Shown: in pieces, positions 1 to 64,000 of the stretch
How positions within the stretch are numbered: the first letter of the stretch is position 1
How the letters are laid out: each line of letters begins with the position of its first letter
Origin: Bacteroidales bacterium
GTDB lineage: Bacteria > Bacteroidota > Bacteroidia > Bacteroidales > UBA932
NCBI GenBank assembly: GCA_016291185.1
Contig: JAEFAI010000003.1
Coordinates: 46,423 to 110,422 of the forward strand
Direction: 5' to 3'
Length of the DNA: 64,000 nt
Translations under genes and position numbers: made by a program
The notes under the pieces: generated by a model
What the model was told of the DNA's origin: nothing
Database searches by the model: none
Seen by the model: the letters and a program-made list of their open reading frames with translations, nothing else

Positions 1-1383
1 ATCATGTCGGCCGGGTTCTCGTTCAACATCGCCAACCTGGTCTGGCCGGTCTTCCTTGTGGCCGTGATCCTGATCCAGTTCAAGAAACGCCGCTACCTGG
101 GCGATTTCCTCTTCGGTCTGTCCTTTATGTTCTTCGCGCTCGGCACGCTCAACGCGACCGGCCGCGAAATGGACCTGGCCAGCAACGTGCAGGTTGTCAA
201 TTTCTTCTCTTCCTTTGATTCGGGCAGTTATCTGACCCTCCTGCTGTTCCTGGTCATCGGCGCCGTCCTGACCTGCATCGCGCAGTCGTCCGCCGCCCTG
301 ATGGCCATTACCATGGTGCTCTGCACCACCGGCGTGCTGACCATCTACCAGGGCATCGCCCTCGTGATGGGCGAGAACATCGGTACCACCCTGACGGCCA
401 ACCTGGCCGCCCTGTCCGCCAATACGCAGGCCCGTCGGGCCGCCCTGGCGCACCTGGTATTCAACGTGTTCGGCGTGCTGTGGGTGCTCATCATCTTCTA
501 TCCCTTCGTGCGGCTGGCCTGCCGGCTGGTGGGCGTGGACGCCGACGCCGGGGTGGACAACCCGGAGCGCTTGACTTTCGTGCTGGCCACGTTCCACACC
601 ATGTTCAACGTGACCAATACGCTGATTCTCATCTGGTTCATTCCCCAGATCGAACAGCTGGTCAGCAAACTCATCCCGCACAAGGTCTCCGAGGACGAGT
701 TCCGCCTCAAATACATTGGCGCCGGCATCATGAAGACGCCGGAAATCTCCGTCTTCCAGGCACAGAAGGAAATCGAGCACTTCGCCGTCCGTATGTCCCG
801 CGTGGTCGGTATGGTGAAGGAGCTCACGCACACCACCGACGACGAGGCCTTCCAGTCCCTCTACGACCGCATCGCCAAGTACGAGCAGATCAGCGACAAC
901 ATGGAGAACGAGATCGGCAAGTACCTGGGCCAGGTGGCCAACGCGCACCTGTCCGACGACACCAAGCAGACCATCCGCGCGATGCTGCGCGAGATCGGCG
1001 AGCTGGAGAGCATCGGCGACAGCTTCTTCAACCTTGCCCGCGCGCTGATGCGCAAGAAGAAGCAGAACGTCACGTTCACGGCTTCGCAGGAAGCGGGCTT
1101 GACTGAGATGTATGGCCTGGTGGGCCAGAGCATGGACCAGATGGTCCTCGTGCTCGAGGGAGAAGCCGACGAAAGCGAATCCACGCGTCTGGAGATTGCC
1201 CTCAATGCCTGCCGCGACCGCCTGCGCCAGCAGAACGAGAACGCCGTGGACGAGCGCGACTACAGCTACGCCTGCAGCACCATCTATATGGACCTCGTGG
1301 AGGAATGCGAGCAGTGCGGCGACTACATCGTGAATGTCGTGGAGGCCAGGACCGGCCGCGAGATGAACAAAAAAATTCAGTAA
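1..1383 (+). CDS. Na/phosphate cotransporter with PhoU domain (5' truncated by window edge)
   Basis: This is the C-terminal part of an NptA/PNaS-type sodium-dependent phosphate cotransporter of the inner membrane. The reading frame is already open at base 1, so the true start lies outside. Counting from the ATG at base 4, the second transport repeat shows QSSAA at about residues 94-98 and GENIGTT at 123-129, the paired motifs of this family. Several hydrophobic segments precede a soluble helical PhoU-like domain at about 250-440. The first transport repeat, about 130-150 residues, is missing. obg follows after 13 nt. The right edge of the window begins a gene of the same family, which is discussed among the findings. 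Confidence 0.88.
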
Positions 1384-1388
1384 CTTTG
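1381..1388 (+). promoter_or_regulatory. Predicted -7 box for obg (TAACTTTG)
   Basis: TAACTTTG matches the Bacteroidota -7 consensus TAnnTTTG. It overlaps the stop codon of the upstream cotransporter and ends 8 nt before the obg ATG, so a transcript starting here would have almost no leader. Confidence 0.5.
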
Positions 1389-1396
1389 CGGCCGAA

Positions 1397-2386
1397 ATGG
1401 CAGAAAGTAACTTTATAGACTACGTCAAGATCTACTGCGCCTCCGGACACGGAGGCGCTGGATCTGCGCACCTGCACCGCGCCAAATACATCCCCAAGGG
1501 AGGACCCGACGGCGGTGACGGCGGGCGCGGCGGACATATCATCCTACGGGCCAATCCGCAGTTCTGGACCCTGATCCACCTCAAATACCGCAAGCACATC
1601 CACGCCGACGACGGCGAGAAAGGCGGCAGCGACCTGCGCACCGGCAAGAACGGCGAGGACATCTATCTCGATGTCCCCATCGGCACCGTGGCCAAGAACG
1701 CCGAGACCGACGAAGTGCTCTTCGAGATGATGGAGGCAGGGGAGGAGCGCATTCTCTGCCGAGGCGGCAAAGGCGGCCTGGGCAACAACAATTTCAAGAC
1801 CCCGACCCTGCAGACCCCCCGTTTCGCCCAGCCGGGCGAAGAAGGGGAGGAAGGCGTCTATATTCTTGAATTGAAGCTCCTTGCGGACGTCGGCCTGGTC
1901 GGATTCCCCAACGCAGGCAAGTCCACGCTGCTGGCCACGATCACGGCCGCCAAGCCCAAGATTGCATCCTACGCCTTCACGACGCTGGAGCCGAATCTGG
2001 GCATCGTACGCTACTACGACGACAAGTCGTTCGTGATGGCGGACATCCCCGGCATCATCGAGGGCGCGCACGAGGGCAAGGGCATCGGTATCCGCTTCCT
2101 GCGCCACATCGAGCGCAACTCCGTGCTGCTCTTTATGGTAAGCGTAGAAGAAGAGGATATCGCCGCGGCCTACAAGACGCTCCTCTCGGAGCTCAAGCTC
2201 TACAACCCGGAGCTGCTGACCAAGCAGCGCGTGCTGGCCATCACCAAGTGCGACCTGATTGACGAGGAATTGGAAAAGATGATCCGCCCGCACCTGCCGC
2301 GCAAGGTTCCCTGCGTGTTCATCTCCTCCAGCACCGGACAGGGGCTGCAGGAGCTCAAGGACATGCTCTGGAAGGCCCTGCAATAG
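1397..2386 (+). CDS. obg: Obg-type GTPase (ObgE/CgtA)
   Basis: Obg GTPases bind the large ribosomal subunit and act in ribosome maturation and stress control. The first 160 residues are glycine-rich, as in the Obg fold. The G domain follows: G1 GFPNAGKST at about 169-177, G3 DIPG at 216-219, G4 TKCD at 283-286 and an SSS-type G5 near 309. The protein has 329 residues and ends after the G domain, so the C-terminal OCT extension of some Obg proteins is absent, as is common in this phylum. It lies 13 nt after the phosphate transporter but has its own promoter-like box. Confidence 0.97.
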
Positions 2387-2419
2387 TCGTCATTCGCCGG
2401 CTCCGACCGGCGAATCTCT
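2387..2419. terminator. Palindrome between convergent genes (REP-like copy, probable terminator)
   Basis: ATTCGCCGG (2392-2400) and CCGGCGAAT (2407-2415) form a perfect 9-bp stem with loop CTCCGA. It sits between the ends of obg and the lipid kinase and would fold on either strand. The flanking GTC and CTC match the dispersed palindrome family of this window. Confidence 0.6.
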
Positions 2420-3362
2420 AACCTTTTAGTACGTGAATCCTTCCCCCGGTGACCTCGAAAGTCGCCGGGAGCTGCCCTTCGATCTCTCCGTCGAACTCGA
2501 TGATGTCCGCGGACGCCTCGTCCAGCGGGGCGATCTTCAAAGACTTGCAGCGCCCCGTGTGAATCAGGTTGGACTCATGGGCCGTGCCGGCAAACAGGCG
2601 CGGAACCTCCTTGGCCAGACGCAGCAGCCGGCTCTTCGGCACGACCATATAGTCCAGCAAGCCGTCGTCGTTGGTGGCCAGCGGCACCTGCCGCATACCG
2701 CCGCCGGACCAGGGACCGTTGCCGATGGCCAGGGAATAGGCCTCGCCGGAGAAAACGGAAGTGCCATCCTCCCAGACGGCAATCTTGATGGGCTTCAAGT
2801 GAGAGATGGTATAGCGCAGGGCTTTCAGATAGATCAGCCGGTCGCACATCCCGCGCTCCTTCTGCCGGTTTACGCGCTCGCAGACGTGCGAGTCGAAACC
2901 GACGCCGGCGCAATTGGCGATGTAGTTCGTTTTCCCGTCCCGGCTAACGGCCCGGACGATGTCCATCCAGCCGAATGATTCTTTGATAATCAGCTTAATA
3001 ACACCTTTCGTGTCGTTGGGCACGTGGCAGGACTTGATCCAGTCGTTGCCGGAGCCGATCGGCACCACGGCGAGGTAGAACTCTTCGGTCGGCGTCCCGG
3101 TTTCCGCGCACCAGCTGCAGATGCCGCCCAGCACTTCGTGGAGAGACCCGTCGCCGCCCACGGCGGCAATTCGGCGATACCCTTCGGCGGCTGCTTCCCG
3201 AGCCAGGGTAACGGCATGTTTTTTATGATCGGTTGTCGCTGTAACGAAGGGAATATGCTCCTGAGAGAGCATCTGCTCGGCCGGGATCCATTCCGACATC
3301 GCCTTTCCCGAACCGGCCCTGGGATTGACGATAAAGTACCACGCGGTTTTTGTCTCAGACAT
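2418..3362 (-). CDS. Diacylglycerol kinase family lipid kinase
   Basis: This is a DagK/YegS/sphingosine-kinase-type ATP-dependent lipid kinase. The 314-residue form shows NPRAGSGK at 13-20, the nucleotide-binding GGDGS at 69-73 and GSGNDW at 103-108. The C-terminal half is the beta-rich domain of the family, with a GGGMRQVP stretch. The ATG at 3362 was chosen because it places the protein start just before AWYFIVNPRAGSGK; an upstream in-frame ATG at 3443 would run into parA. A TATTTTTG box ends only 4 nt before the chosen ATG. It is divergent from parA. The exact lipid substrate cannot be told. Confidence 0.9.
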   Translation of the reverse strand: MSETKTAWYFIVNPRAGSGKAMSEWIPAEQMLSQEHIPFVTATTDHKKHAVTLAREAAAEGYRRIAAVGGDGSLHEVLGGICSWCAETGTPTEEFYLAVVPIGSGNDWIKSCHVPNDTKGVIKLIIKESFGWMDIVRAVSRDGKTNYIANCAGVGFDSHVCERVNRQKERGMCDRLIYLKALRYTISHLKPIKIAVWEDGTSVFSGEAYSLAIGNGPWSGGGMRQVPLATNDDGLLDYMVVPKSRLLRLAKEVPRLFAGTAHESNLIHTGRCKSLKIAPLDEASADIIEFDGEIEGQLPATFEVTGGRIHVLKG

Positions 3363-3366
3363 ACCA

Positions 3367-3374
3367 CAAAAATA
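3367..3374 (-). promoter_or_regulatory. Predicted -7 box for the lipid kinase gene
   Basis: Read on the minus strand this is TATTTTTG, a match to TAnnTTTG, ending 4 nt before the ATG at 3362. It shares a 55-nt divergent intergenic region with the parA box. Confidence 0.5.
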
Positions 3375-3386
3375 GGAATAATTTGT

Positions 3387-3394
3387 TAAATTTG
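3387..3394 (+). promoter_or_regulatory. Predicted -7 box for parA-parB operon (TAAATTTG)
   Basis: TAAATTTG matches TAnnTTTG and lies 23 nt before the parA ATG. No clear -33 TTG was found at the expected distance. Confidence 0.45.
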
Positions 3395-3417
3395 CATTCT
3401 TAGGATCATAGAGAATT

Positions 3418-4194
3418 ATGGGAAAAGTTATCGCTATAGCCAATCAGAAGGGAGGTGTCGGGAAAACGACCACCGCCATCAACCTGGCGGCCTCGCTCTC
3501 CGTGTTGGAGAAGAAGGTCTTGATCATCGACGCCGACCCGCAGGCCAACACGACCTCCGGTCTGAATTTCGCACCGGACAATGATCAGCAGCGCACGCTG
3601 TACGAGGTCATGATCGGCAAGATCGACATTTCCGACGCGCTGATACAGACGGAGATCGCCAACCTTCACATGATTCCGTCCCATATCAACCTCGTCGGCG
3701 CGGAAATCGAGATGCTGGAGGCTGAAGACCGCGAAATGCTGCTCAAGAAGGCCCTGGCGCCCATCCGGGACAACTACGACTACATCATCATCGACTGCTC
3801 GCCCTCGCTGGGCCTCATCACCGTCAACACCCTGACGGCCGCAGATTCGGTCATGATCCCCGTTCAGCCCGAATTCTTCGCACTCGAGGGCCTTGGCAAG
3901 CTCCTGCAGACCATCCGGCTCGTCCAGGGCGGCGTGAACCCGGACCTCACCATCGAGGGCTTTGTGGTCACGATGTTCGACGGACGCACGCGCGTCCACG
4001 CCCAGGTGCTGAACGAACTGCGCGAGCATTTCCGCGAGCTCGTCTTCAAGACGGTGATCCAGCGCAACATCCGCCTCAGCGAAGCGCCTTCCCACGGCAA
4101 ACCTATCATCCTGTACGATATCATGTGCAACGGCTCCACCAACTACCTCAATCTCGCACGGGAAGTGCTGGAGCATAATGGAGAGAACGTATGA
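3418..4194 (+). CDS. parA: ParA/Soj chromosome-partitioning ATPase
   Basis: ParA is the DNA-binding ATPase that, with ParB and parS, segregates the replication-origin region. The 258-residue protein begins with the deviant Walker A KGGVGKTT at residues 11-18 and has the Walker B region IIIDCSPSLGL near 120. There is no N-terminal HTH, as in the chromosomal Soj type. It overlaps parB by 4 nt (ATGA), so translation is probably coupled. The chromosomal pairing with parB upstream of envelope genes is typical for Bacteroidales. Confidence 0.97.
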   Translation: MGKVIAIANQKGGVGKTTTAINLAASLSVLEKKVLIIDADPQANTTSGLNFAPDNDQQRTLYEVMIGKIDISDALIQTEIANLHMIPSHINLVGAEIEMLEAEDREMLLKKALAPIRDNYDYIIIDCSPSLGLITVNTLTAADSVMIPVQPEFFALEGLGKLLQTIRLVQGGVNPDLTIEGFVVTMFDGRTRVHAQVLNELREHFRELVFKTVIQRNIRLSEAPSHGKPIILYDIMCNGSTNYLNLAREVLEHNGENV

Positions 4195-5138
4195 GCAAAG
4201 AACCCAGAGGTCTCGGCAAGGGCTTGAGCGCCCTGCTCAGCGAAGTGCCTGACGCCAATCAGCTTCGCCAACCAGTCGGCTACGTCAACAAGGAAATCGT
4301 CGGCACCCGCGGCCGCCAGGAGAACACGGCGGACATCCTCCGCATCCCGGTGGACATGATTGAGCCCAATCCTTTCCAGCCCCGTCTGTCCTTCGACCAG
4401 AACGCCCTGGAAGAGCTGGCCGCCTCCATCCGCACCCTCGGGCTCATTCAGCCCATCACCGTCCGCCGCATCACGGAGCGCCGCTACCAGATCATCAGCG
4501 GTGAGCGCCGCTACAAGGCCTGCCGCCTGGCCGGAATGACCACCATTCCGGCCTATATCCGCGACACCAACGACCAGGGCATGCTCGAGATGGCCATCGT
4601 CGAGAACGTGCAGCGCGAAGACCTCGACCCGATTGAGCTTGCCCTCAGCTATCGCCGACTCATCGACGAGTGCCAGCTGACGCAGGACAGCCTCGCCGAC
4701 CGGGTAGGGAAGAAGCGCGCTACGGTCGCCAATACCCTTCGCCTGCTCAAGCTGCCTGCCAAGGTGCAGCATGACATCAAGGTCGGCCTGCTGAGCGCCG
4801 GCCACGCCAAAGCGATCCTCGGCGTCGAGGAGCCCGAGGTACAGGAGCAGCTCTGCGACCTCGCAGTCCGCGACGGCCTGTCCGTCCGCGAGCTCGAGAA
4901 CATCGTGCGCAAGCTGCAGACCAACCCCGATGCGGCCAAGGCCAAGGTCCGCGAATCGCAGGCACCCCAGACGCTTCCGCAGGAGTACTACCGCATCCTG
5001 GAGCATGTCGGCAAGTATTTCTCCAACGATATCTCCCTCAAGCGCAACGCGTCCGGCAAGGGCGTGATGACCATCCGCTTTGACTCGGACGAAGAAGTCA
5101 GGAAATTCGTCGAAGCGCTTGAAGAAAAGAAGTTCTGA
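4191..5138 (+). CDS. parB: ParB/Spo0J chromosome-partitioning protein
   Basis: ParB is the CTP-dependent clamp that loads at parS. The order is: a basic N-terminus with RGLGKGLSALL, the ParB/Srx-like nuclease-fold domain (NPFQPR near residue 60, GERRYKA at 104-110), an HTH around 140-175 (LTQDSLADRVGKKRATV), and a C-terminal dimerisation region. Its 315 residues are normal for the family. It overlaps parA by 4 nt, and its TGA overlaps the next ATG (TGATG). No perfect parS 16-mer was noticed within the pair. Confidence 0.96.
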   Translation: MSKEPRGLGKGLSALLSEVPDANQLRQPVGYVNKEIVGTRGRQENTADILRIPVDMIEPNPFQPRLSFDQNALEELAASIRTLGLIQPITVRRITERRYQIISGERRYKACRLAGMTTIPAYIRDTNDQGMLEMAIVENVQREDLDPIELALSYRRLIDECQLTQDSLADRVGKKRATVANTLRLLKLPAKVQHDIKVGLLSAGHAKAILGVEEPEVQEQLCDLAVRDGLSVRELENIVRKLQTNPDAAKAKVRESQAPQTLPQEYYRILEHVGKYFSNDISLKRNASGKGVMTIRFDSDEEVRKFVEALEEKKF

Positions 5139-6034
5139 TGAGGATTCCGAGGCTATTCCGCACTGTTCTGACGGCGCTGCTCGCCGCCTTCTTGTGCTTG
5201 AACGCCTCGGCTCAGTTCAAGGAACAGGCCTTCTCGCAGCAGTACAACGACGACAAGGCGTCTGACAAGGATTCCACCGACGTGCTCTTTTCCTTCAAGG
5301 AGTACTTCGGCGGCCTCGCCCACAAGAACGAGATCAAGATCGGCACGATGACGGCCGGCTCCGCGCTCATCATCGGAGGGTCGCAGATCTACAACCGCCA
5401 GACGTGGAAACTCTCGATCGTGTACGGCGCCATCGGCGGCAGCCTCGGCGCCGGCATCTATCTGAACGCCACGGGCAACAAGGAAGCCGCCAAATACTGT
5501 TTCATCGGTGCCGGCGTGGCCTATTGGGGCACGCTGATGGACGGCGTGATCAATTTCAAGCCCAGCGTGTATCCCCATCCGGGCAAAGCGACGCTCTTCT
5601 CCCTGCTCGTTCCCGGCCTGGGCCAGATCTATAATCACGAGTACTGGAAGCTGCCCATCTACCTGGGCGCCATCGGCTTTGCCGTCCACTATTACTCCGA
5701 CTGCCAGACCAACTACCTGCGGTTCAAGAACATCTACCTGGAGGCATCCGATCCCACATCCGGCTATGACGGACCCATCTCGGCCGACCAGGCACTCTAT
5801 TACCGCAATGTTTACCGGCGCTACCGGGACTATTCCGTCCTCGCCATCGCCGTCCTGTATCTCCTTCAGGTCATTGACGCCAACGTCTTCTCCTACATGC
5901 ACAATTTCGAGGTGGACGACGACCTGGCCCTGCGCGTGGCGCCCGCCGTCATCGTGCCGGAGAAGCAGTTTGCATCCATCAGCCCCGTGAACCAGCAGAC
6001 GGCCTTCGGCTTACGCCTGGGCATTAATTTTTGA
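5138..6034 (+). CDS. DUF5683 domain envelope protein
   Basis: The 298-residue protein has an N-terminal signal peptide (LLAAFLCLNASAQ, cleavage near residue 25). It then has several hydrophobic segments and the sequence KATLFSLLVPGLGQIYN, typical of the DUF5683 family found after parB in Bacteroidales. Its function is not known. Its place between parB and a secreted lytic transglycosylase, with translational coupling on both sides, suggests a role in the cell envelope or cell cycle, but this is inference from position only. Confidence 0.82.
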   Translation: MRIPRLFRTVLTALLAAFLCLNASAQFKEQAFSQQYNDDKASDKDSTDVLFSFKEYFGGLAHKNEIKIGTMTAGSALIIGGSQIYNRQTWKLSIVYGAIGGSLGAGIYLNATGNKEAAKYCFIGAGVAYWGTLMDGVINFKPSVYPHPGKATLFSLLVPGLGQIYNHEYWKLPIYLGAIGFAVHYYSDCQTNYLRFKNIYLEASDPTSGYDGPISADQALYYRNVYRRYRDYSVLAIAVLYLLQVIDANVFSYMHNFEVDDDLALRVAPAVIVPEKQFASISPVNQQTAFGLRLGINF

Positions 6035-6036
6035 CA

Positions 6037-7728
6037 ATGAAGAAATTAGCTACCATATTCCTCCTTTCTTGCGCGCTCTTCCTTCCGTTGGGCGCCCAGA
6101 CCGGGCACAATGCCGGATTTGAAACGGAAGCCACCCTGCAGCCGCAGAAGAAGCAGACCTTCCGCGAGTGGATGAACGAAACCTTCCACGGCCCCAAAAA
6201 GAAGGAAATCCAGCAGGAGAACGAAGTCCTGCGCGGCGAACTCGACTCGCTGCAGCTGCTGCTGGACCATTATCGCAACCAGGCCAGCCTGGACGAGCGG
6301 GAGATCGCCGCGCTTGAGCGCGAAATGCAGGAGGGAGGCTTTGAGTACACACCGGAAGCGACCGACAGCCTCCTGCACCTCTGGTACAAGAATACGATGA
6401 TCGACGATTTCGATCCGGTCAACGAATATGACATGGACTCCGTACGCTTCACCTCCAACGTCTCTGATGCCGAGATGATGCGCCGCCTGTCGGCGATGAA
6501 TTCCTTCATCACGCTGCCGTACAACGACGTCGTCAAGAACTACATCATCCAATACTCCGAGCGCATGACCACCCGTATGGGGCGCGTGATGGGCCTGAGC
6601 ACCTATTATTTCCCGATTTTCGAGGACATTCTGCTCCGCTACGGCCTGCCGCAGGAGCTCAAGTACATGGCCATCATCGAGTCGATGCTCAACCCCGTGG
6701 CGACTTCCCGCGCCGGGGCGCGCGGCATCTGGCAGTTCATGTACCAGACCGGCACCAGCTATGGTCTGGAGATCAATTCCTTCGTGGATGAGCGTCTGGA
6801 CGTGGAGAAGGCCGTGGATGCCGCCGCACGCTATCTGCGCGACGCCTACCGCACCTTCGGCGACTGGGCCCTCGCCATCAGCTCCTACAACTGCGGCGCC
6901 GGCAATGTCTCGAAAGCCATCCGCCGGGCGGACGGCAAGCGCGACTACTGGAGCATCTATCCTTACCTCCCGCGCGAGACGCGCAACTACGTGCCTGCAT
7001 TCGTCGCCGCCATGTACGCGATGACCTACTATCGCGAGTACGGTATCGTCCCGCAGAATACCGGCGTGCCGGCCAAGACGGATACCTTCATGATCCGTCA
7101 CAACCTGCATTTCGACCAGATCGAGGCCGTGGTGGGCGTGCCGAAGGAGGACCTGCAGAATCTTAACCCGCAGTATGTCAACGACATCATCCCGGGCAAT
7201 AACCATCCCTATGTCCTGAAGCTCCCGTACACCTGGACGGCCCGCTTCCTGGATGCCAACCGCGACACGCTCTACGCCTACAAGGCCGATTCGCTGGTCC
7301 AGAACCGGATCTTGACGGACCAGGGAAGGTCGGGCAAATCGACCGGCAAGTCCAGCGGCAGCAGCAAAGAGCAGCGCATTGCCTACAAGGTCAAAAGCGG
7401 GGATTATCTGGGCAAGATCGCCTCGCGCTACGGCGTGACCGTCGCCCAGCTCAAGAGCTGGAACAAGCTGAAATCCAACAGCATTCAGATCGGCCAGACG
7501 CTCTACATCTACAGGAACGGCGGCCCGACCATCTCGCAGGGAGGTAGCAGCAGCTCCTCCAGCTCCAGCGGCAGCAAAGCCAGGATCTACACCGTCAAGA
7601 ACGGCGATTCCCTCTACAAGATCGCCAAGAACTACCCGGGTGTCAGCGCCGAAGACATCAAGAAGGCCAACGGCCTCAGCTCCGACGCCATCAAGCCCGG
7701 CCAGAAACTCACGATCCCGGCGAAATAG
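6037..7728 (+). CDS. MltD-like lytic transglycosylase with two LysM domains
   Basis: This is a secreted peptidoglycan lytic transglycosylase. The ATG at 6037 gives a clear signal peptide (MKKLATIFLLSCALFLPLGA). A charged region of about 80 residues with coiled-coil character follows. The SLT domain has its catalytic Glu at about residue 215 in AIIESMLNP, followed by SRAGARGIWQFM and the YNCGAG motif. The C-terminus carries two LysM peptidoglycan-binding domains (YKVKSGDYLGKIASRYG and YTVKNGDSLYKIAKN), separated by a Ser-rich linker. Its ATG starts 2 nt after the TGA of the DUF5683 gene, so it is probably the last gene of the parAB operon. Confidence 0.93.
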   Translation: MKKLATIFLLSCALFLPLGAQTGHNAGFETEATLQPQKKQTFREWMNETFHGPKKKEIQQENEVLRGELDSLQLLLDHYRNQASLDEREIAALEREMQEGGFEYTPEATDSLLHLWYKNTMIDDFDPVNEYDMDSVRFTSNVSDAEMMRRLSAMNSFITLPYNDVVKNYIIQYSERMTTRMGRVMGLSTYYFPIFEDILLRYGLPQELKYMAIIESMLNPVATSRAGARGIWQFMYQTGTSYGLEINSFVDERLDVEKAVDAAARYLRDAYRTFGDWALAISSYNCGAGNVSKAIRRADGKRDYWSIYPYLPRETRNYVPAFVAAMYAMTYYREYGIVPQNTGVPAKTDTFMIRHNLHFDQIEAVVGVPKEDLQNLNPQYVNDIIPGNNHPYVLKLPYTWTARFLDANRDTLYAYKADSLVQNRILTDQGRSGKSTGKSSGSSKEQRIAYKVKSGDYLGKIASRYGVTVAQLKSWNKLKSNSIQIGQTLYIYRNGGPTISQGGSSSSSSSSGSKARIYTVKNGDSLYKIAKNYPGVSAEDIKKANGLSSDAIKPGQKLTIPAK

Positions 7729-7752
7729 TCATCCCGGCCGGATTCCCTTGTC

Positions 7753-7809
7753 ATCCCCGGCTCCGACCGGGGATCTCATTTCCTTGTCATGGCCGACCTG
7801 ATCGGCCAT
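7753..7809. repeat. Two REP-like palindromes in tandem
   Basis: 7753-7774 has arms ATCCCCGG/CCGGGGAT around CTCCGA. 7789-7809 has arms ATGGCCGA/TCGGCCAT around CCTGA. Both are preceded by GTC and followed by CTC. They lie just after the transglycosylase stop and could also end its transcript. Confidence 0.75.
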
Positions 7810-7935
7810 CTCCTTCTTGTCGGTGCTTCCGGCAGAGCCTGTGGGGCTGCAGCCATCCAAGCAAAAAAAGCTTGTCTGACTGCACTCCACAGTCTATTTC
7901 TGCCTCCAGCACCCGCAGCAGCCGCTCCCAACGCA

Positions 7936-8010
7936 CGGCCCCCGCACACCCCCCGACAGCACAGGCAAACGGGCGCAGGCTCCCGCACATCCTCCGCACC
8001 GGCTGCCGCA
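7936..8010 (+). repeat. A-family GC-rich dispersed repeat, copy 1
   Basis: The core reads like CCCCCGACAGC-CAGGCAAACGGGCGCAGGC and continues into CACCGGCTGCCGCAG. The same core occurs near 9306-9398 (inverted), 17575-17665, 26386-26475 (inverted) and 36350-36440. It is non-coding as far as can be seen. Confidence 0.75.
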
Positions 8011-8035
8011 GAACAACGACCCGCCCGCATACCCG

Positions 8036-8145
8036 TCATTCCCGGCTTGACCGGGAATCTCCTGCCTCGTGGCATCATACCCGCATATCCGTCATGCCCG
8101 ACCCTTTGCTGTCATGGCCGACCTGATCGGCCATCTCCCGCCTCG
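8036..8145 (+). repeat. Palindrome-pair unit, inverted relative to 9180-9290
   Basis: Two palindromes (8038-8058 and 8114-8134) are joined by a shared spacer that includes GCCTCGTGGC and ACCCTTTGCTGTCATG. The reverse complement of 9180-9290 matches this unit almost base for base. Confidence 0.75.
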
Positions 8146-8196
8146 TGGCACACCCTTGGCATCTCCTCTGGATCAGCCACCATTCCCACCGCAGAT

Positions 8197-8376
8197 TCAA
8201 ATAAACGCTTGTTTTATAACAGCGTACTGCTCGATCACTTTGCTTCCTTTGTAGATGGCCCAGCCTTTCTTGCCGCTGGGCAGTGTGATGCCACCGTACC
8301 AGCAGCCGGGTCGTTTGCCGGCCATTCTGGCCCGTTTCAGGGCATCTTCTGGGTTCTTGAAATAATATGTCGTCAT
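8197..8376 (-). CDS. Possible small hypothetical protein (59 aa)
   Basis: From the ATG at 8376 this reads as a compact 59-residue protein with a sensible composition (KNPEDALKRARMAG, PSGKKGWAIYKG). It is AT-richer than the repeats around it, and that contrast is the main reason to consider it real. An in-frame ATG at 8430 would add 18 residues. I do not recognise the family. It lies between two repeat clusters and could be the remnant of a larger gene. Confidence 0.35.
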   Translation of the reverse strand: MTTYYFKNPEDALKRARMAGKRPGCWYGGITLPSGKKGWAIYKGSKVIEQYAVIKQAFI

Positions 8377-8719
8377 CGCCGATTCCGTTTTGCCTGCAAG
8401 GTACGGAATCAGTTTGTCAGGTCTTGGCACGAGAGGAGAATTAAGCAGCGGTCGCGCCCCCCATAGCGCGCATGTCTTATACTACGTATTGGAGATACCC
8501 ATTGTTCTGCTATTGGAGATTTGGAGACCTATCAAGAAGATACCCGCTGTCGCGGAAAATGGGGACAGCTCTCCGCCGCCGGCCTGCCGGCGCTCGTTGT
8601 CGGGCACTCACTTCGCGCAAGGGCGGGGGAGCTGCGCCACCGGAGGCCATCTATTGGGCAATGTTGATTATGATGTTCCGCTTTGTTTAGCATGGGATTA
8701 TTTACTATCTTGGTATAAA

Positions 8720-8824
8720 ATTCCCAGTCAGACCGGGAATGACGGATATGCGGGCATGACGGCAAGAGAGAGGAGATGGCAGGATAGTGCCTCGAGGCAG
8801 GAGATACCCGATCAGGTCGGGCAT
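8720..8824. repeat. Left palindrome pair of the GIY-YIG element
   Basis: 8720-8740 has arms ATTCCCAG/CCGGGAAT with one mismatch. 8804-8824 has ATACCCGA/TCGGGCAT with one mismatch. They are joined by a spacer ending in GCCTCGAGGCAGGAG. The orientation is the same as in the pair at 9192-9288. Confidence 0.7.
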
Positions 8825-8842
8825 GACAGTAAGGGGTCGACC

Positions 8843-9214
8843 ATGACAAAAAAGAAAACTATGGGAAAGAAAGGGTACATTTATTTTGTTACGAACAGGT
8901 ATAATACTGTATTGTATACCGGTGTGACGAATAGTTTGGTTCGGCGTTCTGCCGAGCATGGAGAGCACCAAGGCTCGGATTTCACACAGAGATACAACTG
9001 TGGCAAACTCGTTTATTTTGAGGTATTTCCAGATATGGATCAGGCGATTACGAGGGAAAAGCAACTCAAGCATTTCAAGCGAGAGTGGAAGGATCAACTG
9101 GTGAATGTAGTGAATCCGGAATGGCGGGATTTGAGGGACGGGATGGTGGCGGATCCGGAGGAGAGGCCAGGGGCGTGCCTCGAGGCGGGAGATGGCCGAT
9201 CAGGTCGGCCATGA
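8843..9214 (+). CDS. Small GIY-YIG family endonuclease
   Basis: This is a COG2827/YhbQ-like GIY-YIG domain protein of 123 residues, predicted to nick or cut DNA. The GIY-like strand is YIYFVTN and the YIG-like strand is LYTGVTN. The catalytic Arg lies in LVRRSAEH, and a conserved Glu in ITREKQLKHFKREWK. A second start at 8861 is possible. It is AT-richer than its flanks. The last dozen codons (CLEAGDGRSGRP) and the stop are encoded by the adjoining palindromic repeat: the TGA begins on the last base of the palindrome at 9192-9212. Palindrome pairs lie on both sides, so gene plus repeats may be one mobile unit. Confidence 0.85.
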   Translation: MTKKKTMGKKGYIYFVTNRYNTVLYTGVTNSLVRRSAEHGEHQGSDFTQRYNCGKLVYFEVFPDMDQAITREKQLKHFKREWKDQLVNVVNPEWRDLRDGMVADPEERPGACLEAGDGRSGRP

Positions 9215-9308
9215 CAGCAAAGGGTCGGGCATGACGGATATGCGGGTATGATGCCTCGAGGCAGGAGATTCCCGGTCAAGCCGGGAATGACGGGTGTGCG
9301 GGCATGAC
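9176..9308. repeat. Right palindrome pair of the GIY-YIG element
   Basis: The palindromes are 9192-9212 (ATGGCCGA/TCGGCCAT, loop TCAGG) and 9268-9288 (ATTCCCGG/CCGGGAAT, loop TCAAG). Each is preceded by GCCTCGAGGC-GGGAG or GCCTCGAGGC-AGGAG and followed by GAC. This is the inverted counterpart of 8036-8145. Confidence 0.8.
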
Positions 9309-9398
9309 GGATTTGGCGGCAGCCGGCGGGGAGGAAGTGCGGGGGCCTGCGCACGTTTGCCTGCGCGGTCGGGGGCCGTGGGGAGGGTGCGTGAGGAC
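9306..9398 (-). repeat. A-family GC-rich dispersed repeat, copy 2
   Basis: On the minus strand this matches the other A copies (CGGCCCCCGACCGCGCAGGC then AAACGTGCGCAGGC). It is followed on the plus strand by a GGGCA-T-run-TGCCC hairpin at about 9448-9465 and by another palindrome at 9526-9546. The 26 kb copy has the same order. Confidence 0.75.
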
Positions 9399-9525
9399 GG
9401 CTGACGCAGGCCTTCGGAGCCGGATAAAGCGGCAAGGTGGCGCTGGACGGGCATTTTTCTGCCCGTACGGCGGCAGCCCTGCCGCGTCCGGCGGAGAAGG
9501 CGATACGAGTGCCTCTAGGCAGGAG

Positions 9526-9546
9526 ATCCCCGATCAGGTCGGGGAT
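9526..9546. repeat. REP-like palindrome ATCCCCGA/TCGGGGAT
   Basis: This is a perfect 8-bp stem with loop TCAGG, preceded by GCCTCTAGGCAGGAG. Its right arm is the start of the 21-bp tandem repeat that follows. Confidence 0.75.
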
Positions 9547-9632
9547 GACTGATTTAGCGTCGGGGATGACTGCTTTAGCGTCGGGGATGACTGATTTAGC
9601 GTCGGGGATGACTGATTTAGCGTCGGGGATGA
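9538..9632 (+). repeat. 21-bp tandem repeat, about 4.5 copies
   Basis: Units at 9538-9558, 9559-9579, 9580-9600 and 9601-9621 plus a partial 9622-9632 read GTCGGGGATGACTGATTTAG followed by C. One unit has GCT in place of GAT. The array appears to have grown from the right arm of the palindrome at 9526-9546 and reaches the 3' end of rarA. Confidence 0.9.
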
Positions 9633-9635
9633 AGC

Positions 9636-10919
9636 TTACTTTTTGTAGTACTTCGGCCAGCAGGAGGAGAGGTAGGCGCTGAGGCGGTCTTCCTGCGGGT
9701 TGGGCTGAGGGTCGTAGAAGACCGTGCCGGAGAGCTTTTCGGGGAGGAATTCCAGGTCGGTGAAGTGGCCGGGGAAGTCGTGGGCGTACTTGTAGCCATC
9801 GGCGTAGCCGAGGTCCTCCATCAACTTCGTGGGCGCGTTGCGCAGGTAGAGCGGCACGGCGGCCGTCTGATCTTCTTTCGCGGCCGCAAGCGCCTTATCG
9901 ATCGCCAGATAGGCGGAATTACTTTTAGGAGAACTTGCGAGGTAAACAGCACATTCGCTCAGCGGGATGCGCGCCTCCGGCATACCGATGGAATGGACGA
10001 TGCGGAAGGTCGCGTCCGCCAGGAGCAGGGCGTTGGGATTCGCCAGGCCGATGTCCTCAGCGGCAAGGATGCAGAGCCGCCGGGCGATGAAGAGGGGATC
10101 CTCGCCGCCGTCCAGCATGCGCGCCATCCAATAAACCGCGGCGTTAGGGTCGGACCCACGCACGCTCTTGATAAAGGCGGAAATAATGTCGTAATGCATC
10201 TCGCCACCCTTGTCGTAGATGGCCACGTTCTCCTGCAGGCACTCCGTGACGCTGCGGTTGTCGATGACGATGGCCTCGCCCTTACTGAGCTGGGCATCAA
10301 CCACGATCTCAAGGATATTCAGCAACTTACGGGCGTCTCCGCCGCTGTGCCGGAAGAGCGCTTCCGTCTCACGGACCTCGATCTTGCGTTCCTTCAGCAC
10401 CTCGTCCTCGCGCAGCGCGCGGTCCAGGAGCAGCTGCAGGTCAGCCACCTCCAGGGACTTGAGCACGAACACCTGGCAGCGGGACAAAAGGGGAGTGATC
10501 ACCTCAAAGGAAGGATTCTCCGTCGTGGCGCCAATCAGGACAATGGTACCTGCCTCCACAGCGCCTAGCAGGGCATCCTGCTGCGCCTTGTTGAAGCGGT
10601 GGATCTCGTCGATGAAGAGGATTGGCGCACCCGTCTGGGAGAAGAGCGACTTGGACTTGGCCGAGTCGATGACCTCGCGCACTTCCTTCACCCCGGCACT
10701 GACCGCCGAGAGGGTATAGAAGTCGCGCTCCAGACTGCCGGCGATAATCCGAGCCAGCGTGGTCTTGCCGACACCCGGAGGGCCCCAAAGAATAAAGGAA
10801 GACAAAGCGCCGGAGTCCATCATGTTCCGCAGGATGCATCCGGGGCCGACCAAATGCTGCTGACCGACGTAATCGGACAGCGATTTAGGCCGCATTCGCT
10901 CCGGAAGAGGCGGTAACAT
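9636..10919 (-). CDS. rarA: Replication-associated recombination protein A (RarA/MgsA AAA+ ATPase)
   Basis: RarA is a clamp-loader-like AAA+ ATPase that acts at stalled replication forks. The 427-residue form from the ATG at 10919 starts MLPPLPERMRPKSL. Walker A GPPGVGKTT is at 46-54 and Walker B LFIDEIHRF follows; the C-terminal tetramerisation region contains the family stretch DLGYADGYKYAHD. A GTG start at 10940 would add seven residues without family resemblance. The 3' end abuts the 21-bp tandem array. It is transcribed toward the repeats, with no partner gene downstream. Confidence 0.95.
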   Translation of the reverse strand: MLPPLPERMRPKSLSDYVGQQHLVGPGCILRNMMDSGALSSFILWGPPGVGKTTLARIIAGSLERDFYTLSAVSAGVKEVREVIDSAKSKSLFSQTGAPILFIDEIHRFNKAQQDALLGAVEAGTIVLIGATTENPSFEVITPLLSRCQVFVLKSLEVADLQLLLDRALREDEVLKERKIEVRETEALFRHSGGDARKLLNILEIVVDAQLSKGEAIVIDNRSVTECLQENVAIYDKGGEMHYDIISAFIKSVRGSDPNAAVYWMARMLDGGEDPLFIARRLCILAAEDIGLANPNALLLADATFRIVHSIGMPEARIPLSECAVYLASSPKSNSAYLAIDKALAAAKEDQTAAVPLYLRNAPTKLMEDLGYADGYKYAHDFPGHFTDLEFLPEKLSGTVFYDPQPNPQEDRLSAYLSSCWPKYYKK

Positions 10920-10954
10920 TTTTGTTAAGGACTCTAACACTTTTGTTTTATGAA

Positions 10955-12091
10955 TTAATATTCAAGCTTCTTCTTGTAAGAACGACGGCGTTTGTTCTGC
11001 ACGTGTTCAAAATCGCGGAATTGACCCGCCATCTTCGTATTCGACTCCAAAATGGCGTTGGATTCGGTCCATGTGATGCCCGCCGCGTTGTATTTTCGGA
11101 ACATATCCATGAAGAGCAGGGAGTTCACGCCGCTGTTCTGGTACTCCGGCGCCACGCCGATCAGCAACAGCTCGGCACCGCCCTCACGCTTGATGAACAT
11201 CGACTTCGCCAGGTACCACCAACCGAAGGGGAAGAGCTTGCCGCGCGACTTCTGGAGCGCCTTGACGAGCGAAGGCATCGTGATTCCGAAGGCGATCAGC
11301 TCGTCCTTCTCGTTCTCCACCATCGAGACGAAACGCAGGTCAAGCACGCTCAGGTAAAAGTCGAGGTACTTCTTGGCCATGTGGTCAGGCAGGACGGTGA
11401 AGTTGTACAGATCCTTGTAGCAGGTGTTGATCAGGTTGAAGATCTTCTCGCCGTATTTCTCCTTCTTGACGATCTTACGCGTGAGCTGACGCAGATGCAC
11501 ATTGGCGCGCGTCTTGATGATCTCCTCGATGCGCGGCCAGCGCTCCGGCATCACGGTCGGGACCTGAACCACAAATTCCAGCCAGTCCGCATCCTTCTCG
11601 AAGCCCATCTGCACAAGATAATCGTTGTAGTAAGGGTAGTTGTAGATCAGCGGCATCGTGCTGAGCTGGTCAAAGCCCTCCACCAGCATGCCTTCCGGAT
11701 CAAAATCCGTGAAGCCTAGCGGGCCCACGACGGACTCCATGCCGTATTTCCGGCCAAATTCATAGACTTTGTCCATCAGGGCCTGGGCAACTTCGGGATC
11801 CTCAATGAAGTCGTACCAGCCGAAGCGGACCTCCTTGTGGTTCCACTGCTCGTTGGCCTTGCGGTTGACAATGGCGGCCACACGGCCGACGGGCTCGCCG
11901 TCACGGTATGCCATATATAGCGCAGAATCGCAGAATTCCTGCGCCGCGCCCTTCTCCTGGTCGAGCGTATCCATCTGATCGAACACGAGGGGCGGGACAT
12001 AATAGGGGTTATGGCGATATAATTTCTCCGGGAAATTGACGAACTTACGAAGTTCGCCACGCGTCAGAACGGGCCTGATTTCTACAGACAT
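10955..12091 (-). CDS. GNAT-like N-acetyltransferase family protein
   Basis: The 378-residue protein resembles the large GNAT-fold proteins common in Bacteroidota, whose substrate is not known. A GNAT-like C-terminal half includes LLIGVAPEYQNSGVNSLLF, the acetyl-CoA-binding strand and loop, and a TWTESNAILESN stretch follows. The N-terminal half (VGRVAAIVNRKANE and VVGPLGFTDFDPEGMLVEGF) is also typical. The ATG at 12091 was chosen over an upstream ATG at 12193, because the extra residues would overlap the divergent promoter region. A TATCTTCG box lies on the minus strand at about 12123-12130. Confidence 0.75.
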   Translation of the reverse strand: MSVEIRPVLTRGELRKFVNFPEKLYRHNPYYVPPLVFDQMDTLDQEKGAAQEFCDSALYMAYRDGEPVGRVAAIVNRKANEQWNHKEVRFGWYDFIEDPEVAQALMDKVYEFGRKYGMESVVGPLGFTDFDPEGMLVEGFDQLSTMPLIYNYPYYNDYLVQMGFEKDADWLEFVVQVPTVMPERWPRIEEIIKTRANVHLRQLTRKIVKKEKYGEKIFNLINTCYKDLYNFTVLPDHMAKKYLDFYLSVLDLRFVSMVENEKDELIAFGITMPSLVKALQKSRGKLFPFGWWYLAKSMFIKREGGAELLLIGVAPEYQNSGVNSLLFMDMFRKYNAAGITWTESNAILESNTKMAGQFRDFEHVQNKRRRSYKKKLEY

Positions 12092-12163
12092 TGTCGGATA
12101 GGATTTAGTATGTTTTATTCGTGCGAAGATACGATTTTCGTAGGAAAAAATCAAAGATTTTCC

Positions 12164-12171
12164 TATATTCG
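12164..12171 (+). promoter_or_regulatory. Predicted -7 box (TATATTCG) directly before a GTG start
   Basis: TATATTCG differs from TAnnTTTG at one base and ends 4 nt before the GTG at 12176. It supports GTG as the start and a leaderless or nearly leaderless transcript. Confidence 0.4.
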
Positions 12172-12175
12172 TCAC

Positions 12176-12751
12176 GTGCTGAAACCCGCTCATATCCTTT
12201 GCCTGCTTGCGCTGCTACTGCCTTTCGGCCCGGCGGTGCGTGCACAGGGGCAGCGCTTCGGTCTTTACCAGTCGCCCAAGGGCTTTGGCATCACGGCCAC
12301 GTTCGACACACCCTCTGGCGAGGAAATGAACACCATCACCCTCCGCACGGATTTCTACGGCTTCCTGAGCGCGCGCACGCAGCACGTGGGCGCATTTCTC
12401 ACCTATACCCACGATTACCGGGTTTTCCAGCTGGAAGGGGAGGATTATGCCCTGGTCGTGCACGCCGGGGCGGGCGTCTCGCTCGGCTACGCCCACGACT
12501 ACGAAAAAGGCTTCTACAGCTCCTACGACCGGGAGCTGGACCGGAATCCCGGCGGCGTGGCCGCCCTGGCCGGGCAGATCGGCCTGCGCATCGATTTCCG
12601 CCGGCATCTCACGCTGGACTTCGGCTTCTGTCTGGAGCCGGGCATCCACCTGAGGACGAATCCGGACACCGGCGCCGTCATCCTATCCTTCTACAAGAAT
12701 GGTATTTACCGGGGATACTACCCGCATCTTGACCTATTGTATCGCTTTTGA
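12176..12751 (+). CDS. Secreted or outer-membrane beta-barrel-like protein (191 aa)
   Basis: From the GTG at 12176 the protein has a signal peptide (LKPAHILCLLALLLPFGPA, cleaved near RAQGQ). It continues with alternating beta-strand sequence and ends in an aromatic LLYRF, the usual C-terminal signature of an outer-membrane barrel. I do not recognise the family. An upstream ATG at 12110 exists in frame but would give an implausible N-terminus and overlap the promoter. The TGA overlaps the next ATG (TGATG), so it forms an operon with a second protein of the same style. Confidence 0.7.
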   Translation: MLKPAHILCLLALLLPFGPAVRAQGQRFGLYQSPKGFGITATFDTPSGEEMNTITLRTDFYGFLSARTQHVGAFLTYTHDYRVFQLEGEDYALVVHAGAGVSLGYAHDYEKGFYSSYDRELDRNPGGVAALAGQIGLRIDFRRHLTLDFGFCLEPGIHLRTNPDTGAVILSFYKNGIYRGYYPHLDLLYRF

Positions 12752-13386
12752 TGATGAAACGCAAGTTATTCATATCGATGATATTGCTTCTTGCGCTTTC
12801 GTCGGGCGCAACGGGACGGACGATTCCCCTCGGGAGCTTCTTTGACCGCTTCGTCGTAGGTGCGGAGTGGGGATACACCCAGTGTGTCTTCCGCAGCCGC
12901 AACTACAACTTCATCAGCGAAGAGGGCTACCGCATTTTCGAGCAGAACAGCTCCTTCTACGCCCATGCCAACGCCCAGGTGCTCGGCACCATCGGCTACC
13001 GCATCAGTGATCAGCTGACACTGGGCCTGTACAGCGGCTACATCGGCATCGGAGAGCAGAACCGGCTGATTCCCGCCTGCCTGCGCGCCAGCTATTTCCC
13101 TTCGACAGACAGCGAAGACGGCCTCTTCGCCTACGCGCAGGGAGGAGTGGCCTGGCACGTGCACACCACGGCCGGACGCATGGGCTGGCTGGCCACCCTC
13201 GGCGGCGGCTACCGCATCCGCCTCAGCTATGACACGCACCTGGACCTGCTCGTCGGGCTCAAGTATCTGCACGACCATCCCTCGATTCCCAATCCCGAGG
13301 GCCCCGGAAACGTACCAGAGCACAACATCCGCATGAATAATGCAGGATATTGTGCCCTGGATATCTCGATTGCCGTCAGCTTCTAG
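12751..13386 (+). CDS. Secreted or outer-membrane beta-barrel-like protein (211 aa)
   Basis: The N-terminus is a signal peptide (KLFISMILLLALSSGATG). The rest is beta-rich with GYRI, GLYSGYIGIG and a final SIAVSF, which fits an outer-membrane barrel. It follows the previous gene by a TGATG overlap and has a similar length and layout, so the pair may be diverged duplicates or partner subunits. Its TAG overlaps the stop codon of the convergent PLP-enzyme gene (13383-13386, CTAG). The function is not known. Confidence 0.7.
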   Translation: MMKRKLFISMILLLALSSGATGRTIPLGSFFDRFVVGAEWGYTQCVFRSRNYNFISEEGYRIFEQNSSFYAHANAQVLGTIGYRISDQLTLGLYSGYIGIGEQNRLIPACLRASYFPSTDSEDGLFAYAQGGVAWHVHTTAGRMGWLATLGGGYRIRLSYDTHLDLLVGLKYLHDHPSIPNPEGPGNVPEHNIRMNNAGYCALDISIAVSF

Positions 13387-14666
13387 AACAGCTTGTCCAC
13401 CGCGGCGATAATCTCTTCTTCAGGCAAGGAAGGGTCCAGCACCAGATCGGGTTCCTTGAGGATAAAACCCTTGGCCATGGAGCCCAGCATACCGCCGCCC
13501 GTGCAGTTCAGCATAATGCACTCGTCCTTCTTGACGACACCGTCCTGAACGGCTTTCGCCAAGGCGGCCACCGCGGCGCAGGGGGCCGGCAGGAGGTCGT
13601 AACCCTCGAGGTTGCGGAACTGGAGCAGCCAGTACATGATGTCGTCGTTCGTGCAGGCGAAGGTGTCGCCGCCGCTCGCGCGCAGCACATCAAACACGCC
13701 ACCCGCAAGGCTGTAGGGCGGTTTACGATTGGCCAGCACCTTCGCGAGGATGACTTCCGCACTGCGGCGTCCTTCCTCAGGATCCAGGGCGACCAGCTCG
13801 CGCGACTGCGCTTTCCAGGAGTCGTGGATCAGCGTGAACGGGCGGTTCTGCGCCATGTACACGCGCATCTTGTTCTCGCCGTAATGTCCGTCGGCAGAGA
13901 GTCTCTCCGCATTCTCCCAGGCCGCAATGGCGCCGGTACCGGAGCCGACCGCCTGGAAGTAGGCGTCGGGAATGCGGCCGACCTTCTCCACGAAGCTCAG
14001 CAGGGTCGTGCCCATGCCGTCGCGGCGCGCCACGTTCTTGGCGCCGCCTTCGAGGAAATAGCGGGGATTCTTGGAGAGTTTCTCACCCAGCGCGATGGCG
14101 TCGTAGTAGTCGCAGCCGTGGGGGACGGCGACCAGCTTAACGCAGCGGTGCAGCTTCTTGTGGAACCACAGGTCATGCAGGTTGTCCTGCGGGACGCAGA
14201 TGACCACGGGAATCTCGTTATCCGAGCACACCTGCGCGAAGGCGCGGGCCGTGTTGCCGGCCGACTGGACCACCAGGACACGCTCCTCCTTCTTGTCCAT
14301 ACGTGCGCACACGCTGAAGGCCTCCGTCTCCTTGAAGGAGCAGGTCTCCATCTTGGCGCCGATCTTGGGGTTCCAGCCAGAGAAGGTAATATACAAATTA
14401 CTCAGACCCAGATGCTTGGCCAAGCCCTTGGACTTATAGGTCACCGGCGCGCAGGAATGCTTGAGCGTCCGCTTGATGGGCATCCACTCCGCGTAGCGGT
14501 ACAAGCCTTTGAGGTCCGGGCGCGGTGTGAAAACGCGTTGCGCATAGACGGCACGCACCAGCGACGGGGCTCCGCCCTGCGGGTCACCAAGGTCCCAGCC
14601 ACGGTCGTCGAAGACCCGGCCTGTGGCCACGTTCATCAATTGATACTGAGTGGGTTGGAATTTCAT
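13383..14666 (-). CDS. Threonine-synthase-like PLP enzyme, probably cysteate synthase
   Basis: This fold-type II PLP enzyme has 427 residues. The PLP Lys is predicted at 112 in ETCSFKETEA, with SAGNTARAFA (substrate and phosphate loop) and AVGSGTGAIAAWE (PLP phosphate loop) further on. RYAEWMPIK, APVTYKSKGLA, GAKNVARRDGMGT and PPYSLAGGVFDVL resemble cysteate synthase rather than ordinary threonine synthase, as far as I recall that family. Cysteate synthase makes cysteate from O-phosphoserine and sulfite, the head-group precursor of sulfonolipids in some Bacteroidota. The other sulfonolipid genes are not in this window. It ends the operon rlmD - antiporter - this gene. Threonine synthase is the alternative. 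Confidence 0.75.
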   Translation of the reverse strand: MKFQPTQYQLMNVATGRVFDDRGWDLGDPQGGAPSLVRAVYAQRVFTPRPDLKGLYRYAEWMPIKRTLKHSCAPVTYKSKGLAKHLGLSNLYITFSGWNPKIGAKMETCSFKETEAFSVCARMDKKEERVLVVQSAGNTARAFAQVCSDNEIPVVICVPQDNLHDLWFHKKLHRCVKLVAVPHGCDYYDAIALGEKLSKNPRYFLEGGAKNVARRDGMGTTLLSFVEKVGRIPDAYFQAVGSGTGAIAAWENAERLSADGHYGENKMRVYMAQNRPFTLIHDSWKAQSRELVALDPEEGRRSAEVILAKVLANRKPPYSLAGGVFDVLRASGGDTFACTNDDIMYWLLQFRNLEGYDLLPAPCAAVAALAKAVQDGVVKKDECIMLNCTGGGMLGSMAKGFILKEPDLVLDPSLPEEEIIAAVDKLF

Positions 14667-14678
14667 ATTCAGCGGTTA

Positions 14679-15611
14679 TTAGAGTTTCACGAATAGCCAG
14701 GCGTAGTAGCCGAAGAAGAGCAGCAGCATCAGGATGGCCTCCCAGCGGTCAATCCGGTCGCGGTGCCCGGTAAAGGTCCACAACCAGATCAGCGCGGCGC
14801 TGGTGAGCAACACGCCCAGATCCACCCAGGTCAGCGCGAGCGTCGAAAGGGGAGTCACCACGGCGGAGGTGCCCAGGATCAGCAGGATATTGAAAACGTT
14901 GGAACCCAGGACATTGCCCAGGGCCAACTGGTCTTTCTTCTTGGCCGCCGCCACGATGCAGGTTGCGAGCTCCGGAAAGGAGGTACCGCCCGCCAGCAGG
15001 GTGATGGCGATGAATTTGTCGGACACGCCCACGGCGCGTGCGATGGCGGTTGCGTTGTTCACGAAGAGCTGGCCGCCGAAGATCAGGCCGCCCAGGCCCG
15101 CGAGCACCAGCAGGATGGCCATCAAGAGGCTGTGCACCTTCTCTTCCGCCGCTTCGTCGGCGCCCTGGTCAGACTTGAAGCAATAGAACATGTAGGCTGC
15201 AAACACCAGCAGGTACACGACGCCTTCGATGCGCGTAATCTGCCCGCCCGTCAGGGCAAAAGCGGCGAACAGGAAGGTCACCAGCAGGGCGATGGGAATG
15301 TCGCGCCGACGGTTGGAGCGCGTCACGGCCACGGGAGCGATCACGGCCGTCAGGCCCAGGATGAGCAGGGTATTGAACACATTGGAGCCCACCACGTTAC
15401 CCACCGAAATGTCGGCATTTCCCTGCAGGGCGCCGGTCAGGCTGACGACGAGTTCCGGGCAGCTGGTGCCGAAGCCCACGATGGTCAGACCGATGACAAA
15501 TTCGCTGATGCCGGCTTTGCGGGCAATGGCGGACGAGCCATCCACCAGCCAGTCCGCGCCGAATACGATCAGCGCGAGGCCCAGCAACAGCAACAAAACT
15601 TGTTCGATCAT
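14679..15611 (-). CDS. Calcium/sodium antiporter (CaCA family, YrbG-like)
   Basis: This inner-membrane exchanger has 310 residues and about ten hydrophobic segments. The two alpha repeats are clear: GFGTSCPELVVSL with NVVGSNVFNTLLILG, and GGTSFPELATCIVA with NVLGSNVFNILLILG. The acidic Glu in each PEL motif is the expected ion ligand. Its start overlaps the stop of rlmD by 4 nt (TCAT on the plus strand), and the PLP-enzyme gene follows after 12 nt, so the three are co-transcribed. Confidence 0.95.
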   Translation of the reverse strand: MIEQVLLLLLGLALIVFGADWLVDGSSAIARKAGISEFVIGLTIVGFGTSCPELVVSLTGALQGNADISVGNVVGSNVFNTLLILGLTAVIAPVAVTRSNRRRDIPIALLVTFLFAAFALTGGQITRIEGVVYLLVFAAYMFYCFKSDQGADEAAEEKVHSLLMAILLVLAGLGGLIFGGQLFVNNATAIARAVGVSDKFIAITLLAGGTSFPELATCIVAAAKKKDQLALGNVLGSNVFNILLILGTSAVVTPLSTLALTWVDLGVLLTSAALIWLWTFTGHRDRIDRWEAILMLLLFFGYYAWLFVKL

Positions 15612-17029
15612 GCTTCTTCTTCCTTTTCAATTCTATCCAGGCGGCAGACGTTCTCCACATGATAGGTGTGGGGGAACATGTCCACCGGCTGCACGTCCGT
15701 AATCTTATAGTCGGCGCTCATCATTTCCATGTCGCGCGCCTGCGTGGCCGGATTACAGCTCACATAGACAATCCGCTTCGGAGCGGCTTGCAGGATGGTT
15801 TTCACCACGTCCGGATGCATGCCGGCACGCGGAGGATCTACGATGATCACGTCCGGCCGGCCGTGCTTGCTGATGAAGTCCGCCGTGAGGATATCCTTCA
15901 TGTCGCCGGCGTAGAACTCGCAGTTGTCGATGCCGTTGCCGGCGGCGTTGATTTTCGCGTCCTCAATGGCCTCGGGCACGTATTCGATGCCGATGACGTG
16001 CTTAGCTTGACGGGCAACGAACTGGGCGATGGTGCCCGTACCCGTGTAGAGGTCGTAAACCAGCTCCGAGCCCGTCAGGTCCGCGAATTCGCGCGTGGCC
16101 TTGTATAACTTGTAAGCCTGGCCCGTGTTGGTCTGGTAGAAGGATTTCGGGCCGATCTTGAAGCGCAGGCCCTCCATCTCTTCGTAGATGGCCGGCTCGC
16201 CGCAGTGCAGGATGCAGGTCTGGTCGCCGATGGTGTCGTTCTTCTTGTCGTTGATGACGTAGTAGAGCGAGCTGATCTGCGGGAAATGCTTCGCCACGGC
16301 GTCCAGCAGGGGAGCGCGCAGGGGGAAGTCCTCGCCGAAGCAGACGATGACCATCACCGCGCCGGCATCCGTCGTGCGCACGAACATGTTGCGCAGCTGA
16401 CCGTGGTTCTCGCGGATATCGTAGAAGGAGATGCCGTTATCCAGGCAGAACTTCTTGATAAAGAGGCGGATCTCGTTGGTCGGCTCGGGCTGCAGATGGC
16501 AACGGTCGATGTCCAGGACCTTGTCGAAATATTTCCCGACGTGGAAGCCCAGGCCAGGGCCAGCGGGCACGCCGGAGGCGATCTCTTCGCTCGTCATCCA
16601 ACGCTTGTTGGAGGCGGAGAATTCGAGTTTGTTACGGTAGTAGCGGGTCTTGTCGGAGCCCAGGATGGGGCGGAATTCCGGCACACTCAGGTGCCCGATG
16701 CGCGTCAGCTGGTCATAGACCTGACGCTGCTTCGCGGCGAGCTGGATTTCGTAGGGGAGCGGCTGCCAGCGGCATCCGCCGCACACGGCGAAATGCTCAC
16801 AGAACGGCTCCAGACGCTGCTCGGAAGGCTTTACGAGTTTGATGATCGTGCCCTCGAGCCAGGCCTTCTTCTTGCGGACCAGCCGCACGTTCACCACGTC
16901 GCCGGGCACGGCGAATCCCACGAAAACCACCTGCCCTTCGGGCGTATGCGCAATCGCTTTTCCCTCCGCCGCCACGCTCTCGATCGTGAGGTTCTCCAGA
17001 ATGATATCCAGTTTGCTATGTCGTGCCAT
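15608..17029 (-). CDS. rlmD: 23S rRNA (uracil-C5)-methyltransferase, RlmD/TrmA family
   Basis: This SAM-dependent RNA methyltransferase has 473 residues from the ATG at 17029. An N-terminal TRAM domain (residues 5-60) is followed by Fe-S cluster cysteines at about 77, 83 and 86 (CEHFAVCGGC) and a fourth in DRCHLQPE. The methyltransferase domain has DLYTGTGTIAQF, and the catalytic Cys lies in YVSCNPAT. TrmA-family subtypes are hard to separate by eye, so position specificity on rRNA is inferred. It is the first gene of a three-gene operon, with a TATATTTG promoter box upstream. Confidence 0.88.
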   Translation of the reverse strand: MARHSKLDIILENLTIESVAAEGKAIAHTPEGQVVFVGFAVPGDVVNVRLVRKKKAWLEGTIIKLVKPSEQRLEPFCEHFAVCGGCRWQPLPYEIQLAAKQRQVYDQLTRIGHLSVPEFRPILGSDKTRYYRNKLEFSASNKRWMTSEEIASGVPAGPGLGFHVGKYFDKVLDIDRCHLQPEPTNEIRLFIKKFCLDNGISFYDIRENHGQLRNMFVRTTDAGAVMVIVCFGEDFPLRAPLLDAVAKHFPQISSLYYVINDKKNDTIGDQTCILHCGEPAIYEEMEGLRFKIGPKSFYQTNTGQAYKLYKATREFADLTGSELVYDLYTGTGTIAQFVARQAKHVIGIEYVPEAIEDAKINAAGNGIDNCEFYAGDMKDILTADFISKHGRPDVIIVDPPRAGMHPDVVKTILQAAPKRIVYVSCNPATQARDMEMMSADYKITDVQPVDMFPHTYHVENVCRLDRIEKEEEA

Positions 17030-17049
17030 ATACTTTCGAAACAATCATA

Positions 17050-17057
17050 CAAATATA
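17050..17057 (-). promoter_or_regulatory. Predicted -7 box for the rlmD operon (TATATTTG)
   Basis: On the minus strand this reads TATATTTG, a perfect consensus match, 20 nt before the ATG at 17029. Confidence 0.55.
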
Positions 17058-17574
17058 GCAATTTTCTCGTCACGTCCGCCAAGCCCCCTCGTCATGCCCG
17101 GCCCTTACACGCCATTAGCAGGATGTCATAATTTACTCCAAGGCGATGAATGACGGGGTAACATACTATGTAGAAGAAGTACGGCTCGGGCGTCATGAAT
17201 TAGCTGCCAGTACTCTGTATAAAAGAAAAAAGGAAAACTCACCGACGCAAATGGACTAGACCACGCAGATTTCGGATTTGTTTCCTTTTCTCATGCAAAT
17301 ATAACCATTCTTTTGAATATTATATAATCCGACCCGCAAAAAGTTCGGGGCTGTGTCAAGAAGTGGCAAAACGGCGTATTTCCTGTACCACTTTGTCGGC
17401 TGGATGTACCTGTGACCCCTATAGCGGAATCCCTCTGGTTCGCCAACCATCTCCTGCAACACATCGAGTCAGGGGTAAGTTCGGCGATGGCCTCGGGGCT
17501 GCGCCCGTGCGGGCAGAAAAATGCCCGCCCGGCCGCACCCCGGGCCATTCGCCTTCCCATCCCATAGCGCCAGC

Positions 17575-17665
17575 CGCCCCGCGCACGCTCCCCACGGCCC
17601 CCGACAGCGCAGGCAAACGGGCGCAGGCCCCCGCACGGCCAACGCGCCGGCTGGCGCGGAATAAT
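17575..17665 (+). repeat. A-family GC-rich dispersed repeat, copy 3
   Basis: The core CGGCCCCCGACAGCGCAGGC followed by AAACGGGCGCAGGCCCCCGC is identical or nearly so to the other four copies. It ends just before the promoter of the nuclease-helicase gene. Confidence 0.8.
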
Positions 17666-17678
17666 CGAAAGAATTGTT

Positions 17679-17686
17679 TATATTTG
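17679..17686 (+). promoter_or_regulatory. Predicted -7 box for the DUF2075 gene (TATATTTG)
   Basis: This perfect TAnnTTTG match lies 21 nt upstream of the ATG at 17708, immediately after the A-family repeat. Confidence 0.5.
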
Positions 17687-17707
17687 TACAATTAGCGCAA
17701 ACCACGC

Positions 17708-19756
17708 ATGACACGTTGCTTCTACGAAGACCCAATCCCGGTTTTCCTCAGTCGTACAGACGAGGAAATCTTGGGCGTGCTCTCGAAGGACAACTCATTC
17801 GATCTGACGCTGGATCAGCGAGATGCCTGGCTGCAGGAAATCACCGTCATGAAACGCGTCCTGCGCAAACTCGGCCAGCCCGGACACATCATCTTCGAGT
17901 ACACCATCCCGCGTCTCGGCAAACGAGTTGACGTCACGCTGCTCATTCGCGGCATCGTCTTCTGCGTCGAGTTCAAGGTCGGCGAAGATAGTTTCAACGT
18001 CAACGACAAAGAGCAAGTCTGGGACTACGCGCTGGACCTGAAGAATTTTCACGAAGAAAGCGCGAACCTTACGATCGTCCCGATCCTGGTCGCTACTGAA
18101 GCCAAGAGAACCAATAACGAGCTCATATTCAGCTACTACGACGATAAAGTCTACGATCCGGTTTTTGCCAATTCTGACACCCTGCTCCCGCTGCTGCAGG
18201 AGGTGCTGGAGAAAGAGCAAGCAGGCGGAGCCATTGACCCGAAAGACTGGATCTTCAGCCGCTATTCTCCCACGCCCACCATCATCCAGGCTGCCTCCGC
18301 CCTCTACATGAACCACAGCGTAGAGGACATCACCAAGCACGAAGCGGACAAAGCCGGCATCGACAGCTGCACCCGATTCATCCTGGATGTCATCCACGAA
18401 TCCAAAGAGAAGAAACAGAAGAGCATCTGCTTCGTGACGGGCGTCCCGGGCGCAGGAAAAACGCTCGTCGGCCTGAACGTCGCCATCCAGCAGGAGCAGG
18501 GCGACCTCGCCGTCTACCTCTCCGGCAACGGCCCGCTGGTGAAAGTCCTCACCGAAGCGCTTGCACGCGATAAAGTCGCAAAAGAAAAGGCCAAAGGCAT
18601 CCGCAGCACCAAGACCGAGGCCGAGCGGCAGGTGAGCCGTTTCATCCAGATCATCCACCGCTACCGCGACAACATGCTCGCCAAGCTGAAGTCGCCGATC
18701 CTGAACGCGAAAATCGAAATCGACCCGGACAAAGTATCCAAAGCCGCCCAGAAGAACGCCGCCGAAGTGGAGAACGTCGCCATCTTTGACGAAGCGCAGC
18801 GCATGTGGGACATGCGCCACCTGAGCGCCTGGCTGGCCCGGAAGAAGGGGATAGCCAACTTCCCCATGTCCGAAGGCGAATTCCTCATCTGGTCCCTCGA
18901 CCAGCACAAAGACTGGGCAACCATCGTCTGCCTCGTCGGCGGCGGTCAGGAAATCAACTCCGGCGAAGGCGGCATCGGCCTGTGGATTCAGGCACTCAAC
19001 GAGACCTTCCCCGACTGGCAGATCTACATCTCCAACAACCTGACAGACAAGGAGTACGCCGAGGGCAACGTCGCCGAACTGCTCGCCGGCAACGCCCACG
19101 TACACACCTGCGCCGACCTGCATCTGGCCGTCTCCCAGCGCTCCTTCCGCGCGGAAACGTTATCCCTCTTCGTGCACCAACTCCTCGACCTGGAAGTCAG
19201 TGCCGCGCGGCAGACCTACACCCAGATCTCCGAGCGCTATCCCATCGTCCTGACGCGAGACTTGGCCAAAGCCAAAGAATGGCTCCGCAAGAACGCCCGC
19301 GGCTCCGAGCGCTACGGTATGTTGGTCTCTTCCAAGGCCTTCCGCCTCAAGCCGCTCGCCATCGATATCCGCTCGCAGGCCGACATCGTGCCCTGGTTCC
19401 TGAACCCGATCTCGGACATCCGCTCCTCCTTGTTCCTGGAGGACGTCGCCACTGAATTCGACATCCAAGGCCTCGAACTCGACTGGACCTGCCTGGTCTG
19501 GGACGGCGACTTCCGCTACAACCCCAGCTGCCGCAAATGGCAGCACTTCAACTTCCGCAGCGACCGCTGGCAGAACATCAACCAGGAAGAGGGGAGAGCC
19601 TACCAGCTCAACGCCTACCGCGTGCTCCTCACCCGCGCCCGCCAGGGCATGGTCATCTGCGTCCCGGAAGGCAACCCCGCCGACGACACCCGGAAACCGG
19701 AGTTCTATGACGGGACGTATCAGTATCTGAAGAGCTTAGGAATTAAGGAACTGTAG
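17708..19756 (+). CDS. PD-(D/E)XK nuclease-like plus DUF2075 helicase/ATPase fusion
   Basis: This 682-residue protein joins two modules. Residues 60-120 have the pattern of a PD-(D/E)XK nuclease: D75 in GKRVDVTLL, then E88-x-K90 in VEFK, followed by QVWDYALDL with the usual Q and Y. From about 235 it is a DUF2075-type superfamily 1 ATPase: Walker A TGVPGAGKT at 244-252, Walker B IFDEAQRMWD at 360-367, VGGGQEIN, and a late motif YRVLLTRARQGM. DUF2075 proteins of this layout are often found among mobile and defence genes. GC content is near that of the host, unlike the genes after it. The nuclease assignment is inferred from motif spacing. Confidence 0.8.
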   Translation: MTRCFYEDPIPVFLSRTDEEILGVLSKDNSFDLTLDQRDAWLQEITVMKRVLRKLGQPGHIIFEYTIPRLGKRVDVTLLIRGIVFCVEFKVGEDSFNVNDKEQVWDYALDLKNFHEESANLTIVPILVATEAKRTNNELIFSYYDDKVYDPVFANSDTLLPLLQEVLEKEQAGGAIDPKDWIFSRYSPTPTIIQAASALYMNHSVEDITKHEADKAGIDSCTRFILDVIHESKEKKQKSICFVTGVPGAGKTLVGLNVAIQQEQGDLAVYLSGNGPLVKVLTEALARDKVAKEKAKGIRSTKTEAERQVSRFIQIIHRYRDNMLAKLKSPILNAKIEIDPDKVSKAAQKNAAEVENVAIFDEAQRMWDMRHLSAWLARKKGIANFPMSEGEFLIWSLDQHKDWATIVCLVGGGQEINSGEGGIGLWIQALNETFPDWQIYISNNLTDKEYAEGNVAELLAGNAHVHTCADLHLAVSQRSFRAETLSLFVHQLLDLEVSAARQTYTQISERYPIVLTRDLAKAKEWLRKNARGSERYGMLVSSKAFRLKPLAIDIRSQADIVPWFLNPISDIRSSLFLEDVATEFDIQGLELDWTCLVWDGDFRYNPSCRKWQHFNFRSDRWQNINQEEGRAYQLNAYRVLLTRARQGMVICVPEGNPADDTRKPEFYDGTYQYLKSLGIKEL

Positions 19757-19763
19757 TGTAGCC

Positions 19764-19988
19764 ATGTTGAAAGAAGCTCCCAAATACAAAGAGGGTGACA
19801 CCATTTATTGGTATTGCGATGAGGATCAACGTGTCCACCACGCAAAAGTTCTTTTCGTGAATTATGCCCTTTTCGGCAGCCATTGTGTTGATATAAACTA
19901 CGAAGTGCTTGACGAATGCAATGGACCTGCCGTGACCCGTTTTATCGATGAATTCGATGCAGAAGACAGGGATTTAACCACATGCTAA
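19764..19988 (+). CDS. Small acidic hypothetical protein (74 aa)
   Basis: The protein has KEGDTIYWYCDEDQRVHHAKV near its start and an acidic C-terminus (DEFDAEDRDLTTC). The first part could form a small SH3-like barrel, but I do not recognise it. It begins 7 nt after the stop of the nuclease-helicase gene and is probably co-transcribed with it. GC content drops sharply from here onward. A modulator or inhibitor of the neighbouring nuclease is possible, but only its position suggests this. Confidence 0.6.
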   Translation: MLKEAPKYKEGDTIYWYCDEDQRVHHAKVLFVNYALFGSHCVDINYEVLDECNGPAVTRFIDEFDAEDRDLTTC

Positions 19989-20037
19989 AACCCTGATATA
20001 ACACTAGCAATCAATAACTAATTACTCTAGAGCTTTT

Positions 20038-21096
20038 ATGGTTTTACCTTCAAGTGGAATAGTTGACGCAGGTCGTTTATCACGTATCTACGACAAAACT
20101 ACTGCTACATATAAGTTCTATTGGTTCATCTCCATCATCAATTGGATTTGCGCCAATCCGGGGCGACGTCGTTTTTCTTTTGACGAGATTATTGCCGGGA
20201 TGGTTGCAGAAGCATGGTATCCTATTCATTATTTCCGGCTCTCTTTCGGTAAGCTTGATTCTTTAGAGACAATTATTCTTGAGATCCAGCGTCAACTTGA
20301 TATCCCTATTGACGCGAGTCGAGAATCAGTTAAAAACCAGATTCTTAGCAACATAGACAAAGCAGAGATTCGCAAGACTCTACATGTATTATCCCTTAAT
20401 GTTCCTTACTGGTTTTTAACTCCATGGATTCCTGATTCAACGATACGTCAGGTTGTTGATAAATCGCAGGTATTTTTAAATGGATGTCCTTATGCCATCA
20501 TAGATAAATCCATCATCATAGATAATCTCTGGGTGGACTATCTTATTGCTAATGCGTCCATTCTTAAGGACTTCACTTTTTGGAACCTTTCGGCATTTCT
20601 ACAAAAACGGAATCCGAATGTGCCGGATATCCCTTCTAAATTAGTCAGACCGATTCAGAGAGCCCCACTTACACATCAACATCGTTTTTGGGACCGTTAC
20701 ATTCAATCAAAGGGAAGCATCCACTGTATTTATACCAATGCAGAATTGACGGTCGGTCACTATGATTTGGATCACTTCATTCCATGGAGCTTTGTAGTAC
20801 ATGATTTGCTTTGGAACCTTTTGCCATCAGATTCATCTGTCAACTCTTCCAAGAGCAATTGCATTCCGTCTTTGGATCGCTTTCTTGAACCGTTGACAAA
20901 GGTCCAGCATGATGCGCTACGAGTGAATTACGCATCCAATCCATCCGATAAACTATTTGAGGATTATATGGTATTTAGGTGCTCTATCCCGGAGTTGATA
21001 GAAGCATCTCCCGAGCGTTTCCTCGATTTATATAAAAAAGAATTCACGCCAATTGCGCAAACAGCTATAAATATGGGCTTTGCACCATGGCTTTAA
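20038..21096 (+). CDS. HNH endonuclease-domain protein
   Basis: The protein has 352 residues. An N-terminal region of about 230 residues has no recognised domain. A C-terminal HNH motif follows: HYDLDHFIPWSF at 241-252, then LWNLLPSDSSVNSSKSN, with Asp243/245, His246 and the Asn residues in the expected order. It is AT-rich compared with the host genome. The HIT-family gene starts 12 nt downstream, so the two are probably one unit. It could be a restriction or defence effector. The N-terminal region might bind DNA or a partner, but nothing visible settles this. Confidence 0.8.
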   Translation: MVLPSSGIVDAGRLSRIYDKTTATYKFYWFISIINWICANPGRRRFSFDEIIAGMVAEAWYPIHYFRLSFGKLDSLETIILEIQRQLDIPIDASRESVKNQILSNIDKAEIRKTLHVLSLNVPYWFLTPWIPDSTIRQVVDKSQVFLNGCPYAIIDKSIIIDNLWVDYLIANASILKDFTFWNLSAFLQKRNPNVPDIPSKLVRPIQRAPLTHQHRFWDRYIQSKGSIHCIYTNAELTVGHYDLDHFIPWSFVVHDLLWNLLPSDSSVNSSKSNCIPSLDRFLEPLTKVQHDALRVNYASNPSDKLFEDYMVFRCSIPELIEASPERFLDLYKKEFTPIAQTAINMGFAPWL

Positions 21097-21108
21097 TACC
21101 CTAAAGAT

Positions 21109-21483
21109 ATGAATGATTGCCCGTTTTGTTTAGCCGAAAATGAGCGAGAGATAATCATGTCCTCTGCTCTTTCTCTTTCATTCTTTGATGGATTCCCTGT
21201 ATCCCCAGGACACGCACTCATAATCCCAAGAAGACATGTTGCTTCTTTCTTCGATTTGACTCAGGATGAGCGGCAAGACATGTTTAATATGGTTGATGAG
21301 GTGAAACGGATTCTGGATGATCGATTCCATCCCGATGGATACAATATCGGCGTGAACATTGGCGAAGCCGCCGGGCAGAGTATTTTTCATGTTCATTTAC
21401 ACCTGATCCCACGCTATTCTGGAGATGTTCCCAATCCACGCGGGGGAGTACGAGGTGTGATTCCGCTTAAACAGAACTATTAA
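21109..21483 (+). CDS. HIT family nucleotide hydrolase/transferase
   Basis: This 124-residue HIT protein carries the histidine triad HVHLHLI at 94-100, with the nucleotide-binding stretch GHALIIPRRHVASF. N-terminal CPFC (residues 4-7) may bind zinc, as in several HIT branches. HIT enzymes hydrolyse nucleoside phosphoramidates or dinucleoside polyphosphates. Full length and an intact triad suggest activity. Being sandwiched between two HNH genes in AT-rich imported DNA is unusual for a housekeeping HIT gene and hints at nucleotide signalling or self-protection in a defence unit. Confidence 0.9.
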   Translation: MNDCPFCLAENEREIIMSSALSLSFFDGFPVSPGHALIIPRRHVASFFDLTQDERQDMFNMVDEVKRILDDRFHPDGYNIGVNIGEAAGQSIFHVHLHLIPRYSGDVPNPRGGVRGVIPLKQNY

Positions 21484-21490
21484 TTGAATA

Positions 21491-22570
21491 ATGATGGAAT
21501 CTCCAGACATAAACGATTACCTTCTGCAGAAAACTTGCGAGTATAAAGGTCGCACCTATCTTGTCCGCGACAATGGTGCGGTATGCCGCCTTCCAAAAGA
21601 TGATGGCCGTCTCAGTAAATGGGATAACGTTTGGACCTTCGGGACGAAGAGGGGAGACAACGGATATATGTACCTCACAGGCAATATAACCATCCATCAG
21701 ATAGTTTGTACCGCTTTCCATGGTGCCCCGGAAGATCCGCAGTTGATTGTTGACCACATTGACATCAATCATTGCAATAATCGACCGGAGAATCTTCGAT
21801 GGATTACCAGGCTGGAGAACATCTTGAACAATAATATAACACGGGCAAAGGTTGAGCTAATATGCGGAAGTGTGGAGGCATTCTTGGAGAACCCGAGTCT
21901 GCTATACGGCCACGAATCGGAGGACAAGAATTTCTCATGGATGCGCGCAGTTTCAAAAGCAGAAGCAGAACGGTCATTGAAACGATGGAATGAGTGGGCA
22001 GCCAAGCCTAAAGAAGAGCGCATGCCCAAAGGGAAAGGTGTAGGAGAATTTATCTTTTCTGAAGAAGATCAAGACTTTGTTCGATCCTGGAATGGCGGAC
22101 AATTGCTGCCGGAGCAAAAAACATGGGCTCAGCAAAAGGCGGAGATTGAGGCTGAGAATCTCCGGCGGTATGAGGAGGAGCATAGTCTCAAAGACTCCTT
22201 GACTCCTGGGGCGAAGCAGCTGGATTGGGCAACACCGACTGAGTTCCCACAAATCCCACAAAACCTGACCGCCACGCCTTTACAGGACTATCTTACCAGA
22301 CTACCCAAAGGTGCCATTTATGCTAGAAATCGTTGGGGAGGCTCTTCGGTGTACGATGCTGCTTTGGCCGAAGACGGCAGTCATCTTGCCGTGGTCACAG
22401 AGATAACAGGCGTTACTAACTATGCCCTTTCAGAAGTGACATTTGAGAACGGTTTCTTTGTCCACAAGAGTATCCGTACATTCTTTTCCGAGGAAGGAGC
22501 CCAGAAATATTTCACACTCTCACTTGGCCGAGAATGGTCCGGTGGTGAAGTTCTGGAGGATGGTTGTTAA
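21491..22570 (+). CDS. HNH endonuclease (HNH_3 type) with long C-terminal extension
   Basis: The 359-residue protein starts with a NUMOD4-like beta region (EYKGRTYLVRDNGAVCRL). The HNH_3 motif is at about 69-102: HQIVCTAFHG, VDHIDINHCNNRPENLRW. Similar nucleases are known from phage and mobile homing enzymes, but here a 250-residue extension follows. It contains a charged helix (AQQKAEIEAENLRRYEEE) and an unknown C-terminal domain. The gene begins 7 nt after the HIT stop. It may be a free-standing homing-type nuclease or the second nuclease of the local cluster. Confidence 0.8.
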   Translation: MMESPDINDYLLQKTCEYKGRTYLVRDNGAVCRLPKDDGRLSKWDNVWTFGTKRGDNGYMYLTGNITIHQIVCTAFHGAPEDPQLIVDHIDINHCNNRPENLRWITRLENILNNNITRAKVELICGSVEAFLENPSLLYGHESEDKNFSWMRAVSKAEAERSLKRWNEWAAKPKEERMPKGKGVGEFIFSEEDQDFVRSWNGGQLLPEQKTWAQQKAEIEAENLRRYEEEHSLKDSLTPGAKQLDWATPTEFPQIPQNLTATPLQDYLTRLPKGAIYARNRWGGSSVYDAALAEDGSHLAVVTEITGVTNYALSEVTFENGFFVHKSIRTFFSEEGAQKYFTLSLGREWSGGEVLEDGC

Positions 22571-22624
22571 ACTTCAACCCTTTGATTTCCATCGTAAAAA
22601 GTATATTTTTGCAAAAATAGCCAT

Positions 22625-23398
22625 ATGAAGAAGACTCTATTAATAACACTTCTTGTTCTGTTTTCCGCAGTTTGTATTGCTCAAGATGGGGGAGCACTCA
22701 AGTTCCTCGGTATCCCAATTGATGGTTCCGAAGCCCAGTTCGTCTCCCAATTGAAAAGTAAGGGATTTACCTATAACTCCTCGTCAGAAGCTTACAAAGG
22801 GCAGTTCAATGGGAGGACTGTCGATGTATACGTACACACAAACCACAATTTGGTTGATCGTGTATACGTCGCGTTCCCGTATACGTCAGAGAGCAACATC
22901 CTCGTGGAATATAATCGCTTGCTTGCACAGTTTAAGGATAATGCAAAGTACATGGATTTAGTCATGAACGAAGCGATCCCTGAGGACGAGGATATTTCAT
23001 ATGAAATCACGGTACACAACAAGAGATATAGTGCTACATTTCACTATTTTGATCCAGATGCCGACGCTGATGCCCGTGGCTATGCGCTCATCGATAAATT
23101 CCAGGGGGTTCTTCCTGATAGCGCCATCACAGAGTTGAAATCATATATGGACGAGTACTCCAATATGTCGGAAGAAGACAAAGCCCTCCAGACAGAAGGA
23201 ATAGAGGTCAAGATCCAGGAGGCAATGGGTGAGGTTGATGAGGAAAAGGCCTTCCTATTTCTCGTAACTCTCATGGATGGCATGAGGTCACTTGCCGATG
23301 GGGAAGTCTGGTTCATGATACACGAGGCTTATGGAAGATATCAGATAGGTCTTTACTACGATAATCTCCACAACAAACCCCACGGAGAGGATCTATAA
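22625..23398 (+). CDS. Secreted hypothetical protein (257 aa)
   Basis: A clean signal peptide (KKTLLITLLVLFSAVCIA, cleaved before QDGG) is followed by a mature part of about 235 residues with IPIDGSEAQFVSQLKSKGF. Similar secreted proteins occur in Bacteroides genomes without a known role. A TATTTTTG box ends 13 nt before the ATG. Codon use is AT-rich like its neighbours, so it belongs to the imported stretch although it looks unrelated to the nucleases. Confidence 0.7.
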   Translation: MKKTLLITLLVLFSAVCIAQDGGALKFLGIPIDGSEAQFVSQLKSKGFTYNSSSEAYKGQFNGRTVDVYVHTNHNLVDRVYVAFPYTSESNILVEYNRLLAQFKDNAKYMDLVMNEAIPEDEDISYEITVHNKRYSATFHYFDPDADADARGYALIDKFQGVLPDSAITELKSYMDEYSNMSEEDKALQTEGIEVKIQEAMGEVDEEKAFLFLVTLMDGMRSLADGEVWFMIHEAYGRYQIGLYYDNLHNKPHGEDL

Positions 23399-23691
23399 TT
23401 ATAACGCAAGCCGGTAATCATTTTGGGTGACGGACTCCTTGTGATGGACTGTTCACCTACTGATTTTGAAACGCATTGGTCTGGGGTACCCAAATAATAG
23501 AGTTCCTCTTTTATTTTCTTGTAGTCATACATACCATCGGTCAGTTTTTTTATAACAAACCTAGAGGCTCCTCTTTGGGGCGGTTTATTTAACATTACCG
23601 CCTGGCACGAATTGCTGCATAAAAAAAGCATCACTCGAATAGTACTATCCATCTACCCATTTGTCTATTAGGCCTTATTCTTAAAAGTTAT

Positions 23692-24825
23692 ATGACAGAT
23701 TATGTGACCATGCCGGACGGCTCTCAAGAAAGATTAGTAATTGCATACACAACAACAGAATACACTGATCTAAAATATTCCGTCACCAAGCTCCTAAAAA
23801 AGAACGGAACTAAAGAGGCGCTCGAAAAACTCCTTGCGAAAGAGCACAAATTGCCAGCATTTGTACACGATTATATGCGGGCTAGGTTTCACGTTTCTCG
23901 CGACGATTATGTGGCGGCATTACCTTTCATAGAATCAGCTTTGAATCGGTTAGAGTCACATGATCTTGCTCCAACTCCTTTCCCTCATATTGTCCCGCAA
24001 CAACACGATATTCTGAGAGATATATATGGTATGGCAGGTGAAGTATTTGCCAATTGTGGAAAAGAAAAAGAAGCGAAACGGGCGTATGAGGACTATCAGC
24101 TTGTCATCTGTCGCATCCACTCAGACGAATCATATGAAGACAGTCTTCTGTCTTTTAGAAAGTATAATGTCTATTCTTTGCAGGATTTGATTAACGACAC
24201 ATTAACCGTAAGCAGTCCTAAGAGAATGAATGACCCCTACGATACTTTGCTTTTGAAATGGGGCGAGGTAGTTAAAACTAATAAATCCCAAAAGTTACAT
24301 ACTAGTTTTCTTTGTGAATCATTTAATGCATATCGTATACGCTCGTTCTGCAGATTGAAGGATGAGAATGGCCGGCAGACCATTTCTAATGTCTTGATGT
24401 GGTCTCATTATGCTGATGAACATAAAGGATTTTGTATACAATACAAATTCAGCAAAGAGTTCTTTGTTACAGAAGAAAGACGTACTATTCGTTTTAAGGA
24501 TATTATGTATCATAAAGCAGATGAACCTCTTAACCTGAATACAAATACATTAAATACAGACGTAGCTCTTTGTTTAAAGCTTGATGATTGGTCCTATGAG
24601 AATGAATCTCGCATAATTACATATTTACCAGACGAAGCTGGGGACTTTGTTTCGCTCCCACTCGGTGTTGCAGTACAGATTAAAGCAATATTTTTTGGAT
24701 ACCTGTGCCCAGACGAAACAATCAGGGCCGTAAAGAATGCATTGAGAGATAAACCTAAGATAAAGTTCTACAGGATGGTTTCAGATTACTCTAACATCTT
24801 CTCGCTTAGAGCCTTAGCTCTATAG
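23692..24825 (+). CDS. DUF2971 domain protein with helical N-terminus
   Basis: The 377-residue protein has two parts. Residues 35-150 look like TPR-type helices (DYVAALPFIESALNRL, AKRAYEDYQ). Residues 165-330 are a DUF2971 domain: YSLQDLINDTLTVSSPKRMNDPYD, MWSHYADEHKGFCIQY and the later ESRIITYL. DUF2971 proteins are often found next to phage-defence genes in mobile regions, with unproven activity. It is AT-rich. A 293-nt gap separates it from the previous gene; that gap holds only a doubtful minus-strand frame. Confidence 0.8.
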   Translation: MTDYVTMPDGSQERLVIAYTTTEYTDLKYSVTKLLKKNGTKEALEKLLAKEHKLPAFVHDYMRARFHVSRDDYVAALPFIESALNRLESHDLAPTPFPHIVPQQHDILRDIYGMAGEVFANCGKEKEAKRAYEDYQLVICRIHSDESYEDSLLSFRKYNVYSLQDLINDTLTVSSPKRMNDPYDTLLLKWGEVVKTNKSQKLHTSFLCESFNAYRIRSFCRLKDENGRQTISNVLMWSHYADEHKGFCIQYKFSKEFFVTEERRTIRFKDIMYHKADEPLNLNTNTLNTDVALCLKLDDWSYENESRIITYLPDEAGDFVSLPLGVAVQIKAIFFGYLCPDETIRAVKNALRDKPKIKFYRMVSDYSNIFSLRALAL

Positions 24826-25244
24826 CAAGCTGTAATAAGCGAATACACTTTTGTGTAAACATACGATAAGTGACGACTAGTTTGTTTATTGCCGAATTGT
24901 CCAAGTTGACAGCAACTATTTCGAGTTAGGGCAAGTTGGTACATTTTCCGGAGCATACCCACCCCGTTGGCTTCAGGAACGTGCATCATCATTCCTTTTG
25001 GCAAAGGTAAATCGACATTATCTCGCAAAGTATAATGTACATCTGCCGGCAGCGGATTGAATGTACCTCCTGTATCACTTTCAAATGTACCGGGCATATA
25101 GGCATTTGGCGGAAAGGCGGCAAGGTGCTGACGGACGGGCATTTTTTGCCCGGACATCAGCAGCCCTGCCGACTCCGCCGGGAAAATCGGAAATTCGCCG
25201 GACAAGCCGGCGAATGACGTAAAGTGATCGGGGATCTTAAAGAA
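24826..25244. other. Gene-free stretch with composite repeat
   Basis: No gene is supported. GGCTTCAGGAACGTGC near 24970 recurs at about 29783. From about 25085 there is GGCATTTGGCGGAAAGGCGG, a GGGCA-T-run-TGCCC hairpin near 25138, CAGCAGCCCTGCCGACTCCGCC and a palindrome at 25193-25215. The 26 kb region has the same series. Confidence 0.6.
25193..25215. repeat. REP-like palindrome ATTCGCCGG/CCGGCGAAT
   Basis: This is a perfect 9-bp stem with loop ACAAG, followed by GACG. From here through the 3' end of the adjacent nuclease fragment (to about 25275), the sequence is about 90 percent identical to 26577-26660. Confidence 0.8.
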
Positions 25245-25592
25245 TTAAAGTGCTCGAATCTGCTCCTCGGAAAGACCGGAGTACTTGACGATTTTCTCTA
25301 TAGGCTCGTTGTCCTCCAGCATACGCCGGGCGACTTGCACAAGCCCTTCTGCTCTGCCCTTTTCGACCCCTTTCTGCTCGGCGAATTCAATGGAATTGTC
25401 GTAATCCCATTTCTGCTTCATCGAGGCGATATACTTGTCCTGCTCCTCCATGGACATATTTGCAAACTCGGCCTGTTCCATAAAATCGTTGAAATAAGGA
25501 TCGTCCCAAAGATCGGGCTTCTCGACAAAGGTAGGTAAATTCTTCATCATCCACAAGAAACGCTCTTCGCGACAACAGACTCCTCCCACCAT
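25245..25592 (-). pseudogene. C-terminal remnant of an Rpn/PDDEXK transposase-like nuclease (copy 1)
   Basis: The frame keeps only the C-terminal half of an Rpn-family recombination-promoting nuclease: FVEKPDLWDDPYFNDFMEQA, a linker EQKGVEKGRAEG and the tail KYSGLSEEQIRAL. The whole N-terminal PD-(D/E)XK catalytic domain (about 180-200 residues) is missing, and the frame runs directly into the PIN-toxin gene. Its 3' end adjoins a palindromic repeat, exactly like the second copy at 26.6-27.0 kb. It could only be a fragment or a repurposed small protein. Confidence 0.75.
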
Positions 25593-25829
25593 TCATGACT
25601 CTGATAAGAGCAGCAGCATCTCTGTTGGAGTGACGACTCTAGGCTTTTGCGGGAAATGCCTTTTATTGTTGGTTACCATGTAGGCATCTTCAACGGACAG
25701 ACTCACCTCATAAAACACCTGGTCTGTCCCGTCAAATACAAGGGAGAGTATTCTGGATGTTGATGAATCCGGTTTGTGGGTTTTGGCGGCGGCGACTAAT
25801 ACATTGGTGTCAATAACTGCATATACCAT
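25593..25829 (-). CDS. PIN-domain toxin with internal deletion
   Basis: The start VYAVIDTNVLVAAAKTHK has the first catalytic Asp (D7). The end VFYEVSLSVEDAYMVTNNKRHFP and TPTEMLLLL is the usual C-terminus of the COG1569-type PIN toxins. The protein is only 78 residues, while the family is about 130-140. The middle helices, about 50-60 residues, are missing between ILSLVFDGTD and QVFYEV, with the frame intact. It follows its likely antitoxin gene by 1 nt. Activity is doubtful because acidic residues of the middle part are lost. Confidence 0.75.
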   Translation of the reverse strand: MVYAVIDTNVLVAAAKTHKPDSSTSRILSLVFDGTDQVFYEVSLSVEDAYMVTNNKRHFPQKPRVVTPTEMLLLLSES

Positions 25830-25830
25830 T

Positions 25831-26133
25831 TTAACGTTTCTTCTTTCGCCTGTGCGTGGCGATCAACTCATCTATTTCTTCGTCAGTCCATTCGTGTGCC
25901 TCTTGGGAAGAAAGGGTCTGCGAACGTCGGAGTGCGTTCTGCGCTGCGATGGACCGCTGATCAGACTCGCTGCTCTTGAGCGAGATGGGGAAGGGGATGG
26001 CCTGTTCCCGAACGACCGTCCGTGCGAACAGGTTGAAAGCAGCATTCGTGCTCAGACCAAACTCGTTGCAGAGTTCGTCGAATTGTTTCTTGATATCAGA
26101 ATCAAGGCGGATCGAAATAGCAGTTGTTGACAT
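25831..26133 (-). CDS. RelB/DinJ-type antitoxin
   Basis: The 100-residue protein from the ATG at 26133 starts STTAISIRLDSDIKKQFDE, a ribbon-helix-helix start, followed by FGLSTNAAFNLFARTVVRE, the RelB/DinJ helix pair. The C-terminus is charged (WTDEEIDELIATHRRKKKR) and suits toxin binding. A longer frame to 26319 is open but would run through the promoter. It is upstream of a PIN toxin, giving a hybrid RelB-PIN pair of a kind common in Bacteroidales. It probably represses its own promoter. Confidence 0.85.
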   Translation of the reverse strand: MSTTAISIRLDSDIKKQFDELCNEFGLSTNAAFNLFARTVVREQAIPFPISLKSSESDQRSIAAQNALRRSQTLSSQEAHEWTDEEIDELIATHRRKKKR

Positions 26134-26155
26134 ATTGTATATCATCTTTATAGCG

Positions 26156-26163
26156 CAAAGATA
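26156..26163 (-). promoter_or_regulatory. Predicted -7 box for the antitoxin-toxin pair (TATCTTTG)
   Basis: On the minus strand this reads TATCTTTG, a consensus match 22 nt before the ATG at 26133. The surrounding stretch is very AT-rich. Confidence 0.5.
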
Positions 26164-26385
26164 GCATATTAATATTATTTTACAAATTTTCATCCGGAAC
26201 AACGAATCAACGCAGCATTTTCGGCGAAGATGGGAAGAAAAGCAATACGCGGCAGTAAGATTCGTATTTTTAACATGCCCTATTTCTAGAATTGAAAGAA
26301 ATTGACGGATACTTGTCATAAAACCGGGGGTTGTGCCGAATTTGGCGGTTTTCGGAACCAGGGTCTGGAGCGTATGCGGGTTTTA

Positions 26386-26475
26386 CATGCGACAGCCGGT
26401 GGGCCGGTGGGCGGGAGCCTGTGGCCGTTTGCCTGCGCCGTCGGGGGCCGTGCGTAGGGGAGCGGGGGCTCGGCT
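26386..26475 (-). repeat. A-family GC-rich dispersed repeat, copy 4
   Basis: On the minus strand it carries CGGCCCCCGACGGCGCAGGC followed by AAACGGCCACAGGC. Downstream order (hairpin, CTGCCGC-CTCCGCC, palindrome) matches the copy at 9.3 kb. Confidence 0.75.
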
Positions 26476-26576
26476 GGCGCTGTAGGCATTTGGCGGAATG
26501 GCGGCAGGGTGCTGGTGGACGGGCATTATTTGCCCGGACATCAGCAGCCCTGCCGCCTCCGCCGGTATAATCGGAA

Positions 26577-26599
26577 ATTCGCCGGACAAGCCGGCGAAT
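26577..26599. repeat. REP-like palindrome ATTCGCCGG/CCGGCGAAT
   Basis: Stem and loop (ACAAG) are identical to the copy at 25193-25215. It is joined to the 3' end of the second Rpn-type remnant. Confidence 0.8.
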
Positions 26600-26628
26600 G
26601 ACGTAAAATAATCGGGGATCTTAAAGTA

Positions 26629-26994
26629 CTAAAGTGCTCGAATCTGCTCTTCGGTGAGACCGGTGAATTCAACTATTTCTGCCATCTCCTTCTTCTTTTC
26701 CCGCATCTTCCGAGCGATCTCGACGGCCTTTTGTTCAAGACCCTCCTCCCGGCCTTCCTCTCGGCCTTCCTCTCGGCCTTCCTCTCGACCGTGCTTCTCG
26801 GCGTAGCGAATCTGGTTGCGTATGTCTCGTTCCGTGGTCATGGCGTATTCGTATTTGATCTTGTCCTCGGGAGCAAATGTAGCAATATTTGCCATTTTAA
26901 ACAATAAATCAAAGATTTCCTGCCGTAACTCCGCCGGCCTTTCCTCCAGGAACTGCATGTTGTGCAGCGAGAAGCAGAAGTTGTACTTTTTCAT
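26629..26994 (-). pseudogene. C-terminal remnant of an Rpn/PDDEXK transposase-like nuclease (copy 2)
   Basis: The frame from an ATG at 26994 begins KKYNFCFSLHNMQFLEERPA and continues MTTERDIRNQIRYAEKHG. Both are typical of the region after the catalytic domain of Rpn-family proteins. The nuclease domain is gone. A GREE motif is repeated four times, encoded by a 12-bp tandem repeat at about 26738-26790, and the end is VEFTGLTEEQIRAL. The tail and downstream DNA match copy 1. An in-frame start at 27030 is also possible. It is a truncated gene that may no longer be functional. Confidence 0.75.
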
Positions 26995-27074
26995 GATACA
27001 GACTTTTATAAGCAAGATTCTGTATTGCATTTCTCAATGAAAGAGCGTAAATTAGGGCCATCTAATAGTGGTGT

Positions 27075-27215
27075 ATGTCAACTCAAGAAAATAATCTTTA
27101 CGAAGCCCCCATGGCAGAGGTCCTGGAGGTGAGGGACGAAGGTATTATCTGTGCCAGCGGCGGCGCGAGCCCTAATGATTCTTTCAGCGGCGGCGGTGAT
27201 CCGTTTAATCCTTAA
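27075..27215 (+). CDS. Small glycine-rich peptide gene (46 aa)
   Basis: The frame encodes MSTQENNLYEAPMAEVLEV and ends GGASPNDSFSGGGDPFNP. Short peptides with YEAP-x-EVLEV followed by a Gly/Ser-rich tail are frequent in Bacteroidales just before surface lipoprotein genes. Its role is unknown. It ends 12 nt before the lipoprotein ATG, so the two are probably in one transcript. No signal peptide is seen. Similarity to leader-type peptides is suggestive only. Confidence 0.55.
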   Translation: MSTQENNLYEAPMAEVLEVRDEGIICASGGASPNDSFSGGGDPFNP

Positions 27216-27227
27216 TTGATTGGTAGT

Positions 27228-29315
27228 ATGAAGGTTCGAGGATTATTCAGCATGGCAGCGCTGGCCTTCGTATTGGCCGGCTGCGCGAGGGAGATAAGCG
27301 AGCCCGTGACGTCGGGGGAGATTCATTTCACCGCCACAATCGCGGCGCACGGAAGCGATACCAAGACTTCCTATACCGAAGAAGGGGATGATATCAACGT
27401 AGCCTGGGTGGTAGGCGACAAGATTGCCCTGATCCACAATGGCGTCAAGGATGTCGCCACGGTGACGTCGGTGGATTCTTATGGCAGAGCCACCATCGAA
27501 GCGACTTTGACGGGCAGCCCGGCGGACGAGGATAACATCCGGCTGGTTTATCCCGCTGATGCCGTCGCTTCGACCGCGAGCGGGACAGGCATTGCCCCTG
27601 TACAGGCTTTCATCAATAAGATGCTCACCCAGGACGGTACGCTGGACTATATCCAGAACATCGATTTACGTATGGCTATGGGTAAAATCGCCGTACAGGG
27701 GACCGATGCCGACCTCAAGGAGGATGTGAAGCTGGAGAGTGGTATTTCCATCTGGAAGTTCACGCTGCAGGATGATGCGTCGACTCCTAATGCACTTAAT
27801 GCTACCGAATTGAAGATCAGAATTGGCGGCCAACTCGTGGCAAAGGCGGTAGACACAGCGAAGGGCACATTTTATCTCGCTGTGGATGCCGCCATTAACA
27901 CCGCCGCCGACGTGAGCGTCGAGGCGACCGTCGGCACTGATACTTATATTTACACCAAGACGGGAGGGGTCTCCATTACCAGTAGTAAATACTACCAGAG
28001 TACCATCTCGATGACAAGCATGCTGAATACGCCGCTGACGCTGGAGGCCAGGACGGACGGAACGATCACGGTAACCGAGCCGAAGAGCGGCATGCAGTAC
28101 TCGAAGAACGGAGCCACGAAGGCGCCGGTCACCTCCGCCGCCATCGACGTGGTCGCGGGCGACAAGGTGGCGTTCTTCGGCAGCGGAACCAGTATCACCG
28201 AGTATGCCTTCACCAAAATCAGTGGCGGCACTGCCCAGGTGAAGGCTTATGGCAACGTGATGAGTCTGGTGGACGAGACAGGCTTTGCCACGGCCACGGA
28301 GCTGACGACGAATGGAGCTCTCGAGGCCTTGTTCTATAATTACACCAACCTCACCGACGCAAGCGGCTTGCTGCTGCCCGCCACGACGTTGACAGAACAA
28401 TGCTACCAAAACATGTTCAGAGGATGCTCCAACCTGACGGCCGCTCCCGAACTGCCCGCCTCGACGCTGGCAAGAGAATGCTACGCCAGCATGTTCTTAG
28501 ACTGCACGAGCCTTACCTCCGCGCCCACGCTGCCTGCCTCAACACTGGCAGAGTACTGCTACAGCGCCATGTTTTGGGGTTGCACGAGCCTTACCTCCGC
28601 GCCCGCACTGCCCGCCTCAACACTGGCAGAAGGCTGCTACTATGGCATGTTCGAGGACTGCACGAACCTGACGGCCGCTCCCGAACTGCCCGCCTCGACG
28701 TTGGCACAAAGCTGCTACACCAGCATGTTCAGGGGCTGCACGAGCCTGACGGCTGCTCCCACACTGCCCGCCTCGACGCTGGCAAAAGAATGCTACTATT
28801 GTATGTTTTTTGATTGCTCGAGCCTGACCTCCGCACCCGCACTGCCCGCCTCGACACTGGCACCAAACTGCTACACTTGTATGTTCGAGAACTGCTCGAG
28901 CCTGACCTCCGCGCCTGCACTGCCCGCCGAGACGATGGCGCCAAACTGCTACGCTAGTATGTTCGAGAACTGCTCGAGCCTTACCTCCGCGCCCGCACTG
29001 CCCGCCGCGACGCTGGCAAGAGAATGCTACGCTAGTATGTTCGAGAACTGCTCGAGCCTGACCTCCGCGCCCACGCTGCCCGCCTCGACGTTGACACCAC
29101 TCTGCTACGCTGGTATGTTCGCGAACTGCTACAAATTAAGTTCCGTTACCTGCCTGGCCACCGACGTCAGCGCCTCTAATTGCACCATTGAATGGCTCAA
29201 AGGCGTTGCGGCTTCGGGTACGTTCACCACACCTAGTTCGACAGCCTGGACGATAGACAGCGTCGACGGTATCCCTGCCGGATGGACGCACGTGAACTAC
29301 GAACCGACTCCGTAA
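27228..29315 (+). CDS. Fimbrillin-like surface lipoprotein with ten 26-residue BspA-like repeats
   Basis: The ATG at 27228 gives a lipoprotein signal (MAALAFVLAGC, Cys near residue 18). Residues 20-265 resemble the N-terminal domain of fimbrillin-like (Mfa-type) proteins: FTATIAAHGSDTKTSYTEEG. After a linker, ten units of 26 residues follow (about 28336-29130), the first degenerate. They have the pattern LTSAPALPASTLAxxCYxxM-F-xxC. The tail TWIDSVDGIPAGWT-like end is typical of such Bacteroidales proteins. It is probably displayed on the cell surface; ligand unknown. DNA identity among units is high, so copy number may vary by recombination. The preceding small peptide gene is likely co-transcribed. 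Confidence 0.8.
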   Translation: MKVRGLFSMAALAFVLAGCAREISEPVTSGEIHFTATIAAHGSDTKTSYTEEGDDINVAWVVGDKIALIHNGVKDVATVTSVDSYGRATIEATLTGSPADEDNIRLVYPADAVASTASGTGIAPVQAFINKMLTQDGTLDYIQNIDLRMAMGKIAVQGTDADLKEDVKLESGISIWKFTLQDDASTPNALNATELKIRIGGQLVAKAVDTAKGTFYLAVDAAINTAADVSVEATVGTDTYIYTKTGGVSITSSKYYQSTISMTSMLNTPLTLEARTDGTITVTEPKSGMQYSKNGATKAPVTSAAIDVVAGDKVAFFGSGTSITEYAFTKISGGTAQVKAYGNVMSLVDETGFATATELTTNGALEALFYNYTNLTDASGLLLPATTLTEQCYQNMFRGCSNLTAAPELPASTLARECYASMFLDCTSLTSAPTLPASTLAEYCYSAMFWGCTSLTSAPALPASTLAEGCYYGMFEDCTNLTAAPELPASTLAQSCYTSMFRGCTSLTAAPTLPASTLAKECYYCMFFDCSSLTSAPALPASTLAPNCYTCMFENCSSLTSAPALPAETMAPNCYASMFENCSSLTSAPALPAATLARECYASMFENCSSLTSAPTLPASTLTPLCYAGMFANCYKLSSVTCLATDVSASNCTIEWLKGVAASGTFTTPSSTAWTIDSVDGIPAGWTHVNYEPTP
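28336..29130 (+). repeat. 78-bp coding tandem repeats (ten units)
   Basis: The units encode CYxxMF and SLTSAPxLPAS blocks. Stretches such as GAGCCTGACCTCCGC and CTGCCCGCCTCGACGCTGGC recur with few changes, so the array could expand or contract. Confidence 0.9.
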
Positions 29316-29348
29316 CATCCAAAGATTTCGTATCTTTATGCTTTGATT

Positions 29349-29582
29349 ATGGTCGGCAAGTATCCTGTCATCAGTGTCGGGCTGTTCGGGCATTCCGGCG
29401 ATGAAGAGGTCTGGACCGAAGGGACCAAGGAGATGCTGGACGATATGCATAAGCGGAAGATCGATATGGCGGATGCCATTTTCGTGATCAACGTCGGCGG
29501 CTATATCGGCTCCAGCACCCGTAGCGAGATTGAGTATGCCCGCCGGATGGGCAAAGAGATCCTTTATCTGGAAGGGGCGTGA
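29349..29582 (+). CDS. Truncated nucleoside-deoxyribosyltransferase-like protein (77 aa)
   Basis: The sequence VISVGLFGHSGDEEVW, KEMLDDMHKRKIDMADAIFV and NVGGYIGSSTRSEIEYARRM belongs to a small family related to nucleoside 2-deoxyribosyltransferases. Members I recall are about 110 residues and begin with a CGSTRF-type motif about 35 residues earlier. That part is absent here, so the gene is probably 5'-truncated. Related genes occur on phages and mobile elements. A TATCTTTA box lies shortly before the ATG. Confidence 0.6.
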   Translation: MVGKYPVISVGLFGHSGDEEVWTEGTKEMLDDMHKRKIDMADAIFVINVGGYIGSSTRSEIEYARRMGKEILYLEGA

Positions 29583-29586
29583 CGAG

Positions 29587-29781
29587 ATGCAGAAGCTCCA
29601 ATATACCGGAACGAACTATGATGAGGTGAAGCAGCTCTGTGGAGACAGGGTGCTGGCACCGTATTTCTGCATGGGCTTTTCGATGCTGTCGGTGGATACC
29701 GGGGATGGTTTCGTGTCGGTGAATGAAGGGGATGTCATCGTCCTGGAAGATGATGGTAGGCTGAAAGTGGTGAAGCAGTAG
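29587..29781 (+). CDS. Small hypothetical protein, phage-like (64 aa)
   Basis: The sequence is LQYTGTNYDEVKQLCGDRVLAPYFCMG, then SVNEGDVIVLEDDGRLKVV. Small proteins of this kind occur in phage and mobile regions of Bacteroidales, without known function. It starts 4 nt after the stop of the truncated deoxyribosyltransferase-like gene, so both may be leftovers of the same phage-derived segment. Confidence rests on a good protein-like composition and the tight spacing. Confidence 0.55.
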   Translation: MQKLQYTGTNYDEVKQLCGDRVLAPYFCMGFSMLSVDTGDGFVSVNEGDVIVLEDDGRLKVVKQ

Positions 29782-29782
29782 G

Positions 29783-29872
29783 CTTCAGGAACGTGCTCGG
29801 CTGCCGACTCCGCCGGTATAATCGGAAATTCCGGGTCAAGCCCGGAATGACAACTAGAACCACCCGGAATGA
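29783..29872. repeat. Repeat fragment with REP-like palindrome
   Basis: GGCTTCAGGAACGTGC (shared with about 24970) is joined to CTGCCGACTCCGCCGG and to a palindrome at 29828-29848 (ATTCCGGG/CCCGGAAT, loop TCAAG). A half-site CCCGGAATGACG follows. It looks like a deletion derivative of the 24.97-25.22 kb segment. Confidence 0.7.
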
Positions 29873-29892
29873 CGCTGATCTAAATAAATCCG

Positions 29893-29900
29893 TATATTTG
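29893..29900 (+). promoter_or_regulatory. Predicted -7 box for the DUF3089 gene (TATATTTG)
   Basis: This is a perfect consensus match 29 nt before the ATG at 29930. Confidence 0.5.
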
Positions 29901-29929
29901 TATTCAATGAATGCTTAAGTCCGTGCAAT

Positions 29930-31303
29930 ATGACCTTTCTGATTGAATCCCTGGTGGCGTGCGCGTTCTTCACGCTGTTCGTGTTCCTGATGTCACGGAA
30001 CCCGATCAAGAGCATTTTCAACTATCCGCCGGCCATCATCGAACGTTGCGACAAATTGGGGCTGGTGAATGCGGGCAACAAGCCCGGAGGAGCGGCTTTC
30101 TACGCAAAGAAGGTCTTCGCGATAGTGCTGTTCGGCGTGCTGATGGGGTGGTTGGTCAGTTCTGTCAACGGCTGCACGACCTTCTGGAGCGGAGCGCTGA
30201 CGGCCTATGCGTTATGGACGGTGGTCAACTGGTACGACGCCCTGGTGATGGACTGCCTCTGGTTCTGCCACGACAAACATTTCGTAATCCCCGGAACGGA
30301 GGATATGGTGAAGGAATACCACGACTACTGGTTCCACATCAAGGGATCCCTGCTCGGCATGCTGCTGGGCATTCCCGCCGCCCTGATGGCCGGCCTGATG
30401 ACGATTCTGCTCAGTTCCTCGGGAAGCTTCATCCCGAAGGCACCGGATTATACGGATGCGACGATGTGGATCACCGCGGACGGCGATCCGGACGGGACGG
30501 GGGCGGACGTATTCTACGTCGTGTCCACCTGGGAGAAGGACTGGACGGACGCGCGCGGCCGCGTGAGCCATTATGCGGATGTCTGGAATCCGGAGCACCG
30601 CGAGCATATGGCGCGGGAGATCAATGGGGTAGCGGCCTATATGACGCCGGGGAACCGTTTCTGGGCGCCTTTCTACCGGCATACGACGATCGAGGCCTTC
30701 GACACGCAGGACGAGAACGTGATCCGCGAACGGACACGCCTGGCGATGGCGGATGTCTGCGCGGCTTTCGACCGCTTCCTGCAGGAGCGCGACGGCAGCC
30801 GGCCGATCATTCTGGCGGGCTTCAGCCAGGGCGGCAAGGCCGTCGTGGAGCTGCTCAAGCACATGGATGACGCCACTTATGCCCAGCTGGCGGCCGCGTA
30901 CGTGATGGGCTACAAGGTCACCGCCGAGGATATGACCGAATGTCCGCATATCCGGGCGGCGGAAGGGGAGTTCGACACGGGGGTCACCATTTGCTACAAC
31001 ACCGTCAAGGGCGAGCAATACGTCATCCCGGTGCTTGCCGACTCGTTTATCGGCATCAATCCGGTCAACTGGGTCACGGACGCCACGCCGGCCGTCCTGC
31101 ACGATACCATCACGGTCACGCTCGCACCGACGTACCACGCCCTGGTCGTGACGGGCTATGAAGGATCGGAATACAAGCCGCACGGAGGCTATCTCAACGT
31201 GGGCAACATCCACAGCTGCGAGCCCTGGCTCTACAGCGACTGCATCCAACAGAACATCGCCGTGCGCACCGCCGCCTGGCGCCACGAACACTCTCAGCAA
31301 TAA
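29930..31303 (+). CDS. DUF3089 alpha/beta-hydrolase with N-terminal membrane domain
   Basis: The 457-residue protein has about four hydrophobic segments in the first 160 residues. A DUF3089 alpha/beta-hydrolase domain follows: FIPKAPDYTDATMW, then the nucleophile elbow GFSQGG near residue 290, and a late His in YHALVVTGY or GNIHSCEPW. DUF3089 proteins usually have a short leader rather than a multi-span membrane part, so this may be a fusion. The active site probably faces outside the cytoplasm. The substrate is unknown; an esterase or lipase-like role is an inference from the fold. Confidence 0.8.
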   Translation: MTFLIESLVACAFFTLFVFLMSRNPIKSIFNYPPAIIERCDKLGLVNAGNKPGGAAFYAKKVFAIVLFGVLMGWLVSSVNGCTTFWSGALTAYALWTVVNWYDALVMDCLWFCHDKHFVIPGTEDMVKEYHDYWFHIKGSLLGMLLGIPAALMAGLMTILLSSSGSFIPKAPDYTDATMWITADGDPDGTGADVFYVVSTWEKDWTDARGRVSHYADVWNPEHREHMAREINGVAAYMTPGNRFWAPFYRHTTIEAFDTQDENVIRERTRLAMADVCAAFDRFLQERDGSRPIILAGFSQGGKAVVELLKHMDDATYAQLAAAYVMGYKVTAEDMTECPHIRAAEGEFDTGVTICYNTVKGEQYVIPVLADSFIGINPVNWVTDATPAVLHDTITVTLAPTYHALVVTGYEGSEYKPHGGYLNVGNIHSCEPWLYSDCIQQNIAVRTAAWRHEHSQQ

Positions 31304-31309
31304 TACTTT

Positions 31310-31729
31310 CTATAGGATCATCGCAAGTCGTTTGCTGATGGCTTCGATACCCGCAAGGATGCGCCGATGGGTTTCGGGGCGGGGGATTTTCCAGCCATTG
31401 GCATAGTGGCTGAGTTGCTGCTCGTTGATACCGGTTTCCCGGGCCAGGGCAGTGCGGGTGATATAGGCATCGGCGTAGCGGAGCTCTGCGCGCGCCGTCA
31501 GGTGGTATTCCGGATGCCAATCTCCCAGATACTCCTCGGGTACGGTTTCGCCGTTCATGATCATGCCTTCGATATGGAACTGAAGGGCGTCGACGATATT
31601 TCGTTTCACCTCATCCAGAGTCTTTCCGGTCGCCACACAGGCCATCCGCTCGTCTGCCGGTGCAGCACCGAAATTCTTATCCATCCAGTCAATATTGATC
31701 TTTACCATATTCTGCATACTTGTATTCAT
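31310..31729 (-). CDS. hicB: HicB-type antitoxin with C-terminal HTH
   Basis: The 139-residue form from the ATG at 31729 overlaps the hicA stop by 4 nt (ATGA). An upstream ATG at 31750 would overlap hicA by 25 nt and is less likely. The N-terminal half is the HicB RNase-H-like fold (VATGKTLDEVKRNIVDALQFHIEGM). The C-terminal part is an XRE-like HTH (TALARETGINEQQLSHYANG), which should bind the operator upstream of hicA. The gene is intact and the pair probably works. Confidence 0.92.
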   Translation of the reverse strand: MNTSMQNMVKINIDWMDKNFGAAPADERMACVATGKTLDEVKRNIVDALQFHIEGMIMNGETVPEEYLGDWHPEYHLTARAELRYADAYITRTALARETGINEQQLSHYANGWKIPRPETHRRILAGIEAISKRLAMIL

Positions 31730-31920
31730 TTCAAACCAGCTTGTTTCCATATACTGTTCAGAAGCTCCTGGCTCAAATCATCACTGGGCTTACCGTTCAC
31801 AGTGACCGTCCCAGGTTTGTTATCGTTCTGAAACTGCCGATGGTCTCCTCGCGTACGGACCAGATACCATCCATCTTTTGAGAGCAACTTGATCACCTGT
31901 CTCACCTTGTACTTTTTCAT
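31726..31920 (-). CDS. hicA: HicA-type mRNA interferase toxin
   Basis: HicA is a small double-stranded-RNA-binding-fold toxin that cuts mRNA. The 64-residue protein has the catalytic His at 27 in TRGDHRQF, the preceding GWYLVR strand and the C-terminal GKPSDDLSQELLNSIWKQAG. Length and motif are normal. The order hicA-hicB with a 4-nt overlap is typical of Bacteroidota. Confidence 0.93.
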   Translation of the reverse strand: MKKYKVRQVIKLLSKDGWYLVRTRGDHRQFQNDNKPGTVTVNGKPSDDLSQELLNSIWKQAGLK

Positions 31921-31935
31921 CGTTTTAGTTCATTG

Positions 31936-31978
31936 CAAAGGTATATAATTCTATACTATTATCCAAATCGAATTGGAT
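31936..31978 (-). promoter_or_regulatory. hicAB promoter with candidate HicB operator
   Basis: On the minus strand the -7 box TACCTTTG (31936-31943) lies 15 nt before hicA. A near-perfect inverted repeat ATCCAAATCGAATTGGAT (31961-31978) sits where the -33 element should be, a good place for HicB repression. Confidence 0.5.
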
Positions 31979-32080
31979 AAACGGGGCGGAAGTTGGAAAA
32001 CAAATTAGAATAAAGCAAGGATCATTAAGATTTGTCAGGGGGTAATTGTGAAATTTTACAGGTTTTGACGATTTTACATT

Positions 32081-32088
32081 TATATTTG
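32081..32088 (+). promoter_or_regulatory. Predicted -7 box (TATATTTG), 4 nt from start codon
   Basis: This is a perfect consensus match. Only CAGT separates it from the ATG at 32093, so the transcript would be leaderless or nearly so. Confidence 0.5.
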
Positions 32089-32092
32089 CAGT

Positions 32093-32773
32093 ATGTCTAT
32101 CTTTCTAAAACAGACCGATCCGGAGGCGATGCTACGGGTGGACAGCCCGGAGGCGATGATCGCTGCGATCCGCAGGTGCGGGATCATTCCTTTCTTCGAA
32201 AACGCCATTCCAGGCTATTCTATTGAGGAAATGACGCCTCGCGAGTACTGGTTCGACGGGGAAGAGGGGACCCTCGGACCCTGGGACTGGAAGATTGATG
32301 CCGTGCAGACGGGGGAAATCGCCTACGGCAAATTCCTCTGCGGCGGCAAGGCCGCTTTCGCCACGGCAGACTGCTACCGCGACCTGCTGAACTGGCGCCG
32401 CGCGCAGCCCAAATACGCCCTGCGCGAGGGCGACCGGCAGGCCTACGAGGCCATCTGCAACGCCGGAAGCCTCACCACGCGCGAGCTGCGGCGCATCTGC
32501 GGGCTGAAAAAAGCCCAAATGGACGCCGTGGTGACGCGGCTGGAGCAGCAGACGCGCCTGGTGATCGGCGACTTCGAACGCGTCTATAAAGGGCAATTCC
32601 TGGAATACAGCGGCTGGCAACTGGCGTCGCTCTGCCGGCCCGAGGATCTGTTTGAATACGAGCTGGATGCGCAGCTGCGCAGCCCGGAAGAATCTTACGA
32701 GCGGCTGGCCGAACGGATTCGCCGCACGGCACCGGACGCTACGGATCTGCAGCTGAAGAAGCTACTCGGATAA
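32093..32773 (+). CDS. AlkZ-related winged-helix protein
   Basis: The 226-residue protein resembles AlkZ-related proteins of Bacteroidales. It has TPREYWFDGEEGTLGPWDWK, an FLCGGKAAF stretch, and a winged-helix region around 115-160 (ICNAGSLTTRELRRICGLKKAQMD). True AlkZ/YcaQ DNA glycosylases are about twice as long, and their catalytic QxQ motif is not seen here. A DNA-related role is plausible but unproven. The promoter box directly abuts the start codon, so a leaderless transcript is likely. Its 3' side carries a large structured inverted repeat. Confidence 0.65.
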   Translation: MSIFLKQTDPEAMLRVDSPEAMIAAIRRCGIIPFFENAIPGYSIEEMTPREYWFDGEEGTLGPWDWKIDAVQTGEIAYGKFLCGGKAAFATADCYRDLLNWRRAQPKYALREGDRQAYEAICNAGSLTTRELRRICGLKKAQMDAVVTRLEQQTRLVIGDFERVYKGQFLEYSGWQLASLCRPEDLFEYELDAQLRSPEESYERLAERIRRTAPDATDLQLKKLLG

Positions 32774-32776
32774 GAA

Positions 32777-32883
32777 ATTCGCCGGTCGTCCCTCGCGGGC
32801 GGCCAGAAATTATTTTTCGTGCAGTTGCTCGAAAAACCAATTTCTGCTCCGCCCTCCACAACGCCAACGCACGACCGGCGAAT
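32777..32883. repeat. Large foldback: palindrome with structured insert
   Basis: Outer arms ATTCGCCGGTCGT (32777-32789) and ACGACCGGCGAAT (32871-32883) are perfect over 13 bp. Inside are GGGCGG/CCGCCC, CAGAAATT/AATTTCTG and TTTTTCG/CGAAAAA pairs around a loop. The outer ends match the palindrome family (TGACG follows the right arm). Confidence 0.85.
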
Positions 32884-32893
32884 GACGTATAAT

Positions 32894-32928
32894 AAGTAGC
32901 GGGGGATCTACACGATTCCCCGCTACTT
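32894..32928. terminator. Bidirectional terminator-like hairpin
   Basis: AAGTAGCGGGG (32894-32904) pairs with CCCCGCTACTT (32918-32928), 11 bp, between the convergent AlkZ-related and acyltransferase genes. Confidence 0.6.
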
Positions 32929-32966
32929 AACATAATATAAATTGTGTAACAAGAGCGCCAACAGGC

Positions 32967-34121
32967 TTAAAGCGCGTTCTTGGAGTCAACCGGACCGGCG
33001 TAAATCCCCAGGAAAATCTTGCGTAACTCCTTCTGATCGAGGCGACGCTCCAATTTTCCGAGCTTGTGCGCCATATACTTCACAAAATCGGCCAGATCCT
33101 GCGCACCGTACTTTCCGTTATCCAAGAATTCAGATTTACCGTACAGCAGGTCGTGCGCCATGTAATTCGTCTTCCAGAGCTTGTAACCCTCGATGATGCG
33201 ACGGTCCACCGCGTGGCGGATAGCCTGATAGCGGTCGTTCTTCTCGCATTTCGACGCCTCGTGGATCTCCTCCGGCGTCAGCGGTTTGCCGATCTCCAGG
33301 TGGATGTGTCCCTTCTTCTGCCGGATACCCGTCATAATGCTGTGCAGATCCTCATTCGGTTTCTTCACGTACGGTCCTTCGCGACGCAGCAGCACCTCAC
33401 GCGCCTTGCGGGAATCGCAGGACTCATACTCGTAGGAAATGCTCATCGGAACGATGTTCAGCTCCTCGAAATTCTCCTCGAAAGTCCCCTTGCCGCTCAT
33501 ATCGAACATCTTCAAAAGCCCCTGTTCAGTGGTGTCCAGGCCATTTTTCGTGCGTCCTTCCCGCTGTGCGATCCAAATGGAGGCACGGCCGGAAACGATG
33601 GTTTCGCGGATATACTGGGAGAGCTGCTGGGAGCTCAGATACAACTGCCGCGCGCCGATGCCACGAATGACCTTGATCATACGGTTCGAGCGCATCAGAT
33701 CCACGATCAACTGGCTGGTCAGCAAATTCGAACCAACGCATATCTCCGTGAATGGCAGTCCGTTATGACGCATTACATATTGTATCAATGCAGGATCCAT
33801 CACAATGTCGCGATGGTTGGAAACGGCCAGGAAACGGCCGTTAACACCCCGCAGGTTCTCCACGCCGCTGCAGGTCAGCCCGTTGGAGGTCTTCGCCAGG
33901 ATCGCATCGATCACGGCGAGCATCACCTCATCCTGGAACTGGTCGATGCTGCCGATGCCGCGCAGCATATGACTGAGCGTGGATGCCGGCAGGTCAGAGA
34001 ACAAATATTTGGAGATGACCGGCATCATCGGGTGCCGGGACACGCGACCCAGGGCCTCTACCGCTTCTTCGTCGGTATAGGGGCGAATGTCGCCAAATTC
34101 TTCCGTATTATTAGTACTCAT
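32967..34121 (-). CDS. 1-acyl-glycerol-3-phosphate acyltransferase-like protein
   Basis: The 384-residue protein is a PlsC/PlsB-type acyltransferase. The HX4D motif is NHRDIVMD near residue 102; IAQREGRTKNG is the substrate-binding EGxR-type block; VPMSISYEYESCD follows. The length and helical C-terminus suit the larger Bacteroidetes acyltransferases rather than the short PlsC. It acts at the inner membrane in phospholipid or lipid-A-type acylation; the exact acceptor is unknown. A TAATTTTG box (34129-34136, minus strand) ends 7 nt before its ATG. Confidence 0.85.
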   Translation of the reverse strand: MSTNNTEEFGDIRPYTDEEAVEALGRVSRHPMMPVISKYLFSDLPASTLSHMLRGIGSIDQFQDEVMLAVIDAILAKTSNGLTCSGVENLRGVNGRFLAVSNHRDIVMDPALIQYVMRHNGLPFTEICVGSNLLTSQLIVDLMRSNRMIKVIRGIGARQLYLSSQQLSQYIRETIVSGRASIWIAQREGRTKNGLDTTEQGLLKMFDMSGKGTFEENFEELNIVPMSISYEYESCDSRKAREVLLRREGPYVKKPNEDLHSIMTGIRQKKGHIHLEIGKPLTPEEIHEASKCEKNDRYQAIRHAVDRRIIEGYKLWKTNYMAHDLLYGKSEFLDNGKYGAQDLADFVKYMAHKLGKLERRLDQKELRKIFLGIYAGPVDSKNAL

Positions 34122-34128
34122 TTCGGGT

Positions 34129-34136
34129 CAAAATTA
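34129..34136 (-). promoter_or_regulatory. Predicted -7 box for the acyltransferase gene (TAATTTTG)
   Basis: On the minus strand this is TAATTTTG, 7 nt before the ATG at 34121. It lies in the short gap after queA, suggesting the two are transcribed separately. Confidence 0.45.
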
Positions 34137-34141
34137 CACAT

Positions 34142-35347
34142 TCAACGGCGGAAAAGCAAAGATGAATCGCCGTAACTGAGGAATCTGAAATCGTGCGCAA
34201 GCGCATAATCATAAATGGTATGCCAATCCCCTGCCACAAAGGCGGAAATCAGCAGCAGGAGCGTACTCTGCGGCTGGTGGAAGTTGGTCACCATCGCATC
34301 CACGATCCGGAAACGGAATCCCGGCACGATGATAATGCGCGTGCCCACCTTCAGCTCGCGCAAATTATTCTTATCCAAGTAGTTGATAATAGCGCCCAGG
34401 GACTCCTGCAGCGACACGGCGTACTCGCGGGTGTAAGGGGCCCACTGGTCCACGTCGACCGGATGCCCCTGCTCCAGGCAGCTGATGCCCACATAATAGA
34501 GCGACTCCAGGGTCCGGACCGAGGTCGTGCCGACCGCCACCACCGGGCGGCCACCGTCGCGCAGCGCGCAGAGCAGTTCACGGCTCACCACGAACGGCTC
34601 GCGATGCATCGGATGCTCGGACACGAGCGAGCTCTTGACGGGCAGGAAAGTGCCCGCTCCGACGTGCAGACAGACGTTTTCGATGTCGATACCCTTCGCG
34701 GCAATGTCATCCAGCACGCGTTGCGTGAAATGGAGCCCCGCGGTCGGTGCGGCCACCGACCCGCGAATGTGCGCATAGAGCGTCTGGTAGCGCTCCAGGT
34801 CAATTTCTTCCGTGTCGCGGTTCAGATACGGCGGAATGGGCACGCGTCCGCAGCGTTCCAGCACCGCAGAGAAGGGAATCCCGCCCTGCCAGGCGAATTC
34901 CACGATGCCGGTCTGGCCGTCCCGCTCGATCAGGCGGGCCGTCAGGGCCAGGTCGTCCCATTCGTCGGAATCGACGTCCAGACTAAGCAATTCGTCCGTT
35001 TTCAGGCGCTTGGAGTTGCCGATAACACACTTCCACCGGCAGCAAGCCGTAGCGGCAAAAATGGTGTTGTATTCGGCCGGCGTATCGGGTTCCAGGCAGA
35101 ATATTTCAATATGTGCGCCTGTCGGACGGCGGAAAAAGAGCCTGGCAGGAACGACTTTCGTGTCATTGAAGACCATCAGAGCGCCTGCAGGCAGTTCTTC
35201 TGAGAGGGAACGGAAGACGCGCTCCCGGACCTGACCGTCCCGATAAATCAATAATTTAGAGGCATCACGCTCCGAGAGGGGATATTTTGCGATCCGCTCG
35301 TCGGGGAGTGAATAGGAATAATCTTCTATATGAAGTTCAGGAATCAT
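34142..35347 (-). CDS. queA: S-adenosylmethionine:tRNA ribosyltransferase-isomerase
   Basis: QueA transfers and rearranges the ribosyl group of SAM onto preQ1-modified tRNA in queuosine synthesis. Family blocks include YSLPDERIAKYPLSERD near the start, LMVFNDTKVVPARLFFRR, GSVAAPTAGLHFT near the middle and NFHQPQSTLLLLISAF near the end. The protein has 401 residues, slightly longer than the usual 340-360. A TAACTTTG box ends 4 nt upstream of the ATG. No other queuosine gene lies nearby. Confidence 0.96.
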   Translation of the reverse strand: MIPELHIEDYSYSLPDERIAKYPLSERDASKLLIYRDGQVRERVFRSLSEELPAGALMVFNDTKVVPARLFFRRPTGAHIEIFCLEPDTPAEYNTIFAATACCRWKCVIGNSKRLKTDELLSLDVDSDEWDDLALTARLIERDGQTGIVEFAWQGGIPFSAVLERCGRVPIPPYLNRDTEEIDLERYQTLYAHIRGSVAAPTAGLHFTQRVLDDIAAKGIDIENVCLHVGAGTFLPVKSSLVSEHPMHREPFVVSRELLCALRDGGRPVVAVGTTSVRTLESLYYVGISCLEQGHPVDVDQWAPYTREYAVSLQESLGAIINYLDKNNLRELKVGTRIIIVPGFRFRIVDAMVTNFHQPQSTLLLLISAFVAGDWHTIYDYALAHDFRFLSYGDSSLLFRR

Positions 35348-35351
35348 GCTG

Positions 35352-35359
35352 CAAAGTTA
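35352..35359 (-). promoter_or_regulatory. Predicted -7 box for queA (TAACTTTG)
   Basis: On the minus strand this is TAACTTTG, separated from the queA ATG by only 4 nt. Confidence 0.5.
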
Positions 35360-35388
35360 CCGCTTTTTTCCGAGCTAAAAAACCGCTC

Positions 35389-35406
35389 ACAAATGTAAAC
35401 ATTTGT
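35389..35406. promoter_or_regulatory. Inverted repeat ACAAATGT-AA-ACATTTGT
   Basis: This is a perfect 8-bp inverted repeat upstream of the queA promoter. Its centre, TGTAAACA, recurs at 35778-35785 over the promoter of the HTH gene. Confidence 0.5.
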
Positions 35407-35771
35407 AAAATTTACATTCACATTTGTAGAGTTTACAAAATATTTATCAACAGTGGCGACACGTTGTGAATAACTTTTATAAGCGTAAATTATGCGCAAT
35501 ATATTGGAATTTTAAATAGCGGAAGATCAGAGATTTCAGTCCTATTACTGCAAGTAAACAATGATGTTGATTTCTTGACGGATCAGCAATTTTACGTCTT
35601 TCCAGTTAATTTAAAACAGCTTTCATATCTATATAAAGCGAAATATCAATAGGTTGAATGGCGCATTATAAATAAATACTTTAATAAACGATATCCAGGA
35701 TATCCCTCGCCCTGTCCACAATGTATCAACAATTCACAATTGTAACGCTTGTTTTCTTTCTCAATTCTTGT

Positions 35772-35787
35772 TACTTTTGTAAACAAA
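35772..35787 (+). promoter_or_regulatory. HTH gene promoter overlapped by TTTGTAAACAAA palindrome
   Basis: The -7 box TACTTTTG (35772-35779) overlaps the palindrome TTTGTAAACAAA (35776-35787). A regulator bound here would block transcription, so autorepression by the downstream HTH protein is plausible. Confidence 0.45.
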
Positions 35788-35799
35788 TCGTTTAGAATT

Positions 35800-36246
35800 A
35801 TGAACGCGCGTCTGCAACAGTTTTTGGCCGCTGAAAATATCAGCCAGGCACAGTTCGCCGAGACGATCGGCGTCGCCCGTGCCAGCATTTCGCATATCCT
35901 CTCCGGAAGGAACAAGCCAGGCTACGATTTTCTGGAAAGCATGATCCGCCACTACCCTAGCCTGAACTTTGAGTGGCTTCTGACGGGACGCGGCAAGATG
36001 TACAATAACGCAAAATCAGCCTCCGAGGCCCCCGCAGAGCCGTTTACTCCCCTCTCCGCCAGCCCGGAAGGCATTCTCTTCGACGAGCCCGACTCCCCGG
36101 CTTCCACCCCCGCAGAGCCCGCGGCTCCCCGCCCAACCACATTTACCAGATATACAGATAACCCGCCTAGAAAATCTACAAATCAACGAGTTATCTCCAA
36201 GATTATTGTCTTCTACTCTGACGGCTCCTTCCAGGAACTCGTCTAG
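35800..36246 (+). CDS. XRE-family HTH regulator
   Basis: The 148-residue protein starts with a helix-turn-helix of the XRE/Cro type: LQQFLAAENISQAQFAETIG, then ARASISHILSGRNKPGYDFL. LNFEWLLTGRGKMY follows, a stretch common in Bacteroidales HTH proteins. The rest is a Pro/Ala-rich linker and a short basic-then-hydrophobic tail (RVISKIIVFYSDGSFQEL) that may bind a partner. A palindrome overlaps its own promoter, suggesting autoregulation. The ATG at 35800 directly precedes the HTH; an upstream ATG at 35749 lies inside the promoter. Confidence 0.85.
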   Translation: MNARLQQFLAAENISQAQFAETIGVARASISHILSGRNKPGYDFLESMIRHYPSLNFEWLLTGRGKMYNNAKSASEAPAEPFTPLSASPEGILFDEPDSPASTPAEPAAPRPTTFTRYTDNPPRKSTNQRVISKIIVFYSDGSFQELV

Positions 36247-36272
36247 TACAACCCCACTAGTCCTTTACCGCC

Positions 36273-36327
36273 AGCCGGTCGGCAATACCCGTTCCGCTTA
36301 CCGCTCCACGGGTATTGCCGACCGGCT
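36273..36327. repeat. 19-bp perfect inverted repeat, possible terminator
   Basis: AGCCGGTCGGCAATACCCG (36273-36291) and CGGGTATTGCCGACCGGCT (36309-36327) pair completely around a 17-nt loop. It lies 27 nt after the HTH stop and could end its transcript, though there is no T-run. Confidence 0.85.
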
Positions 36328-36349
36328 TTGGCTATCCACGCTTTAGCGC

Positions 36350-36440
36350 CTGCCGACCCCACGCACCCTCGCGCACGGCCCCCGACAGCGCGGGCAAACG
36401 TCCACAGGCTCGCGCACGCCTCACACACCGGCAGCCGCGA
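36350..36440 (+). repeat. A-family GC-rich dispersed repeat, copy 5
   Basis: The core CGGCCCCCGACAGCGCGGGC followed by AAACGTCCACAGGC, and CACCGGCAGCCGCGAA at the end, match the other copies. Confidence 0.75.
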
Positions 36441-36593
36441 AAAATACGTCCAGGCGTGGCTGGACCTGCAGCGAAGGCTCAGCCGCAGCAGGATTCGTGG
36501 CGCCGAATCCGGTTCCCGCGCAGCGGGAAGCGAGGATGGAAGCCGAGTCGCAGGTCTAGTCCGCCTGGCGGGACAATTCCAAGATAAAATGTG

Positions 36594-36601
36594 TATATTT
36601 G
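36594..36601 (+). promoter_or_regulatory. Predicted -7 box (TATATTTG), 6 nt from start codon
   Basis: This perfect consensus match is separated from the ATG at 36608 by 6 nt. It argues for that ATG as the start and for a leaderless or nearly leaderless transcript. Confidence 0.5.
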
Positions 36602-36607
36602 CAATGT

Positions 36608-37447
36608 ATGGGACTGTATAGCATACTGCTCCGACCGTTTGTCCGCAACGCGGACATCGAAAAGGCCTCCAGGGCGGCACTCCGGTACTTCGAGCTGATC
36701 GAAAGAATTCCGGGCGGCCGCCTGATCAGCCGCTGGATCCACAACAACCGCCCCGCCGGCCTGCAGCGCGAAGTCTTCGGCATCGACTTCTACAACCCCA
36801 TCGGCCTCGGCGCCGGCCTGGACATCTACGGCGAACTCTATAACGACCTGAATAACTTGGGCTTCAGCTTCGTCGAGATCGGCCCGATGAACGCCGACGG
36901 CATCCGCCGGGCCATCCGCCGCATCCAACAAGACCCCCAGAACGACATCCTGGCCGCCTGCATCAACGAAGACTACCTGACCGCCTTCACGCTGGCCTAC
37001 GACTTCTGCGACTTCTTCGTCATCGACCTGTCGAAAAACCCCTCCACGGACATCCTCGATCCCCTGCTGGACGCCAGACTGGCTGAAGAGGTCTATAAAC
37101 CCGTCGTCGTCAAGCTCCCAGCAGCCCTGCCCCCTTCGGAAACGGAAGACCTGCTGGACTACTGCCTGATGAACGGCATAGACGGCATCGAGACGCGCAG
37201 CATCGAGCAGATCCGCCACATCGTCAAATACACCTCAGGACGGCTTCCCGTCATCTCCAACCACGTCATCGAGACCCCGGAACAGGCAGCAGAAGCCCTC
37301 GAAGCCGGAGCCTCCCTGATTGAAGTCCGCGACGGTCTGGTCAGGCAAGGCCCCAACTTCGTCAGCAACATCCAAAAATACCTGCTCAATCAGGCCAAGA
37401 ATGAACGAAACAATCCAAGACAGGATAGCCCGGCTGCTCAAGAATAG
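36608..37447 (+). CDS. Degenerate dihydroorotate-dehydrogenase-like protein
   Basis: The 279-residue protein follows the class 2 DHODH layout: LLRPFVRNADIEKASR at the start, REVFGIDFYNPIGLGAGLD, then FSFVEIGPMN, and at the end EAGASLIEVRDGLVRQGPNF. Residues expected in active enzymes are changed: the FMN-contacting GLDKN becomes GLDIY, the NxSSPNT catalytic-loop motif becomes DLSKNPST, and the INRxGFNN segment is not recognisable. It is also about 40 residues short. It may be an inactive paralog with another role. It overlaps the CinA-type gene by 47 nt, so the two are one operon. Confidence 0.7.
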   Translation: MGLYSILLRPFVRNADIEKASRAALRYFELIERIPGGRLISRWIHNNRPAGLQREVFGIDFYNPIGLGAGLDIYGELYNDLNNLGFSFVEIGPMNADGIRRAIRRIQQDPQNDILAACINEDYLTAFTLAYDFCDFFVIDLSKNPSTDILDPLLDARLAEEVYKPVVVKLPAALPPSETEDLLDYCLMNGIDGIETRSIEQIRHIVKYTSGRLPVISNHVIETPEQAAEALEAGASLIEVRDGLVRQGPNFVSNIQKYLLNQAKNERNNPRQDSPAAQE

Positions 37448-37883
37448 CGGCCGCACCCTCAGCGCCGCCGAATCCTGCACCGGCGGACAAATCTCCCACC
37501 TACTCACCACCGTCTCCGGCTCCTCCTCCTGGTACGTCGGATCCGTCACTTCGTACGCGACCCGGATTAAAGAAACGGTGCTCGGCGTCCCGACGAAAAC
37601 CATCCGCGACCACGGGCTGGTCAGCGGCGAGGTCGCCGGCGCCATGGCGGAAGGCGTCCGGAAACTGATGAAGACGGACTACGCCGTCACCACCACCGGA
37701 CTGACGGAAGGCGGCGACGAATGGGGCAATCCGGAGGGAACAGTCTGGATCGGCGTCGCCGGTCCGAAGGGCACGATAATGAGGAAATATCACTGCAACC
37801 TGGGCCGAAAAGGCAATATTCGCCGCTTCGCCAACGTCGCGCTTCATTTCCTCACCTCCTACATCGAATCTGATTTAAAATAG
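37401..37883 (+). CDS. CinA-type nicotinamide-nucleotide amidase (PncC domain)
   Basis: The 160-residue protein is the C-terminal CinA/PncC domain alone. The nucleophile motif is TLSAAESCTGGQISH at about 22-36. TTTGLTEGGDEWGNPEGTVW replaces the usual TGIAGPGG-type loop but keeps the P-x-GTVW block. PncC deamidates NMN to NaMN in NAD recycling. The ATG at 37401 was chosen because the motif follows at the normal distance; it lies within the 3' end of the DHODH-like gene. Confidence 0.85.
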   Translation: MNETIQDRIARLLKNSGRTLSAAESCTGGQISHLLTTVSGSSSWYVGSVTSYATRIKETVLGVPTKTIRDHGLVSGEVAGAMAEGVRKLMKTDYAVTTTGLTEGGDEWGNPEGTVWIGVAGPKGTIMRKYHCNLGRKGNIRRFANVALHFLTSYIESDLK

Positions 37884-37946
37884 CTAAATATCAAGCAGTA
37901 TAACAAACTTGTTATTGTCTATAACATTTTTGTTAACCCCTATTTT

Positions 37947-37963
37947 AGCCCCGATTTGGGGCT
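37947..37963. terminator. Bidirectional terminator AGCCCC-GATTT-GGGGCT
   Basis: A 6-bp GC-rich stem is flanked by TTTT on both sides (ATTTTAGCCCC and GGGGCTATTTT). It lies between the convergent CinA-type gene and the DUF2807 gene. Confidence 0.75.
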
Positions 37964-38879
37964 ATTTTCGATCGTACGGGATCAGCGAAGCGTTCTTCAG
38001 ATAGATGACGCGGATGGCAGGGTCGTTCAAGAAATAAACGGTGGCGCCGGCACTCAGATCGACGGACAATTCCTCGCTCGCCGCCTGGGTCAAAGACCCC
38101 AGACCGGACATCTCCACGAACGCGCGCTTCGCTTCCAGCAAGGTCGCATTGACCTGGGAAGAATTCGCCAGCTTGTAGCGGACGACCGGAGCTTCCCCGT
38201 TCAGAATCGACTTAGAAAAGCCGCGCGAATTCAGCTTCAGCAGACCGGTCTCCCCTTTCACGGCAAGCGTGCTGCTGCCCGAAGTCTCGAAAGCCGAGAC
38301 CTGCGTATGATGGGTCAAGTCCAGATCGGCCGTTCCGGCCAGGCTGACGGACAGCGAATCGCAAGTCACGCTCATATCCACATCCGCCTTCTTGTCCAGC
38401 GTCAATGCCACCCGGCCCGAGCCGAATGCCAGGGAGGCTACCCGCGCATTGTCCGTGACGCGCAGCTCAAAGGAGTCCGGATCCACCACCAGATCATCGG
38501 CAGAGAGCAAAACGGAGCGACCGTCGAGTTCCAGGGAACGCAGCGTCTCCGGCATCGTGACGGAAACCCGGAATACCGGGGCTTCCTTGCCACGGAACAG
38601 CCTGCGCACCTCTGTCGGGACACGCCGCTCATCCAGGGTGACCGCCAGCGTGCTGTCCAGAGCGGAGAACATCACATAATCGGCAAACAACTCCTCCACC
38701 GACAAACGCATCCGATACTGCTTGCCATACTCGATATCAAGCGCGAAATCACCGCCCAGTTCAATGCTGTGGAAGGCCGGCAAATCCTCGTGGACCGTCT
38801 CCCGGACAGACTGTCCGAAGAGCGGCGCACATACTAAAGAAACAAATAAGATAAAAGAAGCTACTAACTTACTATTCAT
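37962..38879 (-). CDS. DUF2807 (head GIN domain) secreted protein
   Basis: A signal peptide (KLVASFILFVSLVCAPLFG) is followed by a repetitive beta-rich chain of about 280 residues with D-SFELRVTDNARVASLAFG and SVSLAGTADLDLTHHT blocks. This is the right-handed beta-helix style of the GIN/DUF2807 domain, sometimes annotated as a putative adhesin. It is probably periplasmic or on the surface; no function is established. It lies 11 nt downstream of the ABC-F gene on the same strand and is likely co-transcribed. Confidence 0.8.
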   Translation of the reverse strand: MNSKLVASFILFVSLVCAPLFGQSVRETVHEDLPAFHSIELGGDFALDIEYGKQYRMRLSVEELFADYVMFSALDSTLAVTLDERRVPTEVRRLFRGKEAPVFRVSVTMPETLRSLELDGRSVLLSADDLVVDPDSFELRVTDNARVASLAFGSGRVALTLDKKADVDMSVTCDSLSVSLAGTADLDLTHHTQVSAFETSGSSTLAVKGETGLLKLNSRGFSKSILNGEAPVVRYKLANSSQVNATLLEAKRAFVEMSGLGSLTQAASEELSVDLSAGATVYFLNDPAIRVIYLKNASLIPYDRK

Positions 38880-38890
38880 TGTTTTACGTA

Positions 38891-40801
38891 TTATTCGCTC
38901 AATTCAACCCACTCGTCTGTCTTGGCATCCAGGTCACGTTTGCATTCCAGGTACTCCCGGGTCAGGTCCATGATGTCATCCTTCTCCGTCGGTGCGGCAA
39001 GAATGGCCTCGATCTCCTTCATCCGCGTCTCCAGCTTCCCAATCTCACACTCCAGCCAGGAGATGCGGTTTTTCTTCTTCCGGTCCATCTTGCTCACCTG
39101 CTTGCGCTCCTCGAAGGCGGCCTTCTTCTGCTGCTGCTCTTCTTCCTTCGGCGCAGCCTGCTCCGCCTTACGCTCCAGCTCCTGAAGCGTCTCCAGCTTG
39201 CGGGCCGCCAGGAAGTCAGACACGGAGCCCAGGTGCTCCTTGACGTGGCCGTCGCGGAACTCGTACATCTTGTCCACGAGACCGTCCAGGAAATCACGGT
39301 CGTGGGAGACCACGATCAACGTGCCGTCGTAGGCCTTGAGGGCCTGCTTAAGGATGTCTTTCGACTTGATATCCATATGGTTGGTCGGCTCGTCGAGCGC
39401 CAGCAGGTTGTAGCTCTGAAGCATGAGCTTCGCCATGCCCAGGCGGGCCCGCTCGCCGCCGGACAGCACGGACACGCGCTTGTCGATGTCTTCGCCGCGG
39501 AAGAGGAACTGGGCCAGCAGATCGCGCAACTTGCTGCGGATGTCCCCCACCGCGATACGGTCGAGGGTGGAGAAGACCGTCTCGTTCTTGTCGAGGATAT
39601 CTTCCTGATTCTGGGCATAATAGCCCAGCTGGACATTGTGGCCCAGGCGAGCTTCGCCGCTGAGGGGAGACAACTCCCCGGCGATGACGCGCATCAGCGT
39701 GGTCTTGCCTTCACCGTTGCGCCCGATCAGGGCGACCTTCTCGCCCCGCTTGATCTCTACCTCCGCGTTGCGGAAGACGACCTTCTGCGGATACCCCACA
39801 GTCAGATCGCTGCCCTTGAAAACGACGTCGCCGGAGCGCGGGGCCGGCGGGAACTTCACCGTCAGGCGCGCGTTGTCCGTTTCGTCAATCTCGATGCGGT
39901 CCAGCTTCTCCAGCGCCTTAATGCGGGATTGGACCTGGTTGGACTTCGTCGGCTTGTAGCGGAAGGTGTTGATGAATTCTTCCGTCTTCTGGATCATCCG
40001 CTGCTGGTTTTCGTAGGCGGCCACCTGCTGCTGGATGCGCTCCGCGCGGAGTTCCAAGTATTTGGTATAAGGAACTTTATAGTCATGGATATGGCCCAGC
40101 ATCACTTCGACGGTGCGGTTCGTGACCGTGTCGAGGAAGCGCCGGTCGTGGCTGACAAGCAGCAGCGCGCAGCGGCGGGCCTTGAGGTAATCCTCGAGCC
40201 ACTCGATGGACTCGATGTCGAGGTGGTTCGTCGGCTCGTCAAGCAGCAGCACGTCCGGCTGGGAGAGCAGGATCTTCGCCAGCTCGATGCGCATGTTCCA
40301 GCCCTGCGAGAAGGTCTCGGTCAGGCGGCCCAGTTCGTCATCCAGGAAGCCCAGGCCCAGCAGGGTCCGGCGCGCCTGGACCTCAGGCGGCTCACTGTGG
40401 CTCATTTCCAGGCGGTCATTCAGGCCGGTCAGGCGCTCGATCAGGTCCGCGTAAGCATCTGACTCATAATCAGTACGCGTCTCAAGCTCCCGCGTCACGG
40501 AAGCAATCTCCTTCTCGATCTCAGCCGTGCCGGAGAAGGCGGTCATCGTCTCCTCGAGCACCGTGAGGCCGCGGTGGTGCTCCATGATCTGAGGCAGGTA
40601 GCCGATGGTCAGGTCGCGGGGCTTGTCGATGCGCCCGGAGGTCGGATTCTGCAAGCCGCAGATCAACTTCAGGATGGTGGACTTCCCCGCTCCGTTCTTA
40701 CCCACGAGGCCGATCTTGTCGGTCTCGGATATATGGAAGTTGATCTTGTCCAGCAGGACAAAACCTCCATACGCAACTGTCACATCCTCAATAGATATCA
40801 T
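38891..40801 (-). CDS. ABC-F family ATPase
   Basis: The 636-residue protein carries two ABC domains with no membrane part. Walker A sites are GKNGAGKST near residue 37 and GRNGEGKTT near 360. Signature motifs are ETFSQGWNMRIELAK (degenerate) and VLSGGERARLGMAK. Walker B motifs are LLLDEPTNHLDIESIEWLE and LALDEPTNHMDIKSK. The charged linker and the coiled-coil C-terminal tail (residues 540-630) fit the Uup/YdiF-type branch. ABC-F proteins act on ribosomes; some confer antibiotic resistance, but nothing here points to that. Confidence 0.93.
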   Translation of the reverse strand: MISIEDVTVAYGGFVLLDKINFHISETDKIGLVGKNGAGKSTILKLICGLQNPTSGRIDKPRDLTIGYLPQIMEHHRGLTVLEETMTAFSGTAEIEKEIASVTRELETRTDYESDAYADLIERLTGLNDRLEMSHSEPPEVQARRTLLGLGFLDDELGRLTETFSQGWNMRIELAKILLSQPDVLLLDEPTNHLDIESIEWLEDYLKARRCALLLVSHDRRFLDTVTNRTVEVMLGHIHDYKVPYTKYLELRAERIQQQVAAYENQQRMIQKTEEFINTFRYKPTKSNQVQSRIKALEKLDRIEIDETDNARLTVKFPPAPRSGDVVFKGSDLTVGYPQKVVFRNAEVEIKRGEKVALIGRNGEGKTTLMRVIAGELSPLSGEARLGHNVQLGYYAQNQEDILDKNETVFSTLDRIAVGDIRSKLRDLLAQFLFRGEDIDKRVSVLSGGERARLGMAKLMLQSYNLLALDEPTNHMDIKSKDILKQALKAYDGTLIVVSHDRDFLDGLVDKMYEFRDGHVKEHLGSVSDFLAARKLETLQELERKAEQAAPKEEEQQQKKAAFEERKQVSKMDRKKKNRISWLECEIGKLETRMKEIEAILAAPTEKDDIMDLTREYLECKRDLDAKTDEWVELSE

Positions 40802-40825
40802 CTTATTATATATTGCGCAGCAGAA

Positions 40826-40941
40826 CAGACAGTGCCGCAGGCAAACCCGTAGCCGCCCATGGCTTCGTGAACGGGAGGGGCCCAGCCGTCAGGCTGGGAG
40901 GGATAGCGCGCAGCGCGTAGGTTTGCTGCGGCAGCTGTCTG
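40826..40941. repeat. Foldback (C-family) element, copy 1 (116 bp)
   Basis: Left end CAGACAGTGCCGCAGGCAAA and right end TTTGCTGCGGCAGCTGTCTG pair with two single-base indels. The interior has CCGTAGCCGCCCATGGCTTC, GGGAGGGGCCC, a CCAGCC/GGCTGG hairpin and GGGAGGGATAGCGCGCAGCG, shared with the elements at 47.5 and 53.7 kb. Confidence 0.8.
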
Positions 40942-40955
40942 TCTGCAAGCATTAA

Positions 40956-41540
40956 TCATTGAAACAATATTTTTTCAAAGTATTCAGGTCTATGAAAGTC
41001 GGGCTTCGGCGTGCCGACTGGGGCCCAACTCAGGTAATGCGGGACCGGAAGAGAGTCGCCGCATTTATAAAAATTCCCGCGGGCTTGCAGGCCCGTGAAG
41101 CTGTCCAGTCCAAAGGTCGCGGCCGGAATGTCCAGCGCCAGGTCCCACGCCGTGGGTTCCTCCCGCAGGCCGAAAGGCTCCGTGCCGAGCGAGGCGCGCC
41201 GGGCAATGGCCGCATACGCCGCCTCCGGAAGGCTTTCGCGGCCGTGACGCTCCGTGCCGCGGCAAAGATAGATCTTCCCCGTACAGGAACATTCCAAATT
41301 ATAATAGATCCCGTCCTCGCGGGGCGCGAAGAAGAACTCCACACACGAATCCTCCCAGACCCGCTCCCGGTCCGCCGCGCAAAACGCCCGCACCGCCTGC
41401 TCCTGCACGTGGTAGTGCAAATGGAGTGCACCCCCGCTGTGGAAGATGTCCAACGACACCTCCGGGCAGTACGGGAAGCTTTCCGGCCAGTTCAGGCAGG
41501 CTATTCGTTCGTTTCGGGACTCTCGGCCAACTTGGAGCAT
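40956..41540 (-). CDS. Carbohydrate-binding (CBM9-like) domain protein
   Basis: This 194-residue protein resembles the CBM9-like family of Bacteroidales: ALHLHYHVQEQAVRAFCAAD, RVWEDSCVEFFFAPREDG and YYNLECSCTGKIYLCRG. No signal peptide is seen from the ATG at 41540. The start is within tatC, overlapping it by 40 nt, so the genes are one transcript. Function in the cytoplasm is unclear; the domain binds sugars in other proteins. Confidence 0.7.
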   Translation of the reverse strand: MLQVGRESRNERIACLNWPESFPYCPEVSLDIFHSGGALHLHYHVQEQAVRAFCAADRERVWEDSCVEFFFAPREDGIYYNLECSCTGKIYLCRGTERHGRESLPEAAYAAIARRASLGTEPFGLREEPTAWDLALDIPAATFGLDSFTGLQARGNFYKCGDSLPVPHYLSWAPVGTPKPDFHRPEYFEKILFQ

Positions 41541-42274
41541 AACAGAATGGAGAATTCGTAAAGGAAATATAGCGGAATGGCCAGCACGAACATCGAAAAC
41601 GGGTCGGAGGGCGTGATGAGCGCGGAGAGCACCAGTACGATGATGACGGCGTAGCGGCGGCCCTTGCGCAGCGCGCTTCGGTCCAGGACGCCCAGGCGGT
41701 TCAGCACCAGCACGACCGTCGGGAACTCGAAGACGACACCAATCAGCAGCACCATCGAGAAGAACATCGACATGTAGGAGCCGATGGTGATGGTGTTGGC
41801 GACCGCGTCGCTGACCTTATAATTCATAAAAAACTGCAGGCAGACCGGCAGGACGATGAAATAGCCGACCAGCACGCCCAGGTAGAACAGCCCCGTGGAC
41901 ATCCCGAACGCCGTTCGGACGGCCTTCTTCTCCCGCTCATAGAGCGCAGGCGCGAGGAAGCGCCACAGCTCCCAGACGACGTAGGGAAAGGCCACGATGA
42001 GGCCCACGGCAAACGCCGCTTTCAGGTGGACGAAGAACTGGGCGCTGATCTCGACATTGATCAGTTCCATCGAGAAGCCCCAGCCCAGCAGGCGGTACAC
42101 GATGAAATCCGAGCGCGTCGGCGCCAGCACGATGCCGTCGAAAAGGAACTCGCGGAACACCAGGCCCAGCACGGAGCAAAGACAAATGGCGCCCAGCGCG
42201 CGGAACAAACTTCCGCGCAACACATCGAGATGATCCCAGAAGGACATCTCTTTCTCAGCGCCCGCCTCCGCCAC
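41501..42274 (-). CDS. tatC: Twin-arginine translocase subunit TatC
   Basis: TatC is the receptor of the Tat system, which exports folded proteins. The 257-residue protein begins with the conserved MSFWDHLDVLRGSLFRAL block and has six membrane segments. FPYVVWELWRFLAPALYERE is the family signature after the second one, with the late P-SDPFSMFVLAIPLYFLYE. tatA lies immediately upstream with no gap, and valS before that. Confidence 0.96.
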   Translation of the reverse strand: MAEAGAEKEMSFWDHLDVLRGSLFRALGAICLCSVLGLVFREFLFDGIVLAPTRSDFIVYRLLGWGFSMELINVEISAQFFVHLKAAFAVGLIVAFPYVVWELWRFLAPALYEREKKAVRTAFGMSTGLFYLGVLVGYFIVLPVCLQFFMNYKVSDAVANTITIGSYMSMFFSMVLLIGVVFEFPTVVLVLNRLGVLDRSALRKGRRYAVIIVLVLSALITPSDPFSMFVLAIPLYFLYEFSILLCSKLAESPETNE

Positions 42275-42496
42275 TTACTCGGACTTCGGCGTTTCGTCGG
42301 ACTTGGGGGCAGGTTTGGCGGGATCGGACTGGTTGACCTGGTCTTCGATCTCGTTCATCCCTTCCTTGAAGCTCTTCACGCCCTTGCCCACGCCCTTCAT
42401 CAGCTCGGGGATCTTCTTGCCGCCGAAAATCAGGACAAAGACCAGGACAATGAGGACAATCTCCCAGGGTCCGAAAACTAACGGATAAAACAACAT
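42275..42496 (-). CDS. tatA: Twin-arginine translocase subunit TatA/TatE
   Basis: The 73-residue protein has one N-terminal membrane span ([20 protein letters not shown]), the [19 protein letters not shown] amphipathic helix and a charged tail. This is the normal TatA layout. It stops directly before tatC and begins 12 nt after valS. No tatB is seen, as is usual in minimal TatAC systems. Confidence 0.95.
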
Positions 42497-42508
42497 ATGC
42501 GTAGGAGG

Positions 42509-45148
42509 TTATTTCAAACTGTTCAGCGACGCCTCCAGGGCCTCGATGCGCGCCAGCGCGTCAGCTTCCTTCTTGCGCTCGCCGGCGATCACGGCCTCCG
42601 GAGCGTGGGCGACGAATTTCTCGTTGGAGAGCTTCGCACGGACGCCCGCGAGGAACTTGCGCTGGTGCTCGAGCTCCGCCTCCAGCTTGGTCTTCTCCTC
42701 GTCAGCATTCACGAAGCCGGCCAGCGGAATGCTCATCTTGATGGTGCCGACCAGGAAGGACACGGAAGCGCCTTCGGCTGCGCCGGCCTTGATCAGGCCG
42801 AGGTTGGCCGCCTTGCGGATCACGGGCAGCAGCTCGCCGGTGAACTCTCCGTCGATGAAGAGGTCCAGCGTCTCCTTCGGAGCGATCTGCTTCTGCGCGC
42901 GAACGGCACGGATGGCGATGATCGCCTCGCGGGCCTGCTCGAAGCGGGAGAGGAAAGCGGCGTCGTACGCGCCGGCCTTCGGGGTCGCCTGGTACATGAT
43001 GGTCTCCCCTTCTCGGCGCGGCGCCATGGCCTGCCAGAGCTCCTCGGTGATGAAAGGCATCACCGGGTGGATCAGCTTGATGAGCTTCTCGAAGAAGAGC
43101 ACGGCGGCGTCGCGGCTCGCCTTGTCGACGGCCTTGCCGTATTCCGGCTTCACCAGCTCCAGGAACCAGCTGCAGTAGTCGTCCCAGAAGAGCTTGTAGA
43201 TCGCCATCAGGGCATCATTGATGCGGAATTTCGAATAATGATCCTCGACCGTCTCGATGGTACGGGACAGCAGGTTGTCGAACCACTTCACAGCCACGGC
43301 GGCAGCCTCCGGCTGAGCGGCGTTTGCATCCACCTGCCAGCTGCTCACCAGGCGCCACGCGTTCCAGATCTTGGCGCAGAAATTACGTCCCTGCTCCACC
43401 TGGGACTCGTCGTAGAGGATATCGTTGCCCGCCGAAGAGCAGAGCAGCATGCCGAGACGGACGGCGTCGGCGCCGTATTTCTCGATAAGGTCCAGCGGAT
43501 TGGGGCTGTTGCCCAGCGTCTTGGACATCTTGCGGCCGATCTTGTCACGCACGATACCCGTGAAGTACACGTTGCGGAACGGTACGTTGTGCATAAACTC
43601 ATCGCCGGCCATGATCATGCGGGCCACCCAGAAGAAGATGATGTCCGGGCCGGTCACCAGGTCGTTGGTCGGATAGTAGTAGGACAGGTCGGCGTTCGCC
43701 TTGTGCTCCGGATGGCCGGGCAGTTCGGGATCGAACACGCTGATCGGCCAGAGCCAGCTGGAGAACCAGGTATCGAGCACATCTTCGTCCTGCTTGAGGT
43801 CGGCGGCCGTCAGGGCCGGATTGATCTTCTGTGCCGCTGCAAGGGCCTTTTCGGCATTCTCCTCGACGACGACCTGCCCGTCAGGCAGGTACCAGGCCGG
43901 GATGCGCTGGCCCCACCACAACTGGCGGGAGATGCACCAGTCGCGCACGTTCTCCATCCAGTGACGGTAGGTATTGCGATACTTGTCCGGGATGAACTTG
44001 ATGCGGCCGGACTCCACATGGTCCAGGGCGCGGGCCGCCAGGTCATCCATCTTGAGGAACCACTGGGCGGAGAGCTTCGGCTCGATGACGGCGTCGGTAC
44101 GCTCGCTGTATCCGATCGGGGAGACATACTCCTCGACCTTGACCAGGTTGCCGGACTCCTCCAGCATCTTGGCGATCTTCTTGCGGGCCACGAAGCGGTC
44201 CTCGCCCACGAGGATCTGCGCCTGCTCGTTGAGCTTGCCGTGGTCATCGATGATGTCCAGAATCGGGAGGTTGTGGCGCAGGCCGATCTCGTAGTCGTGG
44301 GCGTCGTGCGCGGGCGTGACCTTAAGGCAGCCCGTACCGAAGTCCATCTCCACGTAGTCGTCCTCGATCACAGGGATCTCGCGGTTGATCAGCGGGATAA
44401 GCACTTTCTTGCCACGCAGCCAGTGATGGCGCTCGTCGGCCGGGTTCACGCAGATGGCGGCGTCGGCCATGATGGTCTCCGGACGCGTCGTGGCGATCAC
44501 GAGGTACTGGTCGGTCGGGTTACCCTGACCGTCGGAGACGTAATATTTCAAGTGATAGAAATGACTCTGGGTGTCCTTGTGGATCACTTCGTCATCGCTG
44601 ATAGCGGTCAGAGCGACGGGATCCCAGTTGACCATGCGCACGCCGCGATAGATCCAGCCTTTCTTGTAGAAATGGCAGAAAGTGGCGATCACGGCGTCGG
44701 ACAGGGCCGGCTCCATGGTGAAGCGGGTGCGGTCCCAGTCGCAGGAGGCACCGAGCTTGCGGAGCTGCTGCAGGATGATGCCGCCGTGCTCCTCTTTCCA
44801 CTCCCAGGCGTATTTGAGGAACTCCTCACGCGTGAGGTCCTCCTTGCTGATGCCCATGCCCTTGAGCTTCGCCACCACCTTGTTCTCGGTGGCGATGGAG
44901 GCGTGGTCCGTGCCGGGAACCCAGCAGGCGTTCTTGCCGTCCATGCGCGCCTTGCGGATGAGCACGTCGTTGAGCGTGTTGTTGAGCACATGACCCATGT
45001 GCAGGATACCCGTCACGTTGGGCGGCGGGATGACGATCGTATAGGGTTCGCGATGATCCGGTTCGGAGTGGAAACACCTGTTTTTCAGCCAGTAGGCGTA
45101 CCACTTATCCTCCACTTCGGAGGGGTTGTATTTTGCACTTAATTCCAT
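42509..45148 (-). CDS. valS: Valyl-tRNA synthetase
   Basis: This class I aminoacyl-tRNA synthetase charges tRNA-Val. The 879-residue protein has PPPNVTGILHMGHVLN at 41-56 (HIGH-type HMGH), the editing domain in the middle, KMSKTLGNS near residue 540, and the C-terminal coiled coil (ADEEKTKLEAELEHQRKFL). Length is normal. A TATTTTTG box ends 6 nt before the ATG. It heads the operon valS-tatA-tatC-CBM9-like protein. Confidence 0.97.
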   Translation of the reverse strand: MELSAKYNPSEVEDKWYAYWLKNRCFHSEPDHREPYTIVIPPPNVTGILHMGHVLNNTLNDVLIRKARMDGKNACWVPGTDHASIATENKVVAKLKGMGISKEDLTREEFLKYAWEWKEEHGGIILQQLRKLGASCDWDRTRFTMEPALSDAVIATFCHFYKKGWIYRGVRMVNWDPVALTAISDDEVIHKDTQSHFYHLKYYVSDGQGNPTDQYLVIATTRPETIMADAAICVNPADERHHWLRGKKVLIPLINREIPVIEDDYVEMDFGTGCLKVTPAHDAHDYEIGLRHNLPILDIIDDHGKLNEQAQILVGEDRFVARKKIAKMLEESGNLVKVEEYVSPIGYSERTDAVIEPKLSAQWFLKMDDLAARALDHVESGRIKFIPDKYRNTYRHWMENVRDWCISRQLWWGQRIPAWYLPDGQVVVEENAEKALAAAQKINPALTAADLKQDEDVLDTWFSSWLWPISVFDPELPGHPEHKANADLSYYYPTNDLVTGPDIIFFWVARMIMAGDEFMHNVPFRNVYFTGIVRDKIGRKMSKTLGNSPNPLDLIEKYGADAVRLGMLLCSSAGNDILYDESQVEQGRNFCAKIWNAWRLVSSWQVDANAAQPEAAAVAVKWFDNLLSRTIETVEDHYSKFRINDALMAIYKLFWDDYCSWFLELVKPEYGKAVDKASRDAAVLFFEKLIKLIHPVMPFITEELWQAMAPRREGETIMYQATPKAGAYDAAFLSRFEQAREAIIAIRAVRAQKQIAPKETLDLFIDGEFTGELLPVIRKAANLGLIKAGAAEGASVSFLVGTIKMSIPLAGFVNADEEKTKLEAELEHQRKFLAGVRAKLSNEKFVAHAPEAVIAGERKKEADALARIEALEASLNSLK

Positions 45149-45154
45149 AATCTA

Positions 45155-45162
45155 CAAAAATA
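45155..45162 (-). promoter_or_regulatory. Predicted -7 box for valS (TATTTTTG)
   Basis: On the minus strand this matches TAnnTTTG and leaves a 6-nt gap to the ATG at 45148. Confidence 0.5.
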
Positions 45163-45262
45163 CACAAAAAAATCGTGAAATGCTTTGATTCCTTCTTTGA
45201 TTATTCCAAAAAAGCTTCCTAACTTGCCCTTTCAAACACTAACCCGTTAAATCCAGTTTATT

Positions 45263-45976
45263 ATGGCACGTTTCAAATGTACCGTCTGTGGTTATATCCA
45301 CGAAGGGGATGACGCCCCCGCCACCTGCCCGCGCTGCAAGCAGCCCCGGGAAAAATTCGTAGAGATCCTCGGCGACGGACAGTACCGCCCCGTCGAAGGC
45401 ACCGCGGCCCCCGCGGCCGCAAGCCAGCCCGCCGGGCGCAGCCTGGCCGGCACCAAGACCGAGAAGAACCTTCAGGAGGCCTTCGCCGGAGAGTCCCAGG
45501 CCCGCAACAAATACACCTACTACGCCTCCAAGGCCAAGAAGGACGGCTTCGTCCAGATTGCCGCCCTCTTCGAGGAGACGGCCGCCAACGAGAAGGAGCA
45601 CGCCAAGATCTGGTTCAAGTACCTGCACGGCGGCGCCGTTCCCGGCACGGCCGAGAACCTCAAGGACGCAGCAGAGGGCGAGAACTTCGAGTGGACGGAC
45701 ATGTACGCCCGCATGGCAAAGGAGGCCCGCGAGGAGGGCTTCGAGGAGATCGCCCGGAAGTTCGAGATGGTGGGCGCCATCGAGAAGCACCACGAGGAGC
45801 GCTACCGCAAGCTCCTGAAGAACATCGAGGACAAGAAAGTCTTCTCCAAGGACGGCGACGCCATCTGGCAGTGCGCCAACTGCGGCCACATCGTCGTCGG
45901 CAAGCAGGCCCCGGAGGTCTGCCCGGTCTGCGACCACCCGCAAAGCTATTTCCAGGTGGAGGCAACGAATTATTAG
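45263..45976 (+). CDS. Rubrerythrin with rubredoxin-like domains at both ends
   Basis: Rubrerythrins are di-iron peroxidases that protect anaerobes from hydrogen peroxide. The 237-residue protein has an N-terminal rubredoxin-like knuckle pair ([25 protein letters not shown]). The four-helix ferritin-like domain follows at about 65-190 with iron-ligand EXXH segments ([37 protein letters not shown]). A second rubredoxin-like domain closes the protein ([22 protein letters not shown]). The usual enzyme has one such domain. It starts a tight run of genes with DUF3467, kdsC, maf and the RluA-type gene. Confidence 0.92.
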
Positions 45977-45979
45977 ACA

Positions 45980-46300
45980 ATGGACAACGAAAAGAAACAA
46001 CTGAACTTTGACCTCCGCCCGGAGGTCGCCCAGGGCACGTACTCGAACCTGGCCATCATCAGCCACTCGCACAGCGAATTCATCATCGACTTCGCGGCCG
46101 TCCTGCCCGGGATGCCCAAGCCCGAGGTGCGCAGCCGCATCGTGATGACGCCGGAGCACTGCAAGCGCCTGCTCAATGCCCTAAACGACAACATTTCCCG
46201 CTACGAGGCCCAGTTCGGGCCCATCAGCCTCGGCAACGCGCCCGAGCAGAAGGGAACGTTCAACCTGGGAGACTTCGCACCGAATGGCACAAAATCTTAA
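45980..46300 (+). CDS. DUF3467 family protein
   Basis: This 106-residue protein has LRPEVAQGTYSNLAIISHSH, EFIIDFAAVLPGMPKPEVRS and RIVMTPEHCKRLLNALNDN, as in the DUF3467 family. No function is known. It begins 3 nt after the rubrerythrin stop and overlaps the kdsC-like gene by 17 nt, so it is part of the operon. Confidence 0.85.
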   Translation: MDNEKKQLNFDLRPEVAQGTYSNLAIISHSHSEFIIDFAAVLPGMPKPEVRSRIVMTPEHCKRLLNALNDNISRYEAQFGPISLGNAPEQKGTFNLGDFAPNGTKS

Positions 46301-46823
46301 TCTCAAGAAAATCAAGGCCATCGCCTACGACCTGGACGGCGTGGCCACCGACGGCAGCATCATCCCCTTCGGGCCTACCCCCGAGGGGCTGCTCCGCGTT
46401 GTCAACGCCAAAGATTCCTTTGCTTCCCGCTATGCGGCGAAGCAGGGCTACATCATGGCCATCATCTCCGGCGCCGACACGGAACCCCTCCGCAGCCGCT
46501 GCATCCACATGGGCGTAAAGGAGGAGAACCTCTTCCTCGGCGTGCGCGGCAAGCTGGCGTCCTTCCGCAAGTTCTGCGAGCACAACGGTCTGGATGCGAG
46601 CGAGGTCGCCTATTTCGGCGACGACATCCCCGACACGCAGGTGCTGCGTGCCTGCGGGGTCGGCTTCGCTCCGGCCGACGCCGTCGATGAGGCGAAAGCC
46701 GCTGCAGACTATGTGACGACGCGCCCGGGCGGCCGCGGTTGCATCCGCGAGGGCATCGAGATGATCATGAAGGCCCAGGGCACGTGGGTGTTCGACGAGG
46801 ACCATTTCGACCAGATCTTTTAG
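46284..46823 (+). CDS. kdsC: KdsC-type HAD phosphatase (KDO-8-phosphate phosphatase)
   Basis: The 179-residue C0-type HAD protein has the nucleophile motif AYDLDGVATDGSI with Asp16 and Asp18, the MAIISGADTEPL segment and the late EVAYFGDDIPDTQVL motif. KdsC removes phosphate from KDO-8-phosphate in lipopolysaccharide core synthesis. Length and lack of a cap domain fit KdsC. Related NeuA-linked phosphatases are an alternative. It overlaps DUF3467 by 17 nt, and maf follows after 1 nt. Confidence 0.9.
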   Translation: MAQNLNLKKIKAIAYDLDGVATDGSIIPFGPTPEGLLRVVNAKDSFASRYAAKQGYIMAIISGADTEPLRSRCIHMGVKEENLFLGVRGKLASFRKFCEHNGLDASEVAYFGDDIPDTQVLRACGVGFAPADAVDEAKAAADYVTTRPGGRGCIREGIEMIMKAQGTWVFDEDHFDQIF

Positions 46824-46824
46824 C

Positions 46825-47391
46825 ATGAAGAAGATCATTCTCGGCAGCAATTCGCCACGCCGCAGGGAACTGCTGGCGGGGCTGGATATCGATTTTACCG
46901 TCGATACCGGCAACACTTTCGAGGAGCGCCTGGAGCCGGGCGTGGAGGCGCACCAGGTGCCCGTGCAGCTGAGCGCGGGCAAGTCGCACGGCTTCCACCG
47001 GCCGCTAGCGGCGGACGAGGTGCTGATCACGTCCGACACGGTCGTGATCGTTGATCAGGAGGTACTTGGCAAGCCGCATTCCCGCGAGGAGGCGGTTCAG
47101 ATGCTCCACAAGCTGTCCGGCCGCGTGCATGAGGTGGTCACGGCCGTGACCATCCGCGACTGCGAGCGGGAGGAGACCTTCAGCGTTTCGACGCAGGTGC
47201 ATTTCGAGACGCTCACGCAGGCGGAAATCGACCATTATATCGATCAATACAAACCTTACGACAAGGCGGGCGCCTACGGGATCCAGGAGTGGATCGGCTA
47301 TGTGGGCATTTCCGCCATCGAGGGCTCGTTCTACAACGTCATGGGTTTCCCGGTGCACCGGGTCTGGCACGCGCTGCAGCGCTTCGTGTAA
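46825..47391 (+). CDS. maf: Maf-like nucleoside triphosphate pyrophosphatase
   Basis: Maf proteins hydrolyse non-canonical or UTP/TTP-type nucleotides and influence septation. The 188-residue protein starts KKIILGSNSPRRRELLAGL, and has LITSDTVVIVDQEVLGKP, KLSGRVHEVVTAV and KAGAYGIQEW. All main motifs are intact. Its TAA overlaps the ATG of the RluA-type gene (TAATG). Confidence 0.95.
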   Translation: MKKIILGSNSPRRRELLAGLDIDFTVDTGNTFEERLEPGVEAHQVPVQLSAGKSHGFHRPLAADEVLITSDTVVIVDQEVLGKPHSREEAVQMLHKLSGRVHEVVTAVTIRDCEREETFSVSTQVHFETLTQAEIDHYIDQYKPYDKAGAYGIQEWIGYVGISAIEGSFYNVMGFPVHRVWHALQRFV

Positions 47392-48848
47392 TGGCCCGCG
47401 CGCCCTTCACCTACCCTTTCTGCTACACTCCCGCGCCCGACATCGTCGCCGCGGCAAACCGTCTTATCGCCTGCTTAGACGCGGGCGGATTTTCTGCCGA
47501 TTCGGGAGTTGCCCCAGAAAACCGTAGCCACCCTCGGCTTCGTAAGAGGGAGGGGCCCGCTGAACTTTGGACGGAGGGCGCAAGCTCGCTTGCAGACCTA
47601 CGGTCAAAGTGCAGTGGGAGGGGTCCGGCGCAGCCGGACGTTTTCGGGGGCAAGCTCCCGAACGGCGATCCGCCCGCACTACGGGAAGGCAAAATGCTGG
47701 GAGTATTAAAGGTAGAGGATGAGGCAGGTCGGGAGGATTATCTGTATGCGTTCAGCGGGACGGTCGGGGGCCGGGCGACGCTCCCGGGCTTCGTGCCGCC
47801 GATCTACGATCTGACGGCGCCGGAGGGCTATTTCCGGCAGCGCGAGGCGGAAATCTCCGCCATGCCGGCCGGCCCGGAGCGCGCTGCGGCGTCGGCGGAG
47901 CTGCAGGCCTGGATCTTCGACCAGTATCGCGTCAGCAACGCCCGCGGCGAGACGCTCACGATCCGCGAAGTCTTCGCCCGTCGCGGCCTCATTCCGCCCG
48001 GCGGCACGGGCGACTGCGCCGCCCCGAAGCTCCTGCAATACGCTTACAGCCATCATCTTACGCCCATCGCCATGGGCGAATTCTGGTACGGCGCCTCCCC
48101 CGCCTCGGAAGTCCGCGAACAGGGCCGTTTCTACCCCTCCTGCACCGGCAAATGCGGCCCCCTGCTGAGCTTCATGCTCGAAGGCCTGGACGTCGCGCCC
48201 AACCCGCTCGACCGCGAATACACCGCCGACAGCGAGCCCCGCATCCTCCACGAAGACGCCGACATCCTCGTCGTCTGCAAGCCCGCCGGCATGCTCTCCG
48301 TGCCGGGCCGCACGCGGGCCAAATCCCTGCTGGACTGGCTCCGGGAGCGCTTCGGCGAAGTCCACTCCTGCCACCGGCTCGACATGGACACCTCCGGCGT
48401 CATGGTCTTCGCCCGCAACCTGGCAGCCAAGTCGGAGCTTGAGCGGCAGTTCGCCGAGCGCGAAACCACCAAGACCTACCGCGCCCGCCTCGCCGCCGGG
48501 TCCAAGCCCTTCGACCATGCGCGCAAGGGCACCATCGCCCTCCCCCTCTGCCTGGACTACTACGACCGCCCCCGGCAGATGGTGGACCGCGAGCACGGCA
48601 AACTCGCCGTCACCCAGTACGAAGTACTGGAGCAACTCCCTGACGGGCAGATCGATATCCGCTTCACGCCCAAGACCGGGCGCACCCACCAGCTGCGCGT
48701 CCACGCCGCCCACGCCGACGGCCTCGGCCGCCCCATCAAGGGCGACCGCCTCTATGGAAGCGCAGACGGAGGCCGTCTCTGGCTGCACGCCGAGAGCCTC
48801 CGTTTCCGCCACCCCGTCACCGGGGAAATTCTCTATTTTGAAGCCTGA
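47391..48848 (+). CDS. RluA-family pseudouridine synthase with repeat-derived in-frame insert
   Basis: The C-terminal half (from about residue 275) is a clear RluA-type synthase: ILHEDADILVVCKPAGMLSV, catalytic Asp331 in CHRLDMDTSG, and FTPKTGRTHQLRVH. The N-terminal half (REGKMLGVLKVEDEAG, FVPPIYDLTAPEGYF) is the extension typical of Bacteroidales members. Codons at about 31-95 do not belong to the family: they are encoded by a foldback repeat (47481-47677) that keeps the frame open. The insert lies near the N-terminus, away from the catalytic domain, so activity may survive. The start overlaps the maf stop. Confidence 0.88.
   Translation: MARAPFTYPFCYTPAPDIVAAANRLIACLDAGGFSADSGVAPENRSHPRLRKREGPAELWTEGASSLADLRSKCSGRGPAQPDVFGGKLPNGDPPALREGKMLGVLKVEDEAGREDYLYAFSGTVGGRATLPGFVPPIYDLTAPEGYFRQREAEISAMPAGPERAAASAELQAWIFDQYRVSNARGETLTIREVFARRGLIPPGGTGDCAAPKLLQYAYSHHLTPIAMGEFWYGASPASEVREQGRFYPSCTGKCGPLLSFMLEGLDVAPNPLDREYTADSEPRILHEDADILVVCKPAGMLSVPGRTRAKSLLDWLRERFGEVHSCHRLDMDTSGVMVFARNLAAKSELERQFAERETTKTYRARLAAGSKPFDHARKGTIALPLCLDYYDRPRQMVDREHGKLAVTQYEVLEQLPDGQIDIRFTPKTGRTHQLRVHAAHADGLGRPIKGDRLYGSADGGRLWLHAESLRFRHPVTGEILYFEA
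47481..47677. repeat. Foldback (C-family) element inside the RluA-type gene (197 bp)
   Basis: Left terminal repeat GCGGGCGGATTTTCTGCCGA... and right terminal repeat ending GGCGATCCGCCCGC pair imperfectly over about 40 nt, both including a GTTCGGGAG or ATTCGGGAG block and GAAAAC/GTTTTC. Interior matches the other copies: CCGTAGCCACCCTCGGCTTC, GGGAGGGGCCC, and a GTCCGG-CGCAG-CCGGAC hairpin (47623-47639). Confidence 0.85.
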
Positions 48849-48861
48849 TTACGATCGTTAA

Positions 48862-49269
48862 TCAGCGGAAAAAGAAATAGTAGGCAGCCCAGCGGGCCGG
48901 GATACCCTCGGCATAGCCGATGGTCCGGTAAGACGAGTCCTGGACCGTACCATTGCTTTTGACATAGCCGAGGGTGCGGTAGGACGAATCCTGAACGGTA
49001 CCGTCGTCTTTGATATAGCCGATGGTCCGGTAATTTCCGTCCTGAACCGTGCCGTTTTCCTTCAGGTAAGCTACAGTCCGGTAGTTGCCGTCCTGCACCG
49101 TGCCGTCAGACTTGATGTGGCCGATGGTGCTGTAGTTACTGCTCTGGATGGTGCCGTCGGATTTGATGTAACCCAGCGTGCTGTAGTTCGAGGCCTTCAC
49201 CGTCTGGGCATGGGCAGCAGTGCCGGCAAGGAAGAGCAGCGCCGCCAGAATGAACAAGATACGTCGCAT
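48862..49269 (-). CDS. Secreted beta-flower-type repeat protein
   Basis: A signal peptide (RRILFILAALLFLAGTAAHA) is followed by about six repeats of 17 residues, YxTIGYIKxDGTVQDxx, each a likely beta-hairpin. Such chains form five-bladed beta-flower proteins. No enzyme motif is seen. The end (RWAAYYFFFR) is aromatic. ridA ends 2 nt upstream on the same strand, so they may share a transcript. The start is taken at the ATG 49269, directly before the signal peptide. Confidence 0.75.
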   Translation of the reverse strand: MRRILFILAALLFLAGTAAHAQTVKASNYSTLGYIKSDGTIQSSNYSTIGHIKSDGTVQDGNYRTVAYLKENGTVQDGNYRTIGYIKDDGTVQDSSYRTLGYVKSNGTVQDSSYRTIGYAEGIPARWAAYYFFFR

Positions 49270-49271
49270 AG

Positions 49272-49649
49272 CTACTTCGCAGCGATGCACTCAATCTCTA
49301 CCAGCGCCCCCTTGGGCAGGGCCTTGACAGCCACGGCACTGCGGGCCGGGAAGGGCTCGGCGAAGAACGTGGCATAGACCTCATTCATCGCAGCGAAATC
49401 GCCCATGTCGGAGAGGAAAACCGTCGTTTTCACGACGTTGGCCAGGGACAGGCCGGCGGCAGAGAGGATGGCCTGCACGTTGCGCAGGGACTGGCTCGTC
49501 TGCGCCTGGATGCCCCCTTCGGGGAATGCGCCGGTGGCGGGATCGATGGGCAGCTGCCCGGACAGGAAGACAAGACCGGCGCCACTGTCAACAGCCTGGC
49601 TGTACGGACCGATGGCGGCGGGAGCGTTGGAAGTGCTGATTGCTTTCAT
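49272..49649 (-). CDS. ridA: RidA family enamine/imine deaminase
   Basis: RidA hydrolyses reactive enamine intermediates made by PLP enzymes. The 125-residue protein shows the standard sequence: [77 protein letters not shown], with the key Arg in PARSAV. A TACCTTTG box (49805-49812, minus strand) implies a leader of about 150 nt, which is long compared with most genes here. Confidence 0.95.
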
Positions 49650-49992
49650 ATTGATAAATCACTTAGTTCGTAACAGGATGGGTATAAAAAGAAATGAGTT
49701 GGTACCATCCCGGCAACAACTCATACTAACCACATAATTAATAACACTAAAACTAATAACCAATAGGTTGATGGGCCAGAACGGTCTCTTGCTCAACCCG
49801 AGTGCAAAGGTACTACAAAAAACCGAATCTGCAAATTTTTTTTGAAAATTTTTTAATAATTTACATCAGTACTGACTTTCAATGAGTTATAGATAAGAAA
49901 ATTATTTTTGAAAGGGTTTTCGACCGATTATTGCCGCATTTTGAACGGAGTTTGTCGCTTTTTGCCTATCTTTACCTATTCAAATGTGTACT
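49650..49992. other. Divergent intergenic region: ridA leader and symporter promoter
   Basis: On the minus strand, a -7 box (49805-49812) precedes a leader of about 150 nt containing a GGTTGA/TCAACC pair around 21 nt (49766-49798). On the plus strand the symporter has a weak TATCTTTA box at 49967-49974. The middle, about 49815-49890, is very AT-rich and shows no gene. Confidence 0.55.
49805..49812 (-). promoter_or_regulatory. Predicted -7 box for ridA (TACCTTTG)
   Basis: On the minus strand this matches TAnnTTTG, about 155 nt before the ridA ATG. Confidence 0.45.
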
Positions 49993-50955
49993 ATGAGTCC
50001 AGAAATCACTTCAGTTATTGACGGAATTAACGTCACCTTGAACGCCGGTGGCATGAATACCATCAACATCGTCCTGGCCTTCGTGATGTACGGTGTGGCG
50101 CTTGGCATCAAGCCCAAGATGTTTGCCGAAGTATTCAAGAACCCCAAGTCCCTTATCATAGGCATGTGCTGTCAGCTCATCCTGCTGCCGCTGCTGACTT
50201 TCCTGCTGGCCCTGGCCTTCGGCCATTGGATCAGCTGGACCATGGCACTCGGCATGATCCTGGTGGCCTCCTGCCCCGGCGGCAACATCTCCAACTTCAT
50301 GAGCTCGCTCTCCAAGGCGAATGTTGAATTGTCCGTCAGCCTCACGGCTGTCAGCACAGCCCTGGCCATCCTGATGACCCCGTTCAATTTTTGGATCTAC
50401 GGCAACCTCTATCTGCATTTCGCCGAAATCGCCGGCGACGTGCCGCAGCTCGCCATTCCCCTTTGGGATGTCTTTAAGACCATCTTTATATTATTAGGTA
50501 TCCCTCTGACGCTCGGCATCCTGACCGCCCGATACTTCCCTAAAGCGGCCGAGAAGATGAAGAAACCCATGCAGTGGTTCAGCATCATCTTCTTCGTCGC
50601 CATGGTGATACTCTCCTTCATGGGCAACATCGAGGCCTTCCTGAAGTGTGTCAAATACATCTTCCTGGTCGTGCTGATCCACAACCTGCTGGCCCTGAGC
50701 ATCGGCTTCGGCATGGGTTCCGCCTTCAAGGTCCCGAAGAAGGACCGCCGCACGCTGACCATCGAGACCGGCATCCAAAACAGCGGCCTGGGCCTTGTCC
50801 TGCTGCTCGGCACCAACCTCTTCGCCGGCTTCCCGCCGCACGGAGGCACGCTCGTGATCACCGCCTGGTGGGGCATCTGGCACATTATCAGTGGCTTGAC
50901 CGTCAGTACCATCTTCAATCGCTACGAATTCAGCAAGGCCAGGAAGAATGGCTAA
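49993..50955 (+). CDS. Bile acid:sodium symporter family transporter
   Basis: This BASS-family inner-membrane transporter has about 320 residues and nine or ten hydrophobic segments. Family stretches include VMYGVALGIKPKMF, MILVASCPGGNISNFMSSLSKANVELSVSLT and RTLTIETGIQNSGLGLVLL, the crossover and sodium-site regions. Substrate may be a bile acid or another organic anion such as pantoate. An ATG at 49984, three codons earlier, is equally possible. It overlaps the next acyltransferase gene by 8 nt. Confidence 0.92.
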   Translation: MSPEITSVIDGINVTLNAGGMNTINIVLAFVMYGVALGIKPKMFAEVFKNPKSLIIGMCCQLILLPLLTFLLALAFGHWISWTMALGMILVASCPGGNISNFMSSLSKANVELSVSLTAVSTALAILMTPFNFWIYGNLYLHFAEIAGDVPQLAIPLWDVFKTIFILLGIPLTLGILTARYFPKAAEKMKKPMQWFSIIFFVAMVILSFMGNIEAFLKCVKYIFLVVLIHNLLALSIGFGMGSAFKVPKKDRRTLTIETGIQNSGLGLVLLLGTNLFAGFPPHGGTLVITAWWGIWHIISGLTVSTIFNRYEFSKARKNG

Positions 50956-51856
50956 AATCTGGGAGGAGTATCGCTGGTACAGGCCCGCGCGCGCGTACGT
51001 CGATTTCATCACACGGACCTGTCTCCGCTCTATCCAAATAGAGGGGCAGCAGAACATTCCCCGCAGCGGGGCCGTCCTGCTGGCGCCCAACCACTGCGCC
51101 ACGCTGATGGACCCGCTGATCCAGTTGCAGATTCCTGGACTGATCGGCTTCGGCGCCCGTTCGGACATCTTCCAGAACCCCAAAACGGCCAAGATCCTGC
51201 GCTGGCTGCGCATCGTTCCCCTCGCCCGCGAACGCAACGGCCTGGCAGAGGTGGCCAAGAATTTCGAGACTTTCGAAGAGATCATCGACTGCCTGGCGCA
51301 CGACGTCCCCTTCTGCATGTACGCCGAGGGCACGCACCATCCCGCGCCGGGCATGCTGCCCCTCAAGAAAGGCATCTTCCGCATCGCGAAAATGGCCTCC
51401 GAACAGCTTGGAAAGCCAGTTTACATCGTTCCGATCGGCACCAACTACGAGGACTTCTTCCGTGGCCAGACCCGCGTTCGAATGCGCATCGGCGAGCCGA
51501 TGGAAATCGCCGAGGAATTCGCACGCCGCGAAGGCTTGGCCGAGGCGGAGATCTACCGCGAGCTCTGCGAGGAGCTGCGCAACCGCGACCTCGCGCTAAT
51601 CGGCGAACCGATGACCTTCAAATGCCCCGGGAAGGGCCTGCGCTGGATTTTGTCCTTGCTTTCCCTGCCCCTTTTCGCCATCTGCGCCGTGGGCGCGCTG
51701 CCCATCTCTCTGCCCTACCTGATCATCATGCGCAGCATGAAAGACAAGGCCTGGGCACACACCGTGCGCTTCGGCCTGCACATGTTCTTACCGCTCTTCG
51801 TCCCCTTCCACATCGGGTACGAGCGGCTGCTGAATCTCTATCGAAGTCTGTTCTAA
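50948..51856 (+). CDS. 1-acyl-sn-glycerol-3-phosphate acyltransferase family protein
   Basis: The 302-residue PlsC-type protein has HX4D in APNHCATLMDPLI near residue 50, and CMYAEGTHHPAPGMLPLKKG, the EGT-type substrate motif. The C-terminus has a hydrophobic hairpin (LSLLSLPLFAICAVGALPIS) that anchors it in the inner membrane. It is co-transcribed with the BASS transporter. The acyl acceptor is not shown by sequence. It differs clearly from the acyltransferase at 33 kb. Confidence 0.87.
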   Translation: MAKIWEEYRWYRPARAYVDFITRTCLRSIQIEGQQNIPRSGAVLLAPNHCATLMDPLIQLQIPGLIGFGARSDIFQNPKTAKILRWLRIVPLARERNGLAEVAKNFETFEEIIDCLAHDVPFCMYAEGTHHPAPGMLPLKKGIFRIAKMASEQLGKPVYIVPIGTNYEDFFRGQTRVRMRIGEPMEIAEEFARREGLAEAEIYRELCEELRNRDLALIGEPMTFKCPGKGLRWILSLLSLPLFAICAVGALPISLPYLIIMRSMKDKAWAHTVRFGLHMFLPLFVPFHIGYERLLNLYRSLF

Positions 51857-52086
51857 TTCAGGCTATTCGCCTTTTTTCGAACCGATAAGATTTTTCCTGA
51901 GGCCATGCACCAGCCCCAGGCCGGCGTCCGCCAACAACGAACTCGGTACCAGAATGAATTTCCGTTGGCCATAATGCCAGTGTTTTTAATTTATTTTTCA
52001 GCGGCTCCTGTATATTTATGAAAAAATTGCTAAATTCGCAGATATAAACACTACAAATTAAATAACCATCAAGTATCTAAAAAAAA
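51857..52086. other. Intergenic region with promoter
   Basis: A TAAATTCG box (52031-52038) lies about 48 nt before the next ATG. The rest shows no gene or strong repeat. Confidence 0.4.
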
Positions 52087-52629
52087 ATGAAGACCGGTAA
52101 AAAAATCTGGCTCTGCATTGTCGGTATTATCCTCATTGCACTGGGCGTGTACTGTTTCACCAGCCCCAGTCTGACCCTGCTGACCACCGCGAAGATCCTG
52201 GGTATCGCCCTGCTTGTCGAAGGTATCATGAAGATGGTGTTCACCCTCCGGACGCAGGCCTTCCTTCCCTTCAGCGGCACCCGTATGCTCAGCGCCTTGC
52301 TGGACATCCTGTTTGGCTGCTTCATCCTGTTCAACCTCTACAGTACGGCCGTTTCGCTGCCGATGATCTTCGCTATCTGGGTAATCATCGAGGGCATCAG
52401 CGTCGCCGTCCAGAGCTTCGACTACAAGAAATTCGGTTTTTCCCAGTGGTGGCTGATCCTCATCCTGGGCATCTGCGCCACCGTTCTCGGCATCTTCGGC
52501 ATGCAGAACCTGCACGTCACTGCCGCCACGCTCAGCGGGCTCATCGGCGTTGCGCTCATCCTGGCCGGCCTGGCCAACTTCTTCGCTGTGATTGCCGTTA
52601 GCCGCATTGAAAAATCCCTCTGGTTCTAA
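52087..52629 (+). CDS. HdeD/DUF308-type membrane protein
   Basis: The 180-residue protein has six hydrophobic segments: LCIVGIILIALGVYCF, TAKILGIALLVEGIMKMVF, ALLDILFGCFILF, MIFAIWVIIEGI, WWLILILGICATVLGIFG and LSGLIGVALILAGLANFFAV. The pair of three-helix units fits the DUF308/HdeD family of short membrane proteins linked in enterics to acid stress. Function here is unknown. A strong terminator follows. Confidence 0.85.
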   Translation: MKTGKKIWLCIVGIILIALGVYCFTSPSLTLLTTAKILGIALLVEGIMKMVFTLRTQAFLPFSGTRMLSALLDILFGCFILFNLYSTAVSLPMIFAIWVIIEGISVAVQSFDYKKFGFSQWWLILILGICATVLGIFGMQNLHVTAATLSGLIGVALILAGLANFFAVIAVSRIEKSLWF

Positions 52630-52655
52630 CGCTCATTATCCCGGAGCTACATAGA

Positions 52656-52686
52656 AAAAGCGGATCCTGTCACAGGGTCCGCTTTT
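52656..52686 (+). terminator. Rho-independent terminator AAAAGCGGA/TCCGCTTTT
   Basis: AAAAGCGGATCCTGT pairs with ACAGGGTCCGCTTTT through a one-base loop, with one G-T pair. The TTTTCTTT after it on the plus strand fits the end of the HdeD-type gene. Confidence 0.85.
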
Positions 52687-52739
52687 CTTTAGGTAATAGT
52701 ACAGTTTATTGTTTAATATCCAATTGTTCTTCAGGACAT

Positions 52740-53675
52740 TTAACAATCCAAAACCGTGCCACGGATATTTTCGGCCACCTGGTGCACCAGACGGAGCAGC
52801 GCCTCGCGGCTCGCCCAGGCCGTGTGCGGCGTGAAGCGGAATCGCTCGGGATGCTGCACGTGCAGCAGCGGGCTTTCGGAGGGTAGCGGCTCCGTGACGT
52901 ACACGTCGAGCGCCGCACCGGCGATCGTGCCGGCATCGACAGCAGCGGCGAGGGCGGCCTCGTCCACGATGCCGCCGCGGCCGAGGTTGAGCAGGAAGGC
53001 GCTCGGGCGCATCCTGCGGAGTTCCGCTGCACCGATCAGGCCCTTCGTGCGCTCGTTAAGCGGAGCGTGCACACTGACCACGTCCGCGCGTGCGAGCAGC
53101 TCGTCCAGCGGGACGCTCGGATAATCCGTGTTGTGCGAGGTCCCGGAGGTGGAGTAATAGATGACTTCCATCCCGAAGGCGCTCGCCACGGCCGCCACGC
53201 GCGTGCCAATGGTGCCCAGGCCGATGATGCCCAGGGTCTTGCCGGCAAGTTCCGGATACGGGTGCGAGATGTCGCAGAAGATGCGTCCCGCCGAGTAGCG
53301 GCCGCTCTTCACGCAGTCGTCGAAATAGGGCGAGAAGCCCGCGAGCGACAGCAGGTGGGCGAAGGTGGACTGGACCACCGCCTCGGTGGAGTAGCCGGCG
53401 GCATTCTTCACGGGAATTCCACGCGCCGCCGCGGCCTCCAGGTCGATGTTGTTCACGCCCGTCGCCGCCTCGCAGATCAGCTTCAGGCGCGGAGCACGTG
53501 CGAGCAGCGCTTCAGTCACGCGTACTTTATTAACAATCAACACGTCGCAGTCCCCCACCCGCTCCAGCGCCTCTTCCGGCGTGGAGAACGGGTAGCAGAC
53601 CAGCTCGCCCAGGGCGGCGATCTCAGTCAGCGGGGTCTCCCCCAGCGTCGCCGCATCCAGAAATACAATCTTCAT
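52740..53675 (-). CDS. D-2-hydroxyacid dehydrogenase (NAD-dependent)
   Basis: The 311-residue protein has the NAD-binding motif GKTLGIIGLGTIGTRVAAVA near 146, the catalytic Arg in VSVHAPLNERTKGL, the Glu in LLNLGRGGIVDEAAL and the His in FTPHTAWASREA. This fits glycerate dehydrogenase or hydroxypyruvate reductase-type enzymes. The substrate pocket does not settle whether it acts on glycerate, lactate or another acid. It stands alone, with a foldback repeat upstream. Confidence 0.9.
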   Translation of the reverse strand: MKIVFLDAATLGETPLTEIAALGELVCYPFSTPEEALERVGDCDVLIVNKVRVTEALLARAPRLKLICEAATGVNNIDLEAAAARGIPVKNAAGYSTEAVVQSTFAHLLSLAGFSPYFDDCVKSGRYSAGRIFCDISHPYPELAGKTLGIIGLGTIGTRVAAVASAFGMEVIYYSTSGTSHNTDYPSVPLDELLARADVVSVHAPLNERTKGLIGAAELRRMRPSAFLLNLGRGGIVDEAALAAAVDAGTIAGAALDVYVTEPLPSESPLLHVQHPERFRFTPHTAWASREALLRLVHQVAENIRGTVLDC

Positions 53676-53694
53676 CTTAATCTATCTTCTTTAC

Positions 53695-53865
53695 AGTCCG
53701 GAATACCTATCCCTCCGGTTGCCGTCCTGCTGCGCAGGACCCCTCCCAACCTGGCGGTTGGGCCCCTCGAAGGGTTGGCTGCCGGGGCCCCCGAAAATCT
53801 GCCGATTTTTGGGGTGGTTATGCCGAGGGTGGCTACGGGCCCCGGAGGGACAGGTATTCCGGACT
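53695..53865. repeat. Foldback (C-family) element, copy 3 (171 bp)
   Basis: The ends AGTCCGGAATACCTATCCCT (from 53695) and AGGGACAGGTATTCCGGACT (to 53865) are complementary over 24 bp in all, with one mismatch. Interior on the minus strand: CCGTAGCCACCCTCGGC, GGGGCCC, and GGGAGGGGTCC joined to a GTCCTG-CGCAG-CAGGAC hairpin (53724-53740). It fills the gap between two minus-strand genes. Confidence 0.88.
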
Positions 53866-53869
53866 TCAA

Positions 53870-56200
<2,331 letters not shown>

Positions 56201-56203
56201 ATT

Positions 56204-59017
56204 CTAAAGGTTTTGGTTAATTGTTTTTCCATTGTATTCCAGCACAACGCCTTCCGCATCGGGATCGTACGCATGCGGGTGCGCCGGATCCACGACCACG
56301 ACGGTGAAGCGGCGCTGCTCCAGCATGCCCGGGAAGGACCCGCTGCGCTCCCCAATCGTCAGGGTGCGCGTCTCTTCGTTCCAGCGGAGCGGGATGCGCG
56401 CACAGGCGCCCTTCTCATAAGCGAAAGTCAGGCCGTCGTCCTCGTAGAGCGTAAACTCCGCATCCGCACCGGCATAGACATACAGACGGATATCCTCCGC
56501 CGGCTTCTCGTCGGACCACTGCATCTCGGGACCGAACGGGATGATGGAACCCGCGCGGACAAAGAGCGGAATGCGCTCGTAGGGCGCGTCCACCGTGCGC
56601 GAGCAGCCGCCTTTCTGGAAGCTACCCGTATAGAAATCATACCAGCCCCCTTCGGGGAAATAGACCTCGCGGCTGCGGGCACCATACTCGCTGACCGGGC
56701 AAGGCATCAGGGCCGGGCCGAACATCCACTGGTCGTCCAGGTCCCGGACCGCCGGATCGGAGGGCCAGTCCATCGGCAGCGCCCGCATCAGCGTGTAGTC
56801 GTCGAAGCTCACGGCGGCCGCCAAGGAGTACAGATACGGCATCAGACGGTAGCGCAGGCGCATGTACCAGAGGATACTCTCGTAGGCCGGAGAGCCCTCC
56901 GGGGCAATGTTCCAGAGCTCGCGCTGCGGCCACTGGCCGTGCGTGCGGAACAGCGGCACGAAGGTGCCGAACTGGTGCCAGCGCGTCTGGAGCTCCTGCC
57001 ATTCCCCGGCATTCGCCGGGCTGTTGAACTTACTCATCACGGAGAAACCGCCGATGTCCATGCCCCAGAACGGGATGCCGCTCATGCAGAAATTCAGGCC
57101 GGCGGCCATCTGCGTGCGCATATCGGTCCAGGAAGTGCCGATGTCGCCGCTCCACGTGGCCGTGGAATAGCGCTGCAGGCCCGGGAAGCCGCTGCGCGTC
57201 AGCAGGAAGACCCGCTTGTCGGGATCCACGCTGCGCTGGCCGTTGTAGATGGCGTCGGCGTTGACGAGCGAGTAGGCATTGAGGTATTCGGTCGAAGGGC
57301 CGAGCGCCGTTGGGCTGATCAGCCACTTGAAATAGTCCATCGGCAGGCAGTCGCGCAGGTTCGGCTCGCTGGCGTCCATCCACCAGGCGTCGATCTTGCG
57401 GCCGTAGCGGCTGTAGAGCGTCTCGTCCATCTGCCGCCAGAACATCTTGCGCCCGCCTTCGGCGTAGGCGTCATAGAAGCTCTGCGGATGGCCGAGCCAG
57501 TCCACGAGGCCGTCCTCTTCGGCATGCGTGTAGGCATAGCCGGCGGCCTTCAGTTCCTGATAATGCTCCGTATTGGTATAGAATTTCGGCCAGACGCTGA
57601 TCATAAAGCGGCCGTGCAGCGCGTGCACGTCGTCCAGCATTTTCTCCGGATCGGGATAGCGGGCGGGATCGAACTCGTGGCTTCCCCACTGGCCGTCCAG
57701 CCAGTACTGCCAGTCTTGGACGATGTTGTCCACGGGAATGCCGCGCTCGCGGAACTGACGGAGCGTGCCGACGAGCTCATCCTGCGTGCTGTAGCGCTCC
57801 CGGCTCTGCCAGAAACCCAGCACCCACTTGGGCATCACGGGGGCCTTGCCGGTCAGCTGCCGGTAGCCGCGGATCACGGCATCGTGGCTGCCGCCGCCGA
57901 TGAACCAGAAGTCCAGCTGCGGCTCGAACTCGGAAGCAAACGAGAGGCGCTCCGCCTCCCCTTCCGCCTGCAGCGGCGCAACGCGCAGGCCCAGGTAGGA
58001 CACGCCGCCGTCCGGCTCCCACTCCACACGCACGGGCACCTTCTGCCCGGCCTCGAGGTGGACGGAGAATTTGTAGCTGTTGGGATTCCACGCCGGGCGC
58101 CAGCGACGCGCCATCACTTCCTGCCCGCCGATCACGGTGCGCTGGAAGCCGGCATAGTATTGAATAAACTGATAATCAGCCGCCTGCGATGCTTCAATAA
58201 AGCCTTCATAGACAACTTGCGCCCCTTGCAGGGGGACCTGCGGCAGGTTACGGATAGCCCATTCGTTCTCGAAATAGAGGCTGTCTTCCTGGCGGACCAA
58301 CGCATTGCCGCGCATCGGCGTGTACGTACCCGTCAGGCCCGGCGTCTTGCCGTCCTTTCCGTACAGGGTAAACAGCTCGCCCAGCTGGCGGAACGGCTCG
58401 GGATTGCCCCAGCGGCTGTAGGAATAGGCGTCGAAGAGCAGGCCGTAGCCACGCGTGGAGACCACCATCGGCAGACTGACCTTCGTATTGTACTGGAAAA
58501 GCTCCTCGCTGCGGCCTTTGTGGTTCAGCTCGCCACTTTGGTGCTGGCCCAGGCCGTAGAAGGCTTCGTCGGCGGGAGAATCAAAGCTCACGCGGGTGGA
58601 GAAAGCCGACTTGCCCTCCACTTCCGTAGGGGTAAAAGCCATGCGGGAGCCGCCCAGGAGCTCATTCCCGGCCGCGTCCTGGAAGCGGACGGCGCCATTC
58701 TCCAGACTGACGGCAGCCGTCAGCGCAGACGTGCGGACGCACACTTCCCCATTCTCCTCGGAGACCTTGAAATCCCGGAAACGGGTCTGCGGCACCACCA
58801 CGAGGCTGGCGCGGTCGTGCAGCGCCCCGTCCGGGCTGGCCGACACGCGGATCAATTCAGGCCCGCAGAGCTGCAGGCGCACAACAGACGCACCGCCAGG
58901 AAGCGGGTCTGCGACGCGGACAGTCACTTGTCCGCCCTTGATTTCATAGGGTTTATCCGTACAGGCGACCAGGGTTAAGGCGGCCGCAAGCAACAGGACG
59001 AAAGATGGTTTTCTCAT
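56204..59017 (-). CDS. GH31 alpha-glycosidase lipoprotein with PA14-like insert
   Basis: The 937-residue protein has a lipoprotein signal (FVLLLAAALTLVAC). The N-terminal GH31 sandwich (FYGLGQHQSGELNHKG) carries an insertion at about 260-350 (ASQAADYQFIQYYAGFQ, YLGLRVAPLQ) that looks like a PA14 carbohydrate-binding domain. The barrel has the nucleophile Asp548 in WWMDASEPN and the predicted acid/base Asp625 in TWSGDIGTSW. This arrangement is typical of bacterial alpha-xylosidases, which act with a beta-glucosidase on xyloglucan. Alpha-glucosidase is the alternative. It is the first gene of a two-gene operon with GH3. Confidence 0.92.
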   Translation of the reverse strand: MRKPSFVLLLAAALTLVACTDKPYEIKGGQVTVRVADPLPGGASVVRLQLCGPELIRVSASPDGALHDRASLVVVPQTRFRDFKVSEENGEVCVRTSALTAAVSLENGAVRFQDAAGNELLGGSRMAFTPTEVEGKSAFSTRVSFDSPADEAFYGLGQHQSGELNHKGRSEELFQYNTKVSLPMVVSTRGYGLLFDAYSYSRWGNPEPFRQLGELFTLYGKDGKTPGLTGTYTPMRGNALVRQEDSLYFENEWAIRNLPQVPLQGAQVVYEGFIEASQAADYQFIQYYAGFQRTVIGGQEVMARRWRPAWNPNSYKFSVHLEAGQKVPVRVEWEPDGGVSYLGLRVAPLQAEGEAERLSFASEFEPQLDFWFIGGGSHDAVIRGYRQLTGKAPVMPKWVLGFWQSRERYSTQDELVGTLRQFRERGIPVDNIVQDWQYWLDGQWGSHEFDPARYPDPEKMLDDVHALHGRFMISVWPKFYTNTEHYQELKAAGYAYTHAEEDGLVDWLGHPQSFYDAYAEGGRKMFWRQMDETLYSRYGRKIDAWWMDASEPNLRDCLPMDYFKWLISPTALGPSTEYLNAYSLVNADAIYNGQRSVDPDKRVFLLTRSGFPGLQRYSTATWSGDIGTSWTDMRTQMAAGLNFCMSGIPFWGMDIGGFSVMSKFNSPANAGEWQELQTRWHQFGTFVPLFRTHGQWPQRELWNIAPEGSPAYESILWYMRLRYRLMPYLYSLAAAVSFDDYTLMRALPMDWPSDPAVRDLDDQWMFGPALMPCPVSEYGARSREVYFPEGGWYDFYTGSFQKGGCSRTVDAPYERIPLFVRAGSIIPFGPEMQWSDEKPAEDIRLYVYAGADAEFTLYEDDGLTFAYEKGACARIPLRWNEETRTLTIGERSGSFPGMLEQRRFTVVVVDPAHPHAYDPDAEGVVLEYNGKTINQNL

Positions 59018-59059
59018 TGCATTGTATGGTTTTAGTCTATAAAATTAGGTATTTTTTTG

Positions 59060-59067
59060 TAAATTTG
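59060..59067 (+). promoter_or_regulatory. Predicted -7 box for the antiporter gene (TAAATTTG)
   Basis: This perfect consensus match ends 8 nt before the ATG at 59076, within the short divergent gap to the GH31 gene. Confidence 0.5.
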
Positions 59068-59075
59068 CCCTACAT

Positions 59076-61325
59076 ATGTCCGAAGAATTAAACCTTGTGC
59101 GCGACTTGGCGGTCATACTCGTTTCCGCCGGCGCTTTCACCATCATATCCAAGGCCCTCAAGCAGCCGCTTATCCTGGGCTACATCCTGGCCGGTTTCCT
59201 CGTCGGCCCGCACATTTCCTGGTTCCCCGGGATCAGCTCTGAAGAGACGGTCCACCAGTGGTCGGAGATCGGCATCATCTTCCTGATGTTCGGTCTGGGT
59301 CTGGAGTTCAGTTTCAAGAAACTGCTCAAGGTGGGCAGCAGCGCCCTCGTCACGGCCGGAAGCAAGTTCCTGGGCGTGTTCGTACTAGGCTTCGTGACCG
59401 GCCAGGCCATGGGCTGGACGACCATGGAGAGTATCTTCCTGGGCGGCCTGCTGTCGATGTCCTCCACGATGGTGGTCCTCAAATCTTACGACGATATGGG
59501 CCTGAAGGGCCGGCCTTGGGCCGGAATGGTGTTCGGTACGCTCGTGGTCGAGGATCTGATCGCGATCCTGCTCATGGTCCTGTTGTCCACGATGGCGGTC
59601 TCCAACCAGTTCGCCGGCGGGGAGATGCTCTTCAACCTGGGCAAACTGGCCTTCTTCCTTATCCTGTGGTTCCTGGTGGGTATTTACGTGATTCCGTCCA
59701 TCCTCCAGCGGGCGCGCCGCTTCCTCAATAATGAGATCCTGCTCATCGTGAGCATCGGCCTGTGCTTCGGCATGGTCGCGCTGGCGGAAGCTGTCGGTTT
59801 CTCCTCCGCGCTCGGCGCCTTCGTGATGGGTTCCATCCTCGCCGAGACCATTGAAAGCGAGCATATTGAGCACCTGGTCGCCCCGATCAAAGATCTGTTC
59901 GGCGCTATCTTCTTCGTCTCCGTGGGTATGATGGTCGCCCCGGCCGTCATCGCGGAACACTGGCCCACGATCCTCATCATCACGCTGCTGGTGATGCTCA
60001 CCCACATCGTATTCGCAGGAGCGGGTATCCTGATGACCGGCGGTGGCCTGCGCAATGCCGTCCACACCGGCTTCAGCCTCGCCCAGCTCGGCGAATTCGG
60101 CTTCATCATCGCAGGCGTAGGCGTGACGCTCGGCGTCATGCGGGAGTTCATCTACCCGGTCATCATCGCCGTGTCCGTCATCACGACCTTCACCACGCCC
60201 TATATGATCAAGCTGGCCGAGCCGGCCTACGGCGGCCTGCTCAAGCTCCTTCCGGAGAAGTGGATCGCCCGCCTGGACGCGCCGGAGCAGAAATCCCGCT
60301 CGACGGCCGTCGAACAGAGCGAGTGGAAAAAATTGCTGCGCGCCTATTTCCTGCGCATCGTGCTCTACGGCGTGGTCCTCATCGCCATCATGATCGGCTC
60401 CAAGCAATTCCTCGAGCCGCTCGCCACACGCCTGTTCCCGGACTGGAGTCCGTTCATCCACAACCTCGCCGTGGTCGCCGTGACGCTGCTCGCGATGTCC
60501 CCCTTCCTCTACGGCATGGCCATCAGCTCCGGCTCCATCAACGCCCACGCCTCCAGACTGCTGGCTGAAAAGAACAGCAACAAATGGCCCCTCGCGGGGC
60601 TCGTGCTCACCCGCACTTTCATCGCTATCTCCATGATCCTCAGCGTTATTGCCAACCACTTCGAGCTGGCGGGCTGGGCAATCGTACTCATCTTTATCGG
60701 CGGCCTCGTCTTCGTGATTTCCGCACGAAGCACCATGCACCGCTACTCGGCCCTGGAGCAAAGGTTCCTAAGCAACCTCAACGAGAAGGAGGAGGCCGAG
60801 CGCAAACGCCACCCGATCACGAACTCCGTCCGCAATAAAATGGTCGGCTACGACGTACACCTGGAGCTGCTGGACGTCTCGCCCGACTCCGTTTTCGTCG
60901 GCAAGCAGCTCAAGGAGATCCCCTTCCGCGCCGAGACGGGTGCGAACCTGATCAAGATCCAACGCGGCACGCAGAGCATCACCATCCCGTCCGGCGACAT
61001 TCGTATCTTCCCTTACGACAAGCTTTTGGCAGTCGGTACGACCACCCAGATCGACGCGCTGCGCGCCATGCTGTCCAAGTCGGACACCCAGCCCACCCCG
61101 CTCAAAGAGCAGGAATTCGAGGTAGCGCCGATCACGCTCGACGAGGATTCTTTCATGAATGGGAAGCTCCTGCGCGAGATCAACATGCGCCAGTACCGCT
61201 GCATGGTCATCAGCGTCCTGCACAACGGGGAATTTATCACAAACCCCAAACCGGATTACCGGTTCGGGGTCGGTGACATTGTCTGGATCGCCGGAGAGAC
61301 CAGCGCCCTCCCCTATAAATCGTAG
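59076..61325 (+). CDS. CPA2-type monovalent cation:proton antiporter with RCK-C domain
   Basis: The 749-residue protein resembles KefB/YbaL. About twelve membrane segments occupy residues 1-400: LKQPLILGYILAGFLVGPH, IFLMFGLGLEFSFKKLLKVG and SSALGAFVMGSILAET are the family signatures. A further set of hydrophobic segments at about 425-560 is followed by a soluble C-terminal RCK-C-type domain (LKEIPFRAETGANLIKIQRG, GDIRIFPYDKLLAVGT). A full RCK-N domain with a nucleotide-binding GxGxxG was not seen. It exports K+ or Na+ in exchange for protons. Its end overlaps the convergent DUF5723 gene by 13 nt. Confidence 0.92.
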   Translation: MSEELNLVRDLAVILVSAGAFTIISKALKQPLILGYILAGFLVGPHISWFPGISSEETVHQWSEIGIIFLMFGLGLEFSFKKLLKVGSSALVTAGSKFLGVFVLGFVTGQAMGWTTMESIFLGGLLSMSSTMVVLKSYDDMGLKGRPWAGMVFGTLVVEDLIAILLMVLLSTMAVSNQFAGGEMLFNLGKLAFFLILWFLVGIYVIPSILQRARRFLNNEILLIVSIGLCFGMVALAEAVGFSSALGAFVMGSILAETIESEHIEHLVAPIKDLFGAIFFVSVGMMVAPAVIAEHWPTILIITLLVMLTHIVFAGAGILMTGGGLRNAVHTGFSLAQLGEFGFIIAGVGVTLGVMREFIYPVIIAVSVITTFTTPYMIKLAEPAYGGLLKLLPEKWIARLDAPEQKSRSTAVEQSEWKKLLRAYFLRIVLYGVVLIAIMIGSKQFLEPLATRLFPDWSPFIHNLAVVAVTLLAMSPFLYGMAISSGSINAHASRLLAEKNSNKWPLAGLVLTRTFIAISMILSVIANHFELAGWAIVLIFIGGLVFVISARSTMHRYSALEQRFLSNLNEKEEAERKRHPITNSVRNKMVGYDVHLELLDVSPDSVFVGKQLKEIPFRAETGANLIKIQRGTQSITIPSGDIRIFPYDKLLAVGTTTQIDALRAMLSKSDTQPTPLKEQEFEVAPITLDEDSFMNGKLLREINMRQYRCMVISVLHNGEFITNPKPDYRFGVGDIVWIAGETSALPYKS

Positions 61326-62659
61326 GTAAGACCCAGCGACCAGCTCTTGTGCGTGGGATCGATCGCGTCGGCTGAACCCTTCTGGGTGCCGCACGTGCCG
61401 TGCTCGTAGCCGAAATACACCTGGAAGCGGGACACATGGACGGAGAATCCGACTCCGTACAGGAAGCCGTAAGTACCGCGGCCGAAGGAAGCCGTCAGAT
61501 CCAGCCAGTCAAGCGGGGTGTAATCCGCCCCAAAACGCGTTTCCCAGTACGGATTATAGCGATAATTCGTGTATTGCGCGATCGCGCCGATGCGCAACTG
61601 CTCGCAGTTCGGGAGCGTGTAGCGGACGCCGAGGTTGGCCGTGAACGGCAGTGCCTCGAAGCGCCACTGATTATAGCGCAGGCGCGGGCGAAGGCCATCC
61701 AGGAACTTCTTCCCGATTTCCTTGACCTTCTCGGTCAGGCCATTCTTGTTCAGGTCCTCATACGCGAGGTCCAGGCCGTCGAAATGCAGATAGCCGGAGG
61801 AGACGGCCGCGTTGCCGTAGTGCCAGGCAATGCCGCCGAGATCCAGGATCGAAGCGGACAGGGTCAGGTACTCGCTGGGCGTGACGGCTACGCCCAGATC
61901 AAAAGCGGCGCCACCTCCCGTAGGTAGCGGGAACACATAGTGAGAACGGATGTCCGACAGATTGATGTCCTGGCCGGGGATCGCGTTGACCTTGTAGAAA
62001 CGGCTGGGCATGTCCAGCTCCGCCGTCGAGAAGATGGTGTAGCCATTGTCGGACTTCTGCACGTCGAAACTCGTGAAGCGATAGGACATTCCGTGCATCG
62101 CAAGCAGGAGCTTGGCCCGGCCGCCGATGGAGACGATATCGCTGAGCTTGCGGCCGTAGCCGTAGCTCAGTTCGATGTAGGTCTGGGCTTTGAGGCCGAA
62201 GTTGCTCAGGTCGTACTGGTTCTTCACCGTACCGAGCTTCAGGAGTTCGAAAATACCCTTGGGCACCGACACCGTGCTCGGGATCCGGATGCCGATTTCA
62301 AAGGAATGATAGGCGTCAGCGCGCCGGATGCCGTAGGAGAACAGGTTCAGGCCGACCTCGGCATTGCGGGAAACCATGTCCGGGATCCCGCTCAGGAACG
62401 TTTCGGCAGACACGGACTCGTGCAGGCCCGTCACCAGTCCTCCTTCATAGGGATAATAGAACGTGGAGACACCGTAATTCAGGACTTTGTTGCGGCTCAC
62501 TTCGAAGCCGCCAATGAAATCGCTGTCCGGGAACAGGGCCGGATTGATGCGGTAGACGGGACGGTAGTCTTTCAGGAAGAAACCCTGCTGATACACCTGG
62601 GCATGCAGGAGCGTCCCTGCGCTGAGGAAAAGCGCTATCTGGAGTAAGAACTTTTTCAT
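61313..62659 (-). CDS. DUF5723 family outer-membrane protein
   Basis: A signal peptide (KFLLQIALFLSAGTLLHA) is followed by a beta-rich chain of about 430 residues: GGFEVSRNKVLNYGVSTFYY, LSYGYGRKLSDIVSIGGRAK, SASILDLGGIAWHYG, and a final SLGLTYDL typical of outer-membrane barrels. DUF5723 proteins are common in Bacteroidales and related to FadL/PorV-type barrels, without proven function. The start overlaps the stop of the upstream lipoprotein gene by 4 nt (ATGA), so they work as a pair. Confidence 0.82.
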   Translation of the reverse strand: MKKFLLQIALFLSAGTLLHAQVYQQGFFLKDYRPVYRINPALFPDSDFIGGFEVSRNKVLNYGVSTFYYPYEGGLVTGLHESVSAETFLSGIPDMVSRNAEVGLNLFSYGIRRADAYHSFEIGIRIPSTVSVPKGIFELLKLGTVKNQYDLSNFGLKAQTYIELSYGYGRKLSDIVSIGGRAKLLLAMHGMSYRFTSFDVQKSDNGYTIFSTAELDMPSRFYKVNAIPGQDINLSDIRSHYVFPLPTGGGAAFDLGVAVTPSEYLTLSASILDLGGIAWHYGNAAVSSGYLHFDGLDLAYEDLNKNGLTEKVKEIGKKFLDGLRPRLRYNQWRFEALPFTANLGVRYTLPNCEQLRIGAIAQYTNYRYNPYWETRFGADYTPLDWLDLTASFGRGTYGFLYGVGFSVHVSRFQVYFGYEHGTCGTQKGSADAIDPTHKSWSLGLTYDL

Positions 62660-63792
62660 TTGCCGAAGAGGGTTATGCCACCGAAGAGCTTAGCGGAAGC
62701 GGATTTAATCGAAAGACCCATCGCGGAGGAAAGCGGGACCAGGCCGGCCGTCTTGGAGTATTCCAACTTCAGGTCGATCACGACTTCACGGATGTCAGGG
62801 ATGGTCCCCGTCAGGGCCTCCACCTCAAGCACGACCGGGGTCACGGTCGCTGCATCCGGCTTTCCGCCGACGATCTTGACGTCCGAGGAGAAGACGACAT
62901 CATTGATTTCGTTCCCCTTTTCGTCCCGGAGCTTGATGCTCTTGATCGTCACGTCGAGCGGGAGCGTATTCTCCACATCGAAGGCCAGGCTGCACTTGTG
63001 CAGCTTGAACTTGGCCAGGGGCACGTTCAGCTTCGAGATCGGGAACGCCGGCGAGAGCGAGAACTTCTCGGAGAGAGCGAGATTGCTGGTGAAAGTGGTA
63101 TAGAAAGAGAACTTGGCATCATCCGACGAGCGGACCTGGTCCTTGGCGTTCGCCGGAAGGTCCAGCGTCAGGTCATTCATCTCGACGCTGGTGACCAGGT
63201 CGGTCACTTCGACGGGAAGGTCCAACTGGAAAAGAGAAGTCGCGGAATAGCTGCTCCGGAGGGAGAAATCCTCCATCTTGTATTCTTTCGAATAAGTCTC
63301 CTTGTAGCTGTTGTCCATGCAGCGGACCCAGATGTCGGTATTCAGGGTCAGCGGAGCCGTAATCGGATTCGTGGCGTAGAGGGACACGCGCTGGTTCATG
63401 AATCCGATGTTGAACATGCGCAGCAGGGCGGCCGTCGAAGCGATGGAGCAGGACTGCGAGCCGATGTCCCAGTGGTACGGCTGGGTCGGATCGGGAATGT
63501 CCATGAGCTCACGGAACGCATTCACCGCGAACACCTGATCCTGGCTTTCGATATAGAAAGTGCCGTTGGGCTCCTCTTTCATGAGGCTCTCGATCAAGGG
63601 TGCGATCGATTTGTTGGAACTGAGCAGGTCTTTGACCGTGATGGGGCCGACCTGGCCGATGGGAAGGTAGATTTCTTCCCCAAACAGGGTCATTTCCTTG
63701 TTGATGCCGTCGGGCGCGTCGTACTCGCTACGGGTACAGGCACAGAGCAGCACCATCGTCAGGAATGAGAAAAGTAAGACTCGATGGTTCAT
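62656..63792 (-). CDS. Hypothetical lipoprotein (378 aa)
   Basis: The N-terminus is a lipoprotein signal (VLLFSFLTMVLLCAC, Cys near residue 19). The mature part is beta-rich with no recognised domain, but includes IYLPIGQVGPITVKDLLSS and KLNVPLAKFKLHKCSLAFDV, reminiscent of secreted immunoglobulin-like folds. It is translationally coupled to the DUF5723 barrel, so the two probably form an envelope complex. A TACCTTTG box (63812-63819, minus strand) lies 19 nt before its ATG. Confidence 0.7.
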   Translation of the reverse strand: MNHRVLLFSFLTMVLLCACTRSEYDAPDGINKEMTLFGEEIYLPIGQVGPITVKDLLSSNKSIAPLIESLMKEEPNGTFYIESQDQVFAVNAFRELMDIPDPTQPYHWDIGSQSCSIASTAALLRMFNIGFMNQRVSLYATNPITAPLTLNTDIWVRCMDNSYKETYSKEYKMEDFSLRSSYSATSLFQLDLPVEVTDLVTSVEMNDLTLDLPANAKDQVRSSDDAKFSFYTTFTSNLALSEKFSLSPAFPISKLNVPLAKFKLHKCSLAFDVENTLPLDVTIKSIKLRDEKGNEINDVVFSSDVKIVGGKPDAATVTPVVLEVEALTGTIPDIREVVIDLKLEYSKTAGLVPLSSAMGLSIKSASAKLFGGITLFGK

Positions 63793-63811
63793 ATGTGGTT
63801 AGTTAGTGCTG

Positions 63812-63819
63812 CAAAGGTA
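63812..63819 (-). promoter_or_regulatory. Predicted -7 box for the lipoprotein-barrel pair (TACCTTTG)
   Basis: On the minus strand this matches TAnnTTTG, upstream of the ATG at 63792 and back to back with the box for the transporter. Confidence 0.5.
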
Positions 63820-63840
63820 TAAAAAACTGCGGTTTTTTGC

Positions 63841-63848
63841 TATTTTTG
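63841..63848 (+). promoter_or_regulatory. Predicted -7 box for the right-edge transporter (TATTTTTG)
   Basis: This consensus match lies 25 nt before the ATG at 63874. Confidence 0.5.
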
Positions 63849-63873
63849 CGTAATAAAACCCAAACTCCCGAAT

Positions 63874-64000
63874 GATTCTCCAGATTCTAACGCTGCTCGG
63901 GGCAGTAACGCTCTTCCTCTTTGGTCTGAGCCTGCTCAGCGGCGGTCTTCAGAAAGTGGCCGTCTCTCCGTCACTGCATATCAGTTCCATTTTACCGTCA
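63874..64000 (+). CDS. Na/phosphate cotransporter family protein (N-terminus only)
   Basis: The first 30 residues (MILQILTLLGAVTLFLFGLS, then LLSGGLQKVA) are the typical start of an NptA-type transporter. After QKVA, family members continue with GDRLR and a short helix before the first QSS motif. Here the frame reads VSPSLHISSILPS, which does not fit. The gene is cut by the window edge, so it may be normal further on, or the last 40 bases may not belong to it. Confidence 0.7.

Follow-up and report, generated by a model that had tools for sequence, protein, structure and literature searches.

In REPtrons, RAYT (TnpA-REP) tyrosine transposases of the HUH/Y1 type are found with GTAG REPs, one small DNA-processing gene lying between its own REPs and many solitary or paired REPs being present genome-wide. 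Another superfamily, the CGTC-tagged REPs, was described by Di Nocera et al. (2013; PMC3733652), in whose accessible text these repeats are said to 'apparently lack a dedicated transposase'. According to that text they carry an unpaired CGTC or TGTC tag at one end, a stem of 8-9 bp starting with AT, a loop of 4-5 nt and a short tail, mostly CCA; they are mostly intergenic, commonly form paired units and include Neisseria dRS3 and Rickettsia RPE-4 and RPE-6, and neither an associated transposase nor a GIY-YIG link is reported there. Within the literature in reach, which excludes bioRxiv and most subscription journals, no paper linking GIY-YIG with REP or CGTC REPs was found, broader searches being judged by the best 15-20 papers that each listed. 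In the portions searched by term, PMC1564403 contains neither 'palindrom' nor 'hairpin' and PMC12306157 has CGTC once, within a reference.

The window analyzed here, a 64-kb stretch of Bacteroidales DNA, encodes a single-domain GIY-YIG nuclease amid palindromes (Table 1). As in a REPtron, a small gene for a DNA-processing enzyme sits between REPs, but the enzyme is unrelated to the HUH/Y1 type and the REPs belong to the other superfamily. GIY-YIG homing endonucleases share with this element the nuclease domain and a selfish distribution; they differ in that the element here is single-domain and repeat-bounded, no intron or intein having been seen around it. A sequence-only reading of the window had placed the gene among palindromes, with its stop codon inside the right-hand one, and the domain match and palindrome scan bear this out. 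It had also described a palindrome pair on each side; both pairs were recovered, but the four palindromes nearest to the gene share one direction, and therefore no inverted bracket is formed.

Table 1 Features of the GIY-YIG locus, with positions in the window
Feature	Position	Strand	Basis
CGTC-type REP, 6-nt loop	7750..7774	+	palindrome scan
CGTC-type REP	7786..7809	+	palindrome scan
Inverted truncated second copy: decayed GIY-YIG 3' end, two REPs, flank	7939..8186	-	inverted repeats and alignment
CGTC-type REP inside inverted truncated copy	8035..8058	+	palindrome scan
CGTC-type REP inside inverted truncated copy	8111..8134	+	palindrome scan
CGTC-type REP, one stem mismatch, left-hand pair with 8804-8827	8720..8743	-	palindrome scan
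CGTC-type REP, one stem mismatch, immediately 5' of GIY-YIG gene	8804..8827	-	palindrome scan
Single-domain GIY-YIG nuclease gene, 123 aa	8843..9214	+	PF01541 E 9.5e-15; last codons and stop inside REP 9192-9215
Partner arm: GIY-YIG gene 3' end, two REPs, flank	9140..9386	+	inverted repeats and alignment
CGTC-type REP, overlaps GIY-YIG gene 3' end	9192..9215	-	palindrome scan
CGTC-type REP	9268..9291	-	palindrome scan
CGTC-type REP	9526..9549	-	palindrome scan

The window palindromes fit the published CGTC-tagged superfamily. They consist of GTC, an 8-bp stem starting with AT and a loop of 5-6 nt (5 nt in all near the gene but one), and 9 of the 12 such units in the window fall in 7750-9549, two of the nine with one mismatch. 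Among 108 perfect units from the window and the fetched loci, 97 have C or T immediately before GTC, and dispersed copies occur in relatives, with at least 29 matches in the genome G005 and 99 exact copies in a Neisseria gonorrhoeae record. Their tails depart from the description available in PMC3733652: those of the window read CTC(C), and in the material as a whole CTC and CTA outnumber CCA, which occurs in only 53 of 271 elements near genes of the nuclease branch defined below. In many other lineages the outer stem is 5 bp long and encloses further structure (132 of the 271 elements), which lies outside the 8-9 bp definition. The GTCAT...CTCC motif of the window is one among many stem classes. 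Further GTC-tagged palindromes lie far from the gene (25193, 26577, 29828 and 2388), three of the four with longer stems. A second short palindrome, TGCCTCGAGGCA or similar, adjoins several REPs (at about 8790-8803, 9177-9190, 9253-9266 and 9511-9524), and a tandem 21-bp repeat (GTCGGGGATGACTGATTTAGC; 9538-9636) begins inside REP 9526-9549, in its second half, and looks like an outgrowth of it.

The sequence-only reading had noted a palindromic unit at 8036-8145 as an inverted copy of the right-hand one. This is correct as far as it goes, but the unit belongs to a larger inverted repeat whose arms (8023-8186 and 9140-9303) are 164 nt long and 95% complementary, with an additional inverted pair at 7939-8009/9316-9386 (85%). 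Alignment shows the left arm to be an inverted stretch in which a decayed GIY-YIG 3' end precedes the same palindrome pair and flank; the window therefore carries two copies of the unit, the second truncated. An ORF of 77 aa between the arms (8197-8430, minus strand) has no match in Pfam, NCBIfam or PHROGs. On balance it appears probable that the window contains a two-copy, partly decayed, REP-bounded GIY-YIG mobile element, the CGTC counterpart of the RAYT 'REPtron'. The window is a single contig, so that chance or an assembly artefact might be invoked; the same arrangement in many independent assemblies, some of them marked complete, makes this explanation exceedingly improbable.

In a genome scan, an REP with an 8-bp stem lies no more than 67 bp from the matched domain at every one of the 13 Bacteroidota loci (L001-L013). 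The remaining four loci (L014-L017) lack an REP of this class, and in two of them, both from Chloroflexota, the gene is surrounded by a different GTC...ATC palindrome class; the 20 kb of L014 contain 11 such elements, 10 of which sit within 435 bp of the gene. With a narrow 8-bp detector and the covariance model R1 the association had seemed confined to part of Bacteroidales, an interpretation rejected as a detector limit because the 5-bp outer stem and inner structure of other lineages had been missed. A wider detector (GTCA[TC], a stem of at least 5, an interior of at most 36 nt, then C), for which shuffled sequence from seven other loci gives a chance rate of 0.046 hits/kb, places an element within 450 bp of the gene in 27 of 33 loci (the best 29 of the Bacteroidales search plus four further ones from G005 and G014) and in 31 of 46 loci from Chloroflexota and a plasmid collection, in L144 apparently by chance. 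By the same measure no element was found at 14 further GIY-YIG loci from REP-rich genomes, four of which (L102, L109, L110 and L111) fall inside the REP-associated branch of the tree.

This tree comprises 104 GIY-YIG proteins over 103 columns, six of 110 rows (L049, L118, L134, L143, L158 and L161) having been left out for length (<70 or >200 aa); it was built quickly, is unrooted and leaves many forks unresolved. It replaced an NP.W motif as the test of group membership, which had mis-sorted several rows. One branch (SH-aLRT 99) unites 84 of the 104 proteins and spans Bacteroidota, Chloroflexota, one cyanobacterium and alpha-, beta- and gammaproteobacteria; a GTC-tagged palindrome lies within 250 bp of the gene in 67 of the 84 (17 have none), compared with 1 of 20 (L144) outside the branch. 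Of the 15 Chloroflexota and plasmid-collection loci that lack an element, four belong to the branch and seven do not, and four are absent from the tree. Nesting in GTC-tagged palindromes is hence a feature of one single-domain GIY-YIG nuclease group and extends over several phyla. A Planktothrix unit (L146) has a type IIL restriction gene on one side and drmA on the other, a DISARM-type neighbourhood.

REPs are mostly intergenic, according to the accessible part of PMC3733652, as are the filled sites described below, and they could have landed wherever insertion is tolerated, the nuclease gene often being young and situated in such tolerant DNA. Against such hitch-hiking, palindrome density falls from 5.4-7.5/kb within 100 bp of the gene to 0.17/kb at 1-1.5 kb, the GIY-YIG genes outside the branch lack the association, with only 3 elements in total around 22 such loci, and in two records described below the cognate REPs occur solely at the gene. 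We regard it as very unlikely.

The sequence-only reading had proposed to check whether related genes lie beside palindromes more often than chance, and compared with control ORFs they do so far more often. In the long loci a palindrome occurs within 250 bp of 24 of 27 branch genes vs. 10 of 152 control ORFs (at least 120 aa), and on both sides of 17 branch genes vs. 2 control ORFs; L158, absent from the tree, is counted here as a branch gene, and without L156, L158 and L159, where no palindrome is nearby, the figures become 24/24 vs. 10/143. No palindrome was found upstream of UvrC-length GIY-YIG genes in REP-bearing genomes (0/11; one of 12 was skipped, its flank missing). A later, Bacteroidota-wide draw of 395 genomes was searched with the second GIY-YIG protein of G005, keeping the 250-bp rule; 152 genomes matched at 1e-15, and at the loci from the best 30 of these an element was found within 250 bp in 23 of 28 new loci and on both sides in 19 of 28 (L201, which is L109 and was already counted, has no element and is left out). 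Density in this sample was 5.43/kb within 250 bp vs. 0.17/kb beyond 500 bp. In the motif-defined set the flanking REPs had appeared to be oriented outward (upstream 35 + and 14 -, downstream 32 - and 15 +); the later set (11/10 and 13/8) shows no clear bias, and outward orientation was dropped as a general trait.

Palindrome architecture, i.e. an 8-bp or a 5-bp stem, follows the nuclease tree, with 6 changes compared with a mean of 22.6 after shuffling (lowest of 300: 17), although common descent of whole genomes can be a partial source of this match. The stem class changes 15 times vs. 23.6 in the 8-bp group and 18 vs. 21.1 in the 5-bp group. Cognate elements were counted in 20 genomes. Genomes in which the gene is flanked by ATTCC elements (G271, G370, G294 and G378) have 63, 55, 126 and 23 of the ATTCC class and none of the ATTGC class, and those with an ATTGC-flanked gene (G014, G054, G367 and G343) have 22, 24, 40 and 23 of the ATTGC class and none of the ATTCC class; in G242 one paralogue lies among ATTCC and one among ATTGC elements, with 60 and 76 copies. 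The pairing is not strict, as counts are mixed despite an ATTGC-flanked gene in G080 (16 ATTGC, 10 ATTCC), G191 (8, 18) and G222 (2, 13), and G279 and G373 have 76 and 40 ATTGC elements, yet another class or none at the gene locus read. Overall, stem class varies by nuclease lineage.

Elements of the 5-bp class near branch genes contain CGNAG in 76 of 132 cases (shuffled mean 17), and the interior starts and ends with GA in 72 of 132, a pattern that we take to be that of very stable DNA mini-hairpins. Such mini-hairpins are treated in PMC10527192. The resemblance hints that DNA may be the working form of these repeats. DNA folding gave no excess stability for the class in a single example (z -0.2), and the DNA-hairpin reading is therefore based on the sequence pattern and its likeness to mini-hairpins.

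At the level of whole genomes the co-occurrence is weak, the window protein having a match in 13 of 26 REP-rich Bacteroidales genomes vs. 82 of 221 others; REP-rich here means at least 7 matches of R1, which detects mainly one REP class, and counts above about 30 per genome are lower bounds. Eight REP-rich genomes (G038, G083, G096, G152, G200, G219, G224 and G257) each show a single GIY-YIG match, which falls in a reading frame of roughly 600 aa taken to be UvrC. With at least eight REP-rich genomes having only a UvrC-length GIY-YIG gene, REPs either outlive the nuclease gene or need none, gaps in drafts being possible, and this argues against a strict dependence of REPs on the gene. The sequence-only reading would have been weakened both by close homologues lying away from palindromes and by palindromes being common in genomes lacking the gene. 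The former was not encountered among the 13 close homologues (13 of 13 beside palindromes), but the latter was, in 13 of the 26 palindrome-rich genomes. DUF559 nucleases were tried as an alternative REP partner in REP-rich genomes; a clear REP was present in 1 of 13 loci (L173, at 154 bp) and in L170 a match of a different, longer kind at 121 bp, and they were dropped as a general answer. A DUF559 gene (L169, 2018-2428) was also seen between sufB and sufC of Sphingomonas parapaucimobilis, and with the gene of L173 it may represent a second repeat-linked nuclease.

Empty and filled sites, which the sequence-only reading had proposed to align, both exist: gene and palindromes are present or absent at three syntenic sites. 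In Azospirillum lipoferum the gap between sufB and sufC holds REPs, the gene and REPs, while for the 11 other Azospirillum records listed only the flanks match, gene and REP both being absent from the three empty sites read. A Shinella strain has another copy with another REP class at the same sufB-sufC spot, as judged by DNA similarity, the record being unannotated (L154, L168). The Sphingobium site is matched whole by 7 records and in two pieces without the gene by 4. When one filled and all four empty sites were read, two of the four had a single palindrome with GTC at both ends, one of them perfect, and the other two (L167, L197) a different, hairpin-like sequence at the same spot. Similarly, at the site where S. 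meliloti Ak57 carries the gene together with a truncated second copy, Sinorhizobium K101 shows one fused palindrome. Fused palindromes at empty sites can be targets or scars of deletion. They recall IS1272-type insertion, which, to judge by the title of PMC5678879, replaces an inverted repeat; IS1272 differs in being an insertion sequence with its own transposase gene, and the likeness is to that title, not to its sequence. No target-site duplication was seen by eye in three filled/empty comparisons with diverged junctions. The reading of the window as a minimal mobile element, first drawn from position, is thus supported by the palindrome association and by these sites.

Whether the nuclease mobilises the palindromes or homes into them, the two alternatives offered by the sequence-only reading, is not separated by sequence, but two records bear on it. 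Counting exact matches only, the cognate pattern is present two times in an Aeromonas caviae record (4.94 Mb) and two times in a Neorhizobium plasmid (1.76 Mb), in each case with both copies adjoining the gene; palindromes can therefore arrive with the gene. Two of the records filed as plasmids (NZ_AP026896.1 and NZ_CP119140.1; 4.94 and 2.17 Mb) resemble chromosomes. The main rival explanation is a homing parasite, in which the nuclease cuts REP loci and break repair copies it into REPs that are already there, the REPs themselves having spread otherwise. GIY-YIG domains are known from homing enzymes (PMC1564403, accessible part), REPs are found in genomes without the nuclease gene, and a doubly tagged single palindrome stands at two of the four empty Sphingobium sites and at the one empty Sinorhizobium site read. 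However, the Aeromonas and Neorhizobium records, in which the sole exact cognate REPs adjoin the gene, speak against it and favour palindromes as the element's own ends, the three empty Azospirillum sites lack an REP, and so does the surrounding of rarA, the site of the window gene: neither a GIY-YIG gene nor an REP lies within 1.5 kb on each side in 9 of 9 relatives (those of 13 with a full rarA match; one flank ends 211 bp past the gene). We therefore consider homing rather unlikely.

The genomic address of the gene is rarely conserved. Among 14 loci with up to two neighbours per side, only L004 and L005 share any neighbour, several loci meeting contig ends, and some genomes have up to 8 matches at 1e-15, while most close relatives have one clear copy. 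The protein itself is a genuine member of the GIY-YIG superfamily, with the PF01541 match, a fold match to 1zg2 and catalytic residues kept: in the branch alignment two Tyr, Gly, Arg and His are present in 84/84 sequences, Glu and a C-terminal Asn in 83/84. It has no match in NCBIfam and one weak match of unknown function in PHROGs (E 0.0055). An AlphaFold2 model from 15 sequences (mean pLDDT 85.8, pTM 0.75) has its best fold match in 1zg2 (E 2.1e-4), followed by weak resemblance to the UvrC N-domain and Slx1; 1zg2 is also the sole solved structure matched by sequence at E <=0.01 (3.9e-7). This is the UPF0213 protein BH0048, which shares the fold but differs from the REP-associated branch, where most members have a C-terminal Asn-Pro-x-Trp stretch (Pro 75/84, Trp 76/84) that the outside group lacks. 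A homologue search with the window protein found 3850 proteins, and by a hand-written motif list 40 of the best 120 of these have REP-like peptides at their ends. The gene is under strong purifying selection, with dN/dS of 0.09-0.12 in four pairs, dS exceeding 1 in three of them (the pair L006/L007, misaligned, was left out).

Such selection, the single clear copy in most close relatives and the weak resemblance to Slx1 and the UvrC N-domain would also suit a structure-specific nuclease in the service of the host, which trims REP hairpins or cruciforms while the REPs at its own gene act in regulation, with no movement involved. Presence and absence at syntenic sites, rarely shared neighbours, several paralogues in some genomes and truncated extra copies (in the window and in Sinorhizobium) are difficult to reconcile with such a function, which we consider improbable.

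The best reading is that REP-nuclease-REP units are probably mobile, that the nuclease may process its own hairpins and that REP families would be the miniature offspring of these units. The nuclease would recognise its cognate hairpin, probably in extruded or single-stranded DNA, and would nick at or near the GTC tag, and the REP-gene-REP unit could then be cut out or copied with the help of host repair; REPs found elsewhere, singly or in pairs, would be miniature copies that this enzyme has moved in trans. In the N. gonorrhoeae record, the 99 exact copies include 21 neighbouring pairs at <=120 bp, 16 of which are (+,-) at 78-83 bp, a miniature inverted pair of nearly fixed size. Our confidence is evenly balanced on the broader proposal of a new class of mobile element, in which a GIY-YIG nuclease of about 95 residues would move itself without a transposase via hairpins at its own ends, each lineage would read its own stem, and miniature derivatives of the element would make up the CGTC-type REP families in many phyla, Neisseria dRS3 among them.

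CGTC REPs occur in several phyla, and the enzyme that spreads them has been an open question since 2013 (PMC3733652, accessible text). With a named candidate enzyme and a partner hairpin for each lineage, this question becomes directly testable. If the proposal is true, a second, unrelated enzyme type would stand beside the RAYTs in the REP story, and a large group of uncharacterised small nucleases would gain a role.
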